Source of the DNA: Utricularia gibba
Lineage: Eukaryota > Streptophyta > Magnoliopsida > Lamiales > Lentibulariaceae
Assembly (NCBI GenBank): GCA_002189035.1
Contig: NEEC01000021.1
Location: 496,001 to 560,000 of the forward strand
Direction of reading: 5' to 3'
Length of the DNA stretch: 64,000 nucleotides
Part shown: positions 1 to 64,000 of the stretch, in pieces
How the letters are laid out: each line of letters opens with the position of its first letter
Numbering within the stretch: the first letter of the stretch is position 1
Made by a program: the position numbers and the translations under genes
Notes under the pieces: generated by a model
What the model was told of the DNA's origin: nothing
The model's database searches: none
What the model saw: only the letters and a program-made list of their open reading frames with translations

Positions 1-2109
1 AAAATGGCCGACAACAAATAAGAATATTTTCAGTGATGCATTGCAGCAGCAACCAAGATGACATTGATGAATCACCAAATGAAACGATGCATTCCATGGA
101 ATAGTTGAAGAGAAGCAGATGCATACCATCCATTGGGGCCACGATATTCATAACTCTTTATGATGTCCTCTAGTTCTAGAGCCTCCTTCACAAAATTCAC
201 ATATTCACTGCATTTCATAAGTAAAGGTTAAAACATTCGCATGCAGGTAAACAATTTGCATCTATCCACCTTTTATAGCGATAATACTGCTCACGAGCTT
301 TTCTCAGTTGACGCCTAAGAGATGCCATAGTTTTTTTATCTGTGTCATAATCCATGTCATTTTCCCCTAACTTCCCACCCTGAGGTTTAAAAGTGGGATC
401 TTCACTGAGCTGCAACCCATTTCAAACCAGCGACTTAGAAGTGTGAGGATCACTTAAATCTAGGGGAAGATAAAAAGAGAGGGAAATATGATAACCATCT
501 GAATCAACATTTTGTCAATGACACCCATATATGGCCTCAGGGGATCACGCCTTGCCATCTGCTTAGAAGTTGCTTGAGCAACCTATCAATGAATATGGTA
601 GAAAAGCAACTCATATTAGGAAACATCATGAAGAATCACAACACACCAGTGTGGTTAGACAGATACTGAACAATAACAATTCTTGGCTTGGAGGCCTTGG
701 TATGAACTCAGATCTCTCTTGATGGCTTAAGATGCAGTGAGAAGAAAGCCTGAAATAGGGATACTTACCACGATTGAATTTGAAAATTCCTGGTGGGCAT
801 CATCATACTTGACAGCCATTTTAGATACTTTGTGAGAAAGCATCTTATGTCGAGATGCCCAATCAGCATGTCTCCAAATACCTCTTGGGATTTCATTCAA
901 AGCAAAACCCAAAAGAAAAGCTCCAGTAACAAGACCAAATGTATTTGAGCATGCCATGGCAAAGCCCAAGATGCTTCCAGCCCTGCAAACAGATGATCAA
1001 TGTACGTTTAGAGAGAAAAAAAAAATAGCCAAAAGGCTATGAATCAAAAAAAGTATTGCTATCTATCACGTCTTCAGAACTGACACATGAGATTTGTTTA
1101 ACAATATCTTCAAATTTAGTTTTCAGCTAATCTTCTGCAGTTTAATGATGCAGCTCTCTAATATAAAAATGTCCATCTCTGTTGACAGATGAACGTGGAT
1201 GATGGCAAACGGAGCATATGAAGAACTATATTTGAAAGAATAAGAAACATACCAATTCCTATGGAAAATAACCAACAGTATAACTCCAAAGAGTGCAATA
1301 GAACCAACACAGAAATAGTAGATCAGGTTCATATGAGCACTAGTCCTTAGCCTATCCCGGATCGTGAAGTCACCAGAATCTTCATAACCCTGAATTAATG
1401 GTACCACAGCCCTGCTTAGGAGAACAACTTCGATAAATCTATGAGGGGAAATAACATGGTTTTCACTAATGGAAAGTGATGTGGTGAAACATGAATAGCC
1501 TCTCAAACTCTTGAGTTCCATCAATCATTCGGATGAATCTAGGAAACATACCACGTGAGCAAAAATGTGCTCCAATAAGACCAGCTCCAGAAGAACGATA
1601 TACCTGTTTTTTCATGATTGGTAATCGTCTGCACCATAAAAGCAGAAAACAGTTATCCCAAAGAAAAAGAAGAAATTCATCATCCTCTTGTCGAAAGGCA
1701 TGTAGCACATTTGACACACAGGTTGTATTGGCACCAGCTAAATCTGCGGAATGCATATTTGAGTTTAAAAAATACATGAAACCAAACAAGCGAAGAAAAA
1801 TATGGAAACCCAAATCGTCAATCTGCGTGCATTTTTCGTCGAAAGGAACAAGAAAAAAAAAGAAACAAATAGATCAGATCAACCCAGATCGCAAAACTGA
1901 AGAATAATACAGAAAATAGGAACGTGGGGAAGAAAACTAACAGCCCATATGTCAGCTGGCACAAGGATGATGATGGAGAGGGAACAAAACCATGCATATC
2001 CAACAGTGCAGCGCACATAGGAAGCAACATCTGGACCGGCGAAGTACCACAGCGTCAGCCACACCATCCCCATCGTCAAGGGCAGGGAGATCAAATAAAA
2101 TACCCACAT
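1..2109 (-). CDS. LMBR1-domain membrane protein (LMBD2 type), 5' part; runs off the window
   Basis: Multi-pass membrane protein of the LMBR1/LMBD2 family. Plants have LMBD2 homologs; their molecular role is poorly known. Exons read on the minus strand: 2109-1942, 1628-1552, 1411-1253, 982-769, 582-496, 409-270 and 207-127, all joining in frame with GT-AG ends. The next exon lies beyond position 1. The start is the ATG of MWVFYLISLPLTMG, which opens the first membrane helix as in the Arabidopsis homologs. Later landmarks are FFWSWSYWSTFLLTW, AVVPLIQGYEDSGDFT, GFAMACSNTFGLVTGAF and the cytosolic-loop motif DPTFKPQGG followed by DMDYDTD. The roughly 255 residues seen cover five hydrophobic segments and the start of the central coiled loop. 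It is divergent from the SDR gene that starts at 2642. The family call is strong; the 3' end is unseen. Confidence 0.93.
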
Positions 2110-2641
2110 TCTCGATCCCGCGTCTCCTACAGGCAATGTCGTTAATAACGAGAAAATTATTCCTCAGGAGGAAATGGGATTCATGGATTGTAAGATCAAT
2201 GGACACGCAGAGCGTCGCATCGATTGCAAGTTTGCAACAATAATGAAAACTACAGTTGGATCGAACTGCAGAAAGCAGTTGACAATGGCGCCTTCAAAAC
2301 ATTTCCGGCTTGTTTCACTCCGGTTGGTGGGACTTTTTTTTAAAGAGTACCTCCTTTTTTTAATTAAAAAAGAGAGAAAGTCCAAGACTTTAATAACACG
2401 AATCACAACAAATTCGGAAGAATCATCGTGGGATGATCTCCAAGGATCCCAAGTCAATGGCTTTAAATGGGAAAGCCACCTCGCCGCCGATCGGCGTTCT
2501 GATTCCTGTTTCTGCTTTGATGGAAAATGCCATATGGGTATTTTAGCATAGCAATCGCTCCGTTGCCCCTTTTGTTTCCTTACTGGAATCGATATCTTCT
2601 ATTGGAGGAATCCAGTAACATATTTTTGGGTCGAAACGGCA
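2110..2641. other. Divergent intergenic region (promoters/5' UTRs of LMBD2-like and SDR genes)
   Basis: About 530 bases separate the two divergent start codons. I see no convincing gene here. Open frames on both strands lack splice support and homology. It should hold both promoters and 5' leaders. Confidence 0.5.
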
Positions 2642-4446
2642 ATGGAATCCCTGAAGTGTTTCATGGAGGCTTTTATGTTTGTTTGCAATCTTCAGTTTTG
2701 GAGAATGGCATTCCTGTGGACTCTTTCTCTCCTTTTTCAGTACTCAAAATGGTTCTTTTCTAGCACCCTCCTCAGCAAGCCCAGATCTTGCTCTCCCGGT
2801 TCTCCCAAAGAATTCACTTCGTCACCTCGCGTTTGCGTAATATCAGGGGTAAAGAATTCATTTTGTCACCTCGAGTTTGTGATTGGTAACCATTTCAGTG
2901 TCGATTCATGTGTTTGCAGGCGACAAGTGGTTTGGGTGCAGGTGCTGCATATGCCCTTTCCAAGGAGGGCTATTATGTTGTTCTTGGTACGCGACTCTTG
3001 ATCTTGCATATGCCCTATGCTGAACATATCATTTTTGTCTAGTATCACACTCTACTCCCATTTTCGCAGTTGGAAGATCCTTGAGGCGGCTGACAGAGGT
3101 ATAGCCTTCTGTGTTCCCATTGTTTCCAGGCATCTCTTCATGGAATGATGCTTTTTCAGAAAATATTTGTTTCAGTGTGTATCTGATATAAAGAAACGAA
3201 ATCCTGATGCTCATCTCAAAGCTTTTGAGGCCAATCTGTCTTCTTTCAAATCAATTCTCAAGTTTAAGAGCTCTCTAGAGCAATGGTTGTCCGATTCCAA
3301 CATGCATTCCTCAATTCAAATGCTGATAAACAATGCTGGAATCTTGGCAACCTCTTGCAGGCTTACATCTGAAGGCTATGATGAGTTACATTCCCCACCT
3401 AAGATCCTGTTATTTGCTGTGAACAATCTATATTGGTGCTCAATACTATTACTTGTACCTGCCTTTTTTTTTCACTGATGTTGGTTTCTGAAACATAATT
3501 CATCTCGATAACCCCATGTTATTCGAATGGCTTCGATTAATACCCCTCAAAACTTTGCAGGATGCTGGCAACCAATTACATTGGTGCTTTTTATCTCACC
3601 AAAGCCCTGCTTCCTCTTCTGCAAAATAGTCCTGGCCTTTCTCGGGTCATCAACGTTTCATCTTTCACACATTGGAATGGTGAGAGGCCATATTTTACAT
3701 ACACAGTGTTGGATGCTGCCTGTTATCACATTTCATCTTCCCTTTCTACCAGTTTGCTGTGGGCTTGCCAACAAGGAGACAGTCACTGGGATGTCTTTCA
3801 TGCAATCAAAGAGCTACCCCTATGCACGCATTTACGAGTATTCGAAACGTAAGGTTTCTCTTCCGGTGGCACCTGAGCAGACAATTGTTACCTATTGCTG
3901 ATGATTGACAGCATCTGTTTACAGTCTCCTTGCTAGCTTTTTCCTATGAGCTTCACCGGCAAGCACGCCTGATGAAGAAACCTGGTCATCTCTCTGTCTT
4001 GTAAGCACTCAGTCACAAGAATGCTTCTTCTTCTAATTGCTTGTACAAGAGTTTCATAATGCCCTTGTGACCCTGAAGGGCTGTTGATCCGGGTGCTGTG
4101 AAAACCAACATCCTACGAGAAGTTCCTCGATGCCTTTCGTTTTTCACTTTCCTCATCTTAAAGCTCTTTGGCATTCTTCACTCAACCGAATCAGGCATCC
4201 GTGTGATCCTTGATGCAGCTCTAGCCCCTCCAGTAAGCCTCAAAAGTCCTGAAGAGTTTTACCATTTCTCGTGCGTCCTTAACTAAAAAAGCATTGCCGT
4301 TGTGTTCCCAGGAAGTATCGGGAGTTTGCTTGTTCGGGGGAAATGGGAGTAGGGTTGTGAGATCATCTCCACTGTCCTACGACCGGCGCTTTGCTACGGA
4401 TCTATGGAGAACTTCCTGCAGTTTGCTGCAGGAGCTGCAGCTATGA
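2642..4446 (+). CDS. Short-chain dehydrogenase/reductase, DHRSX-like
   Basis: Predicted NAD(P)-dependent oxidoreductase of the classical SDR superfamily; substrate unknown. Nine exons join in frame: 2642-2848, 2920-2986, 3070-3098, 3176-3384, 3561-3679, 3753-3848, 3925-4000, 4079-4232 and 4312-4446, giving 363 residues. The N-terminus has a hydrophobic stretch (FLWTLSLLFQYSKWFF), so the enzyme is probably membrane-anchored. The Rossmann nucleotide-binding motif VCVISGATSGLG lies at about residues 64-75. The structural motif LINNAG and the catalytic YEYSK (Tyr-x3-Lys) follow. The C-terminus ends ...LLQELQL. It resembles the Arabidopsis SDR I recall as At5g04070. The start is the ATG of MESLKCFMEAF, collinear with that protein. 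A three-copy repeat begins just after the stop. Family call is strong; function is inferred. Confidence 0.93.
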
Positions 4447-4460
4447 ATAAGCCTTCCCCA

Positions 4461-4780
4461 TTGGGAATCAGAAAAGTGAAATCCCCATTGCTGCTACTTG
4501 ATGCGAGCTTTTTGCCGATCGCGCCACAGGATTTGTCTTCTTCACGTCTGTGTGCTCCTCCACATTGGGAATCAGAAAAGTGAGGTCCCCATTGCTGCTA
4601 CTTGATGCGAGTTTTTTGCCGATTCACGCCACAATATACTTTCATCTTCTTCACGTCTGTGTGTTCCTCCCATTCGGAATCAGAAATGTGAAATCGCCAT
4701 TGCTGCTACTTGATGCGAGCTTTTTGCCGATTGGCGCCACAGGATCCTTTCGTCTTCTTCACGTCTGTGGGTTCCTGGTT
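4461..4780. repeat. Three-copy minisatellite, unit 104-108 bp, in the SDR 3' UTR
   Basis: Three head-to-tail copies begin at 4461, 4565 and 4673. Shared blocks are CCATTGCTGCTACTTGATGC and CTTCTTCACGTCTGTG. The first copy starts 14 bases after the SDR stop codon, so the array is probably transcribed as 3' UTR. Open frames across it only reflect the repeat. Confidence 0.9.
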
Positions 4781-6771
4781 CCAAACGTTATTAGGATTGT
4801 TTGACGCCAAAAGCTCATTTGGTAGAATTTAAAACGTTGTTTAATATTATATCAACTTTATTCATAGATTAATAAAAATGGATATTTAGTAGTGTTCTAG
4901 AAGATTTCTAGGACCTATTTGTATTTTTGCAAACGTAAATTTGAAAAATAAAAATAATCAATAAAAGTAGAAATAGATTGGAGGTATTTTGAAAAATTGT
5001 AAAAATAGATGTATAAATATTTTTGAAACAGGAATAGTGTTTTGTGTAGAATTATTTTCTAGATAAATTTTGTAATCTTTTAAATTAATATGTTAATTTG
5101 ATTTAAACATACTTATTTAACATTATATAAAATAGATCCATGTATCATTTAAGGAATTTCTTAAACATGTAATAAAATAAAAAAATAAGAAGTTTGTTAC
5201 GCTTTTCTATCATGAATATTGTATCAATGACTACCGTTGAATTGTTTTGTAGAATTTGTTTGGAGGCTACAAATTAATAGGATATTTGTAGCTTGTTTTT
5301 ATTTTTCAATCAATTGTGTATTAGTATGGTAGAATAATTTTACATACATATACTAATGTTTTATAAAAGAACTATAAAATATTTAGAGTTGAGTATTTCA
5401 AAGCTCATATTCTAAATGAGTTTTGTTAAACAGTCTAATATGTAAATTATTTATTTTAAACATATTTATCAAAAATAATATGATTTTAATTATAGATGTG
5501 TAAAAATGTATCAAATAAACTTTAATATTAATCACATAGTAAGTATTTATCTAAATATAAATAATTTAAAAATATTATTAATTAAATTATCCTACTAAAT
5601 AAATTTTAACAGATAGTAAATAGATAATAAAAGAGAGAATATAATAAAAAAACAGTAAAGAGAAAAGATTTATTTATGGGAGAAAAATGAGACTTAATTT
5701 GATACTTTTATTTAGAGTTGAAATAAATTAAAAAAATAAATATTTTTTTCATTTTTAATTCCAAAATAATTTTGATAAAAAAATATTTTTGAATTGTAAG
5801 TGTTATGGCAATAAATTGTTTACTTCAAATAAAATGGAAATAGATCTCATAAATTTTCTAAAACAATGATTTAGTGTTATGGATTAAATATTTGAATAGT
5901 TTTATTATTTGACCATTAAAACATAAACTTATATTGAAGATTGGCTTAGATAATACCATGGTCTCAAAAAATGATACTACTTTTTTAAAATTATATATAT
6001 ATATATAATTAATCTACTATGAAATACTTATTTAATTTATAATATTTTATATAAAATCTAATTATAAAATTTTATATGTCACATTTACTACTTTATTAAA
6101 AAATAACATTCTTTACCGAACTTATTTTAGTTACCAAACATATGAATCAATATAATGTTTTTTAAAAAAATTATAATTAAAACAAAACTTAACTAGAAAG
6201 CTACGATTTTTTTTATTTTAAATCAATTGAATAAAAAATAATAGTTTGCTTGGTACGCTTTAAATTCAATAAAAATATTTTGAAAATTGATTTTAAAAAC
6301 AACCATTGTTTATGCTTCATATGAAGCTGAAACATTAAAACACTTCAATTTTTTATCAAAGTTGAAACTCCTGTTTCAATAAAAACTGAAATATTTTTTA
6401 AATATAGAAAATCATTTTTTAAAGTTATTTTTTGAAACTCCACCAACCCTAATAAATCAAATAACGCTAAATCGTAATCCAGTGTTTGTGGTGTAGGAAC
6501 CACGAATAGATTAGCGGTCACGGAGCATGATTCATTGGAGAAGCGCGTGTAGTCAAAAGTCCACAAAAGAAAACAAGAAATGAATGACTTCCCAAACTCG
6601 TCGTTGACAAAAATGGCCCCTCCGTGGGGAAACAAGGAAATTCTAGAATGTGGAGGAGCCTCTAGCGCAATAATTAAATAACATTTTAATAAATAATTTA
6701 ATTAATATATAAGCCTGGGTTCGGTGGTTGCTTCTAGAATACCTCATCGGATTTCGGCCCGATTCTCATCG
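4781..6771. other. AT-rich intergenic spacer
   Basis: Strongly AT-rich with many homopolymers and a TA dinucleotide tract near 5992-6007. The open frame on the minus strand at 6345-6635 has no recognisable homology. I see no supported gene. Old transposon remains are likely but unclassifiable by eye. The last part must hold the promoter of the gene at 6772. Confidence 0.5.
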
Positions 6772-7314
6772 ATGATCCCCGAGGGCCGCGATTCGCATCG
6801 CGGAGGAGATGAGTCCCCGCCGCCGCTTTCCAGAAGAGAAGCCATCGCGAGAGGGAGGGAACAGCTCATGGAGATGGTGAAGGATTGGCCGGAAAACTTC
6901 TACGAGCTTACGCTGAAAGATATCGTGGAGCCTCACGTGGACGCCGAGGAATTCGGGATGGACGCTCACTATTCGCGAGGGAGTGCCGCGTCTGATCAAA
7001 AGGCTCTGTATTACAGATCTGCGGTTCCGTATTCTAAGAGGAAAAGGGTTAGTGGGGTAAAGTTTCTCCCAAGCCTCAAGCCGTGAAGGGCAACGGAGAA
7101 AGGGAGTGGTGGAAGAAGTTTACCAGCTCCAGTGACAGTGACAGCGGCAGTGTGAGCACTCCCCGGCGCCTAAAGGCAACCTCCGGGAGCCCCTCCGGCA
7201 GGCAAGTTCTTCTGGTTTGAATTACAGACAAGTTCTTTTGTTCATTCGTGAAATGGGTTTTGCAGGAAGGGGATGGGTTTCGGATGCTGGCCTCTTTTCG
7301 ACTACAAGAGATGA
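6772..7314 (+). CDS. Uncharacterised small plant protein, probable 1-base frameshift
   Basis: I do not recognise a named gene, but the sequence is gene-like. From ATG 6772 the frame encodes REAIARGREQLMEMV, then WPENFYELTLKDIVE. Near 7054-7057 the frame must shift by one base to continue with KVSPKPQAVKGNGEREWWKK, a Ser-rich stretch and SGSPSG. A GC-AG intron (donor AG|GCAAGT at 7203, acceptor TTTTGCAG ending 7265) then joins exon 7266-7314, which encodes RKGMGFGCWPLFDYKR and a stop. The conserved-looking WWKK and GCWP blocks are in the shifted frame, so one G is probably missing from GGGG at 7054-7057. Alternatively a 75-base intron from GTTAGT (7048) to TTTACCAG would restore the frame but would remove WWKK. 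The result is about 165 residues. It is a frameshifted gene, a pseudogene or an assembly error. Confidence 0.6.
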
Positions 7315-9563
7315 AAAACTGGCGCCCCATGGATGCATACCACACACTTTCACCTCAATCTGTCAAGAATTTCTTCGATACATGTTTGCTGGAGGAAGGA
7401 AGACGACCCCATGGAATGAATACCTTTCGATCGAGGCAATTAGGGAAGATTTGTCATTTATGTTTATCTATTTTTTGTGAAACTGTGAAGACCCGGTGGG
7501 TGGGGCCCATGAAAACGTGACGAAAAAGGAATGCTTGGAAACTTGGGGGGTGTATAAAAGGATGGGGCATTTGGATTATTGAAGTATAATCAAATATTGT
7601 ATTTAGTTTTTAAAATGTATTTAATATTATCTGAAAAAATATATTAATTAATGGAAAAAAGTATATTATGTTGAGCCTAAAAAATAAATGCTCATATGTT
7701 TGAAAAGTTTGTTCATTTTTTCTCGGTGTTTTAAATAGTAAAAAAATAATAAATTATTACGATTCAATTGTAGTTTAAATCAAACGTTCATTTTTTTTCC
7801 AAAATTTTAATATGTTTTTTTATAAAAAACATCAAAATATGAATGAATTATGATTAAATCAATATTAAATGATGGTTAATTAGAACGATATGATTGTGAT
7901 TCAGTTATGATTTTTTAAATAATTTTTCTTGTGCCAAATATGAACAACATACAATGCATTTAGTCTTTAGAAGCAAATTAATTTTCGGTCGTGATAGTAA
8001 AAAATAATTTTAAATGAGAAAAATAAAAGAAAAGCAATAAATAAAAATTGTAATTAAGAAGATCTAAAAGGATTTAGATTAATAATTTCTATAATATTAT
8101 TGTGTAAATGCAATTTAAATAAAATTATTCCATTTAATATAATTTATTACTAAATAAAATCAAAATACTATTAAAATAATTTAAAATCGACTATTATAAA
8201 AGAGAAAAATTCAAATAAAACTCAATTTCAAAAGTTCCGTACAAAAGGGTTTCTAAATTTTATAGCATAATGCATGATCAATATCTATTTTAACATTTTA
8301 TAATTTAATTTTTCAAATTTTAAAAAATTACAATTTTACTTCCCAACATTTCAAAACTTAGTACTTACAAATGTCATTAATTAGGTTTTTACTCTTATGT
8401 AGGTTAGGCCCATATTTGAACCATTCTTAAATTTTATGTGCAGTTCTTTTATTTCGATTATTATTTAAATACTTTAATTTTTCTGAATCATTTTACTGTG
8501 TAATGTGTTTTGTGGAAAAATGATTATTTCGTGTTTAGACTATGTTCGATTAATTATGTTTTGTGAATCATGTTTTGCATGAGATAGTCACAATTTATGT
8601 TATTTATTTAGATTTTCATCTATATGATCATCATTCTCACAAGTTGAATGATGACATTCTTCAATTGAAATGATGCTTACCTTAAGATATATCACCATCC
8701 AACAAGGTAAAATGAAGCAAAAGATATTCAAAGAAATCAAATTTGGTTGATGTTAAGGATTCTTGTATTCTTTACTAAAATGAAAATGAAGATTGGACAA
8801 AACATGGCTTGTTGTAAGTAATTTAACTTGGGATTCATGAAAATTATGTTGATTACTAAAAAATATATAATTGTGTATACCTTGATTTCTTATTTTGTAA
8901 TTAAGGTTCGCATTTCTTGAACAAAGAGCAAGCAAAAAGAGCTTTGAAGAACTATGTTGTATACCACTATATGGAACAATCAACACAAATTTGAACATGT
9001 TGTGAATGACAAGTCTTAGCTGCCTGTAGTTGATTATTACTAGATCTATTCTAATATCATGAATTTCTTATGACTATTAACAAATTGAATAGTAGGGATT
9101 AATTATATTTAATGTTCAAATAATGAAAAATAAGGAAAAAATTAAAATATAAAAATTTGTTGATTAATTATATTGATATTTTAAATTTTGGGAATTAATT
9201 ATGATCTATATATAAAAGTATGGAAAACCTATTTTTATCAATAGAAACAAATGCACATTTTATATTAAAAAATAGAAAATAAATTTATCAAAATATTCAA
9301 TATTGAGGGTTTTGACGTAATTTTTTATTGTTATAATGAAATAATATTAACTTGTGGGGTATAATGGAAATTCGGGAAAAACATGGTTAACGGTTAGAAC
9401 TCTGGAAAATTTGCGAAGGAAAATATGGAATCTATTTTTCCCTCCTCCCATCTTTTCCCTCTCCGCTCAGTTACACTGATCAGCTAATTTCTAGGGTTTT
9501 TACCGGCGATTACTTTCCGTTATCGGATAAAGTTTCCGACCGGATTCACGTAAACGGAAATTG
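7315..9563. other. AT-rich intergenic spacer with ubinuclein promoter
   Basis: AT-rich sequence without a supported gene. The minus-strand open frame at 8753-8998 shows no recognisable protein. The last about 150 bases, from 9420, turn pyrimidine-rich and GC-richer and probably contain the start site and 5' UTR of the ubinuclein gene. Confidence 0.5.
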
Positions 9564-12500
9564 ATGGCTGAAGGCGGTGGCGGTTTGGTGCAAGAAGGTA
9601 GTGGTCGGTCAAAGTCTGCGTCCATATGCGAATCAGACGGCGGTCGCCTTAGATTTAGGGTACAACTCTGGCCGGGAGAAACAAAAATTGTATCATGGAA
9701 GAAGCTTCTTAGAGAGGCGAATTTGAGTGACCAGGGTGGGCCGAACGCCTCGGTTTCCGGTCCATCGATGGCGGAACGTCAGGATGTTCCTCAGCCCGCG
9801 CCTCCTGCTGCTTCTGCTTTGCCTCCTTCTTCAAGGCAACTCCTGGACAAGGACCCGAAGGATTCGCAAGCGCAGGCAGGGTCGAGTCGTTTGAACACCG
9901 TAATTGAGAGAATAGAGCGAATGTATGCGGTGAGTATCACGGGATGGTACATTGAATGTGTCTGAATGGGTATCCTGAAATACTCGCCGATTTTTGGGTA
10001 ATTTTACGCGCAAGAAATTACTTTTGTGTTTGAACTAGTGATGAAGTATGTAGTTAGCAACCTTCGTCGCTCATCCTCGTGAAATCCAAGTGTCAACTAC
10101 GTTATAGATTTGTCTCATTTCATAATATAATCTGATTCCTACGTGATGGAGGCTAGATGTTCTGTAACTTACATGCTTGTAAACTTTCAGGGTGATGGGA
10201 GTAGTGACGAGGAAGCTGGAGTTCTCGACAATGTACCTTATGATGATGAGTATGATACAAGTGATTCGTTTATAGACGATGCTGAATTGGTATGATCGCT
10301 CCATGTGAAGTCAAACTGGTTTCCCCTTTTCCAGATAACCTGTGTTAACTGATAGCTGAACTATTATGCAGGACGACTATTTTCAGGTTGATAATTCTGC
10401 CATAAAACATGATGGGTTTTTTGTCAATCGTGGCAAATTGGAGCGCATGTCAGTTTCTTTTAACTTCTTTTCATCCTGTTTTAATATTTGACAAAGTAAT
10501 GCCGTATTATTGGCTGAGTTTATGCCTTTTGTTGCTGGAGAGTGCTTGTACTAGGTGCTGACCTTTTCCTACCTGAACCTCCTTATATCCTGCAGAGAAA
10601 AAGCAATAAATAAAGACAATCAGCCAAAGAAGAGGAAAAGGAAGAATTTGGCGAAAAGTCATGATGGGAATAATGATGGTTCCAGTGCAAACAAAGTGGC
10701 GAAACCAGGAGATACTGGGAAAAAACAATCATTATCACCTGAAACATCTCTTGGATTCGCTGTGCTTGGGCTAAATGCAGTCTCTGTTCAATTTCCTGAT
10801 TCTGCGGGAAATGGTTCTGAAGTTTTTCTGAAGAAGAAATCAGACAATGCTGCAGCGAATGTGGATCAAATAGGACTACCAGGTGTTGATGCCATCAGGC
10901 AATATAAGGAAACTGACCAGCGGAAGCCTGAAACTATATCTTCGTCAGCCTACAAGAATTTAGTAGTGTCTCACGGGTGCACTGAAGCTTCCCTTGGAGT
11001 CACTATGGTAGGCATAAATGGAGACAGTGTGTTATATGGGGATTCTGTGGAAAATGGTTCTGAAGTTTCACTAAAGAAGAAAGCAGATAATGCAGCAGTC
11101 ACTGGTGTTCCAATCAGAGTATCAAGCGTTGATGCCAACAAGAAGCACAAGGAAACTGACTTACGGAAGCCTGAACTTCTTTCTTTAGAAAACCAGACTA
11201 GTTCAATGGATTCATTGTCCCACAGGCCCATTGATAAAAATCATGTAAGGAGCAACTGCTATTATGATGAATATTGATGTGATTTTCTTTTGTGGAGGGT
11301 TCAGCTGAAATTCAATAGGCTTTCAGACAAGTTTCACAATTCTCGCAGAGTGTGTTTCCTTTTATGAGAAATCTTCTTTTTTACGATGCCATTTTCTTCT
11401 TTTTTTCATTTTTCTCAAATTCCAATCTGCTTTCAATTTTTCTTACATTGAGATGTATCCAATTCTATAAGTCTAGGCCAGTCATTGTAAGATTAGTAAT
11501 GTAAATTTTATTCTATTTTAATGCTCTTGGTATTGAAGCTGCAACTTTTTTTATGGCACTGTGTTGTTCTATTTCTTAGATGAATGCAAATTAACTTTTC
11601 ATGAAATACCAACTATTTTATGCAGAGAAGGGAAGGACCTTGTGCCAGACCTAAAAGTACGATGCTTGACAAGGCCATCAAAGATCTAGAGAAAATTGTA
11701 GCAGAATGTCTCTACTGTCTTCATTGGCAACTACAGCTTTTATCAATTTGTGTTGCCCTAGTAGCTTATTTGTGCTTTTGTTTCTTACCGCAGCTAGACC
11801 ACCTTCTACAGAAGTGAAGGATCCTGATAATTCATTTCAGGCAGCGAAAAAGAGATTGCCTCCTGAAATAAAATTGAAGTTGGCTAAAGTTGCTAGATTA
11901 GCAGTAATAATCTGTCATTCATTTTCATCTATAGCAATGCAGCTTAATGATTTCATTTTGATTTTCTTTTGTGTATGCCATGATCAATGGTGTTGGGTTG
12001 CGGGTTTGGCATTTTTCTGATCAATGACTGAGATTGTTCTGTTTTCGCCCTGTGGCAGCAGCAATCCAACTGCGGAACAATACCAAAGGATGTGATTAGT
12101 CGACTGATGAGCATTGTTGGGCACTTGATGCAAGTGAGGACTCTGAAGGTATCTTCCATCGTGTTAATTCCTACTTCATTTATTATAATTATTTCATAAG
12201 TTTATTGGGTGTTCAAAGATCATTTTTGTCTTGTTTTTTCTTTTTTTCTTTTTTTTTTTACAACTCGCGACATGTGAACAGAGACCTCTATTTTGACTCA
12301 GAATTCCATGAATCTCTATCTTTTCTTTTAGGTTTGCAATCTTGTAGCAGGACATAATGACTCTGCTGTGTTTTGGAATAATTTTGTGCACTCCATCTTA
12401 TTAACCAATAAAATGCAATACAGAAAAGGCAATGCTGAGGCTAGGTTTGGTCTAAGTAGAAATTATCCTGCAAGCCTTTTAAGATAATTTAATCTGAACT

Positions 12501-14358
12501 TCGTTATTTAAGGGTCTCTTTAATGCTTAACTATGATTTCTATTAAATGTCTGGGCCTTATTATACTAAAATTGACCTTTTCTGGTTTGCTACTATCAGT
12601 GAGAACTTTTATACTTCAATTCCTATATTAGATGTTCTGATTTGTGATGAGTATGAATTTTCTTATTAAATGGTTTTCATCCAATTGGTAATGCTTGCCT
12701 TTTTTGTCAGAGAAATCTGAAACTGATGGCCAAAATTGGATTAACTGCAAAAGAAGAAAAGGAAGACAGGATACAGAGAATAAAACAAGAAATTGCGGAA
12801 ATGGTTAAGCTGCAAGTTTCAAGCATTAAATCAAATGTAAGGGAGTTTTTCTGTATTCCTTTTTCTTGAAGGCCTTAGATTTTTGTTCCTTTTTCGTTGT
12901 ATATTAGTTATTGCCTCATGTCTGCTTCCTTTCACAATGAGTGTTTTTCTTGATGGACACGTGATTTTTGTAAATGTTTTGCAGATTGAGCAGCATGCTG
13001 CAATTTCAGATGGTATGCAGGAAGATGGTCTCGAAAAAAAAGGTGTAAAGCCTAAATACTGCATGGACAATGCATTGGAAAATAAGCTCAGTGAATTATA
13101 TGATGTTTACGTGGAGGTACAAGTCTAATTTTCTATATCCCTGTATGTGAGTATCGTGGTCCATTGAAGCAGAAAATAAATCGATAAAGAAAGAAACATG
13201 GAAGGTTAGATTGTGTCAAGTTGATTCTAGTCATATTTGATACTTTTCCCTTCAGGGCCTAGATGAAGATTCACGTCCATCAGTTAGAAGGCTGTATGAA
13301 GAGGTACCTAATTCTTCATTAGTTCATTTTCTATTAATTTTTCATGAAGAGAAGGATAAGATGAAAACTTTTTCAGAAAACTCTACATGCAGCTATTTAT
13401 TCCAATTTTCCAAGTATCATGGTTTTAACTTTGATGAAGTTATTACAACATCAAAGTCCAGTTGGGAAGTGGATTTATAATCTTTCATGAAGTGGATTTA
13501 TAATCTTTACTTTATGGGAAGGTATTACAACATCTGACTTTGATATGCACTGAAGCATTATGTTGTGTTTCTGGGCTTGAAAACGAATCAAGTCCAGTTG
13601 CACGGCACCATGTATCTAACCTTGGATACACGACACATTAGGCCATTTGCGAACAACCCATTGCTAATATCATCTTCATTCCGTTTGTGAAAATTGATTT
13701 TCCTTGAAGCAGCTCATGGTGTTGTGGCCAAATGGTTTTATGGATATCAATGGAATAAAGCATGCCATACATCGAGCAAGAGAACGGAAGGGTATACGCA
13801 GTCTCCTTAAGGTATTGATGTTCTTGTTTGCAAATATGGCCTAGAATGTGTGTCATTAAGTTGGATGCTCGCTCAGCTATTGAAGCCATCTTATTATAAT
13901 GCGCATCATTTCCTGTTTTTTTCTTGTATGTGCAGCATGAGAAGATTCGAAAGAAAGGACCATTAGCTCGAGAAGATCCTGGAAATTCTCTCCTTTCAAT
14001 CCATTCTCATAAGAAGAAGCTTGCCTTGGAGTCTCATGAACTTGGTCATACATCGAGCAGCAAATCCACTGCCATTTCCCACTTTCGCCCACATGCTTCT
14101 CCCACCTCATCATATGATCCAAGACTGGACAAGATGAATCTAGATAAGGCCAAGGGGAGTCCTAACATCAGCTCTATTGATGGCGTACCAAAGAAGAAAC
14201 TGAAAAAGAAGCCAACCACTGATGCATTCGAAGCTTATTATCATGTGAAGAAGCCTGCCGTTTCACCTTCTGAAGAGCAACAGAGCCAGCAAAAACAGCC
14301 ATTACCTGTTGCTCTCAGTAAAACCAACTTTCTTCAGCCCGGTGGAGGGAGCCTATAA
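9564..14358 (+). CDS. UBN: Ubinuclein, HIRA histone-chaperone complex subunit
   Basis: Ubinuclein is the HPC2-family subunit of the HIR/HIRA complex, which deposits histone H3.3 independently of replication in the nucleus. Twelve exons join in frame: 9564-9929, 10191-10289, 10372-10448, 10596-11244, 11626-11707, 11794-11903, 12059-12148, 12711-12836, 12985-13116, 13256-13303, 13713-13811 and 13936-14358, giving about 766 residues. Exon 7 could start three bases later because of a tandem CAGCAG acceptor. The HPC2 motif YDDEYDTSDSFIDDAEL followed by DDYFQVD lies at about residues 145-165, across exons 2-3. A basic nuclear signal (PKKRKRKN) follows. The middle domain includes PPEIKLKLAKVARLA and IVGHLMQVRTLKRNLK, and the C-terminal part contains LWPNGFMD. 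Exon 4 carries an internal tandem duplication of 81 residues. The donor of exon 5 (GTCTCT) is weak. Family call is strong. Confidence 0.94.
10747..11185 (+). repeat. Internal tandem duplication within ubinuclein exon 4 (period 243 bp)
   Basis: Two in-frame copies offset by exactly 243 bases (81 codons). NGSEVFLKKKSDNAA in copy 1 matches NGSEVSLKKKADNAA in copy 2, and KETDQRKPE matches KETDLRKPE. SLGFAVLGLNAVSV aligns with SLGVTMVGINGDSV. The copies have diverged, so the duplication is not recent. Confidence 0.88.
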
Positions 14359-16230
14359 CTTGAAATTGTGGATCATTCAGCCACAGTATCTTGGCAAGTA
14401 AGTAGCCTTCAACTTGGAGGTCTTGGATTTCTTTACACAAGTTTTGCTCTTTGCTAGAGGTGATTGATTCTAACACTGTAATTATCATTGTCCGCTCAGT
14501 ACGGCAGCCATAAGTTGCGCAGAGAACATGACCTAAATATTACTACTCTTCTCCAGTCATCTATGACTCGTGGAATTAATAAAGTTGATGTTGCGTACAG
14601 GGAAATCAGATGAATTCAATAAGGATTTAGACGTCGGAGATACATATTTTCATCAATGGAGACCCTTCCATCACAGACTTGCCTCGTGTGTGGCCTTTGA
14701 TGAATCTAAGGAGAAGCTGTGTGATTTCTTCTTCATGGTTGCTGTCGATTGTTTCCCCTCCTCTCCTCTGTTCCTTGGCCAGGAACTTCATCAGTGTTTT
14801 TGTTCACCATGATCAGAAGTGCTTCCGATCATGTGTGTAACTACGGATTGCAGCCAGAAGAGACGATCATCTCCGATGAAGGGGCGATTGGGGGGGGGGG
14901 GGACTGGTGGAAACAGGGCCACTGCAGTAGCGCTACGCTCTTTTTGTTGTGCATGATGATGGGCTCTGTTTCAGATAAGCCCTAACTTGAAATAGGAGCG
15001 TTATCCATTAGTCACTTATTTGGTTAAGAGGATACGTCCAAATGGAAATAGTTGGAAGAGAGCAAGGGAAGGAGAAGGGAGAGACTGTTCACCAAGAGCT
15101 AAGTAATAATGAGATAAGTGGTTCGATTTACAGCACACACGAACACATCCCAGATGTTATAGTTTACTGTAATGCATCTCATTTATTGATTTATTGTTAT
15201 TGATTGACCTTTACGTTTGGTATGATATTTACTTGCTTTAAAACCTCAATGTATGAATTGTTTTTCTTAATTTTTGTTAGAATTCACTGTCTTGTATGAA
15301 GTTATAAAATTAAAAAAAACTCATGTGCTGAATAACTTTCTGCATGAGGGTTAATTTGAAATTTTTCTTTTTTGCTGATTTTAGATTCCATTCGAGTCTT
15401 TTTTTTTTGGGTGGGGGGGGGGGGGAACTAAAGCATCTAGAATGGTGCTTTTTTGTTTTTGTTTTCAAATTCCATTGCACTTGTTAGCTCTAGAGATGGC
15501 CTGTTCATTCTATTGGTCATAAGTTAAATAAAAAATGAGAATGAACTTCATCGTGATGTTGCTGAAAAACGTCCTTGTATGAATCATGGTACTTGCATAT
15601 CTGGGATAAGGAACCGAACTTGAATTGGATTTGGGATTTCCTATCAATTTTCCTTAAGGTAACTCGTCATGGTACATTTTATAGAAGCTATTACCCCCAA
15701 GTCTTGTGTCTAGTGAGGGACAATTGTTGACCTTATATTTAGAAAAGAACTACGGGTCATCATGACCCCATTGTTATGGTTTGTTGTCACTGTTAAATCA
15801 TCATTTTCAGGTTGTACAAGTGTATTAGTAGACGTCATCAATAGCAGGAAAGGGCTCTAAGAAGCGCATTTCTTATTCCATTTAAAATTCATGTATTGTC
15901 TTCCATTTTACGGGGGCTACATTATAATAGAATTTATTATCTTTTTCAAGTGATCATATGTATATTTGAAATATTTAATAATGTTAAAAATTTTGGTATT
16001 TAAATGTTGTTGTGTGCTTATATTTCAATGTTCCAGGATACTCTTCTAAAGTTCTAAAACCTAATTTGAAGACTTGGTGTTTCCTCCATTTTCTCATTAA
16101 TTAACTGTATAAAATGAAATTATTATATTGGGCATGTTTAAGAATCAATAAAGATTATGTGGATTCGATTTCTGAAGGCGCAAAATTTGTGACCGCTGGC
16201 TTACTAGGAACGCAGAGGAAGGACCGGAGA
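14359..16230. other. Ubinuclein 3' UTR and intergenic spacer
   Basis: The first several hundred bases are probably ubinuclein 3' UTR. Two runs of 13 G occur, at 14890-14902 and 15413-15425, the second following a T run. Open frames (14570-14812, 14749-14985) have no homology and look spurious. No supported gene is present. The last about 100 bases lead into the glutaredoxin-like gene. Confidence 0.5.
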
Positions 16231-16995
16231 ATGGCGGCGGCGGCTCGAATCGTGATGATATCCAGATTCCAAGTCCCGCGTCATTTCTCGTTAGCAATTG
16301 ATCCGTCGTCGGTTCGAAATCCAAGATCATTTTGTTCTCCGTCAGCTTCGATATCCTCTTCTTCCGGCCACAAACGGTTGATACTCTACTCCAAGCCCGG
16401 ATGCTGTTTGTGCGATGGCCTCAAAGAGAAACTCCAGGCTGCCTTCGCGCTTTCCGGCCCGAATCCCCTGGCTGATGTTCAACTTCAGGTTTCATTTTCC
16501 TTTTTCGAATTGAAACTTCTGCAAGGTTAACACCCAATTTGCGCCGAAATCAATGTGGGATCAGTTGATTAGTGATATTCAGTTGCAAGTATTTTGCTTG
16601 AAATTTCATTTGGGTATGCAGATTAGGAACATTCATATCCACTTACACTGCTTGAACCTTCATTTGGGGTATGCAGATTAGGGATATTTCAACCAACACT
16701 GACTGGGAAATGCTCTACCAGTATGAGATCCCTGTGTTGGCCAGAGTACGAGAAGATGGGACTGAGGTTAGCTCTCTGTTTTCTTGTTACCATCATGACA
16801 TCCTGAGTTTCTGTGGTGGGCATGTGTTGCTTCTAGGGTGAATATCCCAATTGATTGTGTAGTGCTCTTTAGACCCAAGTTCTGCAATATCAGACACCTT
16901 TTACACGAATGTTGTAGGAGACGCTTCCACGGTTATCTCCACGCCTTGGTGTTGAACTTCTTCAGAAAAAGATAGCAGCGGCGTTCGATCAATAA
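16231..16995 (+). CDS. Glutaredoxin-like protein (DUF836 type), probably organellar
   Basis: Small thioredoxin-fold protein of the glutaredoxin-like DUF836 family; redox partner unknown. Three exons join in frame: 16231-16488, 16677-16766 and 16918-16995, giving 141 residues. The first about 45 residues are Ser/Arg-rich and poor in acidic residues, as in a plastid or mitochondrial transit peptide. The fold starts at RLILYSKPGCCLCDGL with a CxxC (Cys58-Cys-Leu-Cys61). The cis-Pro strand is YEIPVLARV, and the protein ends LLQKKIAAAFDQ. The start is the first ATG in frame after upstream non-ATG codons. The 3' splice site of intron 1 is duplicated 55 bases upstream; using the upstream copy would introduce a stop. 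Family call is good; the targeting is inferred. Confidence 0.9.
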
Positions 16996-17326
16996 AAGTG
17001 TCGAATATTCCAAAGAACCCGATTTGGGCAAATTGTTAGCTTGTATCATTGTATGGGACCTATCATTTCTGACTAAGGTGAAATGGGATTCAATACAGCC
17101 TTTCAATGGCTTCCTAAACAGCTCTAGCCGCTTTATTGATCCTCCAAAATGTTGCAGAAGCTCTGAACGAGCTTCTTCTTTCAGACATATCGCTTCAAAC
17201 AGGATACCTGCTTCTGTTGACAATGGAGTTAGTTAACAAGAGGTGAAGTTGCCGTTTGAAAATGAAGGCCCTTCCTTGACGTAGCAACTTCGCTTGCTTC
17301 TGTTGCTGGAGTTTACCCTAAAACCA
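16996..17326. other. Convergent 3' UTR region
   Basis: 331 bases lie between the stop codons of the glutaredoxin-like gene (+) and the SOV gene (-). They probably hold both 3' UTRs and polyadenylation signals. No gene seen. Confidence 0.55.
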
Positions 17327-20300
17327 TCAGCAGGTGTAGGAACAACAATATAACCTTGCGATGATATCAATCGGGCCGCCATCACCACCAACAGCGTGAA
17401 GAGCAACGGGAAACGTGGACAGAGGATGCACTGTTAGTGGAAAAAAGGCAGGGCGGACGTTTGTCTGAATAGAAAGACCACTGCAGCTTTGTGGTTCTCG
17501 GTTTTCTCCAGATGGACTACTAGTTTCTGGTTCCAGATCTGCTGGATTAACAAGCATGACAGCAGCATCAAGCGCCCTCAACTTTTTTCCGGGTCTTCTA
17601 CCATTCTGGGATCGCCTTCTTTGTGAAGACAGACTAATAACCAGAGTCTCTGTAGACTCCAGCCATTCGACGAATAGGCCTTCCACTTCATCATATTGTA
17701 TGCGTTTCTCGATCTGCAGGAATTATACTTAGCCATGGTGAGCACATGAAGGATTGGGTGAAATCCCGATGTGAAGCAAGCTAACAAACTGTGATCACAC
17801 TTACAGCTAGCTTTGGAATGTATATCGACATGAATCTTGGTCCAAGGTTCAAAGCAGTAGCCTCGGAATGAAGCACCTGAAAAAAAAAGGCATGATCAAT
17901 GAGGATAGCACTATAAATGCAGCTCATTGGATATAAGTTCCAAGCATCTGTAAAGAGTTAGAGCAACATGTACCCCTTTCCTCCTAATGAGAGCCCACAT
18001 GTATAGCTTATCAGTTGCATCCTTCACACGTCTGGCAGCCAGCTTCATGCTATTGGAGTGAGATGCAACATCAGAGATGAATTTCGAGTCAGAAGCTCTG
18101 TACATCTTTGAATCATCAGAGGGGACGGCTTCAACCTCGACTGGCTTTACTTCATTGGTATCAGAAGGGATACTTGTAAAAGATCTTTTTTCTTCTGTGT
18201 CTTTGATTTCAGGCAAGTAATGGCCTTCAGCTTGCAGAATTGCCTTTAATGTGCGATGCACTACTATGTCAGGGTACCGGCGGACAGGAGATGTGAAGTG
18301 CGTGTACAGAGGAAATGCAAGTGCATAATGACCAAGATCATCACTGTTGTTATAATCTCCACTGCATATGTATTCTGCCAGTTGCATTGGTCTCGCAGCA
18401 TAGGATATCAGGATGGTGGACAAAACAGAGTCCTCCATTTCCTTCTTGATAACTTCTAATGATTCGTGGAAGCTGGTAGAAGAGGAGAAGTCCAAGTTTA
18501 GACCATGTTTCTTACACATGGACTCAAACTCCCTAAGCTTTTTAATGTTAGGCCCAGGGTGCCGTCTCAGCAAAGCACAAGATGGATATGCTCTGTAAAG
18601 CAATTCTGCAGCTGCTCTGTTGGCTAACAACATGAGCTCCTCCACAAGAAAATGTGAATCCATCCGAGGAGCGAATACTGCATCATATGGCAACCCCTGA
18701 TCATCAAACAAGAAAACTGGTTTGGGGTTTTCAATTGAGACAGCTCCATTTTTAAACCTACGGCTCCTCAAAAGCTTTGAGATTTCATGAAGGCTTTCAA
18801 CAGATCTTATTACATCAGACCACTCAAAATTTCCATGTAATGTGGGCCAGTACTTGACCATTTCAGCAGAGTCCTGAGACGCAACTTTTCCATCAATAAT
18901 ATCCTGAGCATGCTCATAAGAAAGCTTGCAGCAAGATCTTATGATTGTGAGACCAACCCACTGGTCAAGAATTTCACCTCCAGGGCTCAGCTTCCAGATT
19001 ATTGAAAAAGTAAGCCTATCCTCTCCAGGATTAAGTGATGCTAAATTATTAGAAAGAATGGGAGGCAGCATCGGTAGTTTACTTTGCCTCAGATAGACAG
19101 TGGTCGATCGATTCCGGGCATCAACATCAAAATCTGAGTCAGGGGAAGGCAAGAAGTAGGAAACATCTGCTATGTGAACGCCCACAGAAAAATGTCCATC
19201 CGGCAACTCTTCTACAGATAATGCATCATCAAGATCGCTTGCTGTCATGGGGTCTATGGTAAACACACATGATTTCCTCAAATCTAATCTACCTTCAGAA
19301 ACAGGCTGAGGCACTTCCCAGGGGATACGAGGGAGACATGAAAGTACTTGTGGAGAAAATTCAGAAGTATTAATGCCATTTTCAAATAATATCGAGGCAA
19401 TCTGTGCTTCAACATCACTGCCTCTTCCAAAAACTGCAACAACAGAAGCTTCAGGAATATCAGAATCTTCAGCCCAATGAACTATTTTTGCAGCTATCAG
19501 CTCAGAGTCGATCATCATGTCACCATCTTCCAATCGTTTCACCAGGTCCGCAGGCAAGCTTTTAACAGAGACTGCCATTTTGGTAAACTTGGGATCACTT
19601 GGTGTCAATAAAACATATCCATCATTGTTTTCCAATCGAAGCTTATTCTTCTGGGAGCCTCTTTTCCTTTGTTTCCTATAATATATCTTCTTTGTGCACA
19701 AGAACCCAACAATGCTATCCCGCCTACGGGACTTTTCAATGATAGCTACAACACTACCGGTTGGCCGCCTTGAGGGGTTTGCACCTGTAATCGTGCATAA
19801 TATTTCCAGTGATGTTGCCAAGTCATTGGCATTATCATTCAAATGATCCATTCTGGACAATCCATCTGTAGGACTGTGAAAGCGCTCATTTGCAGAATAA
19901 GAACCATCTTCATATATATCCAAACGATTCCTGGAAAATGTATGCTTGAACTGTTGTTTTTCTTGTTCAGTTTTTCCCCTAGAAGACTCCTCAGAATTTA
20001 CAGGATCATTATTATTTGAAGTAGAACTACTCGATGGTCCATTTGATCCCTTCATTCTAGGCCATAACGATGGTTTATCAATAACAACAGCAACAATATC
20101 GGCTTCAACCTACAAGAATAATATTTCAGGAAATATGCAGAGCAACTACTTAGCAATAATTTTATAATTGTATCATGGTGCCATATACAGAAGCAGCTAG
20201 TGAGAATGTAGCATACATATCATCATGCAGACAAATAACAAGAAGATATTGGCTCAAACTTGTAAAAGAAAATACTTGCAAGCACAGCATTTGCTACTGG

Positions 20301-21298
20301 ATCACTCACCGCTCTATTTTGAGAGACCAATCCACTAACTAGAATATCTGTCTGGAGTCCATCAATTCTGCAGTAAGCCTACAAATGAAAGATCATAAAA
20401 GCAAAGTTTGAAAACGAGATGTATGAGATAACATGAAGAAAAACGACCAAGCAACATAACAGACCTCAAGATTGTTGTACGCATTGACACAAAATAATGC
20501 TTTGAATGCTACACCCATCTGGTTCGGAAAACAGCAGAGAACAATGAGGTCAGATTGTACATAATTAGAAAAAGAAAGAACCATGAAAAAGAACTTCAAA
20601 TGAGTGGCAAACACATGAAACATTACTCAGACCTTCAGGGCATTGTTAAGAGCGTCTTCGGACCAGTGACTAGGAAACAAACTTCGACGATCATAGGAAT
20701 CATCTTGTTGGGGAATCATCAGGGGTTCAGAAAACTCATCATTGGCATCTACCTCAGGGGCAGAGACTAAAAATGTCCTTTCCTCGGTCTCATGATAACA
20801 GCTTTGCCCATAGTGTAAAGGTTCACATGGAGTATGCACAGATATGGATTTGCTTGAACAACTAGGAACATCTATATGCACATCACCGCCTGAAATACAA
20901 GCTGCAAAAGAAAGAAAATGCAGGGAAGATCAGGAAAAACGGGAAACGGTGTCCTTTTAAGATTAATCTCAGAAGTTAGCCACAGCATGAGATAACTTCA
21001 CACGTTTTTTGTTCCACAATCAAAGTGCAAAAAATGACAAATTGGCACACCGAAAGCGGACAGTTGCATAAAGAAGCTGAAGTGTTACTTCTATTTCATT
21101 GGATGCGCAAAAGAGTAGAATTTTTGGCATAAAAGAGTGAAAAGAAAAGGAAAACAATCGACGGTTCATACCCGCATCGGTCTGCTTGGATTTCCTGGAT
21201 CGCCGATTCTTCTTGTTGCTTTCTGTGAGTTTACTATCCTTAGGCAAAATTTCTGCAATCTCATTACCCACCTCCCTAGCCTCATCAACACGACCCAT
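17327..21298 (-). CDS. SOV: DIS3L2-type 3'-5' exoribonuclease (SUPPRESSOR OF VARICOSE)
   Basis: RNase II/RNR family enzyme that degrades mRNA 3'-5' in the cytoplasm without the exosome; the Arabidopsis homolog SOV (At1g77680) acts in mRNA decay. Seven exons on the minus strand join in frame: 21298-21172, 20901-20633, 20518-20465, 20378-20310, 20109-17974, 17876-17805 and 17713-17327, giving 1037 residues. This is close to the about 1055 of Arabidopsis. The N-terminus is basic (KKNRRSRKSK). Cold-shock-like segments come next, then the RNB domain. Its Mg2+-binding motif IDPMTASDLDDALS lies near residues 458-471, with all Asp present. FTSPVRRYPDIVVHR follows, and a C-terminal S1-like part. There is no PIN domain, as expected for DIS3L2 rather than DIS3. 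Most of the protein is in one 2.1-kb exon. No lesion seen. Confidence 0.95.
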
Positions 21299-24185
21299 GA
21301 CTTCCAAGAGCCAAGAGGAACAAAGAAACTAACTATTCTTCGACGCCCCCAGAAAAAAAAATCGGGAACGAAGAAGAAAAAAAACAAGAATCAATTCACC
21401 AACATCATGGGAAACAAGTAAATTAAAATTTCCAAGAAAAAAAACAAAAATAAATTTGGGCTACGCAATGGGAGGATAAAAGACATTCAAATGGTCTCAT
21501 TTGTCAGCGCAATGAAATGAGACGGAGTAATTTGAAAAATAGGCTTATGTGAAAAATTCATTGGCTATAAAACTCTAATTTGTAAATATTGGTCAGATAA
21601 CTCTATTCTATGTATTTGAAAAATAATTTTAGTTTTCGTATTATATACACTGTATTACCGTATTTTTACTAAAAAAATAAGTAATTTTTACGTATAATAT
21701 AATACTAAATATAAAATTATAAAATATTATATGAATTAAAAATTTTACTCATTCAATTAATTACTAATTGAAAATTGTATAGAATATATTTTAATATTAC
21801 AATTTATTATTTATTTATAATTCAATTGAAAATATTATTGAATAAAAAATCATAGATAAATTATGAATTATTTATCTTCATAAATTCTCATTAATTAAGC
21901 TAAGTACTTTTCTTTTTTTGTTAAATACACATACTAAAAAATATTCATACTAATTACTACTTATTCTTAAACAATACTAATAATTTGAATGCAAATGTAT
22001 TTTAATAATATATTGGAAAAGAAAAAAAAATGTGTTATCTGAAATATAAATATATATTTTTAGAAGATATTATTGAATAGACTTACTATTATGAGTGTAG
22101 ATTTACGATAATGAACTTGATTTAATATAGTATAAGTATCTTATAATGATAATCTCTCTTAGGTGCTATATAGTGCAATGAATGTCTACATCAAATGCAT
22201 CCATCTTATTCGGTATTAGGAGGTGTCTCAATGTATATGAGAAATATCGTGCACTTTGGAACACATTAGTACCCTAATTTGTTGGTTTGGTATTGATTGT
22301 CTTAAGTTCTAAGATTGAGCTCATGTTATGTGGTGTGATGAACCAAATCTCCATTCAATTTGATCATGTGCTTAAGTCGTTATATCTCATCAGGTTCACA
22401 TTATTTATGTTTTCTAGTTGGATCATGTAATAGGAAGAAGGGAACATTGTCCTACTCAACTTCATCTCGTATGAGGTTAAAGTCATTTGAATATGTAGCA
22501 ACAAGTGTTTTCATCAAATATAACTTATTAATAACTTTATATGAAGGTATATTAAAGAAGTGGCATACCTATTTGGTGATAAAAATTGGATGTTAAAATA
22601 GAAATGATCTTATAATATTACACTTGACATAGAGATGTACTTGATATGTATGATTACATGGAATTCGATAAGTTTGCCAACAACCATAATTGCATGTTCT
22701 ATTAGAAATGTTGATGATGTGAATAAGCATAGGAACGACATTGGATATAGAGTATGTCATCATGACTCTACTATATTCTTCTTCAAGAAAGATTATTAGA
22801 GTTCATCTTAAAGATCATTTTACTCTTTTTTGAAAACTTGATTCATATCCTAAACTTTCAACAATCAACCATGATTATATCTATAAATTACTCATTTTCT
22901 TTGTTGAATATTGTATGCATCATAAGAACATTTAAACAAGATATCTCATGAGAATTGAGGTGTCCAGGCATAACATCATTGTAATTGTATGTGATCAATG
23001 ATACTCTTCTTGAAAAAACCTTATTTATCGCTTCGATGATGGTTTCTAGTCATAATATCAAACTTAGAAATCAATAAAAATAAGTCATGTATAATAGTAG
23101 AGTTGAAAATTAATCGAGAATATGATACGCAAAAAATAAAGTAATTGTATCTCGCTTGTTCATCAAGCGATAATATCCACATTTTTAGTAATATGAATTT
23201 TTGTTTTTATTGTTTATGGGTTTTTTCAAGTATGTTCAAGAGGAAGAGGAAGAGAAATAGGAAGAATAAAACTAATTACTAAGAATAAGAAAAATAATAT
23301 TAATTGATATGAAGAATTAATCTAATTTATATGTTATAATTGTTGACGAGCACCACATTTATTGTTATACAGTAATTGATACAAAATACATTTTCAACTA
23401 AATATCGTAATTCATACTAGCCAATGCTTGATTGAACTTATGAAATACAACAAAAAACTAAATATATAAGAATTAATTTTAATTAACTACAAGTTATATT
23501 GATAATTTTATATAAAATTCAATAAAATCATACTTATATACTTATGTATCAAACGTGTTTTTATTTTCAAATCAAATAAATTAAATTCATTAATCAAATA
23601 CAAATAATTTTTAAAATCTATAAAATCTATTTAAATCCTAATAAATTAGACCCAAGTTAAAATGTTACCACCAATCAAATGCACCTTTGGTATGGATGAA
23701 ATTGGCCCATTAGATTCTAACTTGAGGTATATCAACTGACGTTAGAAGCTCTCACTCTTAGAAGAAAGAGCTTGTTTTCGAATAAAAATGTATGTCTTCC
23801 AACATCAACAATAGTCTATTGCTATTAATTTTTATTTTTTTCGACTTGCTAATCGGACGAGTATTGAGTAGAGGTCCATCATATGTTAATTAACATTTTT
23901 CAAACATCTCTTTAGATATGAATTTCTGTCTAAATATGCAGAAGAGCACACTTGAGATTTCTATCTCCAAACAATCAAAAAAAACATCATCCTCAATAAC
24001 AACACACCCTTCAACTGATTCATTGCTTATGTCTATTGTTTTGCATGCAGCTGCAAACTTTTTGAACCAATTTTGACAAAACCTGTGTAATCTGGTTAAT
24101 ATAAAGCTTAATTTCAGTAGTTTTTATCATCCTAAACTTGCACCTACACTGGGCTTTGTTTTCGTGCAGAGAACTTCATTAACAC
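21299..24185. other. AT-rich intergenic spacer
   Basis: The first about 200 bases (higher coordinates from 21299) are the SOV promoter and leader. The rest is AT-rich. The stretch 22140-23060 is less AT-biased and could be a decayed element, but six-frame reading gives no recognisable domain. No supported gene. Confidence 0.5.
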
Positions 24186-24497
24186 TCCCGTCAAGAATAC
24201 CACCGACGCCCACCGTGGGGTGAGTAAATCTGGCAACTGCGTAATGATATGAAACGATCGCCGGCAATACTCGAATTAGGAGGTATCTGATGCAGCTGCT
24301 GCTGCTGACTTTTTTTGCACGTAAAAGGCTGCATGGGGCATGCGGCGGCAGCGCCTGGCGTTCCCCGCCGCCGTGCAGATTCTCCGGCTATGTGTAGGCC
24401 GCTAGGGTTATCATCACCGTCCGATCTTTCGCTCCTCCCTACTCCGCCTTTTAACGAGCCGACTTGGAAAAGGAAGAAAAGAGCCGTACCACAATAA
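24186..24497 (+). other. Isolated GC-rich block with a short open frame; possible gene fragment
   Basis: A sharp GC-rich island in an AT-rich spacer. An ATG at 24333 opens a frame to 24497 ending PPFNEPTWKRKKRAVPQ. An upstream splice-like site (GGGGTGAGT near 24218) follows a frame reading SRIPPTPTVG. I recognise no family. The composition suggests a gene remnant or a very small gene, not random spacer. Confidence 0.25.
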
Positions 24498-25768
24498 ATA
24501 CAAATCATGATTGGATGTAGTTGACCATATTGAATATTAAATTAGAAATTAGAAATTTAATCATTCTATAAATTTTATTGTATAATAAAAATTGGTTATA
24601 TTTGATTAAATATTTTTGTGCGTAAGATATTATATCAATAGTCAATAATTCTATAAATTAGGGGCACCATGGAATTTAATTGAATCATGAAACCTAATGA
24701 AATCACCACAACTTGCTAAAGAATGCGAGGTAATTGTATGATTGATAAATGAATAATTTAAAATATTTTATATTATAGATAATATAAATATAAAAACTTT
24801 ATAATCGGTATAAGATCTAATTTAAAATATCTAAAAAATTATAAATATAAGTCTTTTCATGTTAGTAACAGGTTCATTGTCATTTAATACTGGAGAATAT
24901 AAATTAAAATATATTGTTTTATAATAAAAATATGTATATGTAATTAAATTTAGGTAAATAGTTGGAAATATGTAAAAATATTTTTTCCAACTTATTAAAA
25001 AAGTATTAAAAATATTCTTTTAATTTCAACTTTATAAATGTATAAATTTAAAAAATATTTTTTTTTAAAAAAGTAAAATAATTGGAAATATGTATTTAAA
25101 TTTATAAATTTATGAAATACTTATACTATATAAATTTATAGGATGTTCAATGTATTAACTAAAATACCAATTTTTTGACAACATTAAACAAACTTGTCTA
25201 TATCATCCGTTGAACAAATTGCGCCAATAGTCCTCATTATTTATCTAAATGATATAATTGATCTACATAAATATTCTTTTAATTCCAACTATTTTAAAAC
25301 TATTTATAATTAACTTAAACTATTTAAAAATTCTTTTTTTAATTAAACTTACTGTCACCGATCGATGTAGTTAACCACCACTGACCAACCCTCATAGCAC
25401 CATCCATTCATCGGTCGCCACCCCATTGCCTGTCGTGCGTGCACGGCCACGTGGCATTCTCGGGTTTGGTGGGTGGTGGCCGACCGCAATTGGAAGATTA
25501 ATTTTACTAAATTATAAAACAATAATAATTAAAATATTCAATTTTAAATATTAAAAATTAATTCTAATAGGTATTTAAACAGATAATAATATCATTTTAA
25601 ATAAATAGTTTGGATGTAAGTCATACGATGGCTTTTTAAAAGGCTCTCTTGAATTCAAGACTACGACCAAAATCATCATGCATGCGTTGGTTGGTGTGCG
25701 TTCAGTGCCATTTAATTTCGAGCGTTTCTTATTCCAAGTAGTGGAGGGGATTGCAGAGCAGATCCATA
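24498..25768. other. AT-rich spacer upstream of the MEI2-type gene
   Basis: AT-rich apart from a GC-richer patch at about 25370-25490. No supported gene. The last about 150 bases are the probable promoter or leader of the gene at 25769. Confidence 0.5.
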
Positions 25769-26802
25769 ATGTTGAATCCGAGGGCTGAGGAATGGCGGCC
25801 GGCCGGTTCGAGAACGCAGAGCTCTCCCCCGGCGGCGCAGATGATGCTGGCGGTGGTGCTCCCTGCTCCGCAGTTTCGCTACTACTACTCCTACTATTGC
25901 TGTTACTCCCATCAGCATCCCCGCCCCTACTCTTGGGGCTGGGGTACGCCCGAGAAGTTGAGAGTTGAAACGCCGGTGCCGGGAAGCAGCAGTAGCTGCA
26001 AGACAAAGAGAGCAGCGCCTCGTGGGCTGACGACGGTGATGATCAAGAACATCCCTAATAAGTTAAGGTAACACCGGCAAGATAGAGAAGACGATCCCTC
26101 CCTTTTTGCTTGTTTGTGTACGTAATGGCAGCCGGGTTGCTCGCAGGAGGGACTTCATGCTCTCATTCCTCGACCGCTGCTGCGATCAGCACGGTCTGGA
26201 GTATGACTTCTTCTATCTCCCCATGGACTTCGGGTAGGCTGAAAAAAAGTAGTCTTCAGAAAGAAGAACCCGCTGAATCTATAGATCTCACTTAGAAATT
26301 TTAACACAAAATAAGAACGAAGCGATTCTCTTCCTCGATTCACCTTTTGTCCAAAAAAGAGGAGTCCTTAGTGAGGAACTGACGGTGAGCACTGCTTGCA
26401 GAAGAAAGGGCAATCTGGGGTACGCCTTTGTCAACTTGACGACGGGGGAAGCTGCTCAGAAGCTCAAGGATCTCCTGCACAACCTCCGATGGGCAGATGT
26501 GGAAATCAACGAGGGCTCTTTCATCAAGTCTAAAAAAGTCTGCGACACAACATGGGCCAGGATTCAGGTCTTGCCTTTTTCTTCATAACATGGCTTGGTG
26601 TCTTGTTCTGTATTCTGACCAACAGAATGCATTTCAAATGACCAACTCCCAGGGCAAGCGGAGACTGGTGAAAAGGTTCCAGGACTCCGTCTTCGCGTGC
26701 GACAGACCCGAGTTCTTGCCCGTGGTACTCGACCCGCCACGGGGTCGAGCCGAACCCGACCCGGCGCCTCCACGCGTCATCGGGAGATTAGGCGGCAGGT
26801 GA
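25769..26802 (+). CDS. MEI2 C-terminal-RRM protein (MCT/TERMINAL EAR1-like)
   Basis: RNA-binding protein with the MEI2-specific C-terminal RRM. Relatives are the plant MCT/OML6-7 proteins and TERMINAL EAR1, which influence leaf initiation and shoot development. Four exons join in frame: 25769-26067, 26147-26233, 26402-26567 and 26653-26802, giving 233 residues. The RRM runs from about residue 90 with RNP2-like TTVMIKNIPNKL, then LEYDFFYLPMDF, the RNP1-like NLGYAFVNL, and a tail with ACDRPEFLPVVLDPPR. The two N-terminal RRMs of full-length TE1/MEI2 proteins are absent, so it is MCT-type. I chose the exon 4 acceptor at 26653 (giving RIQGKRR) over an earlier one at 26627 because RIQGK matches the family. 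The N-terminus MLNPRAEEWRPA looks like a PAM2 (PABC-binding) motif. RRM call is strong; subfamily is inferred. Confidence 0.88.
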
Positions 26803-29412
26803 TCCGGTCTACATGTCCGTCGGCGGCGGCTGGATTGGAAGGGAAGCCTGTGATTGTTTCCGTGTAATGCAATGTGTAGAACTGAAATTAGAGGCTTTTT
26901 TAACTGTCGGTAAAACTGAAAATGTAGTGAAGTAAATTTACCTCGGTCTGGGTTGGAGCCGGGAGCCCCAAAGACAACTGGGAGGGAACGGAGTCCAGCT
27001 CCGTGAGGCAAAGCTAGATTAAACGGCAACCCATTAAGCTAGAACTCTTGGGTTGTCGACCGAAGCTTTTTTTGGCAGAACATTAGTGTTTTTGAAAACT
27101 AATCTTACTAAGATTCTATCTAAATTTTCTTTAATAATGTATAGTATGATTATTTTTCATATTTAAACACTAGAATGGTTACTTTTCAAAATCCACTATT
27201 TTTCAAAATCATTCCACGGAAGCATCTAAATGCATATTTTACATATTTGACTAGAGTTAGTTTATCATTGATGATTGGGTAGGATCAAGGATGAATTAGT
27301 TGGTGAAATACATTATTTTATATTTTCAATTTATAAAATACATTTCTTTGAAAAGTTTTCATGTATTTCTGTTTTTTTAATCTTCATTTTATTTTCAATC
27401 GATATAAAATCATATTTATCTTATGATTTTTCAAAGTAATTTAATCAAAGTGAAATTAAGATATGATTTGATATTCAAACATCTATCATAAAAATAGCAT
27501 ATGTCTTTGATTGAGTCATTCACATGATTTTATCTAAGTGTCTATATATTTTTAATCGTTAATTATATTCCATAAATAAAACAGTATGTGGAAGATATAT
27601 TTTGCAAAACAAAAATGCAAAATGATGTATTTCATCAATTTAACCCAAAAACGTGTATTTTACAAATTAAAAATACAAAATGATATATTTCACAAATTTT
27701 ATACTACAATTTTTCTTCTTGGGTATGCCCATAAGAACTCACACCCATAAGAGGATTGAGAGAGAAGACCATGGTTCATGGTTGGGTAGCATAATAATAA
27801 AAGCTCTATAGCTCACTATCTAGGGAGGCTAAACAGGGTTGAGAGAAAATGATCACATTGCAAAATACTAATCTAGAACTAATTGGCTTGTATCATGAAT
27901 GGTGAGTACATTAGGTGTAATAGATATGATATATCTTGATTCTACATCATGTACCATAATAAAATATGACAGTTGTGCACATATATCAAGGAGGCATTGT
28001 ATATAAAACTATTGTACAAGTAGAAACAATGTAGAGAATCATTCAAGAAACTAATATTTGATTTACATTCAAACCCTTATATTGAATGATCCTCTCAAAT
28101 TCTTATCCTTCAGTCTCTTATTTTCTTTTATTCCAATAATGCAAGCAGCTACAAACAAATCTTTGTTTAATCACATCTTGGATTATATTTTTCTGTTATT
28201 AAATCCCAAATTGCTTTGAATCTATAAATCAAAGTAAGTTGACTAATGCACAAATTATAGTGTGTTGACATATGTTTTTTCATTTACTCCCATTGAGTGA
28301 CACTTATCTAATTATTATGTGAAGTTGATAGCAGCCTATTCAACCATGTAAAAAGTTTCTCATTCCAACACTATATAGTTTGCTTTGTTAAATTCTTGAA
28401 GTTTGGAGAAATATCACCATTGGAGGCATATAATTTAAAAAGGGGTGGAATTATAGATAAATAAATTTTGATTAGAAGACTCAAAAGAATTCTCATTACC
28501 TAATATGGTTAACTTTAGTATTATACATTTTTAATTATCTTCAAAAACAACAACAAATTTCAGAGACATGAAGCAGTAACTACGGTATCATAATTTGTGT
28601 AATAAAAAATGAGAAATATTTCACATTCTCTCTTTATAAACCAACAAATGCACATGAAATGTTAGCTTTTGTTAAATCACTCATGAATTTTTATTTAATG
28701 AGTAATGATATTTAATATTATGAATTATTTATTAAGATTATTTTCATTTCTTTATTTATAGTGAAATTAATATTCAAGTTCTAGATCTATCAATTTAAAT
28801 ATAATAAAACGTAAAAAGATACTATCCTTTTCATTGGTTCATTTAGAAAATTAGCTACAGGTACAATTTATTCTTCACTGTCAGTTAAAATTTTTTACAT
28901 TACAAATATCTACTTTTTTCACACACTAAAGAGGAGATGACCAAGTTTCTAATAGATCTCATTTTCACTACCGATTTCGACTTTTTTGTCAAAAATATCT
29001 GATTTGAATATGCTTTGTCCATACATTCCTCCAAGTTGCGTATGCGTGTATCCTATTTATGTTAAATAATTATATTTATTTACTAATTTCACATTTTATG
29101 GGTATGCGTATTTATTTTTTTTAGATTAATTTATTTTAAAAAATTAAGAAAAGTAATATGTTTGTAACGTGTATTAGTTTTGTTTTTTCTTTCGAATATG
29201 AACATATGCGATTAAGTAATTCGATTTGTTTTGAATTAATGTCAATCGGATATATTATTTTAATTTATTATTAATTTTTAATTTAATGAATAATAGTTGA
29301 TTATAATATCATACCTAAATAGGTCGATCTAGAACGTGAGGCGGTCTAATGTTAATTTTTTTTATTTTTTTAATTTGAATTTCTTTCTCAGGCCCAACTA
29401 GGGTTTCCTCCA
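26803..29412. other. AT-rich intergenic spacer with repeats
   Basis: Spacer between the MEI2-type and eIF5 genes. A GC-richer block at about 26936-27065 is probably the 3' UTR end of the MEI2-type gene or a fragment I cannot place. It contains an inverted-repeat element near 27298-27697. No supported gene. Confidence 0.5.
27298..27697. mobile_element. Putative MITE with imperfect ~46-bp terminal inverted repeats
   Basis: The left end TTGGTGAAATACATTATTTT is matched, inverted, by the right end around 27650-27697, at about 80% over 46 bases. A second partial copy of the right end lies just inside it, near 27603-27645. There is no coding capacity. The class is not assigned because target-site duplications are not clear. 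Confidence 0.5.
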
Positions 29413-29415
29413 CTC

Positions 29416-29425
29416 TTTATATATA
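29416..29425 (+). promoter_or_regulatory. TATA box of the eIF5 gene
   Basis: TTTATATATA precedes a pyrimidine-rich probable start region (about 29445-29465) in the right orientation for eIF5. The sequence fits a plant TATA box. Confidence 0.6.
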
Positions 29426-30147
29426 CCCATTGGTTCCGTGATCCAATCTCCCAGTTCCTCCATCAGCTCAGGTTCTGAAGCGAAATTTTCATCCTGCGGT
29501 CGTTTCCGATCTGCTTTCGTCTTCCGTATTGAGAGAGGTTCGGTATCGGCTGAATCATTTTCTGTTGTGAGTTGTGCGTTTTTTTTTAATCTGTGTATGA
29601 GTTTTCTGTGAATCGAATATATTTGATGGCGCTTGGTGTTCCAGTTTTCTGTGATTCTCTTACGGAGTCGAGTTCAGATCTGCGATAGGGTTTTGTTGAA
29701 TTAATGGAATATTTCTAATTGAATCCTATGATTGAAGAAAACGTGTGAATTTGGTCTTCTGTTGGCTTTCTTTTCTTCTACGCGACGGTGTATTCATAGG
29801 TTGTTGCTCTTGTGGATCTGAAGCTTTGGGTTTGCCGAATTGGATTTGTTTGCTGTCTGAAATGGATAGAGCTCGGATCTTCTATGTATTATGTCGGTTA
29901 TACGGAGGGGAGATTAAAACGCCTATTTTCCGTTTTGGTATTTTTAATTGAAAATATTTTTGACTATTGGAATGCGGTTTACATGGGTTGCTAGGTGTTT
30001 GGATTGAATTAGCTAATATGTTTTTGAGCTGATTGATTCGTGTTGATATAAATTATTCTGACTTTGAAGCTTTTCAGGTGTTGTCTAGCAGAGTTGCGGT
30101 GATACCCGTTAGCAACAGTGGAGGGTTTTAAGTTTGTAGCTTCTTTT
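29426..30147 (+). other. eIF5 5' leader with an untranslated intron
   Basis: The stretch from the probable start site to the uORF is T-rich and resembles a leader with an intron. A good acceptor (GAAGCTTTTCAG) ends at 30077. The donor is not certain; GTGAGTTGTG near 29567 is one candidate. Short open frames inside it are taken as intronic. Confidence 0.5.
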
Positions 30148-30384
30148 ATGTCTGAACGGGAATCCCACTTTTTATCATCGGTTGGGTTTCTTGTGGAGCA
30201 TTTTCCATCGCCCAGAATAAAGGGTAGACGTCCTGTTCCAGAAGTTGGCTGTATGCATCTGAGGTCTCGAGAAGGATTCAACATAAACTGTGAACACTAT
30301 CAGTTTATGCTTGGTTTACCGGCTGTGAAAAATTACCAAGAGACTGGGAAAGAACACTCTGTATTCATCTCATCTGTTTTCTGA
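30148..30384 (+). CDS. Upstream ORF of eIF5, 78 codons (likely conserved-peptide uORF)
   Basis: This is the first ATG after the leader acceptor at 30077. It encodes 78 residues beginning [11 protein letters not shown], with a central [11 protein letters not shown], and ending [12 protein letters not shown]. The stop is 23 bases before the eIF5 ATG, in a different frame. I recall that plant eIF5 (Arabidopsis At1g36730) is in the published set of conserved-peptide uORF families; that is memory, not a search. An ORF this long in a leader suggests selection on the peptide. The expected role is translational control of eIF5 itself, probably in cis. Confidence 0.65.
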
Positions 30385-30407
30385 TTAAAGTTATCCCCTT
30401 TCTGGAA

Positions 30408-31751
30408 ATGGCTTTGCAGAATATTGGTGCTGGTAACAAGGATGATGCCTTCTACAGGTATAAGATGCCTAGAATGATTACTAAAATTGAGGGTCGTGGG
30501 AATGGAATCAAGACCAATATAGTCAATATGGTTGAAATTGCCAAGGCTCTTGGCAGGCCTGCATCTTACACTACAAAGTATTTTGGCTGTGAGTTGGGAG
30601 CACAGTCGAAGTTTGATGAGAAGACTGGTACATCACATGTCAATGGCGCCCATGATACTGCTAAGCTTGCTGGACTCCTTGAAAACTTCATTAAGAAATT
30701 TGTCCAGTGCTATGGCTGTGGCAACCCTGAAACTGAAGTCATCATAACAAAATCCCAAGTGATCAATCTCAAGTGTGCAGCCTGTGGTTTCATCTCCGAA
30801 GTTGACATGAGGGACAAGTTGACGACATTCATTCTTAAAAACCCTCCAGAAGCAAAAAAGTCGTCCAAGGACAAGAAGGCAATGAGGAGGGCCGAGAAGG
30901 AGAGGCTGAAAGAAGGTGAGGCCGCTGATGAAGAGCAGAAGAAACTTAAGAAAGAGGCATCTAAGAAGAAAGTCTCAACTGGGAGCACCAAGGATGCAGT
31001 CACAAAAGCCGCAGGCAAGAAAAAATCTCAATCTGATGAGGAGCAATCTCCCACCGGAAGCCAAGTAGATGAGCAGGAAGTTTCTGTGGCTGCTGCGGAT
31101 GATAGTGATGATGAGGTGGAGTGGCAGACAGACATTTCCGCAGTCGCCGCGCAACGTGCCATCCAGGAGCAGCTCAATGCAGTCACAGCAAGTATGGTCA
31201 TGCTCTCAGCAAACGAGGACAAGAAAGAATCAGCAAAAACTTCTCCCCCAAGAGAAGAGAAACCCAAAGCTAGCGGAAACTCTAATGGAGTCCATGGTCC
31301 TGGTCTCATCCACTCAATAAAACAGTATCTGAAGAAAGGTACCCCGGTCACTCAACTGAAATCCTTCCTGGACTCTCTCCCCGGCACAGAGCAGGAGATC
31401 ATGGACGCCTTGTTGGAGGCCTTATTCGAGGGAGTCTCGAAAGGCTTCTCCAAAGAGGTTATGAAAAAGAAAAGCTACCTCGCAGCTGCGGTGCAGGAGG
31501 AGGGCTCACAGCCTCTCCTTCTCCACGCCATCGAGGCCTTCTGCACGAAAGCAGCAGCTCCGGAGGCAGCGAAGGAGGTGGCTCTGGTCCTGAAGTCGCT
31601 CTACGACGGCGACGTGCTCGAAGAGGAGTACATTGTGGAGTGGTACAAGAAAGGTTTGGTTGGCAGCAACAAGAGCTCTCCCATCTGGAAGAACACCAAG
31701 CCGTTCGTGGAGTGGCTCCAGAGCGCCGAATCTGAATCCGAAGAAGAGTAA
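30408..31751 (+). CDS. eIF5: Eukaryotic translation initiation factor 5
   Basis: GTPase-activating protein for eIF2 in start-codon selection, cytosolic, part of the 43S pre-initiation complex. It is a single coding exon of 447 residues, usual for plant eIF5. The N-terminal eIF2-beta-like domain starts [20 protein letters not shown], with the catalytic Arg region just before YRYKMPRM. The zinc-ribbon cysteines are in QCYGCGNPE and KCAACGF. A Lys/Glu-rich linker follows (about residues 145-215). The C-terminal W2/HEAT domain ends with [10 protein letters not shown] and acidic ESESEEE. A long uORF sits just upstream, so initiation at this ATG probably depends on leaky scanning or reinitiation. 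Call is very strong. Confidence 0.97.
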
Positions 31752-32325
31752 GAGCCTCATCCCTGAGTTCCTCCTGTTTTCTTGGTACGGATAATGCACG
31801 TGTCTTTCCTTTTCCAAGCAATAAGGCCATGGGAGTGCTCCTGTGCTGAGTTTGCTGTGTGTTGAACTACATTCTCCCTATCTACTCCGTTAAATACGTG
31901 GATTTATGTTGATTGTCATTTACATTTTTATGTTAAAATTTCTATTTTTTAAACATGTAATTAATAATAATAATTTAAATATATGGTTTTAACAATAATA
32001 ATTTTTTTTTATTGGTGTCAAAGATGTCCCACTCTAGTAATTTTTATTCGATGATTAATGTTGCCATGAAATGTATTCAAATTGAAAAAAAAAAACTATA
32101 CGGAAAAGTATTTTGAAATCGATATAATATAATTCAGATACGAAATCGGTTTTCCATTTTGAAAATCGGTAGTTGAATATCGATCCTAAACTCCCAACTG
32201 CTCATCCCTAACAAGCAACAACTGAATGGACAACGATTCGTCGTCGTAAACGACAGTTCAATGTTATGGGAAGCCGTACTGGAGAAGGGAAGGGGTCTGT
32301 CTGTCTGTCTGCCTGTGCAGTCTCC
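31752..32325. other. Convergent 3' region of eIF5 and the RBM42-like gene
   Basis: 574 bases between two convergent stop codons, holding both 3' UTRs and an AT-rich spacer. A short CTGT tetranucleotide run lies near 32297-32312. No gene seen. Confidence 0.55.
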
Positions 32326-34213
32326 TCATTTATGAAGGACACTCTTCTTTGGTTGCTTGGTCTTCTTCTGAGAGTAATACTGCATTCACACACACAGAAT
32401 GAGAGAACGAAATACATGCGGCTACTAGATACAGATAGCACGAGCCTTACCTTTTGTCTCTCCAGGGCTTCAACATCGGTCCTTTCCTTCCAGTTGCTTT
32501 TCCGGAGTTTAATTGGACGATTGCCAACATACTTCCCTGAGCCAAGAACAAGAAACCTGGTAAGAGGGCTGCCAGAGGTCCATGTAGTTTGATTTAAACC
32601 AAAAGGGATGGATGCTTCTCATTCGGGAAGTTGAAGGGGGGTGAAAGGAGAGTGCGGAGAGGATACACCAAACAAACTCAAGTGTGCAAGTGGCTGTGCT
32701 TACCATTCATTTCCTTGAGTGCTGCCGCGAGATCCGCTGGGTTGGAAAAGCTGACAAACCCAAAGCCTTTGGTTTTCCCAGTGCGTTTGTCCCGAACAAC
32801 CTAATTCATGATCAGATAGATCACCCTTAGAGACACTTCCGTCTTATCCAGCAAATGCTTTACATATGTGACATGGAGAGTGAAGATCACACACAAAGAG
32901 GATAAACAGATGGTATGAATATAAAGGTAGTTAGTAGTAGGAGAGCGTGAGGGTGCATACAACCTAGACCAACATTGCTCATCATCGATAAATGCAATTA
33001 CTCAGTCACAACATGATAATCAAAAATTCCTACAGAGGTGAAAATGCCAGAGTTTCACGATACAATATTAACCCTAGTTATTTCACCATCTTGATCTCTT
33101 TTGTTGGCTGATCACCACGAGTTCATTGGCGGTCAGCTTTGGAGGCAGCATTCAAACAATTTCGACAAAAAAAGGGGAAACCATCGGAAAATGGCATCAT
33201 GAATAACAAGCACATGCAAGTTATGTGATCTGAGCTGACCCATTTTGGTTAGAGAAAGTAAACCATCGCGCAAATACTGGATGACCACATAGCAATTGCG
33301 GCAAGGAGAATACTACCTTAATGAAGTCAAATGAGAGCTCCATGAACTTCAAACAAAAATCTGAAGACAACATGCTAATACTCATGTACACCACTCAACC
33401 AATGAATAAAGGGGGTGGGGGAAGAAAAAGGTTCGGTAGTTGCGTACCTTGGCCATGTTAAAGGAAGGAAATCTTGAAAATGCTTTAGATAAAACATCAT
33501 CATTCACCTCATTCCCAAGGTCACCACAAAAAAGCCGATAGTCATCTGTATGGCCAGTTGCAAACAAAAAGAGATGTAAGCCTACCCTTGATAATACAAA
33601 AAGAGATGGCACATTCACACGTACTCTCAGGCCATTCAGCAAGCGTAGGATCCTCCCATGTTTGCCCAGCTGCTTTCCGGGGAATAGCCCTCTTCTTGGT
33701 CTCCGCTTTGTGCTCAATATCGCTGCTGGCCAGCGCAGCCTTTACGCTTTCAAGAGCTTCCGGTGTTATGGTTTGGGCGTCCCTCTGAAACAGCTGCTGC
33801 GCCTGCTCCCATACCAGGAAAAATTAAGAGGGGACAGTACCAAAAACCAACAAGAATATATATAAAGCTAGTTTGCCGCTGATTATGGTGGCTCTATCAC
33901 AATCTCCCCGATTTCCTCAGCACATTAATCACAACAGCCACCAACTTTCCGAATCTCCTTAATTAGGGCACGGAAGAGAATTTGGGAGAAAATTACAGAG
34001 ACTTGCCTGCTGATATTGTGGTAACGAGTAGACAGTAGACGCAGCGGGATAAACCGGTGGAGGAGCTGCACCAATGTAAGGCGCAGAAGCCGGCGTCGGC
34101 GCCTGCTGAAGATGAAAAGGGGTTGGGAAATAGGATGTACCCGCGGCACTGTATGCGTACTGGGACGATGATGAGGCTGACGCAGCCGAAGTGCTCGAAT
34201 TTGACGTCGACAT
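32326..34213 (-). CDS. RBM42: RNA-binding protein, RBM42 type
   Basis: Single-RRM protein homologous to animal RBM42, implicated in splicing and hnRNP K-linked complexes; nuclear. Six exons on the minus strand join in frame: 34213-34007, 33802-33625, 33545-33448, 32800-32704, 32536-32451 and 32379-32326, giving 239 residues. The N-terminus is low-complexity (Ser/Ala, then Pro/Tyr/Gln). The RRM begins after WEDPTLAEWPENDYRLFCGD, with GNEVNDDVLSKAFSRFPSF and RNP1 KGFGFVSF, then KYVGNRPIKLRKSNWK. The C-terminus is basic, KQPKKSVLHK. Intron 1 uses a GC donor (CAG|GCAAGT, minus strand at 34006). The start is the ATG of MSTSNSSTSAAS; upstream in-frame codons contain no ATG. Call is strong. Confidence 0.94.
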
Positions 34214-35268
34214 CGCGAGCTGCCTGGGAAGAGAATCAACACAAACGACTACGCCTTCCGGCACGGCAGGGATCAGCGACGGTTATTTATAGCGTCGTAA
34301 ATCGGAAACTCAAAGCCAGGAGGACCTTTCCATAACTGTCTGAGCCGGGCCTCGCTTCTGAGCCCATTCATTTTGGACGCCCAACAATATTCACCATTTT
34401 TTAAAAAAATTATATCTAAAGACTGATGTCTCGTACTAAATTGAATTCATATTTTAAATTATATAAAATAGAATTATTTTTTAGATTATATGAATATAAT
34501 TAATTTTAAATTATAAAAATGTTTTATAAAATAATATAAATTAATAAATAATATATATGGTAAAAAATTAATATATTAAATTATATAATAATTTAATATT
34601 ATAATATAAATATATTTTTAGAATAAATAATATAATTTTTAAATTAATTTTTAATTTAATCACTAGAATATAGATTGAAAAAATTTAATAATTTACAAAA
34701 TTAATTATAAAATTTGAATTTATGATTTTATTATAAACGATTAACGATTATAATTTTAAATTATGTATACAAAACATACCCTGAATTGAATTCAAATTCA
34801 ACTCAATTTAATGCATTTTCTTTTTTGTAAATAGATATAAAAAAATATTAAATTCTTGTTATTTATATAAATAATCAAATCTAATGGATATTTAATAATT
34901 ACTACAATTAAAACAACATTTAAGATAAATAATTCATAATTAAAAAATTATATTATTTATGTAATCGAATTTATTAATTTTTAATTATACTTATTATAAA
35001 ATATTTTTAAAATAAAAATTATTTTATTTAATTTTTAGAATTTAGTTAATTTTTTTACAAAATTTGTAAGATTGAATAATCATTTTCATTTACTGCTACT
35101 CTGTGCGAGATGGATCAAATTCCAGACAGTAATTCCTTCGCCGCTGTTGCTGCTGCTCCTTGAGAATGGAGGATATGCGCAGCTGCAACTGGAGAGAGAC
35201 GCCTGAGACCCGAACCAGAAGAACTGCGTTACCAAGATTAGGTCTTAAACACGCAGCGGATAAGCCCA
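34214..35268. other. RBM42 promoter and very AT-rich spacer
   Basis: Positions 34214-34370 are GC-richer leader or promoter of the RBM42-like gene. Positions 34390-35090 are extremely AT-rich with no gene. The end holds the 3' UTR of the small membrane protein gene. Confidence 0.5.
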
Positions 35269-35598
35269 TCAATTTCCCCAGTTGGATGAGGGGTTCTGGG
35301 GCTGGACGGTGCTGTAGAATCGGGTTAATCTCCTTCGGATGATGGGCTTCGGCTTGATCACCTTCTTCCGCAACCCGAATATCTCCTGCACCAGCGGCAC
35401 ATGAACCAGCACAAGCTTCCACGCCGAGAACCAACCTTCAAAGCAAACGGATGAGGCCCCAAACCGCCCATAGAATCAAATCGAGATAATGGGTACCAGG
35501 AGAAGCGAACCTAGGAGGAGTACTGCGAAGGTGAAAAGAATCGCCAGAAGGGGCCGAAGAAGAAGGAACTCCAGGTATTCGAAGTCGGCCGATTCCAT
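35269..35598 (-). CDS. Small single-pass membrane protein, uncharacterised
   Basis: I recognise this only as a small plant protein of unknown function. Two exons on the minus strand, 35598-35511 and 35435-35269, join across a 75-base GT-AG intron to give 84 residues. The N-terminal MESADFEYLEFLLLRPLL leads into a membrane helix (about residues 12-34). A segment that looks conserved follows, WKLVLVHVPLVQEIFGLRKK, then a basic tail (KPKPIIRRRLTRFYS). The joined reading is convincing because both exons are hydrophobic or basic in the expected order and the frame closes. Topology is probably N-out or lumenal with a cytosolic basic tail, by the positive-inside rule. Confidence 0.75.
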
Positions 35599-37153
35599 TC
35601 TGCTCTCTCTTCTTGTCCACCCTAAGAAGCAAGTTGTAATCTTTAATATTCTTTATCTATGAAAACCTAGATAACTTGAGAGGAACACGCTTTTCGATAG
35701 TAAACAGCGACTTCGACACACATTCCTCATTTGAACTTGCTCAAAAATCTTGTGGAGGTCGGAAAAATTCGATCTTTTTTATCTGGGTTTTGCATGACGG
35801 TCTTGTTTCCTGTTTCTGAACAAAAAAAAGGATTGGTAGAGAACAGAGCTCAGGTAGAGGTTTCGCGCAAGTTTGGTGGCGTCAATTGTAGCTGATTTCT
35901 TCATGTGGAACAGAGGAACCTGCAACAGAAGAGCTTTTATGGGTGTAGCTTAAAGTATGTTTCTGTTTACTCGTATCGCGAGCTGAAATGGCCATTTCAA
36001 GCTTCCCTCTTTCCTACCCTTCTTGTGCAATTGCTGGCCTGCATCTTCCTACAAGTTTAATATTCTTGTGCAATTCCTGCCTCCACTGATTTTCATCGAA
36101 AGTTATCAAGTTGCTCAATCACATTTTCTGATCCATCTCTAGTACAGAGAATCAGCTCGTGAGAGCTTCAATTCCTTCTCCGATGGTGGTTTCTGATTCC
36201 CTGCTCACTTCAAGCTATTAGAAAGATATTAGAAAGAAAGAGAGTAGAGAGTCCACTTTTCTGTGACGAGAAAGAAGCATCTCTGTGTAGAATGAATGCG
36301 CTGCCCTGCAATTTTTTTTCACACCAATTCAAGAACCAGAACGAACCAATTGAAAGGTAGAACGAAAAGCATGTACAGTCTCTGTGATTGCAGTAGCCAT
36401 AATCGTTTGCTTTGCTGTCTGCGGTAGTTTTTTCTTCTCTTTTCATGCTGTCATAACTATAACCCTCCATTTTAGTTAATACCCATCACGTCACTAAGCA
36501 TCAACCACAGCCATAAACATTTTAGAGGAGAAACAGCAGCATGACAAGGACAACCATTCAACTTTCATCTGAGGTTTCACAAAATAACAAGCCCCATTTC
36601 AGCTTTCAGACTGCTTGTTTCCTTTCTTTATTACAAGGACTTTGTAGTATGCTCAAGATTGAAACTTTTTAAACCTTTCACAAAATGGTCGCTCCCACTC
36701 ACATAAAGCTTGTATTTTGGAGATTCAGTTCCAGTGGCAAACCAAAATAATACTCAAAAGATATGAATATAAATGATCAATTATCCTGAATACACGGTTC
36801 AATCCAAGGAAATCTATTCCTATGCCTCCACTAAGGATCAGATGGCTCCTGACCATGTAAAGGGATTGAAATACTTACATGTGGACTCTCCTGATCAGCG
36901 ATGAGGAAGGATCAGCATCCCTAATCATGTTAACCAAGCAATCAAAACATATATATCAACGCTCAACAAGGCAAGACTTTTAAGCCACTTGAAAATGGTC
37001 TTGATTGATGATCGCTACTTTTTCTGGGAAAAGATCATCATTGTCTTTGAGTTTCCATATCTCTCCATTTGAAAGAACTCGCCAAGAGATCTGGGGGTGG
37101 AGAGCTGAACAATCTGCAGGAAATTAACTATAACTCGTGAGTCTTATAAACTA
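35599..37153. other. Promoter of the small membrane protein gene and 3' UTR of the NIPA-like gene
   Basis: No coding ORF is supported. Less AT-biased than other spacers, so much of it may be transcribed as 5' and 3' UTR of the flanking minus-strand genes. The minus-strand frame at 36210-36470 shows no homology. Confidence 0.45.
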
Positions 37154-39189
37154 TTAAACAAAAGGGCTGAGTGGTAGAGTACCGCCACAAAGCTTTTCAG
37201 GCTCCCTTGTACTGTGTAGAACCGTTGTTCCCGAGATAATAGTAATGAATCCACAGAGAGTAGAAACTATATCATTAGCACTCTGACCATACCAATCCTG
37301 ATATTGCAGTTAGAGCTTACAGTGTCACAACAGGAATGCAGACAAGTTCTAATGGGAGGAAGATATTAATTTCTCAGGTACCTTGAACATTATGGCACTT
37401 GCGAAAATCGTAAATGATGTGAACATGGCATAATATATGGGAGATACCAAAGCAGTGTTAAACACGTCAAGAGCCTGAAAGCCAGCCAATAGCATATGTA
37501 ATCTTCATAGATTTTGTGGCAAAAAATTATGCATTCTACAGGAGAAATAAAAAAAGACAGTAACATTTGGTTTTTAATATGCTGTATACTATGCTCCGCA
37601 GCGACAACATTTTATAAACATAAGTAAATAAAGAAAAGGAACTAGCCTTGTTCAAGTAGATCAACTGAGTTGTAACACAGCCAATAGCAATCAAAGCAAA
37701 GACCCAAGACTTGAGGTTGGCAACCTGGCTGTGACCCTCAATGGTTAGTTTTATTGCAATGCCAACTGCTTTGATGCTCATAACCTGCAATGAAAGAGAT
37801 AGATAAACAATGAGCAGTCAATTAGACAGAAATCCATTAAATAAAACTTGCATGTAAGCTCTATTATTTGTTTCCTTGGACATGACATAGTTTTGACAAA
37901 TTCAAAATGAATGGTTATATTTTCCTTTATTCGGACCCAAGATCTACCAAGCAGTGAACTTTTATGCGATTCACTGGAGCTTATTATGTATGAGGCACAA
38001 ACCATGGTTGGTTTCAAGATGCAAGAATTAGAAGGTGACCACTAGGGACATGAAAAAAGCACAAGGAAGGAGATTTTGTGTTTCGATATTGCATTTTTAC
38101 TCAATCTGAACCAGTTTCATGGAGATGCATGTTGATACAATCATATGCAGGAAGGTATCAAAACAAAAGCAGCAGTACTTACTGTTATGGATCCTATTAC
38201 AGCGCAAATACCAGTATATATGGCGATGTTTGTCTTCCATACCGTGACTCACAGCAAAAGATTAGCACCAAAACCACTACCACGACAGTAGCTGCATATG
38301 AAAGAAAAGCTGGAAAAAAAAATTATGAGAAATGCGATTACTGATTGTCCTCCTATGGTAAAACAAAAAAGATTAACCATCAATTTACCTGGCTGAGTGG
38401 CCAGTTTCCAAATTTCTTCCACTGAGACGATACTGTGTTCACCAGGTGCATGAAGCACAATGACTGTGGATCCCACAACACACAACACGCATCCTAATAT
38501 TCCTAATCTCCTCAACTTCTCTTGCAGCAAGAAATGAGCCAAGAAAGCACTGCAGATGCAACCATACGCTGTACAGTTCTTTACTTTACGTGATGAAAAT
38601 CCTTTATAAAACAGCATGAACTCCAAAGAGAGAATTTTACCTGACAATTATACTTAATGCACCAAGGGTGTTACGAGGACAGCAGGAGCGTACATGTAAG
38701 CAACGAAATTTGCAAATTCCCCAACGATCACTGGGAAAATTTGGAAGAAAAGTCTTCAATGTATGAAACTTAAGCAAAGTCAACTGACTGAAAATAAACA
38801 AAAAACAACTCACTGGCGGCCATTCCAATCCACCAAAGTGGCTGTAACAAGTACCCATATCCTCCTGAACCTGCCCTCAAAAAATACTAAATAAATTGAT
38901 GACGGCCCCAAGGTAAATATGAAAGCTTGTTCTAACAATTAGACAAAAACACCCACATCATGGCTACCAGTAAGAGTTGGATATACAAGTAAAAGATTCA
39001 TTTTTTTAAAAAAACTTACACATCCAAATCCAACAACAAACGAACAAAAAAGGATCGTGATTGCTTACCAGCACGAGTTCCGCTGGTCCCAGCCCTCATC
39101 AAACCCTTCTTCTTTATGATAAAACTCGACCCTATAAACGCGCTCGACGCTATGGCCAACAGAAGCCCGGTTAAGTTCTCCCTAAACAT
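37154..39189 (-). pseudogene. NIPA-type magnesium transporter gene with two 1-base frameshifts
   Basis: Homolog of plant NIPA (DUF803) Mg2+ transporters, normally nine-helix membrane proteins of about 310-340 residues. Eight exons on the minus strand: 39189-39069, 38870-38814, 38730-38641, 38549-38389, 38309-38183, 37784-37647, 37474-37382 and 37297-37154. Landmarks are [95 protein letters not shown] and SPIYYAMF. Two conserved blocks are broken. VTPL|GALSII needs one extra G at 38662-38663, and RYG|KTNI needs one at 38237-38238. In both, an expected GGG reads GG. Each creates an early stop. The intron after exon 6 has a GC donor (AAG|GCTAGT). All other splice sites and frames are normal. It is either a young pseudogene or an assembly with two indel errors. 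Confidence 0.85.
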
Positions 39190-40725
39190 GGCCAAGCCCC
39201 AGAAAAATCTCAACACAAAAAAACAATCTTTAGCCCAGGGATTAAAGCTCTCTTCTACACCCCCATGTCGCTTCTTTACCCATCTCTTCTGAAAACAGCG
39301 CTGAAGTACTAGTCAAGTGTTGCCACTTCTGATTGCCTATGTCCCGTAGGTCGTTGAACAGATTTGCAGCCTACGCTTGGAGGGAACGGAAACACCTACC
39401 CCTTTCGATTTAGGATCCTACTGATTCTCCCAATGATCTTCGGACCTACGCCCACAATCATATGCTCGTGATTCGGTAAGACAGGGTAGATGTTCTTGCA
39501 ATTTTCAGACACCAATTCCGTGAATCCTTTTAAAACCTCCCAATGGAGTCTACTTTGTAATAAGCGACAAGTGGAAATTTTTGAAAATATTATACTCGGA
39601 AATTTTGTAATTTTTACTTTTATAAATTATAATATATTAAATCACCACCGTTTTTTTAAATAAAAACGGTATTATAATAATATATTTTTTAAATAATTTG
39701 TTAAATTGTATTATATATTTTATTAATGTGTTTTAAAATCGATCGCTTAACTAGCAAGTTAAATTGATTAACTCGTATTTAATATTTAATTTATTCCAAT
39801 TATTTAATTTATTTGATAAATAACCTAATAATGGCACGTGATTTGCATTTCTAATTCAAATTTCAGATTCAGTTTTTGCTATTTTAGTCATGTGTGGAAC
39901 TTATTGCTATACAGGTTTAATTTTTATCGATGGTATTCAACTTTTTTTAGTTTAATTTATTTCCATAATTGTTTTTGGTATTTATCGGTGTTTTAAATAA
40001 TAAAAAATAAGAGATTTTCAATTTTAGAAGTTTTACTGTAGTTTAAACTGTAATTGAATCGTTTATATTTTAAAAAAATGCCATTCATAAAAAAACATAA
40101 ATGATGATTAAAGCGTAATTCAAATGTGATTTGATCGTAATTTATTTTTTTATATTTTACAGGAATTTGAATATAATCCAACTTATATTATGAATGATTA
40201 ACATTGAAAACGATTTAATCGTTTTTTTAAACATTTTTATTTATTAAATCAGAATATTTGTTAATTTATATTAGAACACAAGTTAGTTAATTTTTGGGAA
40301 GATTACGTTAATAATCACTACTGTTACCTAAATCATATAATTGGTCTTTCAAAATAGTATTTTAATTCTCATTATTTCAAAATTATTTATAATTGATCCC
40401 TAGTATTTCCATCCTCAATTTAAACGGGAACCAATTTTACCAATGATGATCAAATATATTTGATTTTTAAATATTGGAGATCAATATCAAAAGTTAGGAA
40501 CTAAATATATCAAAAGGGATTAATTATGTCGTTTTCATTAAACATTGGAAATTAATCATACCAAATTTAAAAAGTGTGAAGATTTACACTGCCCATTTGA
40601 AAAATCCAATTTAAAACAGAGCTTTATTGCAACCATACTTCAAAAATTGCAATAATTACTATCAAATAAAATAATAAATTAAATGTGTTAAAAATTGAAA
40701 TATGTCCTCAGATACTATTAAGGGT
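39190..40725. other. NIPA-like promoter and AT-rich spacer
   Basis: 39190-39580 is the probable promoter or leader of the transporter gene. The rest is AT-rich without a supported gene. Confidence 0.5.
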
Positions 40726-42433
40726 ATAGTGTGCAACACTTATTTTGTAAATTCTATTTAATTCATAAGTAAAAGTTATTGGATAAGTAGAATCAAAATA
40801 AGTAGTGGTGGTCTTTAAAACTTATTATTTATTTATAAAGAAACAAATGTATTTTGATTTTATTCATATTTGATTTATTGGAAAGAAAGACATTTGTTGG
40901 AATAAGTTGGTGACTTATTTTGATAAGTAAGATAAATGTAACTGATTAAATAAGTTGAGTTTTAAGTAGAAATGTAAGCAAATTTAAAATAAGTATAAGT
41001 TAAGTATAAGTTTAAGTAAAAATTATAAATAAGTAAAAGTCAAATGGTTCTATAATAAATCATTTTAACTTCTACTTAAAATCATAAATTGAAAAATAAT
41101 TCGTGTACCTTAACTTAAGTATAATCTGCACGACTTATTTTTTAACTTATGATTTTAAGTAATACTTAAAATTATTTATTATAAAACCATTTGATTTTTA
41201 CTTATTTGTAATTTCTACTTAAATTTCTACTTAACTTTTACTTATTTTAAATTTGTCTACATTTCTACTTAAAACTCAACTTATTTTATAAGTTATATTT
41301 GCATTATTTATCAAAATAAAGGGATTTTTACTTCAATTATACCTAAATTTTAGGCTAATTACACCAAATATATTCAAACTTTCATATTTACTCCAAATGT
41401 ACTTAAACATTCATTTTATTAACACAAAATGTGATTTTAACAGTTTTTTTTTAACATGTATTGCGTGTGTGAAAAAATGATTAAAAATAAAATAATTATA
41501 AATTTTAATATTTCATCATATATACCTAAACATTTGAAATATATTTCAAATTACTTAATGAAAATAAAATGTAATAATTTCTAAATTTGATATATGATCT
41601 AATTATGCATACATTTGTATATTTCTTATTAAATTAATTCATTATAAAAATAATAAATTTAAAATATTGAATATCTTTAATGATATTATTTATATATTAA
41701 AAAATAACAAAAAAATATAAATATTTTACCATTATTGCCAAATGAAGTAAAAATTATCAATAAAATATAGATATCAATAATTAAGCAAAACAAGTCAATC
41801 ATTGTCAATAAAATATTACCAATATAATTTATTTTCTATTTTTTTCTTCTTCAGTGTAATTCAAATGTCGATGTTGAATGCAATAATATCATCTTCGTTA
41901 TATATTTAAGGTTCTGAAAATTTTAGCAAGCAAAAATTTTTGGTTTGGGGGCATTTCGATACACATGCCCATAAATCACATTTTATATAAGGAAAATAAA
42001 TGTTTAAAAATATTTGGTGTAAATATAAAAATTCAAATATATTTGATATAAGTCATATAAAGTTTAGTTATATTTAAAGTAAAAATCATAAGTAAAAATT
42101 TCTGGTTTGGGGGCAAGTAAATGCACGCGCCCATAAATCACAATTTGTGTTAGGAAAATGTATGTTTAAATACATTTGAAGTAAATATATTTGATGTAAA
42201 TAAATTAAAATTTAGATATATTTGAAGTAAAAAGTCTAAAAATAAATCATTAACTTATTACAACAAATGTTTTCGTTTTCAATATGTCAAATCTAAACAA
42301 AATCGAAATATATTTGTTTCTCCATAAATAAATAATAAGTTGCATAGATCACAAATACTTATTTGGATTCTATTTATCTAATAACTTTTACTTATGAATT
42401 AGATTAAATTTATGAAATAAGTGGTGTCACTAT
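40726..42433. mobile_element. Long foldback (inverted-repeat) element, interrupted by a second element
   Basis: The ends are inverted copies: ATAGTGTGCAACACTTATTT at the left, and the complement of ACTTATTTC.../GGTGTCACTAT at the right. The inverted match continues for over 200 bases, including TTCATAAGTAAAAGTTATT and the shared AACTTATTATTTATTTAT. The left arm (about 40726-41100) is also complementary to 41110-41312, so the element was a nearly perfect foldback of about 800 bases before insertion. It is non-coding, so non-autonomous. Class is uncertain. Confidence 0.7.
41321..42238. mobile_element. Inner inverted-repeat element inserted in the foldback, possibly hAT-like
   Basis: The left end GGGATTTTTACTTCAATTAT and the inverted right end (AGACTTTTTACTTCAA) pair. 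Pairing goes on through the CACCAAATATATTC and ACACAAAATGTGATTT regions. The outer element's arm reads continuously if 41321-42238 is removed. The 8-base AAAATAAA flanks it at 41313-41320 and 42239-42246, a possible 8-bp target duplication as in hAT elements, though it is low-complexity. The right end region is duplicated with a 163-base offset (TGGTTTGGGG at 41941 and 42104). Confidence 0.6.
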
Positions 42434-42620
42434 GAAGGCCCTCCTTACAAATCCATGGAGATTAGTCTCAGGGTAGAAATTTGGTGCAGCAAAAATGCTA
42501 ACGCACACCTTTTATAAACCCTAACGAAGACGACAGCTTAGTCAGCCGTTGGCAACAGACTGAACGCCGGTAAAAACGGGCAACGTCGTCGGAAATCATC
42601 GCCTCGCTCGGAGGCCGGCG

Positions 42621-44622
42621 ATGGGTACCATCACCGGCAAACAGCCTTCTGCCGCCGCAGAGTCCTGTTCAGACTCCGCCAAGCGGCAGAATCCATGGAA
42701 ATTTTCGTTTGACTCGACGATGCCAAGGGTTGCTGTCGCAGCGAATCAAGTTCAGTACTGTGCTGAAGCTCTAGAACGGTTAAGAAACAAACGGATCAAC
42801 TCCCCGGAGATCATCCGTCAAGAATTCCAGTCTTTGCAGGTGTGCAAGTTATTGCTGTGATCTGCGTTTCTCTGGTGTTTGGTTGCCGGGTGATGGAGTG
42901 CTAGACGTTGGTTGGAAAATTTCTGCGTTCTGTGTTGGGCGTATTTTTTCGTTGAATTATCAGATATCCCTGTTGATTCTTAAATTGTTTGAGATGAATT
43001 CTGACTTAACGGGGTGCCCTGGAGCCATTTTTGTGAGTTTTTTTCAGTAGGTTTCATCTAATTTTAGATGATCTGCAGGTGAGGAGAATGCGGGCTCTGG
43101 ACATGAGGAGTAGATGTACCGTTGGTCGCCACGACTCAAATGTACCCAAAAACCGTTATAGTGATGTGTTGCCATGTATGCAAGTTGAATATACACAAAA
43201 ATTTGGATAAACAGTCTGGTAGAATAACATGTCTTTGCAGTTGACGATAACAGGGTCATCCTGAAGCGTTGTTCTGATTACAGATCTTCAGCTCAGGGAT
43301 ACATAAATGCAAGTTTCATAAAGGTGCGTTTGTTCGCACTTCGTGTTGAGCTTGTGATCTCTTGTAATGTTAACAGTCGATCATTTTGCTTGGAGGTTTA
43401 GAGCTCCCATCAAAGAGTGGGAGGTCGTGAGTATAAGTTTCCCTTAATGTTCACGCGCTGCCTTGATATTTGTATGCTGAACCCTCTCGACTAAATGCAG
43501 ACCTCTGTAAGTGTTAATCGTTTCATTGCAACTCAAGGGCCCCTTTCACATACAATGGAAGACTTTTGGGAAATGGTACTTGAGTATCGATGCCCCGCCA
43601 TAGTTATGGTCACCAGTCTGGTTGACGGTTCCCGTGTAAGCATGTCCATATATTGTCCAATTTTATCGCTGTTAACTTACTTGGAATTCCCTTCTCAAGC
43701 GTTTTAATGTCATATGGTCTTCATTTGAGAATTTAATGTGCTTCCATGTCATGTCTACCTTTCCCAACGAACTCCAGACAGAGAAGTGTGTTGACTACTT
43801 TCAAGCAGAGAATGGGCCCCGGGAGTTTGGCAACATATCCATCAACACCAAGAAGATGCACGTGACAGCAAGCTCGTTGGTTTTGAGATGCTCAGAAGTG
43901 AACCACAAAGAGGTGAGCCCATGTGATGAAGTTCATGCCAACTGAGAACATTACAATCAACTTGGATTTTAATGCATTTGACATTTCTGTAGCTTATACT
44001 CGCAAATGCCTTCATGTAAATTAACAAAGCAAGATGGATTTACTCCATATAATTTTAACCAACGTCATGCTTCTCTCATGTGTAGTCAAAAGAGCCACCG
44101 TTGTCAGTTTTGCACATCCAGTACCCTGAGTGGCCTGACCATGGTGTTCCTAAGGATACTGTTGCAGTTCGAGAGATATTCAGATTCTTATCCGGCATCC
44201 CTCCTAATGACGGGCCAATCATCGTTCACTGCAGGTCTGTATTACGGTTGCTTAAATTTGGCTGAAATATTCTGCGATGTCCTCAAGTCCATATTCTCTA
44301 GCAGTGCAGGTATTGGTAGAACTGGGACATACTGTTTAATCCACAGCACCATCCAAAGAGTTCTTAATGGAGACATGGATGCATTGTATCTCTATAATAC
44401 AGTAGACAGCTTCAGGTCACAGAGAATAGGAATGGTGCAGACATTTGTATGTTCCCCAACTCTGATCATTTTTTAACCTCTCAAGAGCTGAATCATCCCT
44501 CATCCAAATCTCCATTCTGAATGTCATATGTTTCACAGGAGCAGTACCTCTTCTGCTATGACGCGATTATTGATGAACTTGAAGACATCATTTCATCAGC
44601 CAAGGCTGGCAGTAGCGCCTAA
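42621..44622 (+). CDS. PTP1: Protein tyrosine phosphatase PTP1
   Basis: Classical tyrosine-specific phosphatase. Arabidopsis PTP1 dephosphorylates MAP kinases such as MPK6 with MKP1. Eight exons join in frame: 42621-42839, 43079-43175, 43241-43323, 43501-43635, 43778-43912, 44086-44234, 44305-44446 and 44539-44622, giving 347 residues. The phosphotyrosine loop is [34 protein letters not shown] is typical of the family. The WPD loop reads [10 protein letters not shown] (general acid Asp). The P-loop is [10 protein letters not shown] with catalytic Cys, and its codons are split by intron 6. The Q-loop follows in GMVQT. All catalytic residues are present. The C-terminus ends KAGSSA. Call is very strong. 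Confidence 0.96.
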
Positions 44623-46181
44623 ACTCATGCTTTCGGATGGAAGCTTGTTAGCTTTGATTGCCATTCTGCAAACCTTTAACTGTGTGTTGATGCAACTCAA
44701 ACCGTTGAATGATCCAGCCAGCCTCTGGGTCTGGATCAGCAGCACAGAGAGACTCTAATATCAAAGCATCTGGATGTCTGATCGCCAAGTCATCCAGGTT
44801 CTTTCTTAAACTTTTTCCACCATAAAACATGAATGATAGACTGTGTTTCCCAAGATCATCATCAGTTGGCGCTGGTGAGATCTCCCTCCTCTCGCATCCT
44901 GTTACACAATGCCAAAGGATCAGAGATCACCAATTCATCAAGTAGGATCAGTTCAACACAATGGCAGTGTCTTTGGGATGGGTAGATGAAGAACTCCCCC
45001 ACACATATTTAGGATTTTTATTAACAACAAACATGACTCTTATTTGAAGTTAGAAATCAATAAAATAAGAAATTTCACAAAAGTATGTTTACATAAGAAC
45101 ACCAACATTTGTTTTTTGGAAGTCACTTTAGATTGTGTAAATCACTATTAAAGTACTTACAATTTATTATTTCTCTTTGTTCCAAGTTCCTAAAAAAGTG
45201 TTGAAATGATTATAGCAAATTTGAAGTTGTTTCTTCTAGAAAGACAAAAACACACAAGAAATCAACTCAGTGGGTTACTAGTTAGTACCAACTATCAAAA
45301 TTATGAAATTTGGGTGGTTTAAACATCATAAAACTACAATAAGTGAATGATGGATTACTTATTAAATGATGGAGGATGCTAGACTCTGAAATTTCTTCAT
45401 GAAAAAACATCATTATGGATCTAAATAGGGGTTACTACCATTTAAGACATATTTAAGAACATCACCATGGAGAAAAATATAAATGCTACAATGACATATC
45501 TTGCCTCAATTTGGGGATACAATTAATCTCATAACTGCTATAACCATCCAACATATTTGGAAAAATTGTAATCACGTAGCTATTTATTCTCAATTTATAT
45601 GATATTATCCATTTTAAACATTAAATTCTTATGATTTTATATTTTTATTTTTCGAAAAAAAACTCATGTAAAATTAAAAAAAATCTCTCTATATATACTA
45701 TTTCTTTATCCTAACCATATTCTTACATTTAACAGACTTCGGTTTCAACGAGGATGGCCCATTACTCTTGATGAAAGTGAATCTTTTCATAGACTCAGAA
45801 GAAATCGTCTAGTTACTCTTATTTGAGTAAACACAAATCTCTATCTCACTTACAAATTATCACCAGAAATAACTATTCATACTTTTTTCGGATGTGTGTG
45901 TATATGTGACAACAATGGGAAAAACTACATCTAGAAGTAAAGGTCGAGATAATTTGAAGTCTACAATCATATGACTCAAGAACCATCTTGCAACAACACA
46001 TACTCATTCTTGTGTATTGTTGTGGATACATTTTCATTTTGAGGTGGAGCTGGTGGTGGAGCCCCAATCCCAAATGCTGTAACTAAGACACAGAGCTTTT
46101 ATTTCCTGAGGAACAACAACACATGAAACTATTGCAACAAGTGAAGCCTGATGCATCATCATCATCATCATCATCCATCTC
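44623..46181. other. Convergent spacer between PTP1 and the SPI-1-like gene
   Basis: 3' UTRs plus an AT-rich spacer. A CAT trinucleotide run lies at 46154-46175, in the 3' UTR of the minus-strand gene. No supported gene. Confidence 0.5.
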
Positions 46182-46892
46182 TCAGACGTTCAGTTTCCCC
46201 TGTGCGGAATGAAGCTGGAGTGTCTCACTGGGGACGACCTGAAGCACCCCTGGTTGTTCTGCCCCACCCCCAACAACCAAAACCACAAACAGATCAGAGT
46301 ACAGCCAGAGGATCACAAGGGCGCAAATGGTGGACAGAAAGAGTCATGGCAAAATTGGATGACAAACAGAGGGAAAGATTCACTGTGGAGCTACAAGAAG
46401 GAAGTCAATTTCTTCAAGGACTCACTTGATAGCTGAGAAACCTGTTCGGGAGTCAACTTAGCAGAGAACCCACTTGCCGCATGCTTGTAGCTGTACAACA
46501 GAGACTCCTTTGCAGCGGCCTCACTGAAAGCAAAAGGTCAAATTGAACTTTTTCCTCACTGCTCAAAAAAGTTTGAATTTTAATCGATCATGGGTTTAGG
46601 GAATCACACCCGCGTTCAAACCCTAGAAATTTGTAATCGCCCATCACGGTGGATCTCGGGAAGAGGAGAAAAAAGAGGGAGAAAATCGTAACCTTCCGAA
46701 GACGGAGGCGAGGGTCTTGATGTGATACGCTTCAGGCTCCTGACCTTCCGGCCTCTCGGTGTAGACTATGTGTACTTTTGCCTCAGAGAATGAAGAATCG
46801 GCGGCAGCCATTGATGATGATGCTACGAAGACGAGGAAGAAGATCGATAATAGCAGAAGCCGAGCGCCTGTGTATTTAAACATTTTCGACAT
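46182..46892 (-). CDS. Subtilisin propeptide-like inhibitor (SPI-1 type)
   Basis: Secreted I9-domain protein resembling a free-standing subtilase propeptide. Arabidopsis SPI-1 (which I recall as At1g71950) is a tight inhibitor of plant subtilases. Three exons on the minus strand join in frame: 46892-46693, 46523-46426 and 46258-46182, giving 124 residues. A signal peptide is visible (ARLLLLSIFFLVFVASS). The inhibitor domain begins KVHIVYTERPEGQEPEAYH, continues LYSYKHAASGFSAKLTPEQV, and ends QPGVLQVVPSETLQLH. No protease catalytic domain follows, so it is not a truncated subtilase by its exon layout. I chose the ATG of MSKMFKYTG at 46892; an in-frame ATG at 47081 would add 63 residues before the signal peptide and is less likely. 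Call is good. Confidence 0.88.
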
Positions 46893-47165
46893 CGATGGCG
46901 TTTCTGTGATCCCCCTTTTTTCACATTGCTTTTGCTTAGGGGTGAAGGAACCCAAGGTGGACCCCACCTCTGTAATCCCCCCTCCACCAGTTGACTCTCC
47001 AGGAATCGGAATCTCATGAATCACCGGCCGGAATTCATGCCGCCGATTACTAAAGTGGCCTGAAAATGTAAGCTCAGACATACTCTCCCCACCTGTCTCT
47101 CATCACCCTCCACGCGCTCTACTCCTTGTTCACACATGCTGCTTTTTATCGTATAAGTAGAGCCT
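46893..47165. other. Divergent region between the SPI-1-like gene and the GT47 pseudogene
   Basis: Probable SPI-1-like promoter or leader. A TATA-like GTATAAGTAG lies near 47151-47160 in plus orientation, just before the pseudogene, and may be its former promoter. Confidence 0.4.
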
Positions 47166-47180
47166 CCGTCGATTCGGAGA

Positions 47181-48828
47181 ATGAGGGTGGGTATCCCTTA
47201 TCGGAGTACCACGGCCAACGCATATGCGTATGATTTGCCCAGGACTCTGCGGAATGGAACTGGTTTTCCGATCTTAATCGGACGGATCAGGACTGCGCCG
47301 ATTGCTGTGACTGGAGTTGAGAACCCTGATGAAGCTGCTCTCACGTGCCCTTCTTCTCTTCCTTGAGCCTTGTTGCTAATCCATTCGTCTGGAATCTGTC
47401 AATGTGTCTCCTGATAGACCTCTTCTACAATGACGAGCAGACACAGGTATCAAGTTTAACTCATCTTTCCTCTTCCAATTGAAGTTATTGCATTACCTTT
47501 CAAATTGCATAGGGACAAAGAGGATTGAGATGGTCTGTTTTTCAACTAACATTAACTGTAGTAGTTCTGTACACTAAATTTTACATCTTGAGATCTCTGC
47601 CATTGCTTCACTTTTCGATTCCTTCCTAGGTGTAGCAGCAATGTGCTCATGTTTTCTTCATTATTCAGGAGGATCTTCTCCTTCTCGAATGGTTAGAAAA
47701 GCAAGTGTACTGGAAGAAGATGGATGGTCGAGATCATGTTTTTATATCTCAGGACCCCAATGCTCTTTATAAGACACCTGATAGAGCAAAAAAATAAGCC
47801 ATTTTACTGGTTTCTGATGCTACACAGGATCAGCATGTACGAAGGGGGAACTAGATTTGAGAACCGCAACTCCCTCCTCTTCTTTATGGGTAACCCATAC
47901 AGGAAAGAGGTACCAATCGCCTGTTCTTTTCCAAGCAAGATGTGCATTTCATTCCAGGATTAGTTTCCCCACCACCCTGCTGACAGTGTATGCATTATGT
48001 TGGCTTTTTAGTTCGATTTATCTAGCAGAAATGTGGTAACACATGAACAGTTACTATTATCTGAAATTGTGCTTCTTATGCTTTTATATTGTTTATTCAT
48101 TGCGTGTTTTTCTTTAACTCGAACCAGACGGGTCCAAAGTATTTGGTGCAGTAATGTTGGCAAACTTCTCTTCTCTGTGCCTTCTCAAACACTCGTGTTA
48201 TTTTTTTCTGTAATTTGCAGGGCGGTAAGATTCGAGGTATGCTACTTCAAGTTCTTGAAAATGAACCAGATATCATAGTTAAGCATGAGGCACAGTCTCG
48301 AGAGAGGCATGGCAAAGCAACACAGGGTGGACTGTTCGTGGTTCTGTTTGCATCCAGTTGGAGATACTCCATCAGCTGTTCCTGTGGTCGAGAGTGATTT
48401 CATTGAGTTGCCTTTCGAAAATGTAACTGATCGCAAACAAACATCTTACCTTCTTTGACATGTAGAATGCCATGAGGATCTGGACACTTAGTGAATATTT
48501 TGAGCACTGCGAGCCCAAAGAAACTTTTGGAGCACCAGAAGGGACTAAAAGAGGTATATTACTTGCTTTCCTATCTGCATCAGCGATGCCCATGTTGCAA
48601 TTCCTGTTCTGAGAAGGTGATGATATTTCAATGGTAGCAGATTGGAATACATGCTACTACCTTTACAGTAGTTTCTGAGAAATCTCTTGTCCCTCGATGA
48701 ACAGAACGATGCTATATCTCAACAATGCTTCTGTCAATCTGCAAGTGAAGAGGTATTTCCAATACATGGACCCCAAAGTGGCCTTCAAAGAAATCTGGTG
48801 CCCCTTGATCGGATCTGTGCTCTAAGCC
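47181..48828 (+). pseudogene. Decayed exostosin-family GT47 glycosyltransferase (ARAD-like)
   Basis: Remnant of a plant GT47 gene related to ARAD-type arabinosyltransferases. Recognisable blocks occur in order but in different frames: AYAYDLP (47221-), GVENPDEAA (near 47312), VPFFSSLSLVANP (near 47345), YNDEQTQ, then an exon with EWLEKQVYWKKMDGRDHVF and DPNALYKTPDRAKK. An in-frame TAA at 47795-47797 follows, then AILLVSD. After a deletion come ENRNSLLFFMGNPYRKE, GGKIRGMLLQVLENEPDIIV, CLHPVGDTPSA, ESDFIELPFE and finally VKRYFQYMDP. Lesions include a frameshift near 47340, the stop, loss of the FGRLR...YSHRIN segment, a frameshift near 48330, and loss of the CRLFDAIVSLC-equivalent before VPVVESD. 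Former splice sites (such as 47453 and 47669) remain visible. No long reading frame survives. Confidence 0.85.
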
Positions 48829-49469
48829 TCTAACCAAATAGAAAGTAGTCGCCACACTGAAATATTATAAGTGTTTGTATTCGTTTGTTCGATATAACAA
48901 TTCCATCTCTAACTAATCGAAAGTAAAGTTCCTACACCAATGAATGATTGTTTATATTCGTTCGTTCAATATAATAGTCCTAATTCTAACCGGAAGTAGT
49001 CGCCATATTGAAATAGTATGATCTCATGCAGCATACCACAAGGATCCACTTGAAGCAAGGTGTTGCAGTTACATCAGTTGAACAAAAAAGGGGAGGATCA
49101 TTTGCTGCCTACTAATGCTGGCGGTTTCCATTGTTGACATGAGGTTACTGTACAGTAACTTCGATAGGCTTAGAGGCTCGCCGAGGCCAGTTTTTACACA
49201 CTGCACATGGACAGCCGAATCCAGCGACTACATTATATACAAGACAGTCATATGTACAAAAGACACATAGACATCGTTCTGATACACCTTTTGGCTATCC
49301 CATTCATCAGAGGAGTTTCGCCAAATTCTACTGTATACACAAGTTGGATAAATGAAATCCGCGATGAACGAGGTCCTTTCCCACAAGCACATGGCAGACA
49401 ACATCAGGTTATGGCTTTCAAGTGGAACCAACTTCATCTGTGCAGATAATACTAGCAGAGGCTTACCTT
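48829..49469. other. Spacer with a diverged direct repeat
   Basis: Between the GT47 pseudogene and the LCAT4-type gene. AGTAGTCGCCA occurs at about 48845 and 48994, and TATTCGTT-GTTC motifs at about 48878 and 48957, so a short segment has been duplicated. The rest is LCAT4 3' UTR. No gene. Confidence 0.45.
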
Positions 49470-52400
49470 CTATGCACTTGCTGAGATGGAGACAGCATTG
49501 AGTTCGACATGCTTAACGCCATCTTCTTCAGCTGTAAGTGTGAAAGTAGCTGCGACAGCTTCCTCTTGCACAGTTTTATTACCAGCCGCATGAATGGCAA
49601 TTGATCCCGAAAGCTCAACCTCTGATGTGCATTCTTGGTCATCACCGATAAGTTCCCATTCTTCTCTTAGAGTGGTGACTTGGAGGCCACCGGATTTCAG
49701 TGTGTCTATCTCGAAAGCAGTGGGCAGAATCACATAATCGTTGAGTGGATTGTAGAAAGGATCATGATCTGCCTTCAACCAGTGTTTCAGGATTCGGAAT
49801 ACATGCCGATCACAGAGTATTCCCCTGTGATCCCCAGGTACTCCGACCCGTGCTTCCGCACAAAGGCCATCTGCCTGAAAAGTTTATGATGAGCAAGAGA
49901 ATTTAGTACAGAATTACTGCTGTGGTAAGAGTAAAGCAACTTGGGTGTAATGTAAATGAACATACTATTGCAGATTCCACAGGAACGGTTCCATCCCCAT
50001 CCACGTAAATGTATTTCCCCTGTAAGATGACAATTGAAACCTGAGCCAGTTATTTAAAAAAAAAAAAACTGATGATTTAGTGAATATCTCGATCAGTATT
50101 TGATGGTCTGAATGGATTAAGAAAATAATACTGGTGAAGAGGTTCTTCTTCAACGGAGTTTACCTGGAGTGATGGTAATTGTAGTAAATCAGATACAGGA
50201 GCAGCCTCAGTTCCATAGCTGCAAGGAAAATTCCAAGACAGTAAAGTTGCATCACGAAACAGAATATCTAGAAGCGAAGTAATGTCAAAATTAGAATTGA
50301 CTACAAAGAAAACTTTACCAAACAGAGTGAGCTGTCTCGTTACTGGTGCCATAAATGTTGTAGAATTTGATCTCATCTGGAACCACAGCAGAACCAAGTA
50401 CCTTGCAAGTCTCATTGGCCCATTTTAAGATATCCATGTTGAATGGCATGGAAATATCTTCACCACCATACGTGACCTGCAGTGCACATCCACAAGCTGA
50501 TGTTTAGCTGTTAAAAGAATGTGAAAAATTGTAACGTGGCAAGACTCTACAAATACATGATGAGGCCACCAGATAAATTCCAGAAAGAATTCAAGATCTC
50601 GGATCATCTACACTTTAAAAGCCCTTTTGTAATAAGGGAGAAAACAGCTGAAAAGGGCTTTGGATTTACAAGACATCCATAGACAAATAGTGTGCTCATA
50701 AGAATAGAACACACAGCTTGATAACATCCGCATAAATCACAATTGATTTGTTACCATTTTATATTCACAGTTTCCAGTGGTTGCAACTCACCTTGTTCTC
50801 AGAGAGAGCTTCAGCAAAAACCTGTATAGCTTCTGATGGAGGATAGGACTCTAGCAACACGGAGGAGTTCCCATTGGTATCAGATTTCTTTCTCCATATT
50901 TCAAGAAGTGGAATGTGCTCCCACTTAAAATCTAAGCATGCCATCAGCTCATAAATAGATGGGCATTCGATTAGCTGAAATGCACGATTAAACAGCTGTT
51001 ATCTAATGGATGAGAGGTACAGAGACAGAGAGAGACATCTTGCACCAAGAGCCACAGAAAGTGGTGTATTCTTAAGAGTGCAAAAGAAAAACAATGAAAT
51101 TTAGGAACGCCCAATTTAGGAATACCATGGGCTGAGATTGCAAAAAAATATCAAATTTTGCCTAAGGGCATCTATGGACATTTCCAAGAACAAAAAATGA
51201 GGAAAAAGGAATTTGAAGCAGTATCAACTTAGGCCCAAAAGCTAGTTCTCAAGCCAGCGTTGAAATGGAAATTAGTGCCTTCAAATTTATAATTATTTAA
51301 TTACCGACATCTAAAAAATGCTCCAAGGAACATTAAGTCCGATGGAAGCAAACATAAATAGGACGATAAAGAGTTAGTACCAATTGATGCATACTCCACT
51401 TTTTGATGAAGAAATTCTCTTTCCAACCCTCCACGAAAGATGCTCCATTCAGTAAAGTAGAAGTTATATATCCAGGTGCACCTTTTTGAACAAAATAAAG
51501 ATAAAATGTCTTTACGAAAGACCATAAAAAAAGTACAGTGTACGAGTGACAAATCCATACAAAGAGAATGTTTGAACAAGATAACAGTTGTGAAGGTTGT
51601 TTGCAATGGATAAAGACTCATCATTCTTATTATGATCAATATTTTTTTGTACAAAAATAAACCATACGATTAATTAATGTGTCTCATTGAGGGTTAAGAA
51701 TCAAATAATAATCATTACCTTGAAAAGGAGCCGCTATAGCAATCCAGCTATTAACATACTTTTTAAAAACCTGAAAGTCCATTCAATAAAAAGAAAATAT
51801 TAATATTGAACAGTCAAGCCTACTAAAAGTTGATGATGAAAAGTAGACGACTACAAACTCGAAGGGTTTACATCGGTGTGCAGGCTCATGAAACATTTCG
51901 TCAGAAGGCCACCCATTGAATGGGTTATAATGTTTATTTTCCTTCCACCGGAGGCAGCATATATTGTTTCAAGTTTAGATGCTAAACGATCCAGCGTATC
52001 CTGCAACCTGAGAAAAAAATAGATAGACATCTGAGCAAGATTTAGTGAGGTTAAGCGGCACATTCCTATATATACACAATAATTATAAATCTCAATAACA
52101 AGAATCCAAAATCTACCATGGAAAACTACTTCTCTCACATGACAACATCGCAAGCCAATATTTTGAAAACACACCTTATCTGCTGAATACAGGGTTGACT
52201 GAACGAAACTCATCAAATAAACTAGTTTCACATGGGGATGACCGTTACCGATTACTTTGGCGAAAATCATATCCAAACCCAAACAATGTCGTCCCTTCTT
52301 GATAACCCCAATTTAGAAATTCAACTATCATGTCATGGAAATAATATACACAGTCACCACCAAGAGCCTGCGAAATAATCAAGAAAAATAGTCGTGATCC

Positions 52401-53022
52401 AGAAAAACTAAGTGAGGAAGATAAGGAGAATAACTTGAATTGAATAAACTTTAGCATGTATAATGGGGTACATGCAATACTGGGAAAAACAAAATGAGGT
52501 GGCAGTTACAAACAGTCACCATGTCAGGATCTAACTTGTCAATTGCATATAGGCCAAATCTATCCTGCGGAACCTCGACATTGATGTCAGCATCCAAGCT
52601 CACAGTTTTTCCTGTTTAATGAAGGAAATACAATGAATTATATATTTGCCGATAATATCAGCCCTCATGTACTCTCCCGGTAGAAGAGCAAGTGCTTGTT
52701 TTCATAATTTTTTCACAAAATTCCAAGTAAAAGTTACTGGAAATATAGAGTAAGCAGCATAATATGACCGACCTGTGGTAGGATCGTAGCGAGACCAGAG
52801 TTTATCGCGGAACTCGTGATCAGCCCCAAGAATCCGAACCCAAACGCGCTCAGTTTTACCCGTCTTCGTATCAACTGCGTTGAGAATGGAACCGGCAATT
52901 CCAGGCACGAGAAGAACCGGGTTCAGCGTCGGATCGACAACAGCCTTCTCCTGATTTCTCTTCGTGATAAGCTTGATAAGTAACTCCACAGACTTAACTA
53001 CATCCTCCAACAATACCGCCAT
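49470..53022 (-). CDS. LCAT4: Lecithin:cholesterol acyltransferase-like 4 / phospholipase A
   Basis: LCAT-family alpha/beta hydrolase. Arabidopsis At4g19860 (LCAT4, LCAT-PLA) has phospholipase A activity on membrane phospholipids and no transmembrane anchor. Eleven exons on the minus strand join in frame: 53022-52773, 52611-52520, 52367-52249, 52007-51872, 51770-51719, 51481-51381, 50974-50792, 50476-50319, 50218-50164, 50019-49966 and 49874-49470, giving 534 residues. Near the N-terminus is the oxyanion/lid region NPVLLVPGIAGSILNAV. The nucleophile elbow THSMGG has catalytic Ser184. The Asp is in YVDGDGTVP and the His in PGDHRGIL. LFGFGYDFRQSNR is family-specific. All triad residues are present. 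It is divergent from the FKBP16-1 gene with a tRNA gene between. Call is very strong. Confidence 0.96.
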
Positions 53023-53220
53023 ACCCTGCCTATGAGAGTTCCGCTCAACACGTCTCTCTCCGCCTCCGGAGACAACGAGAAGTCAACTAAGTGCTGCGAA
53101 AGAAGAGATTTTCGATTCCCCAAATCAGCACCAACAATCGAAGAGTATTAACACATGAAGTTGCCGTAAGGTTGGCTCTCCGATCCCGATCAAAAACCTC
53201 CACACAGACGGTACCGCCGG

Positions 53221-53245
53221 TTTTTTTTTTTTTTTTTTTTTTTTT
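53221..53245. repeat. T25 homopolymer
   Basis: A run of 25 T in the LCAT4 upstream region (poly-A on its own strand). It is a length-variable tract and a poor place for assembly accuracy. Confidence 0.95.
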
Positions 53246-53377
53246 GTTTTCTTTGGGCCACAGAAATGGTAGCCAATCAATATAAGTTACCAACTAGACA
53301 ACCGCGAGCGCGCAATAAATTCGTGTAATATTCTGTGAATGAGAAATTATTTAATAATTAATTTATCACATTAATGT

Positions 53378-53450
53378 GCCGTCTTAGCTCAGTTGGTAGA
53401 GCGCGTGGCTTTTAACCACGTGGTCGTGGGTTCGAGTCCCACAGACGGCG
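53378..53450 (+). tRNA. trnK-UUU: tRNA-Lys (anticodon UUU)
   Basis: 73-base tRNA. The acceptor stem GCCGTCT pairs with AGACGGC, with discriminator G. The D-arm/A-box is TAGCTCAGTTGG. The anticodon stem-loop is CGTGG-CTTTTAA-CCACG, giving anticodon TTT (Lys). The T-arm/B-box is GGTTCGAGTCC. No intron is present. CCA is not encoded, as usual for a nuclear eukaryotic tRNA. It decodes AAA/AAG lysine codons in the cytosol. Confidence 0.96.
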
Positions 53451-53453
53451 TTG

Positions 53454-53460
53454 TTTTTTT
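53454..53460 (+). terminator. RNA polymerase III terminator of tRNA-Lys
   Basis: T7 run three bases after the mature tRNA 3' end, long enough for efficient Pol III termination. Confidence 0.8.
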
Positions 53461-53553
53461 AATTTTCATTTTTCCAATTTTTTATCCTTCTGAATTATCC
53501 GGAAAAAAAGAATTTGTAAATTCTATGCGGCGCAATTGCAACGCTGGACATCT

Positions 53554-54669
53554 ATGGCGATTGTCGGCCGCGCTCAAAATTTCCTTATCGCCTCAGATTT
53601 CTCCATTCTCCGGCGAACAACGGCCGGCGCTTGCTGTCATGCTGATTCACTCTCCTCACGCTGGCTCTCACTGACAAGACGACGCGCTGTCTCCCTCCTC
53701 ACACTTACCACTTTATTCCCTTACTCTCCGAATCGCGCTCTATCGGAATCACAGCCCCAATTATCATTATCAAAATTCGTAGAGCTTCCCGATTCTGGCG
53801 GTGTCCGTGTTCTGGATCTCCGCGTCAGTGACCACGGCGAGACACCCTCCGACGGGGACACGGTGAGTTAATAATAGAACTCCTTTGGTTGTTTGTTTTC
53901 CTTTTCCATGAGCCTAAGCTTGAATATTTGATCAGGTTGTGATACATTACTATGGACGATTAACCGCAAAGCAAGGATGGCGATTCGATTCAACGTATGA
54001 TCACAGAGATTCAAATGGGGAACCAATTCCCTTCACCTTCATCCTTGGCTCACAAAAGGTAACTAAAACAACGAATTAGGGTTACGTTACCAATCCAACT
54101 AGGATCTATCGCATTCATCCCTGATCAGATGTTTGAATTGATAGTTCAGGTCATATCTGGAATCCAGTCAGCTGTAAGATCAATGAAAGTCGGTGGTATT
54201 CGCAGAATCATCATCCCTCCTTCTCAAGGGTATCAGAGCACCTCTCAAGAGCCACTGCCACCCAATGTCAGTACTTTCCCTTTCTCTCCAATCAATGAAT
54301 TGCCTATTCAGTTTCATGCTTGTGTCACTTGGATCAGAAGAGTCCCTTTTGTGTTATGAATGTTTTATCCGATCATGTACTTTGAAGCAACTCTTTGAAA
54401 CCATATAAAACACAGCATTTTGCAGTGCCTGTGAAGGAAAGAATATAGAAAGTGGAGGGGCGTGAACATTGATTGATAGACACTGCACATGTGATTTGCT
54501 TTCATTGAAGCTTATATTTGGTCTTTGAACTGCGCAGTTTTTTGACCGGCAGAGGCTGTTTACGACCATCTTTAATCCTACACGCTTGGCTAATGGCGAA
54601 GGTTCTACTCTGGGAACTCTTGTGTTTGACATTGAGCTTCTTTCCCTCAGACACCCAACAAAAGACTGA
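53554..54669 (+). CDS. FKBP16-1: FKBP-type peptidyl-prolyl isomerase, FKBP16-1 type, thylakoid lumen
   Basis: Immunophilin-like protein of the chloroplast lumen. Arabidopsis FKBP16-1 (At4g26555) is linked to photosystem stability. Four exons join in frame: 53554-53862, 53936-54058, 54150-54266 and 54538-54669, giving 226 residues. The N-terminus is a bipartite transit peptide with a twin-arginine signal (TRRRAVSLLTL...) before the probable cleavage site near NRALS, so import is probably by the Tat route. The FKBP domain shows KFVELPDSGGVRVLDLRV, VVIHYYGRLTAKQGWRFDST, MKVGGIRRIIIPPSQGY and TLGTLVFDIELLS. The start is the ATG of MAIVGRAQ; an ATG at 53525 is out of frame. The stop is only 67 bases from the stop of the convergent LSH gene. 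Call is strong. Confidence 0.94.
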
Positions 54670-54736
54670 TGCTAAAACATGGGAGATTTGCCTACTTATT
54701 TCTAAAGACAAACAGAGCAGCTTTGCCTTACGATCA

Positions 54737-55378
54737 TCATCTAAACCACTGCACTAAGGAAACTGGTTGTGGGGGAGGGAAAGAAAGCATTGATCCTGCT
54801 GCTGCCGCCGCCGCCGCCGCTGCCGCTTTGAAGGTACGGGTATTATCGTGCATAGGAGGATCCAGCATCTCTTCTTCATCTTCTTCTTCTTCGTCACAGG
54901 CGGCAGTTGCAGCAGCAGGCACCTTCTTACGCTTCTTCTTCTCGTAAGCGATCCCTCTAGCCTTGGCCTGCGATTCTCTAACTTCCCTCAGGTACAGCCT
55001 CACGGCGCGCGTCCCAAACGGGTTCGCCTCCGTCTTCCCGCCGTTCTCCTCATAGGCGGCGCGTAGTCGGCCCACGAGCGCGTCCAGGCTCCCCCACGCC
55101 TGCCTCAACGGACACGGGCACGGGGACGGGGGATGAGGAAAGCCGTAGAACGGGCAGAGCGCAGTGTGCACCCTCGTCTTCCCGAACTGGTCGAGGTGGC
55201 GTAGGAACTCAAGAATGTGCGCGCCGCTGCACCGCGAAAGCTGAAGCGGCGGCTTATGGTTTTTCAGGTAGTGGCCGAAGGTGTTCCAGTCCCTCCGCTT
55301 CTGAGACTCGTAGCGGCTGACCGCCTTCTGTGTCCGGCCCATGTTCTCCGGCACGGCGGCACTCCCACTCCTCCCCAT
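54737..55378 (-). CDS. ALOG-domain transcription regulator (LIGHT-DEPENDENT SHORT HYPOCOTYLS family)
   Basis: Plant-specific ALOG/LSH DNA-binding protein; family members act at organ boundaries and in light-regulated growth. Single exon, 213 residues, typical for LSH genes. The ALOG domain runs from about residue 20 to 150: [38 protein letters not shown], the insert around [37 protein letters not shown] and [21 protein letters not shown] nuclear signal follows (EKKKRKK), then an acidic EEEEDEEE stretch. A run of 10 Ala is encoded by mixed GCN codons. I chose ATG 55378 (MGRSGSAAV) because the 63-base in-frame extension upstream begins at TTG, not ATG. The paralog number within LSH1-10 is not resolved. 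Confidence 0.93.
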
Positions 55379-58278
55379 CCAGAAAGAGTCAACGAAGGAG
55401 GAGGGTGTGGATCCCTGAAACTTTAAGCGCGCAGAGGACAAAGAAGAACGGCAAAAGGACTGAAAACGTCGGTTCGCGATGTCTTATCAAACTTAAATTT
55501 TCTTCGCTGCTGCTGCGTTGCATGCAATTTTGCCGAAGTGTTGTACACGGAAGTGGAATGGAATGACTCGACGGGCAGGGCGCGTCAGAGCGTTTTTCTT
55601 TTTCTTTTTCTTTTTTTTATTAGCACAAAAAATTCCAAAATACGACGCATGGACGTCACTTCGGGCCACCCCTTGACACTGACATCACGCCCCCATTCAT
55701 AAGAGTTGCTATTTCCAGTACATCTCCTTTTCTAAATACAATTCTCTCTTTTTTTTTTAATTTATTATTGGGAGGGTAAAAATGGTAAAACACACTAACT
55801 TTTGTTCTAAAAATAACAATTTTCAATCTACTAGATCAAGTTCATCTCTAAATCTTTCAAATCAGTAGAGAGGTAGAGCTTTTGTAAATACATATTTTGC
55901 CTCATGATTGAGCAATATCTAACTATGCTTTGCATTCCAACTTATTTTGGGTGATACATACTTGAAGATGTATCCAAAGTGCTCCTAAAATATTTAGACT
56001 AACACATTGGATATGAAATGAGGTGACAAATTTAGTTGATGGAAGATGCTCAACATTGTTATCTAATAAGTTGATACTTCCTAGTTTTGCTTTTCTATTG
56101 CATCTTACTTTATTTATAAAGTAGACTTGCATCTATGATTGTTGATCCTTTTTCTTCTAACATGACAATTATTGCCTTTCAAGACAATCATGATGGTGTT
56201 TCATCCACTTGGAATCCATGATCGTGCTTTTATAAAGTCCATCAAGTAAAACCAAAAAATTAATAAAATATATATTTTAGAAAAATTCATTGATAAAACA
56301 TCGAAGGTTGAAAGAATGTTTACAAAATACGCGTTTGTTCCAGACTTTTCATATCTATTGGGGTACATAATGAAGGATAGATATGTCAAATCTTTAACAT
56401 TAATGTAACTTATAGTATAGGAATCAGTGTTGTAAAATGTGGCACATAATAAAATATTATCACAATCCATTGTAATTTTTAGCTCATTTTGTCTTCAATA
56501 GTTTTCTCTAGTAAAACTTTCATTTCACTGTTATGATTTTCACCAATTATAAAGCATATGCATGGCGTATTGATAAATCATCCAATATCGGTCTTTCAAT
56601 ATACAATTTCATTGTAACTTTGGTTATTGGTTTCAGAATCGGGTTATTAAATGTAAAGTTTAGATTGAAGGTCAAGAAACCAAAAAAAATGAAAGAGAAT
56701 GAATTATAGGAACACTTTTTAAATGAAATCTAAAAATCATAGAATGAAGAGGAAGGAGGAAATGATGGATATTGAGGGAAGGAGGGATGAATTAATTTTA
56801 TAACTCTATTCATCTTGAATAAATTTATTTTACAACTCATTCAAATGAATTAACAATGAAATCTTACATAATCTAAGATAATCACTTTAAGATTCATATT
56901 TTACAAAAAAAAACATGTATTTTACTAACGTTTTCTTTATTCGAAATATTTTGTCAATTCATATTTTTTAAATATGTATTTTATCAATCTAATCCTAAAA
57001 AATTGTAATATTTTGTGGAGCCTTCTTGACACAAAAAGACTCAATGAACCATCTCCAAGGTTTGGAAATGGTTCTCGATTGAGACTCTATTACAACTTCA
57101 CACAAAGAGGAGGTAAAACCACTCCCTTTGTTTTCGTGAGAAGAATGAGATGATGCAACAAACAATACAATTAATTTGCTCACTTGTATGTTTTGAAAAA
57201 TAAGGACATTTTTTAACAATGAAATTCTCTCTTAATAAAGTAAAATAAAGATAAATCATAGAATATGTAAACTAATCTTAACTAACAAAATAGTAAAAAC
57301 TTATCATAAACACATAAAAATCGTGATACCTATTATGAAAAATTAAAAATTAATAAATAACTTTTGAACATTTTCAATGATTATTTTGAAATTTTAAATG
57401 AGAATGGAACATATGGACACATTATCTTGACATGAAAAACTTCAAAATAAATCATTTAAAGTGCATGAATAGTTTTCAAACTTTGTTCTAACAAATCTTT
57501 ATAACCCCATCATTCACTCTCTTTTGTTTGCTTCCGATGTGGGATAGAAAATCTACCATATTACATCATGTATTTGACATCAAAAGTTCCTACTGTTTAT
57601 AAAAAATGATACATTTTAATTCCTAATATTTAATTAAAATGATGCCTTAATTTATATTGGTATAATTAATCACCATTGTTTGATATAGCGTACGTACTCG
57701 ATGCCCAATGTTTGATCAAAATTATTTTAATATTTTCTATTTTGGGTAAGAAAGTATTTTATAATCATTGTTTAAATATGATATATAATTAATATTTTTA
57801 TTTAAAAATCGGATATAATTAATTTTTCATTTATTAAAATTGTTCACCACCCGTGCAATATAGCATGGTGATAAGTGGACTAGAGTTGCAATCAGTTGGA
57901 TGGTTCTGGTTTCGATTCGGTTCATAATTTTGAGTTTTTGTATTATTTCGAAATTGGAACCATATGGTTTAGGACCAGTTCGGTATTTATGGAAATGAAA
58001 CACCACAATTCCATACCATTTGCAACCAATAGAATCAATGATTCGAAACCATAGAATAGTTGGTTTCAATTGTATATTAAAAAAATCATCCAACTGTTAT
58101 CTTTTTTTAATATAGACAAATTGAGATACAAAATTAGAATTTCATAATATGAATCAATTTATCCTAATAAAAAAAATAATGATTAATTTTCGTTGATTTT
58201 AAAATAATAAAAACAGGTTATGTATGATTTATCAATTTGGACTATTGAGGCCACTATTCACTCAATTTTTTTCTCATG
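55379..58278. other. LSH promoter and AT-rich spacer
   Basis: 55379-55740 is the likely LSH promoter or leader. The rest is AT-rich with short, unrecognisable open frames (for example 56201-56470 and 57827-58093 on the minus strand). Possible eroded repeats, but nothing I can classify. Confidence 0.45.
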
Positions 58279-59613
58279 TTACACCAGAGCCACGCACAAG
58301 GCAGCAAATAGGAAGAAGCGGAAAGCTCGGGCTCCGGTCGCGGAGGATGTCGACAACTCGACGCGGATGTCATCCACCACCGGGCCGCACAGCGAGCTCA
58401 TGTCATCGCTCCTTGTGTTGTAGTAGATGCTGTAGAAGGCGATGCGTGTCTTCTCTGCTCTCGCCATGAAATTAACGCCGGCGGATTGAAACGTGGAGTT
58501 CGAATCGAGGCTGTAATGGATGTTCCTCGCCTGGTCGCCGGCGAAGGCCATCACTGCTAGAGGCTGCTTGCAGGAATCGGACGCGTGGCCGATGGAGAAA
58601 CTCATCGTGTATGCTTTATTCGGTTGAGTTTTCAGTGTCTGAGAGATGATGCCTTCCTTGCCGGAGAGGAGTTCTACTGCCCGCCGTCCGCCGGGTACCG
58701 TGAAATGACGCGAATCGATGTAGCGAACGGCGCGGTTGGATTCCACTGTCCATCCCGGAAGAGAGGAAGTGGTGAGGTCGAGATTCGTCGGCGGGAGGAG
58801 AACTCCTAGGGATTCGTTTCGCATCAGCCATGGGCCTTCCTCGAAATCTCCGTTCACCACCGCGTTGCCTGCCGAAACCCTAACACATCAGGCCCGTATT
58901 AGATGGATTGGGCGCTTTTACTGCACATACCTTTGGGCTTTGCGGGGAAAAAGAGCTTCTTGATGGCGATGTCGTCGATGATGGGTCCGCAAGAGGGGTC
59001 ATCCTCCATTCCGGGGTTTCTGAAGCGCACCGTGGCGTCCACCGTCGCCGCCGTGAAAGCCCAAGCGTAGGAATCCCAGCCCTGAACACTGTACAGAGTC
59101 TGAAGGTCGATGCTCTGAGCCGCCGGCGGGACGGAGACGCTGAGGGACTCAACCTGCGCGCAGGTACGGGCGGCGGCGAAGGTGACTGAATAAGTCGCGC
59201 CTTTCTCCAGCGTCACCTCCTGCCAGATCTCGGCGTCGTTACCCAGCCGGACGGCGTGGGCGCCTCGTGGAACAATGAGAATCATTCCGCCCTGTTTCTC
59301 GCCGGAACCCACCATCTCCACCGCGCCGTTGGTCCTCCACCCCGGAATCATAGGCGGCTCATCGGGGATCCCCGATTTGGAAGCAAAGCCGCCGGAGGGC
59401 GGAGTCTCGAAGTCCCCATTCATCAGTAAGCCTTCAAAACCACAAACGCATCCACAATTTCAGAAGAAATCGCGGCGAAAAGACGAAACGTGCACTAGAT
59501 TAGATACCATCTTCAACAGGCGGATAAGTAGTGGAAGCAGCAGAAGCGCAGAACGGCAAGAGGATGATGAAAAGCGACGGCGGCGCCCATCTGCATTTAG
59601 CGGCGGCAGCCAT
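58279..59613 (-). CDS. DUF642 cell-wall protein, GPI-anchored type
   Basis: Secreted plant-specific DUF642 protein. Family members are cell-wall proteins, and some bind pectin or affect pectin methylesterase activity. Three exons on the minus strand join in frame: 59613-59508, 59431-58931 and 58868-58279, giving 398 residues. A signal peptide opens the protein (PPSLFIILLPFCASAAS). Two galactose-binding-like domains follow. The first starts LLMNGDFETPP, with IIDDIAI at its end. The second starts NAVVNGDFEEGPW and ends SLCGPVVDDIRVE. The C-terminus has a small-residue region (STSSATGA) then a hydrophobic tail RFFLFAALCVALV, a GPI-attachment signal. The exon junction between domains fits a duplicated-domain origin. 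Most similar by layout to the At1g29980/At2g34510 type, from memory. Confidence 0.92.
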
Positions 59614-60942
59614 GAATACGCAGGAGTACCAGAGGGGAGGGAAAATGAGCATTTCTGCGTAGTTCTCTGAAATGGTTCTAAGTAGAAAGGCCACAGACGC
59701 GGAACCCTGGAGTGCGTGACACTCGACTTATCCCTATCGACTTAATTGGGGACAATTACTGGGGTATGTTTTGCTTTCTCTTTTTTTGAAAAAAATATTT
59801 TTTGAAAAAATCATTTCTTGAAAATAAAAACCGTATTTAAATTATGTGTTTTTTTAGAAAGCTTTATTAAAAATATATGTACTTAATAAATGTAATTCTA
59901 AATAAGTAAATAAATAACTTTTTGTTTGACATGAAAATAAGGAAATAAAAATGTGTTGGTCGGTGAAAAAATGGGTTATTACATAGCATAAACAAATAGG
60001 TAGGTGACATATTATGAAATTAGATTTGTTCGTGTTTTTGGTTGATAGGATTATATGGATTTAAAAGTAAGATTATAAATTATAATATATTTATTTGATT
60101 GGTTTAAATAAATTCAGAATTATATGATTTTTTTAATTCCATGTATATGGATTTATTTAAAATTACATACTCTTCTTACTTTGATTAAAACTATTTAATC
60201 TAATTTTTAATCTTTTTAATCTCAATAATTAAACACTACCAAATAAAAATTAATTTCACTATATTATTTTATTTAAATCCAAAAAAATTAAACTCATTTT
60301 ATTCTATTCACATCAACCACACAACACCTAATAGTGAGTTTTGTCATGTCTTTAGCAACTATATTCTCATAATATTTTTTCGTTTATTTATAAAACCTTC
60401 ATGAAATCACTTCATTCCAAAAAAAAAAATCCTTCTAATTTTATACATATACCATCACAACATTATTATCTTGGAAGATTTCTTATTAATATCTTGGATG
60501 TCAATTTGGTTAATGGTAAACAATAAAACTCACAAAGTGTTTTGTTTTAAACTCATTAAACTATTTAAAGCATAATTCTATATAATTAAATCTAACATAA
60601 TTAATTTTATATACTAAATATATTTTAAATTTAAATTCATAAACTGCATTTTATTTAGAAGCTCATAACTTAAATTTGAAAGAAATTATCTCCTTCACTA
60701 CAAAATGTGAATATTTGGTGATGAGTAGATAATTTGTGATTTATAGAAATAATAGAATGACATAAAATTTGGGGTTTTTGATATTATGATGTGCACTACT
60801 ACTAGTATTTTTGGGCAAATGATAGAGCAGCATTCCATTTTGAGTATGTACTTAGGAGCAGCATTCTTCCACGGCATTAATTCATTTCTGAAGTGATTAT
60901 AAAACAGAGCATTTGGGGCGGGTCTTCGGTTCGGTTAGCGGG
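59614..60942. other. DUF642 promoter and AT-rich spacer
   Basis: The part next to 59614 is the DUF642 promoter or leader. The rest is AT-rich. The end holds the PsaK 3' UTR. No supported gene. Confidence 0.5.
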
Positions 60943-61485
60943 TCAGATAACTCCGATATTCTTGAGGCCGAGCACAACCCCGACCCCAATAATGTGGCCC
61001 ACCGCCCCGCACGCCAGGGTGTCCGCCAACGTGAACCCTGCCGGATCCCCAGTCTGCAGCCCGGACTCCCGATCTACCAGCTTCAGCCCCGCCGTCGCCT
61101 TCCTGTTCGCCGACGGCGCCAGTCCGAATCGCCCAGCGAACAGCATCAAGCTCGTGGTGGTCACCATTATCTGTGCCAGTGCAGCATGTGACATCCCTGT
61201 CATCAAACCAACCCTAGCAGAAAAGCAATTCGAGTACCAAATTGGTGGATGATCCGATGTAATCGCACCGCGCGCCTAGAGCGCCCTGTCCCCGGCGCTT
61301 CGCCGGCTGAACCGAAACCTAGATGAAACAAAACAGCAGCAGCAGCAGATCTGATTAGATGATCAAATTCGAGGAAAAATGCTACGAAGCAGCAGACGAC
61401 GAACCAGAGCTCGGCAGGGTGAAATCGAAGGCAATTGCGGCTTCAGCCCTGCGAATTGGGGGAGGGAGGTGATCGCGGCGGCCAT
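60943..61485 (-). CDS. PSAK: Photosystem I reaction centre subunit PsaK, chloroplast precursor
   Basis: Two-helix thylakoid membrane subunit of photosystem I that contributes to LHCI attachment. Three exons on the minus strand join in frame: 61485-61405, 61318-61238 and 61170-60943, giving 129 residues, the usual precursor length. The transit peptide starts [20 protein letters not shown]. The mature part starts near [10 protein letters not shown], then [40 protein letters not shown] and [18 protein letters not shown]. The first two exons are each 81 bases. Upstream lie light-responsive promoter motifs. Call is very strong. Confidence 0.97.
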
Positions 61486-61649
61486 CGCTGATCGGACGGA
61501 GAAGAGATGGAAGAAGATCTGCTTCAGAGTGCGTAGCAGTTGCAAGTCAGTGAAGGAGGAGTGAGGAATGGATGGGTTGTATACTCGACACTCGCCATAG
61601 CCGCAAGGAAGAGCTGTGGACGTGGTGAGCCCTGAAGATACGTGCACGG

Positions 61650-61657
61650 TGACGTGG
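61650..61657 (-). promoter_or_regulatory. ACGT (C/G-box hybrid) element of the PsaK promoter
   Basis: TGACGTGG on the plus strand (CCACGTCA on the gene strand), about 170 bases upstream of the PsaK ATG. It matches bZIP-bound ACGT elements. A second ACGT-type core (ACGTGCACG) lies just downstream. Confidence 0.4.
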
Positions 61658-61692
61658 CGAGTTGTCATTCGGGAAAGAGTTGCTTCGGATTG

Positions 61693-61698
61693 GATAAG
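61693..61698 (+). promoter_or_regulatory. I-box (GATAAG) of the PsaK promoter
   Basis: GATAAG, with an ATTGG (CCAAT on the gene strand) directly beside it, about 210 bases upstream of the ATG. I-box plus ACGT motif is a common pairing in light-regulated photosynthesis genes. Confidence 0.4.
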
Positions 61699-63130
61699 AT
61701 TTTAGGGTTGTTTCGGGGAAATGTTTTAAAATTTTCGATTCATTTAAAGAATAATATTCAATTTATTTAAAATAATATTTTTTATTTGTATAAATATATT
61801 AAATATAATTCAAAATTATGAAATTCGATAGTATTTAATTCAAATTTATAATTATGAAATCATCGATTATTTCATTTGAATTTATACTTCGATTTAAGTT
61901 CTTTTAGTTATGATTTATAAGATAATTCGATTAATTAATAATATATTAAATTATTGATACTTAAATAAATTATAATTAAATATACTTGGTAAATATATAC
62001 ATTTTGAATGTTATTATCTTTAGTAAATGTATTTAGAATGTATGAAAAAATTAAAATTTAATAGTTTTTTTTATAAATACAATTGATTGACATGATAATT
62101 TAATTAATAAACATATATCATATGATTAAAATTAAAATATATTTATGGCATAACTTTTAGGAATTTATGTTTATAGTCATATCATGCTTGATAGATTTAT
62201 TTATAATAAATAATTTTATGATAATTGATATAGCTCACCCTTTTGAAATTGAAAGATCCAATTTTGGGATTTAAGATAGATTATTTGTGCTTCATAAATA
62301 TATTTTACATCATGGCTTGTAATAAAATATTAGATTCCTTTATTTATTTTAGAATGTGAAGATTTCAATTATTGATTTTTATATTAAAAACTACTAAATT
62401 ATATTATTTATTTAAATTTATAAAACATTTACCAAATGATAAAAGTTTTAAAAAAACAAAAATAGAAGATAAATATAAAAATAAACACCTTTTATTTTAA
62501 AAATATCACCTTCCAAGTCCCATTTATAAAAAAAAAAATATGTAAAATAGCTAAACATCTTTTGTTTAAAACGCTCACCCCCTTAAACATTGGTATACAA
62601 ATTTTAAGAGTGTTTTATAAAACATTTATGTTTTGATAAACTAGTATATCAAACGTATATCATTTATAATACATTTTAAACATATAAACTCTCACACTGA
62701 GTTATACATGTTTTAACATGTATTGAAAAACAAGATTTAATTTCCAACACATTATGTTCATCAATATAAATACAAACATACAAAAAATTGGACACAAACC
62801 TCTTTATCACTTAACCTCTAAACCACACCATTAACAATTAATGTCCCGATAGTACACGATATTTTCCATGTCCAAACCAACCAAATCTGCACATTACTTG
62901 GCTTGATATGAATTAAAATTAACTGTGGTTTAACCAAACCCCAAGAATTCCCACCTTTCCTTTGAGAATCATCTCAGCTCAGACTCCAAAGAGTTGGATT
63001 TCTACATTAGGCCTTCCTAGCAACAGGAACACCTAGTTTGTATACAAAAGCTGATCCAGGAAGTAGTTAATTACCTTTGATTCTCCAGTGCAGGCAGCAG
63101 ATACAGTAAATTTTTGTTTTTTCGTTTTTT
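61699..63130. other. AT-rich spacer and CUL4 3' UTR
   Basis: AT-rich, no supported gene. The last about 180 bases (62950-63130) are less AT-rich and are probably the 3' UTR of the CUL4 gene. Confidence 0.5.
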
Positions 63131-64000
63131 TCAAGCGAGGTAGTTGTATATTTGTGGGTTGCTCTTGTCACGCTCCAAGTATTCCCTGTCAATGAGGCTC
63201 TCGATTCTTTTCTTGAGATCTGCTGGTTTGATGGGGAACTTAAGCTGCAGGCATCAACAGCAACAAGTGAATGCTTATCGAGGCATCTCTCAAATGGGAG
63301 CCCAGAATCATCATTTTTTATATGATACCTGCTGAAACAGTTCAGTGATCAATAGTGTGTGACTCAGAACCTTCCTCGTTTTCATGATTCTAACGATGGC
63401 AGCATCCACCTGTGTGGAATGCAGGATATGGAGTGTTAGCTTTTGTTGAAAAAGGCATGAGACAAGAGAGAGCATGGGGTGATCCAACCTGGTATTGTCG
63501 ATCCTGGAATACCCTTTCGGTGGTGCTTGTATTCTCCTCGACTGTTTCCTTCATTTGGATTGCATTCACCTGGTATGGAAACCGGACAAGCCATTTAATC
63601 ACATAAAATGTGTCAGTGTGTTCGTTTTTAGAGACAACACAGAGCACAGGTACCACCTTTATGCGATAAAGAGGTGCTGAGAATTGGTCGTTGAAGACAA
63701 AAGAGTCGCCATCCTCAACATCTCTGCCCTTGGGAATCTGCAAGGGTGGCGTTTGGTTAACTGTGTCATGTAGGAACTGAAGAATCCATTAGCATGTACT
63801 CACTTTCTGAAGAACTCGTGTTTTCCCACACGCAAGGGATTGCAACGTCCGCTTTAATTCTTTGTCCTCGATACCAGAAGACTCTTTAATATCTTGGTAA
63901 CTAAGATTTTCAGCATCGTTGAACAACATCAACACAACCGTCTATTAAAAGAATAAAAAGAGAGAGTAGCATTATGGTGCCGGCCAGGAAATGTAAACAG
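63131..64000 (-). CDS. CUL4: Cullin-4, 3' end; runs off the window
   Basis: Scaffold of CRL4 (CUL4-DDB1) E3 ubiquitin ligases. Only the last five coding exons are in view, on the minus strand: 63941-63804, 63737-63657, 63569-63489, 63409-63329 and 63244-63131. Together they give the C-terminal 157 residues plus the stop. The cullin-homology end reads [31 protein letters not shown], then [20 protein letters not shown]. The neddylation region is [14 protein letters not shown], with the acceptor Lys in IVRIMK, followed by [10 protein letters not shown] and the terminal YNYLA. The match to Arabidopsis CUL4 is nearly complete over this part. The rest of the gene is beyond position 64000. Confidence 0.96.

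Follow-up and report, generated by a model that had tools for sequence, protein, structure and literature searches.

Conserved upstream peptides of eIF5 genes

Among the conserved-peptide uORFs (CPuORFs) of plants there is one group that is associated with eIF5. This group, homology group 7 (HG7, also HG7a), was described in 2007 on basis of a comparison between Arabidopsis and rice (PMC2075485), and plant eIF5 was assigned to it in later work as well (PMC3426882). The HG7 peptides have a length of 57-105 amino acids, and the N-terminus is conserved whereas the C-terminus is not (Table 6 in PMC2075485). In Arabidopsis and rice the N-terminal part is rich in Ser, Thr and Tyr (6-7 of the first 22 residues) and the middle part in Lys and Arg (4 of 5-8 residues), while the mean Ka/Ks of the group was put at 0.43 by yn00 and at 0.89 by codeml (PMC2075485). 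The Arabidopsis member, CPuORF19 of At1g36730, is of class II, the class in which conservation involves the N-terminal part, the middle part or the whole length of the peptide, and the group has been conserved since the split between bryophytes and angiosperms (PMC9305500).

Mutation of the upstream AUG of CPuORF19 led to a higher reporter output, both in wheat germ extract and in planta; the output of the CPuORF19 reporter increased around 19-fold upon mannitol treatment and decreased upon heat, and a PARE peak at the stop codon was absent (PMC9305500). In addition, ribosomal mutations with an effect on the SAC51 uORF left CPuORF19 unaffected (PMC11913374).

A second line of work concerns initiation. 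Raised levels of eIF5 increase initiation at AUGs in a poor context, and many eIF5 mRNAs carry inhibitory uORFs that start with such an AUG (PMC5823381, PMC3426882). The autoregulation model is built on these poor-context uORFs (PMC5823381). For human eIF5, autoregulation by start-codon stringency was described by Loughran and colleagues, as cited in PMC3426882 and PMC5823381, and in 2012 a similar autoregulation was proposed for plants, drawing on the human work (PMC3426882).

Organization of the eIF5 leader in Utricularia gibba

The window analyzed here is a stretch of 64,000 nucleotides of the Utricularia gibba genome (contig NEEC01000021.1, positions 496,001 to 560,000). It contains an eIF5 gene, of which the exon boundaries were predicted from splice signals that are conserved between the two eIF5 copies of this genome (see below). 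The features are:

29390-29426, + strand: putative core promoter, as read from the sequence, with a GGCCCA motif, an AGGGTTT motif (telo-box) and a TATA box TTTATATATA
29455-29542, + strand: predicted leader exon 1, with an approximate start placed relative to the TATA box; 67% identity between the copies
29543-30077, + strand: predicted leader intron (GT...AG) of ~535 nt, whose donor (GGTAT) and acceptor (CAG) line up between the two copies
30078-30147, + strand: part of leader exon 2 that precedes the uORF, without ATG; 81% identity between the copies, gap-free
30148-30384, + strand: conserved-peptide uORF (HG7/CPuORF19-like) of 78 codons, with two more AUGs in its frame (30253 and 30307)
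30385-30407, + strand: spacer of 23 nt between the uORF stop and the eIF5 start; 40% identity between the two copies
30408-31751, + strand: eIF5 main ORF of 447 amino acids, complete and intronless

The motifs at 29390-29426 we take to function as they do in the promoters of plant translation genes. The elements AGGGTTTCCTCCA and CTTTATATATA, which represent the AGGGTTT and TATA parts, are retained in the second eIF5 copy despite diverged surroundings, and we infer the transcript start from the TATA box at 29417-29426, which is conserved in both copies. The leader intron is only 55% identical between the copies, with gaps in 93 of 548 alignment columns. The identity of the main ORF product follows from a Pfam search, in which the eIF-5_eIF-2B domain (PF01873, 3.8e-34) and the W2 domain (PF02020, 1e-21) were recovered.

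A sequence-only reading of the window had pointed to an uninterrupted ORF of 78 codons, starting with the first ATG of the last leader exon and ending 23 bases before the eIF5 start codon. The feature list bears this out: translation of 30148-30384 yields 78 residues followed by TGA, without internal stops. The predicted leader exon 1 contains no ATG, and within the spliced leader as predicted no AUG precedes 30148. The distance between the two start codons is 260 nt (2 mod 3), and the uORF can therefore be ruled out as an N-terminal extension of eIF5. An extension of the uORF itself from an upstream non-AUG start seems unlikely: the open stretch is short and the codon differences between the copies appear, by eye, mostly non-synonymous.

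All three ATGs that precede eIF5 in leader exon 2 (30148, 30253 and 30307) share the uORF frame. Ribosomes that miss the first of these AUGs would thus still use the same frame and the same stop codon.

U residues at positions -6 to -1 are broadly unfavourable for initiation (PMC5823381). The context of the first uORF AUG, uucuuuuAUGuc (uucuuuuAUGu), is identical in both copies, and the two internal AUGs have a U at -3 and a C at +4, so that in the window copy U at -3 and the lack of G at +4 are common to the three uORF AUGs. The eIF5 AUG, in contrast, is preceded by a purine at -3 (G or A) and followed by G at +4 (ggaaAUGg or aaaaAUGg across the two copies). Judged by these residues, the uORF start context is very poor, close to the worst possible, and the eIF5 start context is strong. 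Such an arrangement, in which one or more poor-context upstream AUGs precede a good-context eIF5 AUG, is shared with the inhibitory eIF5 uORFs of animals; the likeness concerns initiation only, and no peptide homology is claimed.

The second eIF5 gene and the age of the duplication

Searching the whole genome (100.1 Mb in 516 contigs) we found two eIF5 genes, the one in the window and one on a second contig (C1, 2326435-2327784; 88% identical to the eIF5 in the window), and both carry the uORF. The second uORF (C1, 2326173-2326409) likewise consists of 78 codons, with the same start, stop and register. The two peptides are 74% identical, without indels or stops, and the three in-frame AUGs occur at matching positions. 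No further copies of the uORF peptide were recovered genome-wide, and each of the two lies upstream of eIF5. The expectation that a similar peptide would precede other eIF5 genes is thus borne out for the only other eIF5 of this genome, and within that scope.

The two eIF5 genes are embedded in a collinear block (window 17062-39135 versus contig C1 2310584-2334286), whose same-strand stretches lie on the window side at 17.1 kb, 29.3-31.8 kb, 35.9-36.2 kb and 38.2-39.1 kb. They comprise eIF5, a gene for a NIPA-type magnesium transporter (38.2-39.1 kb) and two other stretches. On basis of this collinearity the genes can be considered segmental or whole-genome duplicates; U. gibba, with a published genome of ~100 Mb, is known for two recent whole-genome duplications. 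Considering the synonymous divergence between the eIF5 copies (about 0.4-0.6) and the low identity of the leader introns, the duplication is not young.

Selection on the upstream peptide

The presence of a long ORF is by itself not decisive. An ATG-initiated ORF of at least 78 codons was found in 1.0% of the dinucleotide-shuffled versions of leader exon 2, a frequency that taken alone is suggestive, and weak, evidence against a chance ORF. The comparison between the two copies is more informative, although all selection estimates stem from this one sequence pair. For the whole uORF, dN was 0.13 and dS 0.40-0.51, and three methods yielded a dN/dS of 0.26-0.33. A codon bootstrap gave 0.28, with a 95% interval of 0.14-0.54 and P(omega>=1) = 0.0002, and the difference between non-synonymous and synonymous changes was significant (P = 0.0003). 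The sequence-only reading had proposed Ka/Ks as a check, and the ratio, at about 0.28, is clearly below 1. On this pair, then, the uORF peptide is under purifying selection and, being selected, it is presumably translated.

The pattern of the changes points in the same direction. When the same 41 substitutions were placed randomly in a neutral simulation, the frame was lost in 92% of the trials, and 20 amino-acid changes were observed versus 27.2 expected under random placement (P = 0.004). Not a single indel occurs within the 237 nt of the uORF, while the leader intron has many. Of the six frames, only that of the uORF is free of stops in both copies. An overlapping or antisense frame, including an antisense ORF of 91 amino acids at 30009-30284, was rejected as the selected entity, since the other frames carry stops in the uORF region.

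Conserved and variable parts of the uORF

The differences between the copies are unevenly distributed, and the uORF can be divided in two parts:

30148-30306, + strand: codons 1-53, conserved part; 91% nucleotide identity, pN 0.065, pS 0.19
30307-30384, + strand: codons 54-78, variable C-terminal part; 67% nucleotide identity, pN 0.24, pS 0.68

The contrast in pN is significant (P = 0.0012). Nevertheless, codons 54-78 are still constrained (non-synonymous versus synonymous, P = 0.0018), and both copies end with SVF followed by the stop codon.

The synonymous sites show a contrast as well. The pS of codons 1-53 is lower than that of codons 54-78 (P = 0.0008) and lower than that of the eIF5 coding region (0.40; Fisher P = 0.012), in which none of the 53-codon windows has a pS as low. 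Also the 69 nt that precede the upstream AUG are gap-free and 81% identical. These data could reflect a constraint at the RNA level that is added to the peptide constraint, in the form of an RNA element or a codon-specific pausing signal. We regard this as unlikely; if true, it would constitute a hitherto undescribed feature of the HG7 uORF. The same low pS would be expected from gene conversion between the copies or from chance, and on basis of one sequence pair the three are inseparable. RNA structure was rejected as the cause of the low pS, as leader exon 2 together with codons 1-53 folds no better than shuffled sequences (z +0.95 and +0.38); an Rfam search yielded no match. Overlapping reading frames were likewise discarded as the cause, given that neither copy has an alternative stop-free frame.

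Probable membership in HG7

The sequence-only reading placed an eIF5 family among the plant CPuORFs and considered the uORF a potentially ancient case; both notions agree with the literature, in the form of HG7 and its bryophyte-angiosperm conservation (PMC2075485, PMC3426882, PMC9305500). Judged against the published description of the group, rather than by alignment with the Arabidopsis and rice peptides, the U. gibba uORF shares the location in the eIF5 leader (in both eIF5 genes), the length (78 amino acids in both copies), the conservation of the N-terminal and middle parts together with a variable C-terminus, and the purifying selection. The middle is also rich in Lys and Arg: residues 23-28 read RIKGRR in the window copy (4 of 6) and RIKDKH in the second copy (3 of 6). 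The first 22 residues include five Ser, Thr or Tyr residues in both U. gibba copies versus 6-7 in the description, a descriptive count that stems from Arabidopsis and rice, and the number of eIF5 uORF loci is two in U. gibba versus one in Arabidopsis. Neither amounts to an established difference from the group. The peptide had no relatives among viral contigs, genome contigs and plasmids, in sets that are devoid of plant sequences, and a search for strings of the peptide in the full text of papers gave no match. Given these correspondences, 30148-30384 almost certainly represents the known upstream peptide of plant eIF5, HG7/CPuORF19. Both the element and its interpretation are therefore already known, and not new.

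Proposed mechanism and alternative explanations

Ribosomes that initiate at the weak upstream AUG would synthesize the peptide of 78 residues and terminate at its stop codon, 23 nt short of the eIF5 AUG. These ribosomes would mostly fail to reinitiate and be lost to eIF5, as the stop codon is too close and the ORF too long for efficient reinitiation. eIF5 would then be made by leaky scanning, that is, by ribosomes that bypass the upstream AUGs. Since eIF5 relaxes start-codon stringency, high levels of the factor should raise initiation at the uORF and thereby lower eIF5 synthesis, which would constitute a homeostatic feedback. The very poor context of the upstream AUG is consistent with such autoregulation in plants. 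A combination of ribosome loss, leaky scanning and an eIF5-responsive balance between the two is the most likely mode of action, in which the steps after initiation are those that we infer. The reading as a whole, with the uORF as the HG7/CPuORF19 element and repression and feedback as its proposed mode of action, has our high confidence.

The selection on the peptide makes an additional, peptide-dependent component likely, and the conserved N-terminal and middle part presumably adds a sequence-dependent control during elongation. The class I CPuORFs with C-terminal stalling (e.g. HG17 and the SAC51 family) resemble the eIF5 element in being conserved-peptide uORFs with a repressive effect on the main ORF. 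In the U. gibba uORF, however, variation is concentrated in the C-terminal third, and no stall signature was seen at the stop codon of the Arabidopsis HG7 member (PMC9305500). With the C-terminal third being the least conserved, an effect at an earlier point of elongation is more probable than a stall at the stop codon.

The uORF could also act solely as a weak-context barrier that operates independently of the peptide, through leaky scanning and eIF5 feedback and possibly nonsense-mediated decay. The start context, very poor in both copies, fits such a barrier, the human eIF5 uORF model as cited works without a peptide sequence, and CPuORF mRNAs are often targets of nonsense-mediated decay. 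But a pure barrier needs no preserved peptide, and the selection on the amino acids, which extends into the variable C-terminal third, and the absence of indels disfavour this explanation, which we consider possible but rather doubtful.

Far less probable is a role of the peptide in trans, as a stable microprotein, with the regulation of eIF5 being secondary. The peptide is long for a plant uORF, and it is the N-terminal and middle parts that are conserved, not a potential stall site close to the stop codon. It has, however, no Pfam match, both genomic copies are tied to eIF5, and the Arabidopsis counterpart works in cis on a heterologous reporter (PMC9305500). Finally, a chance open frame that is shared because of a young duplication is close to negligible despite the 1% of shuffled leaders and the single pair compared, considering the age of the duplication, the fit to the HG7 description and the upper bound of dN/dS, which already refutes it unless the pair is misleading.

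Implications

The eIF5 uORF of U. gibba does not open a new type of mechanism. It does confirm, on basis of raw sequence, that a very compact plant genome has kept a regulatory peptide known from Arabidopsis and rice, and has done so in both eIF5 duplicates. As a reason for the conservation of the peptide, its retention in the submerged U. gibba fits the control of eIF5 dosage better than a response to drought.
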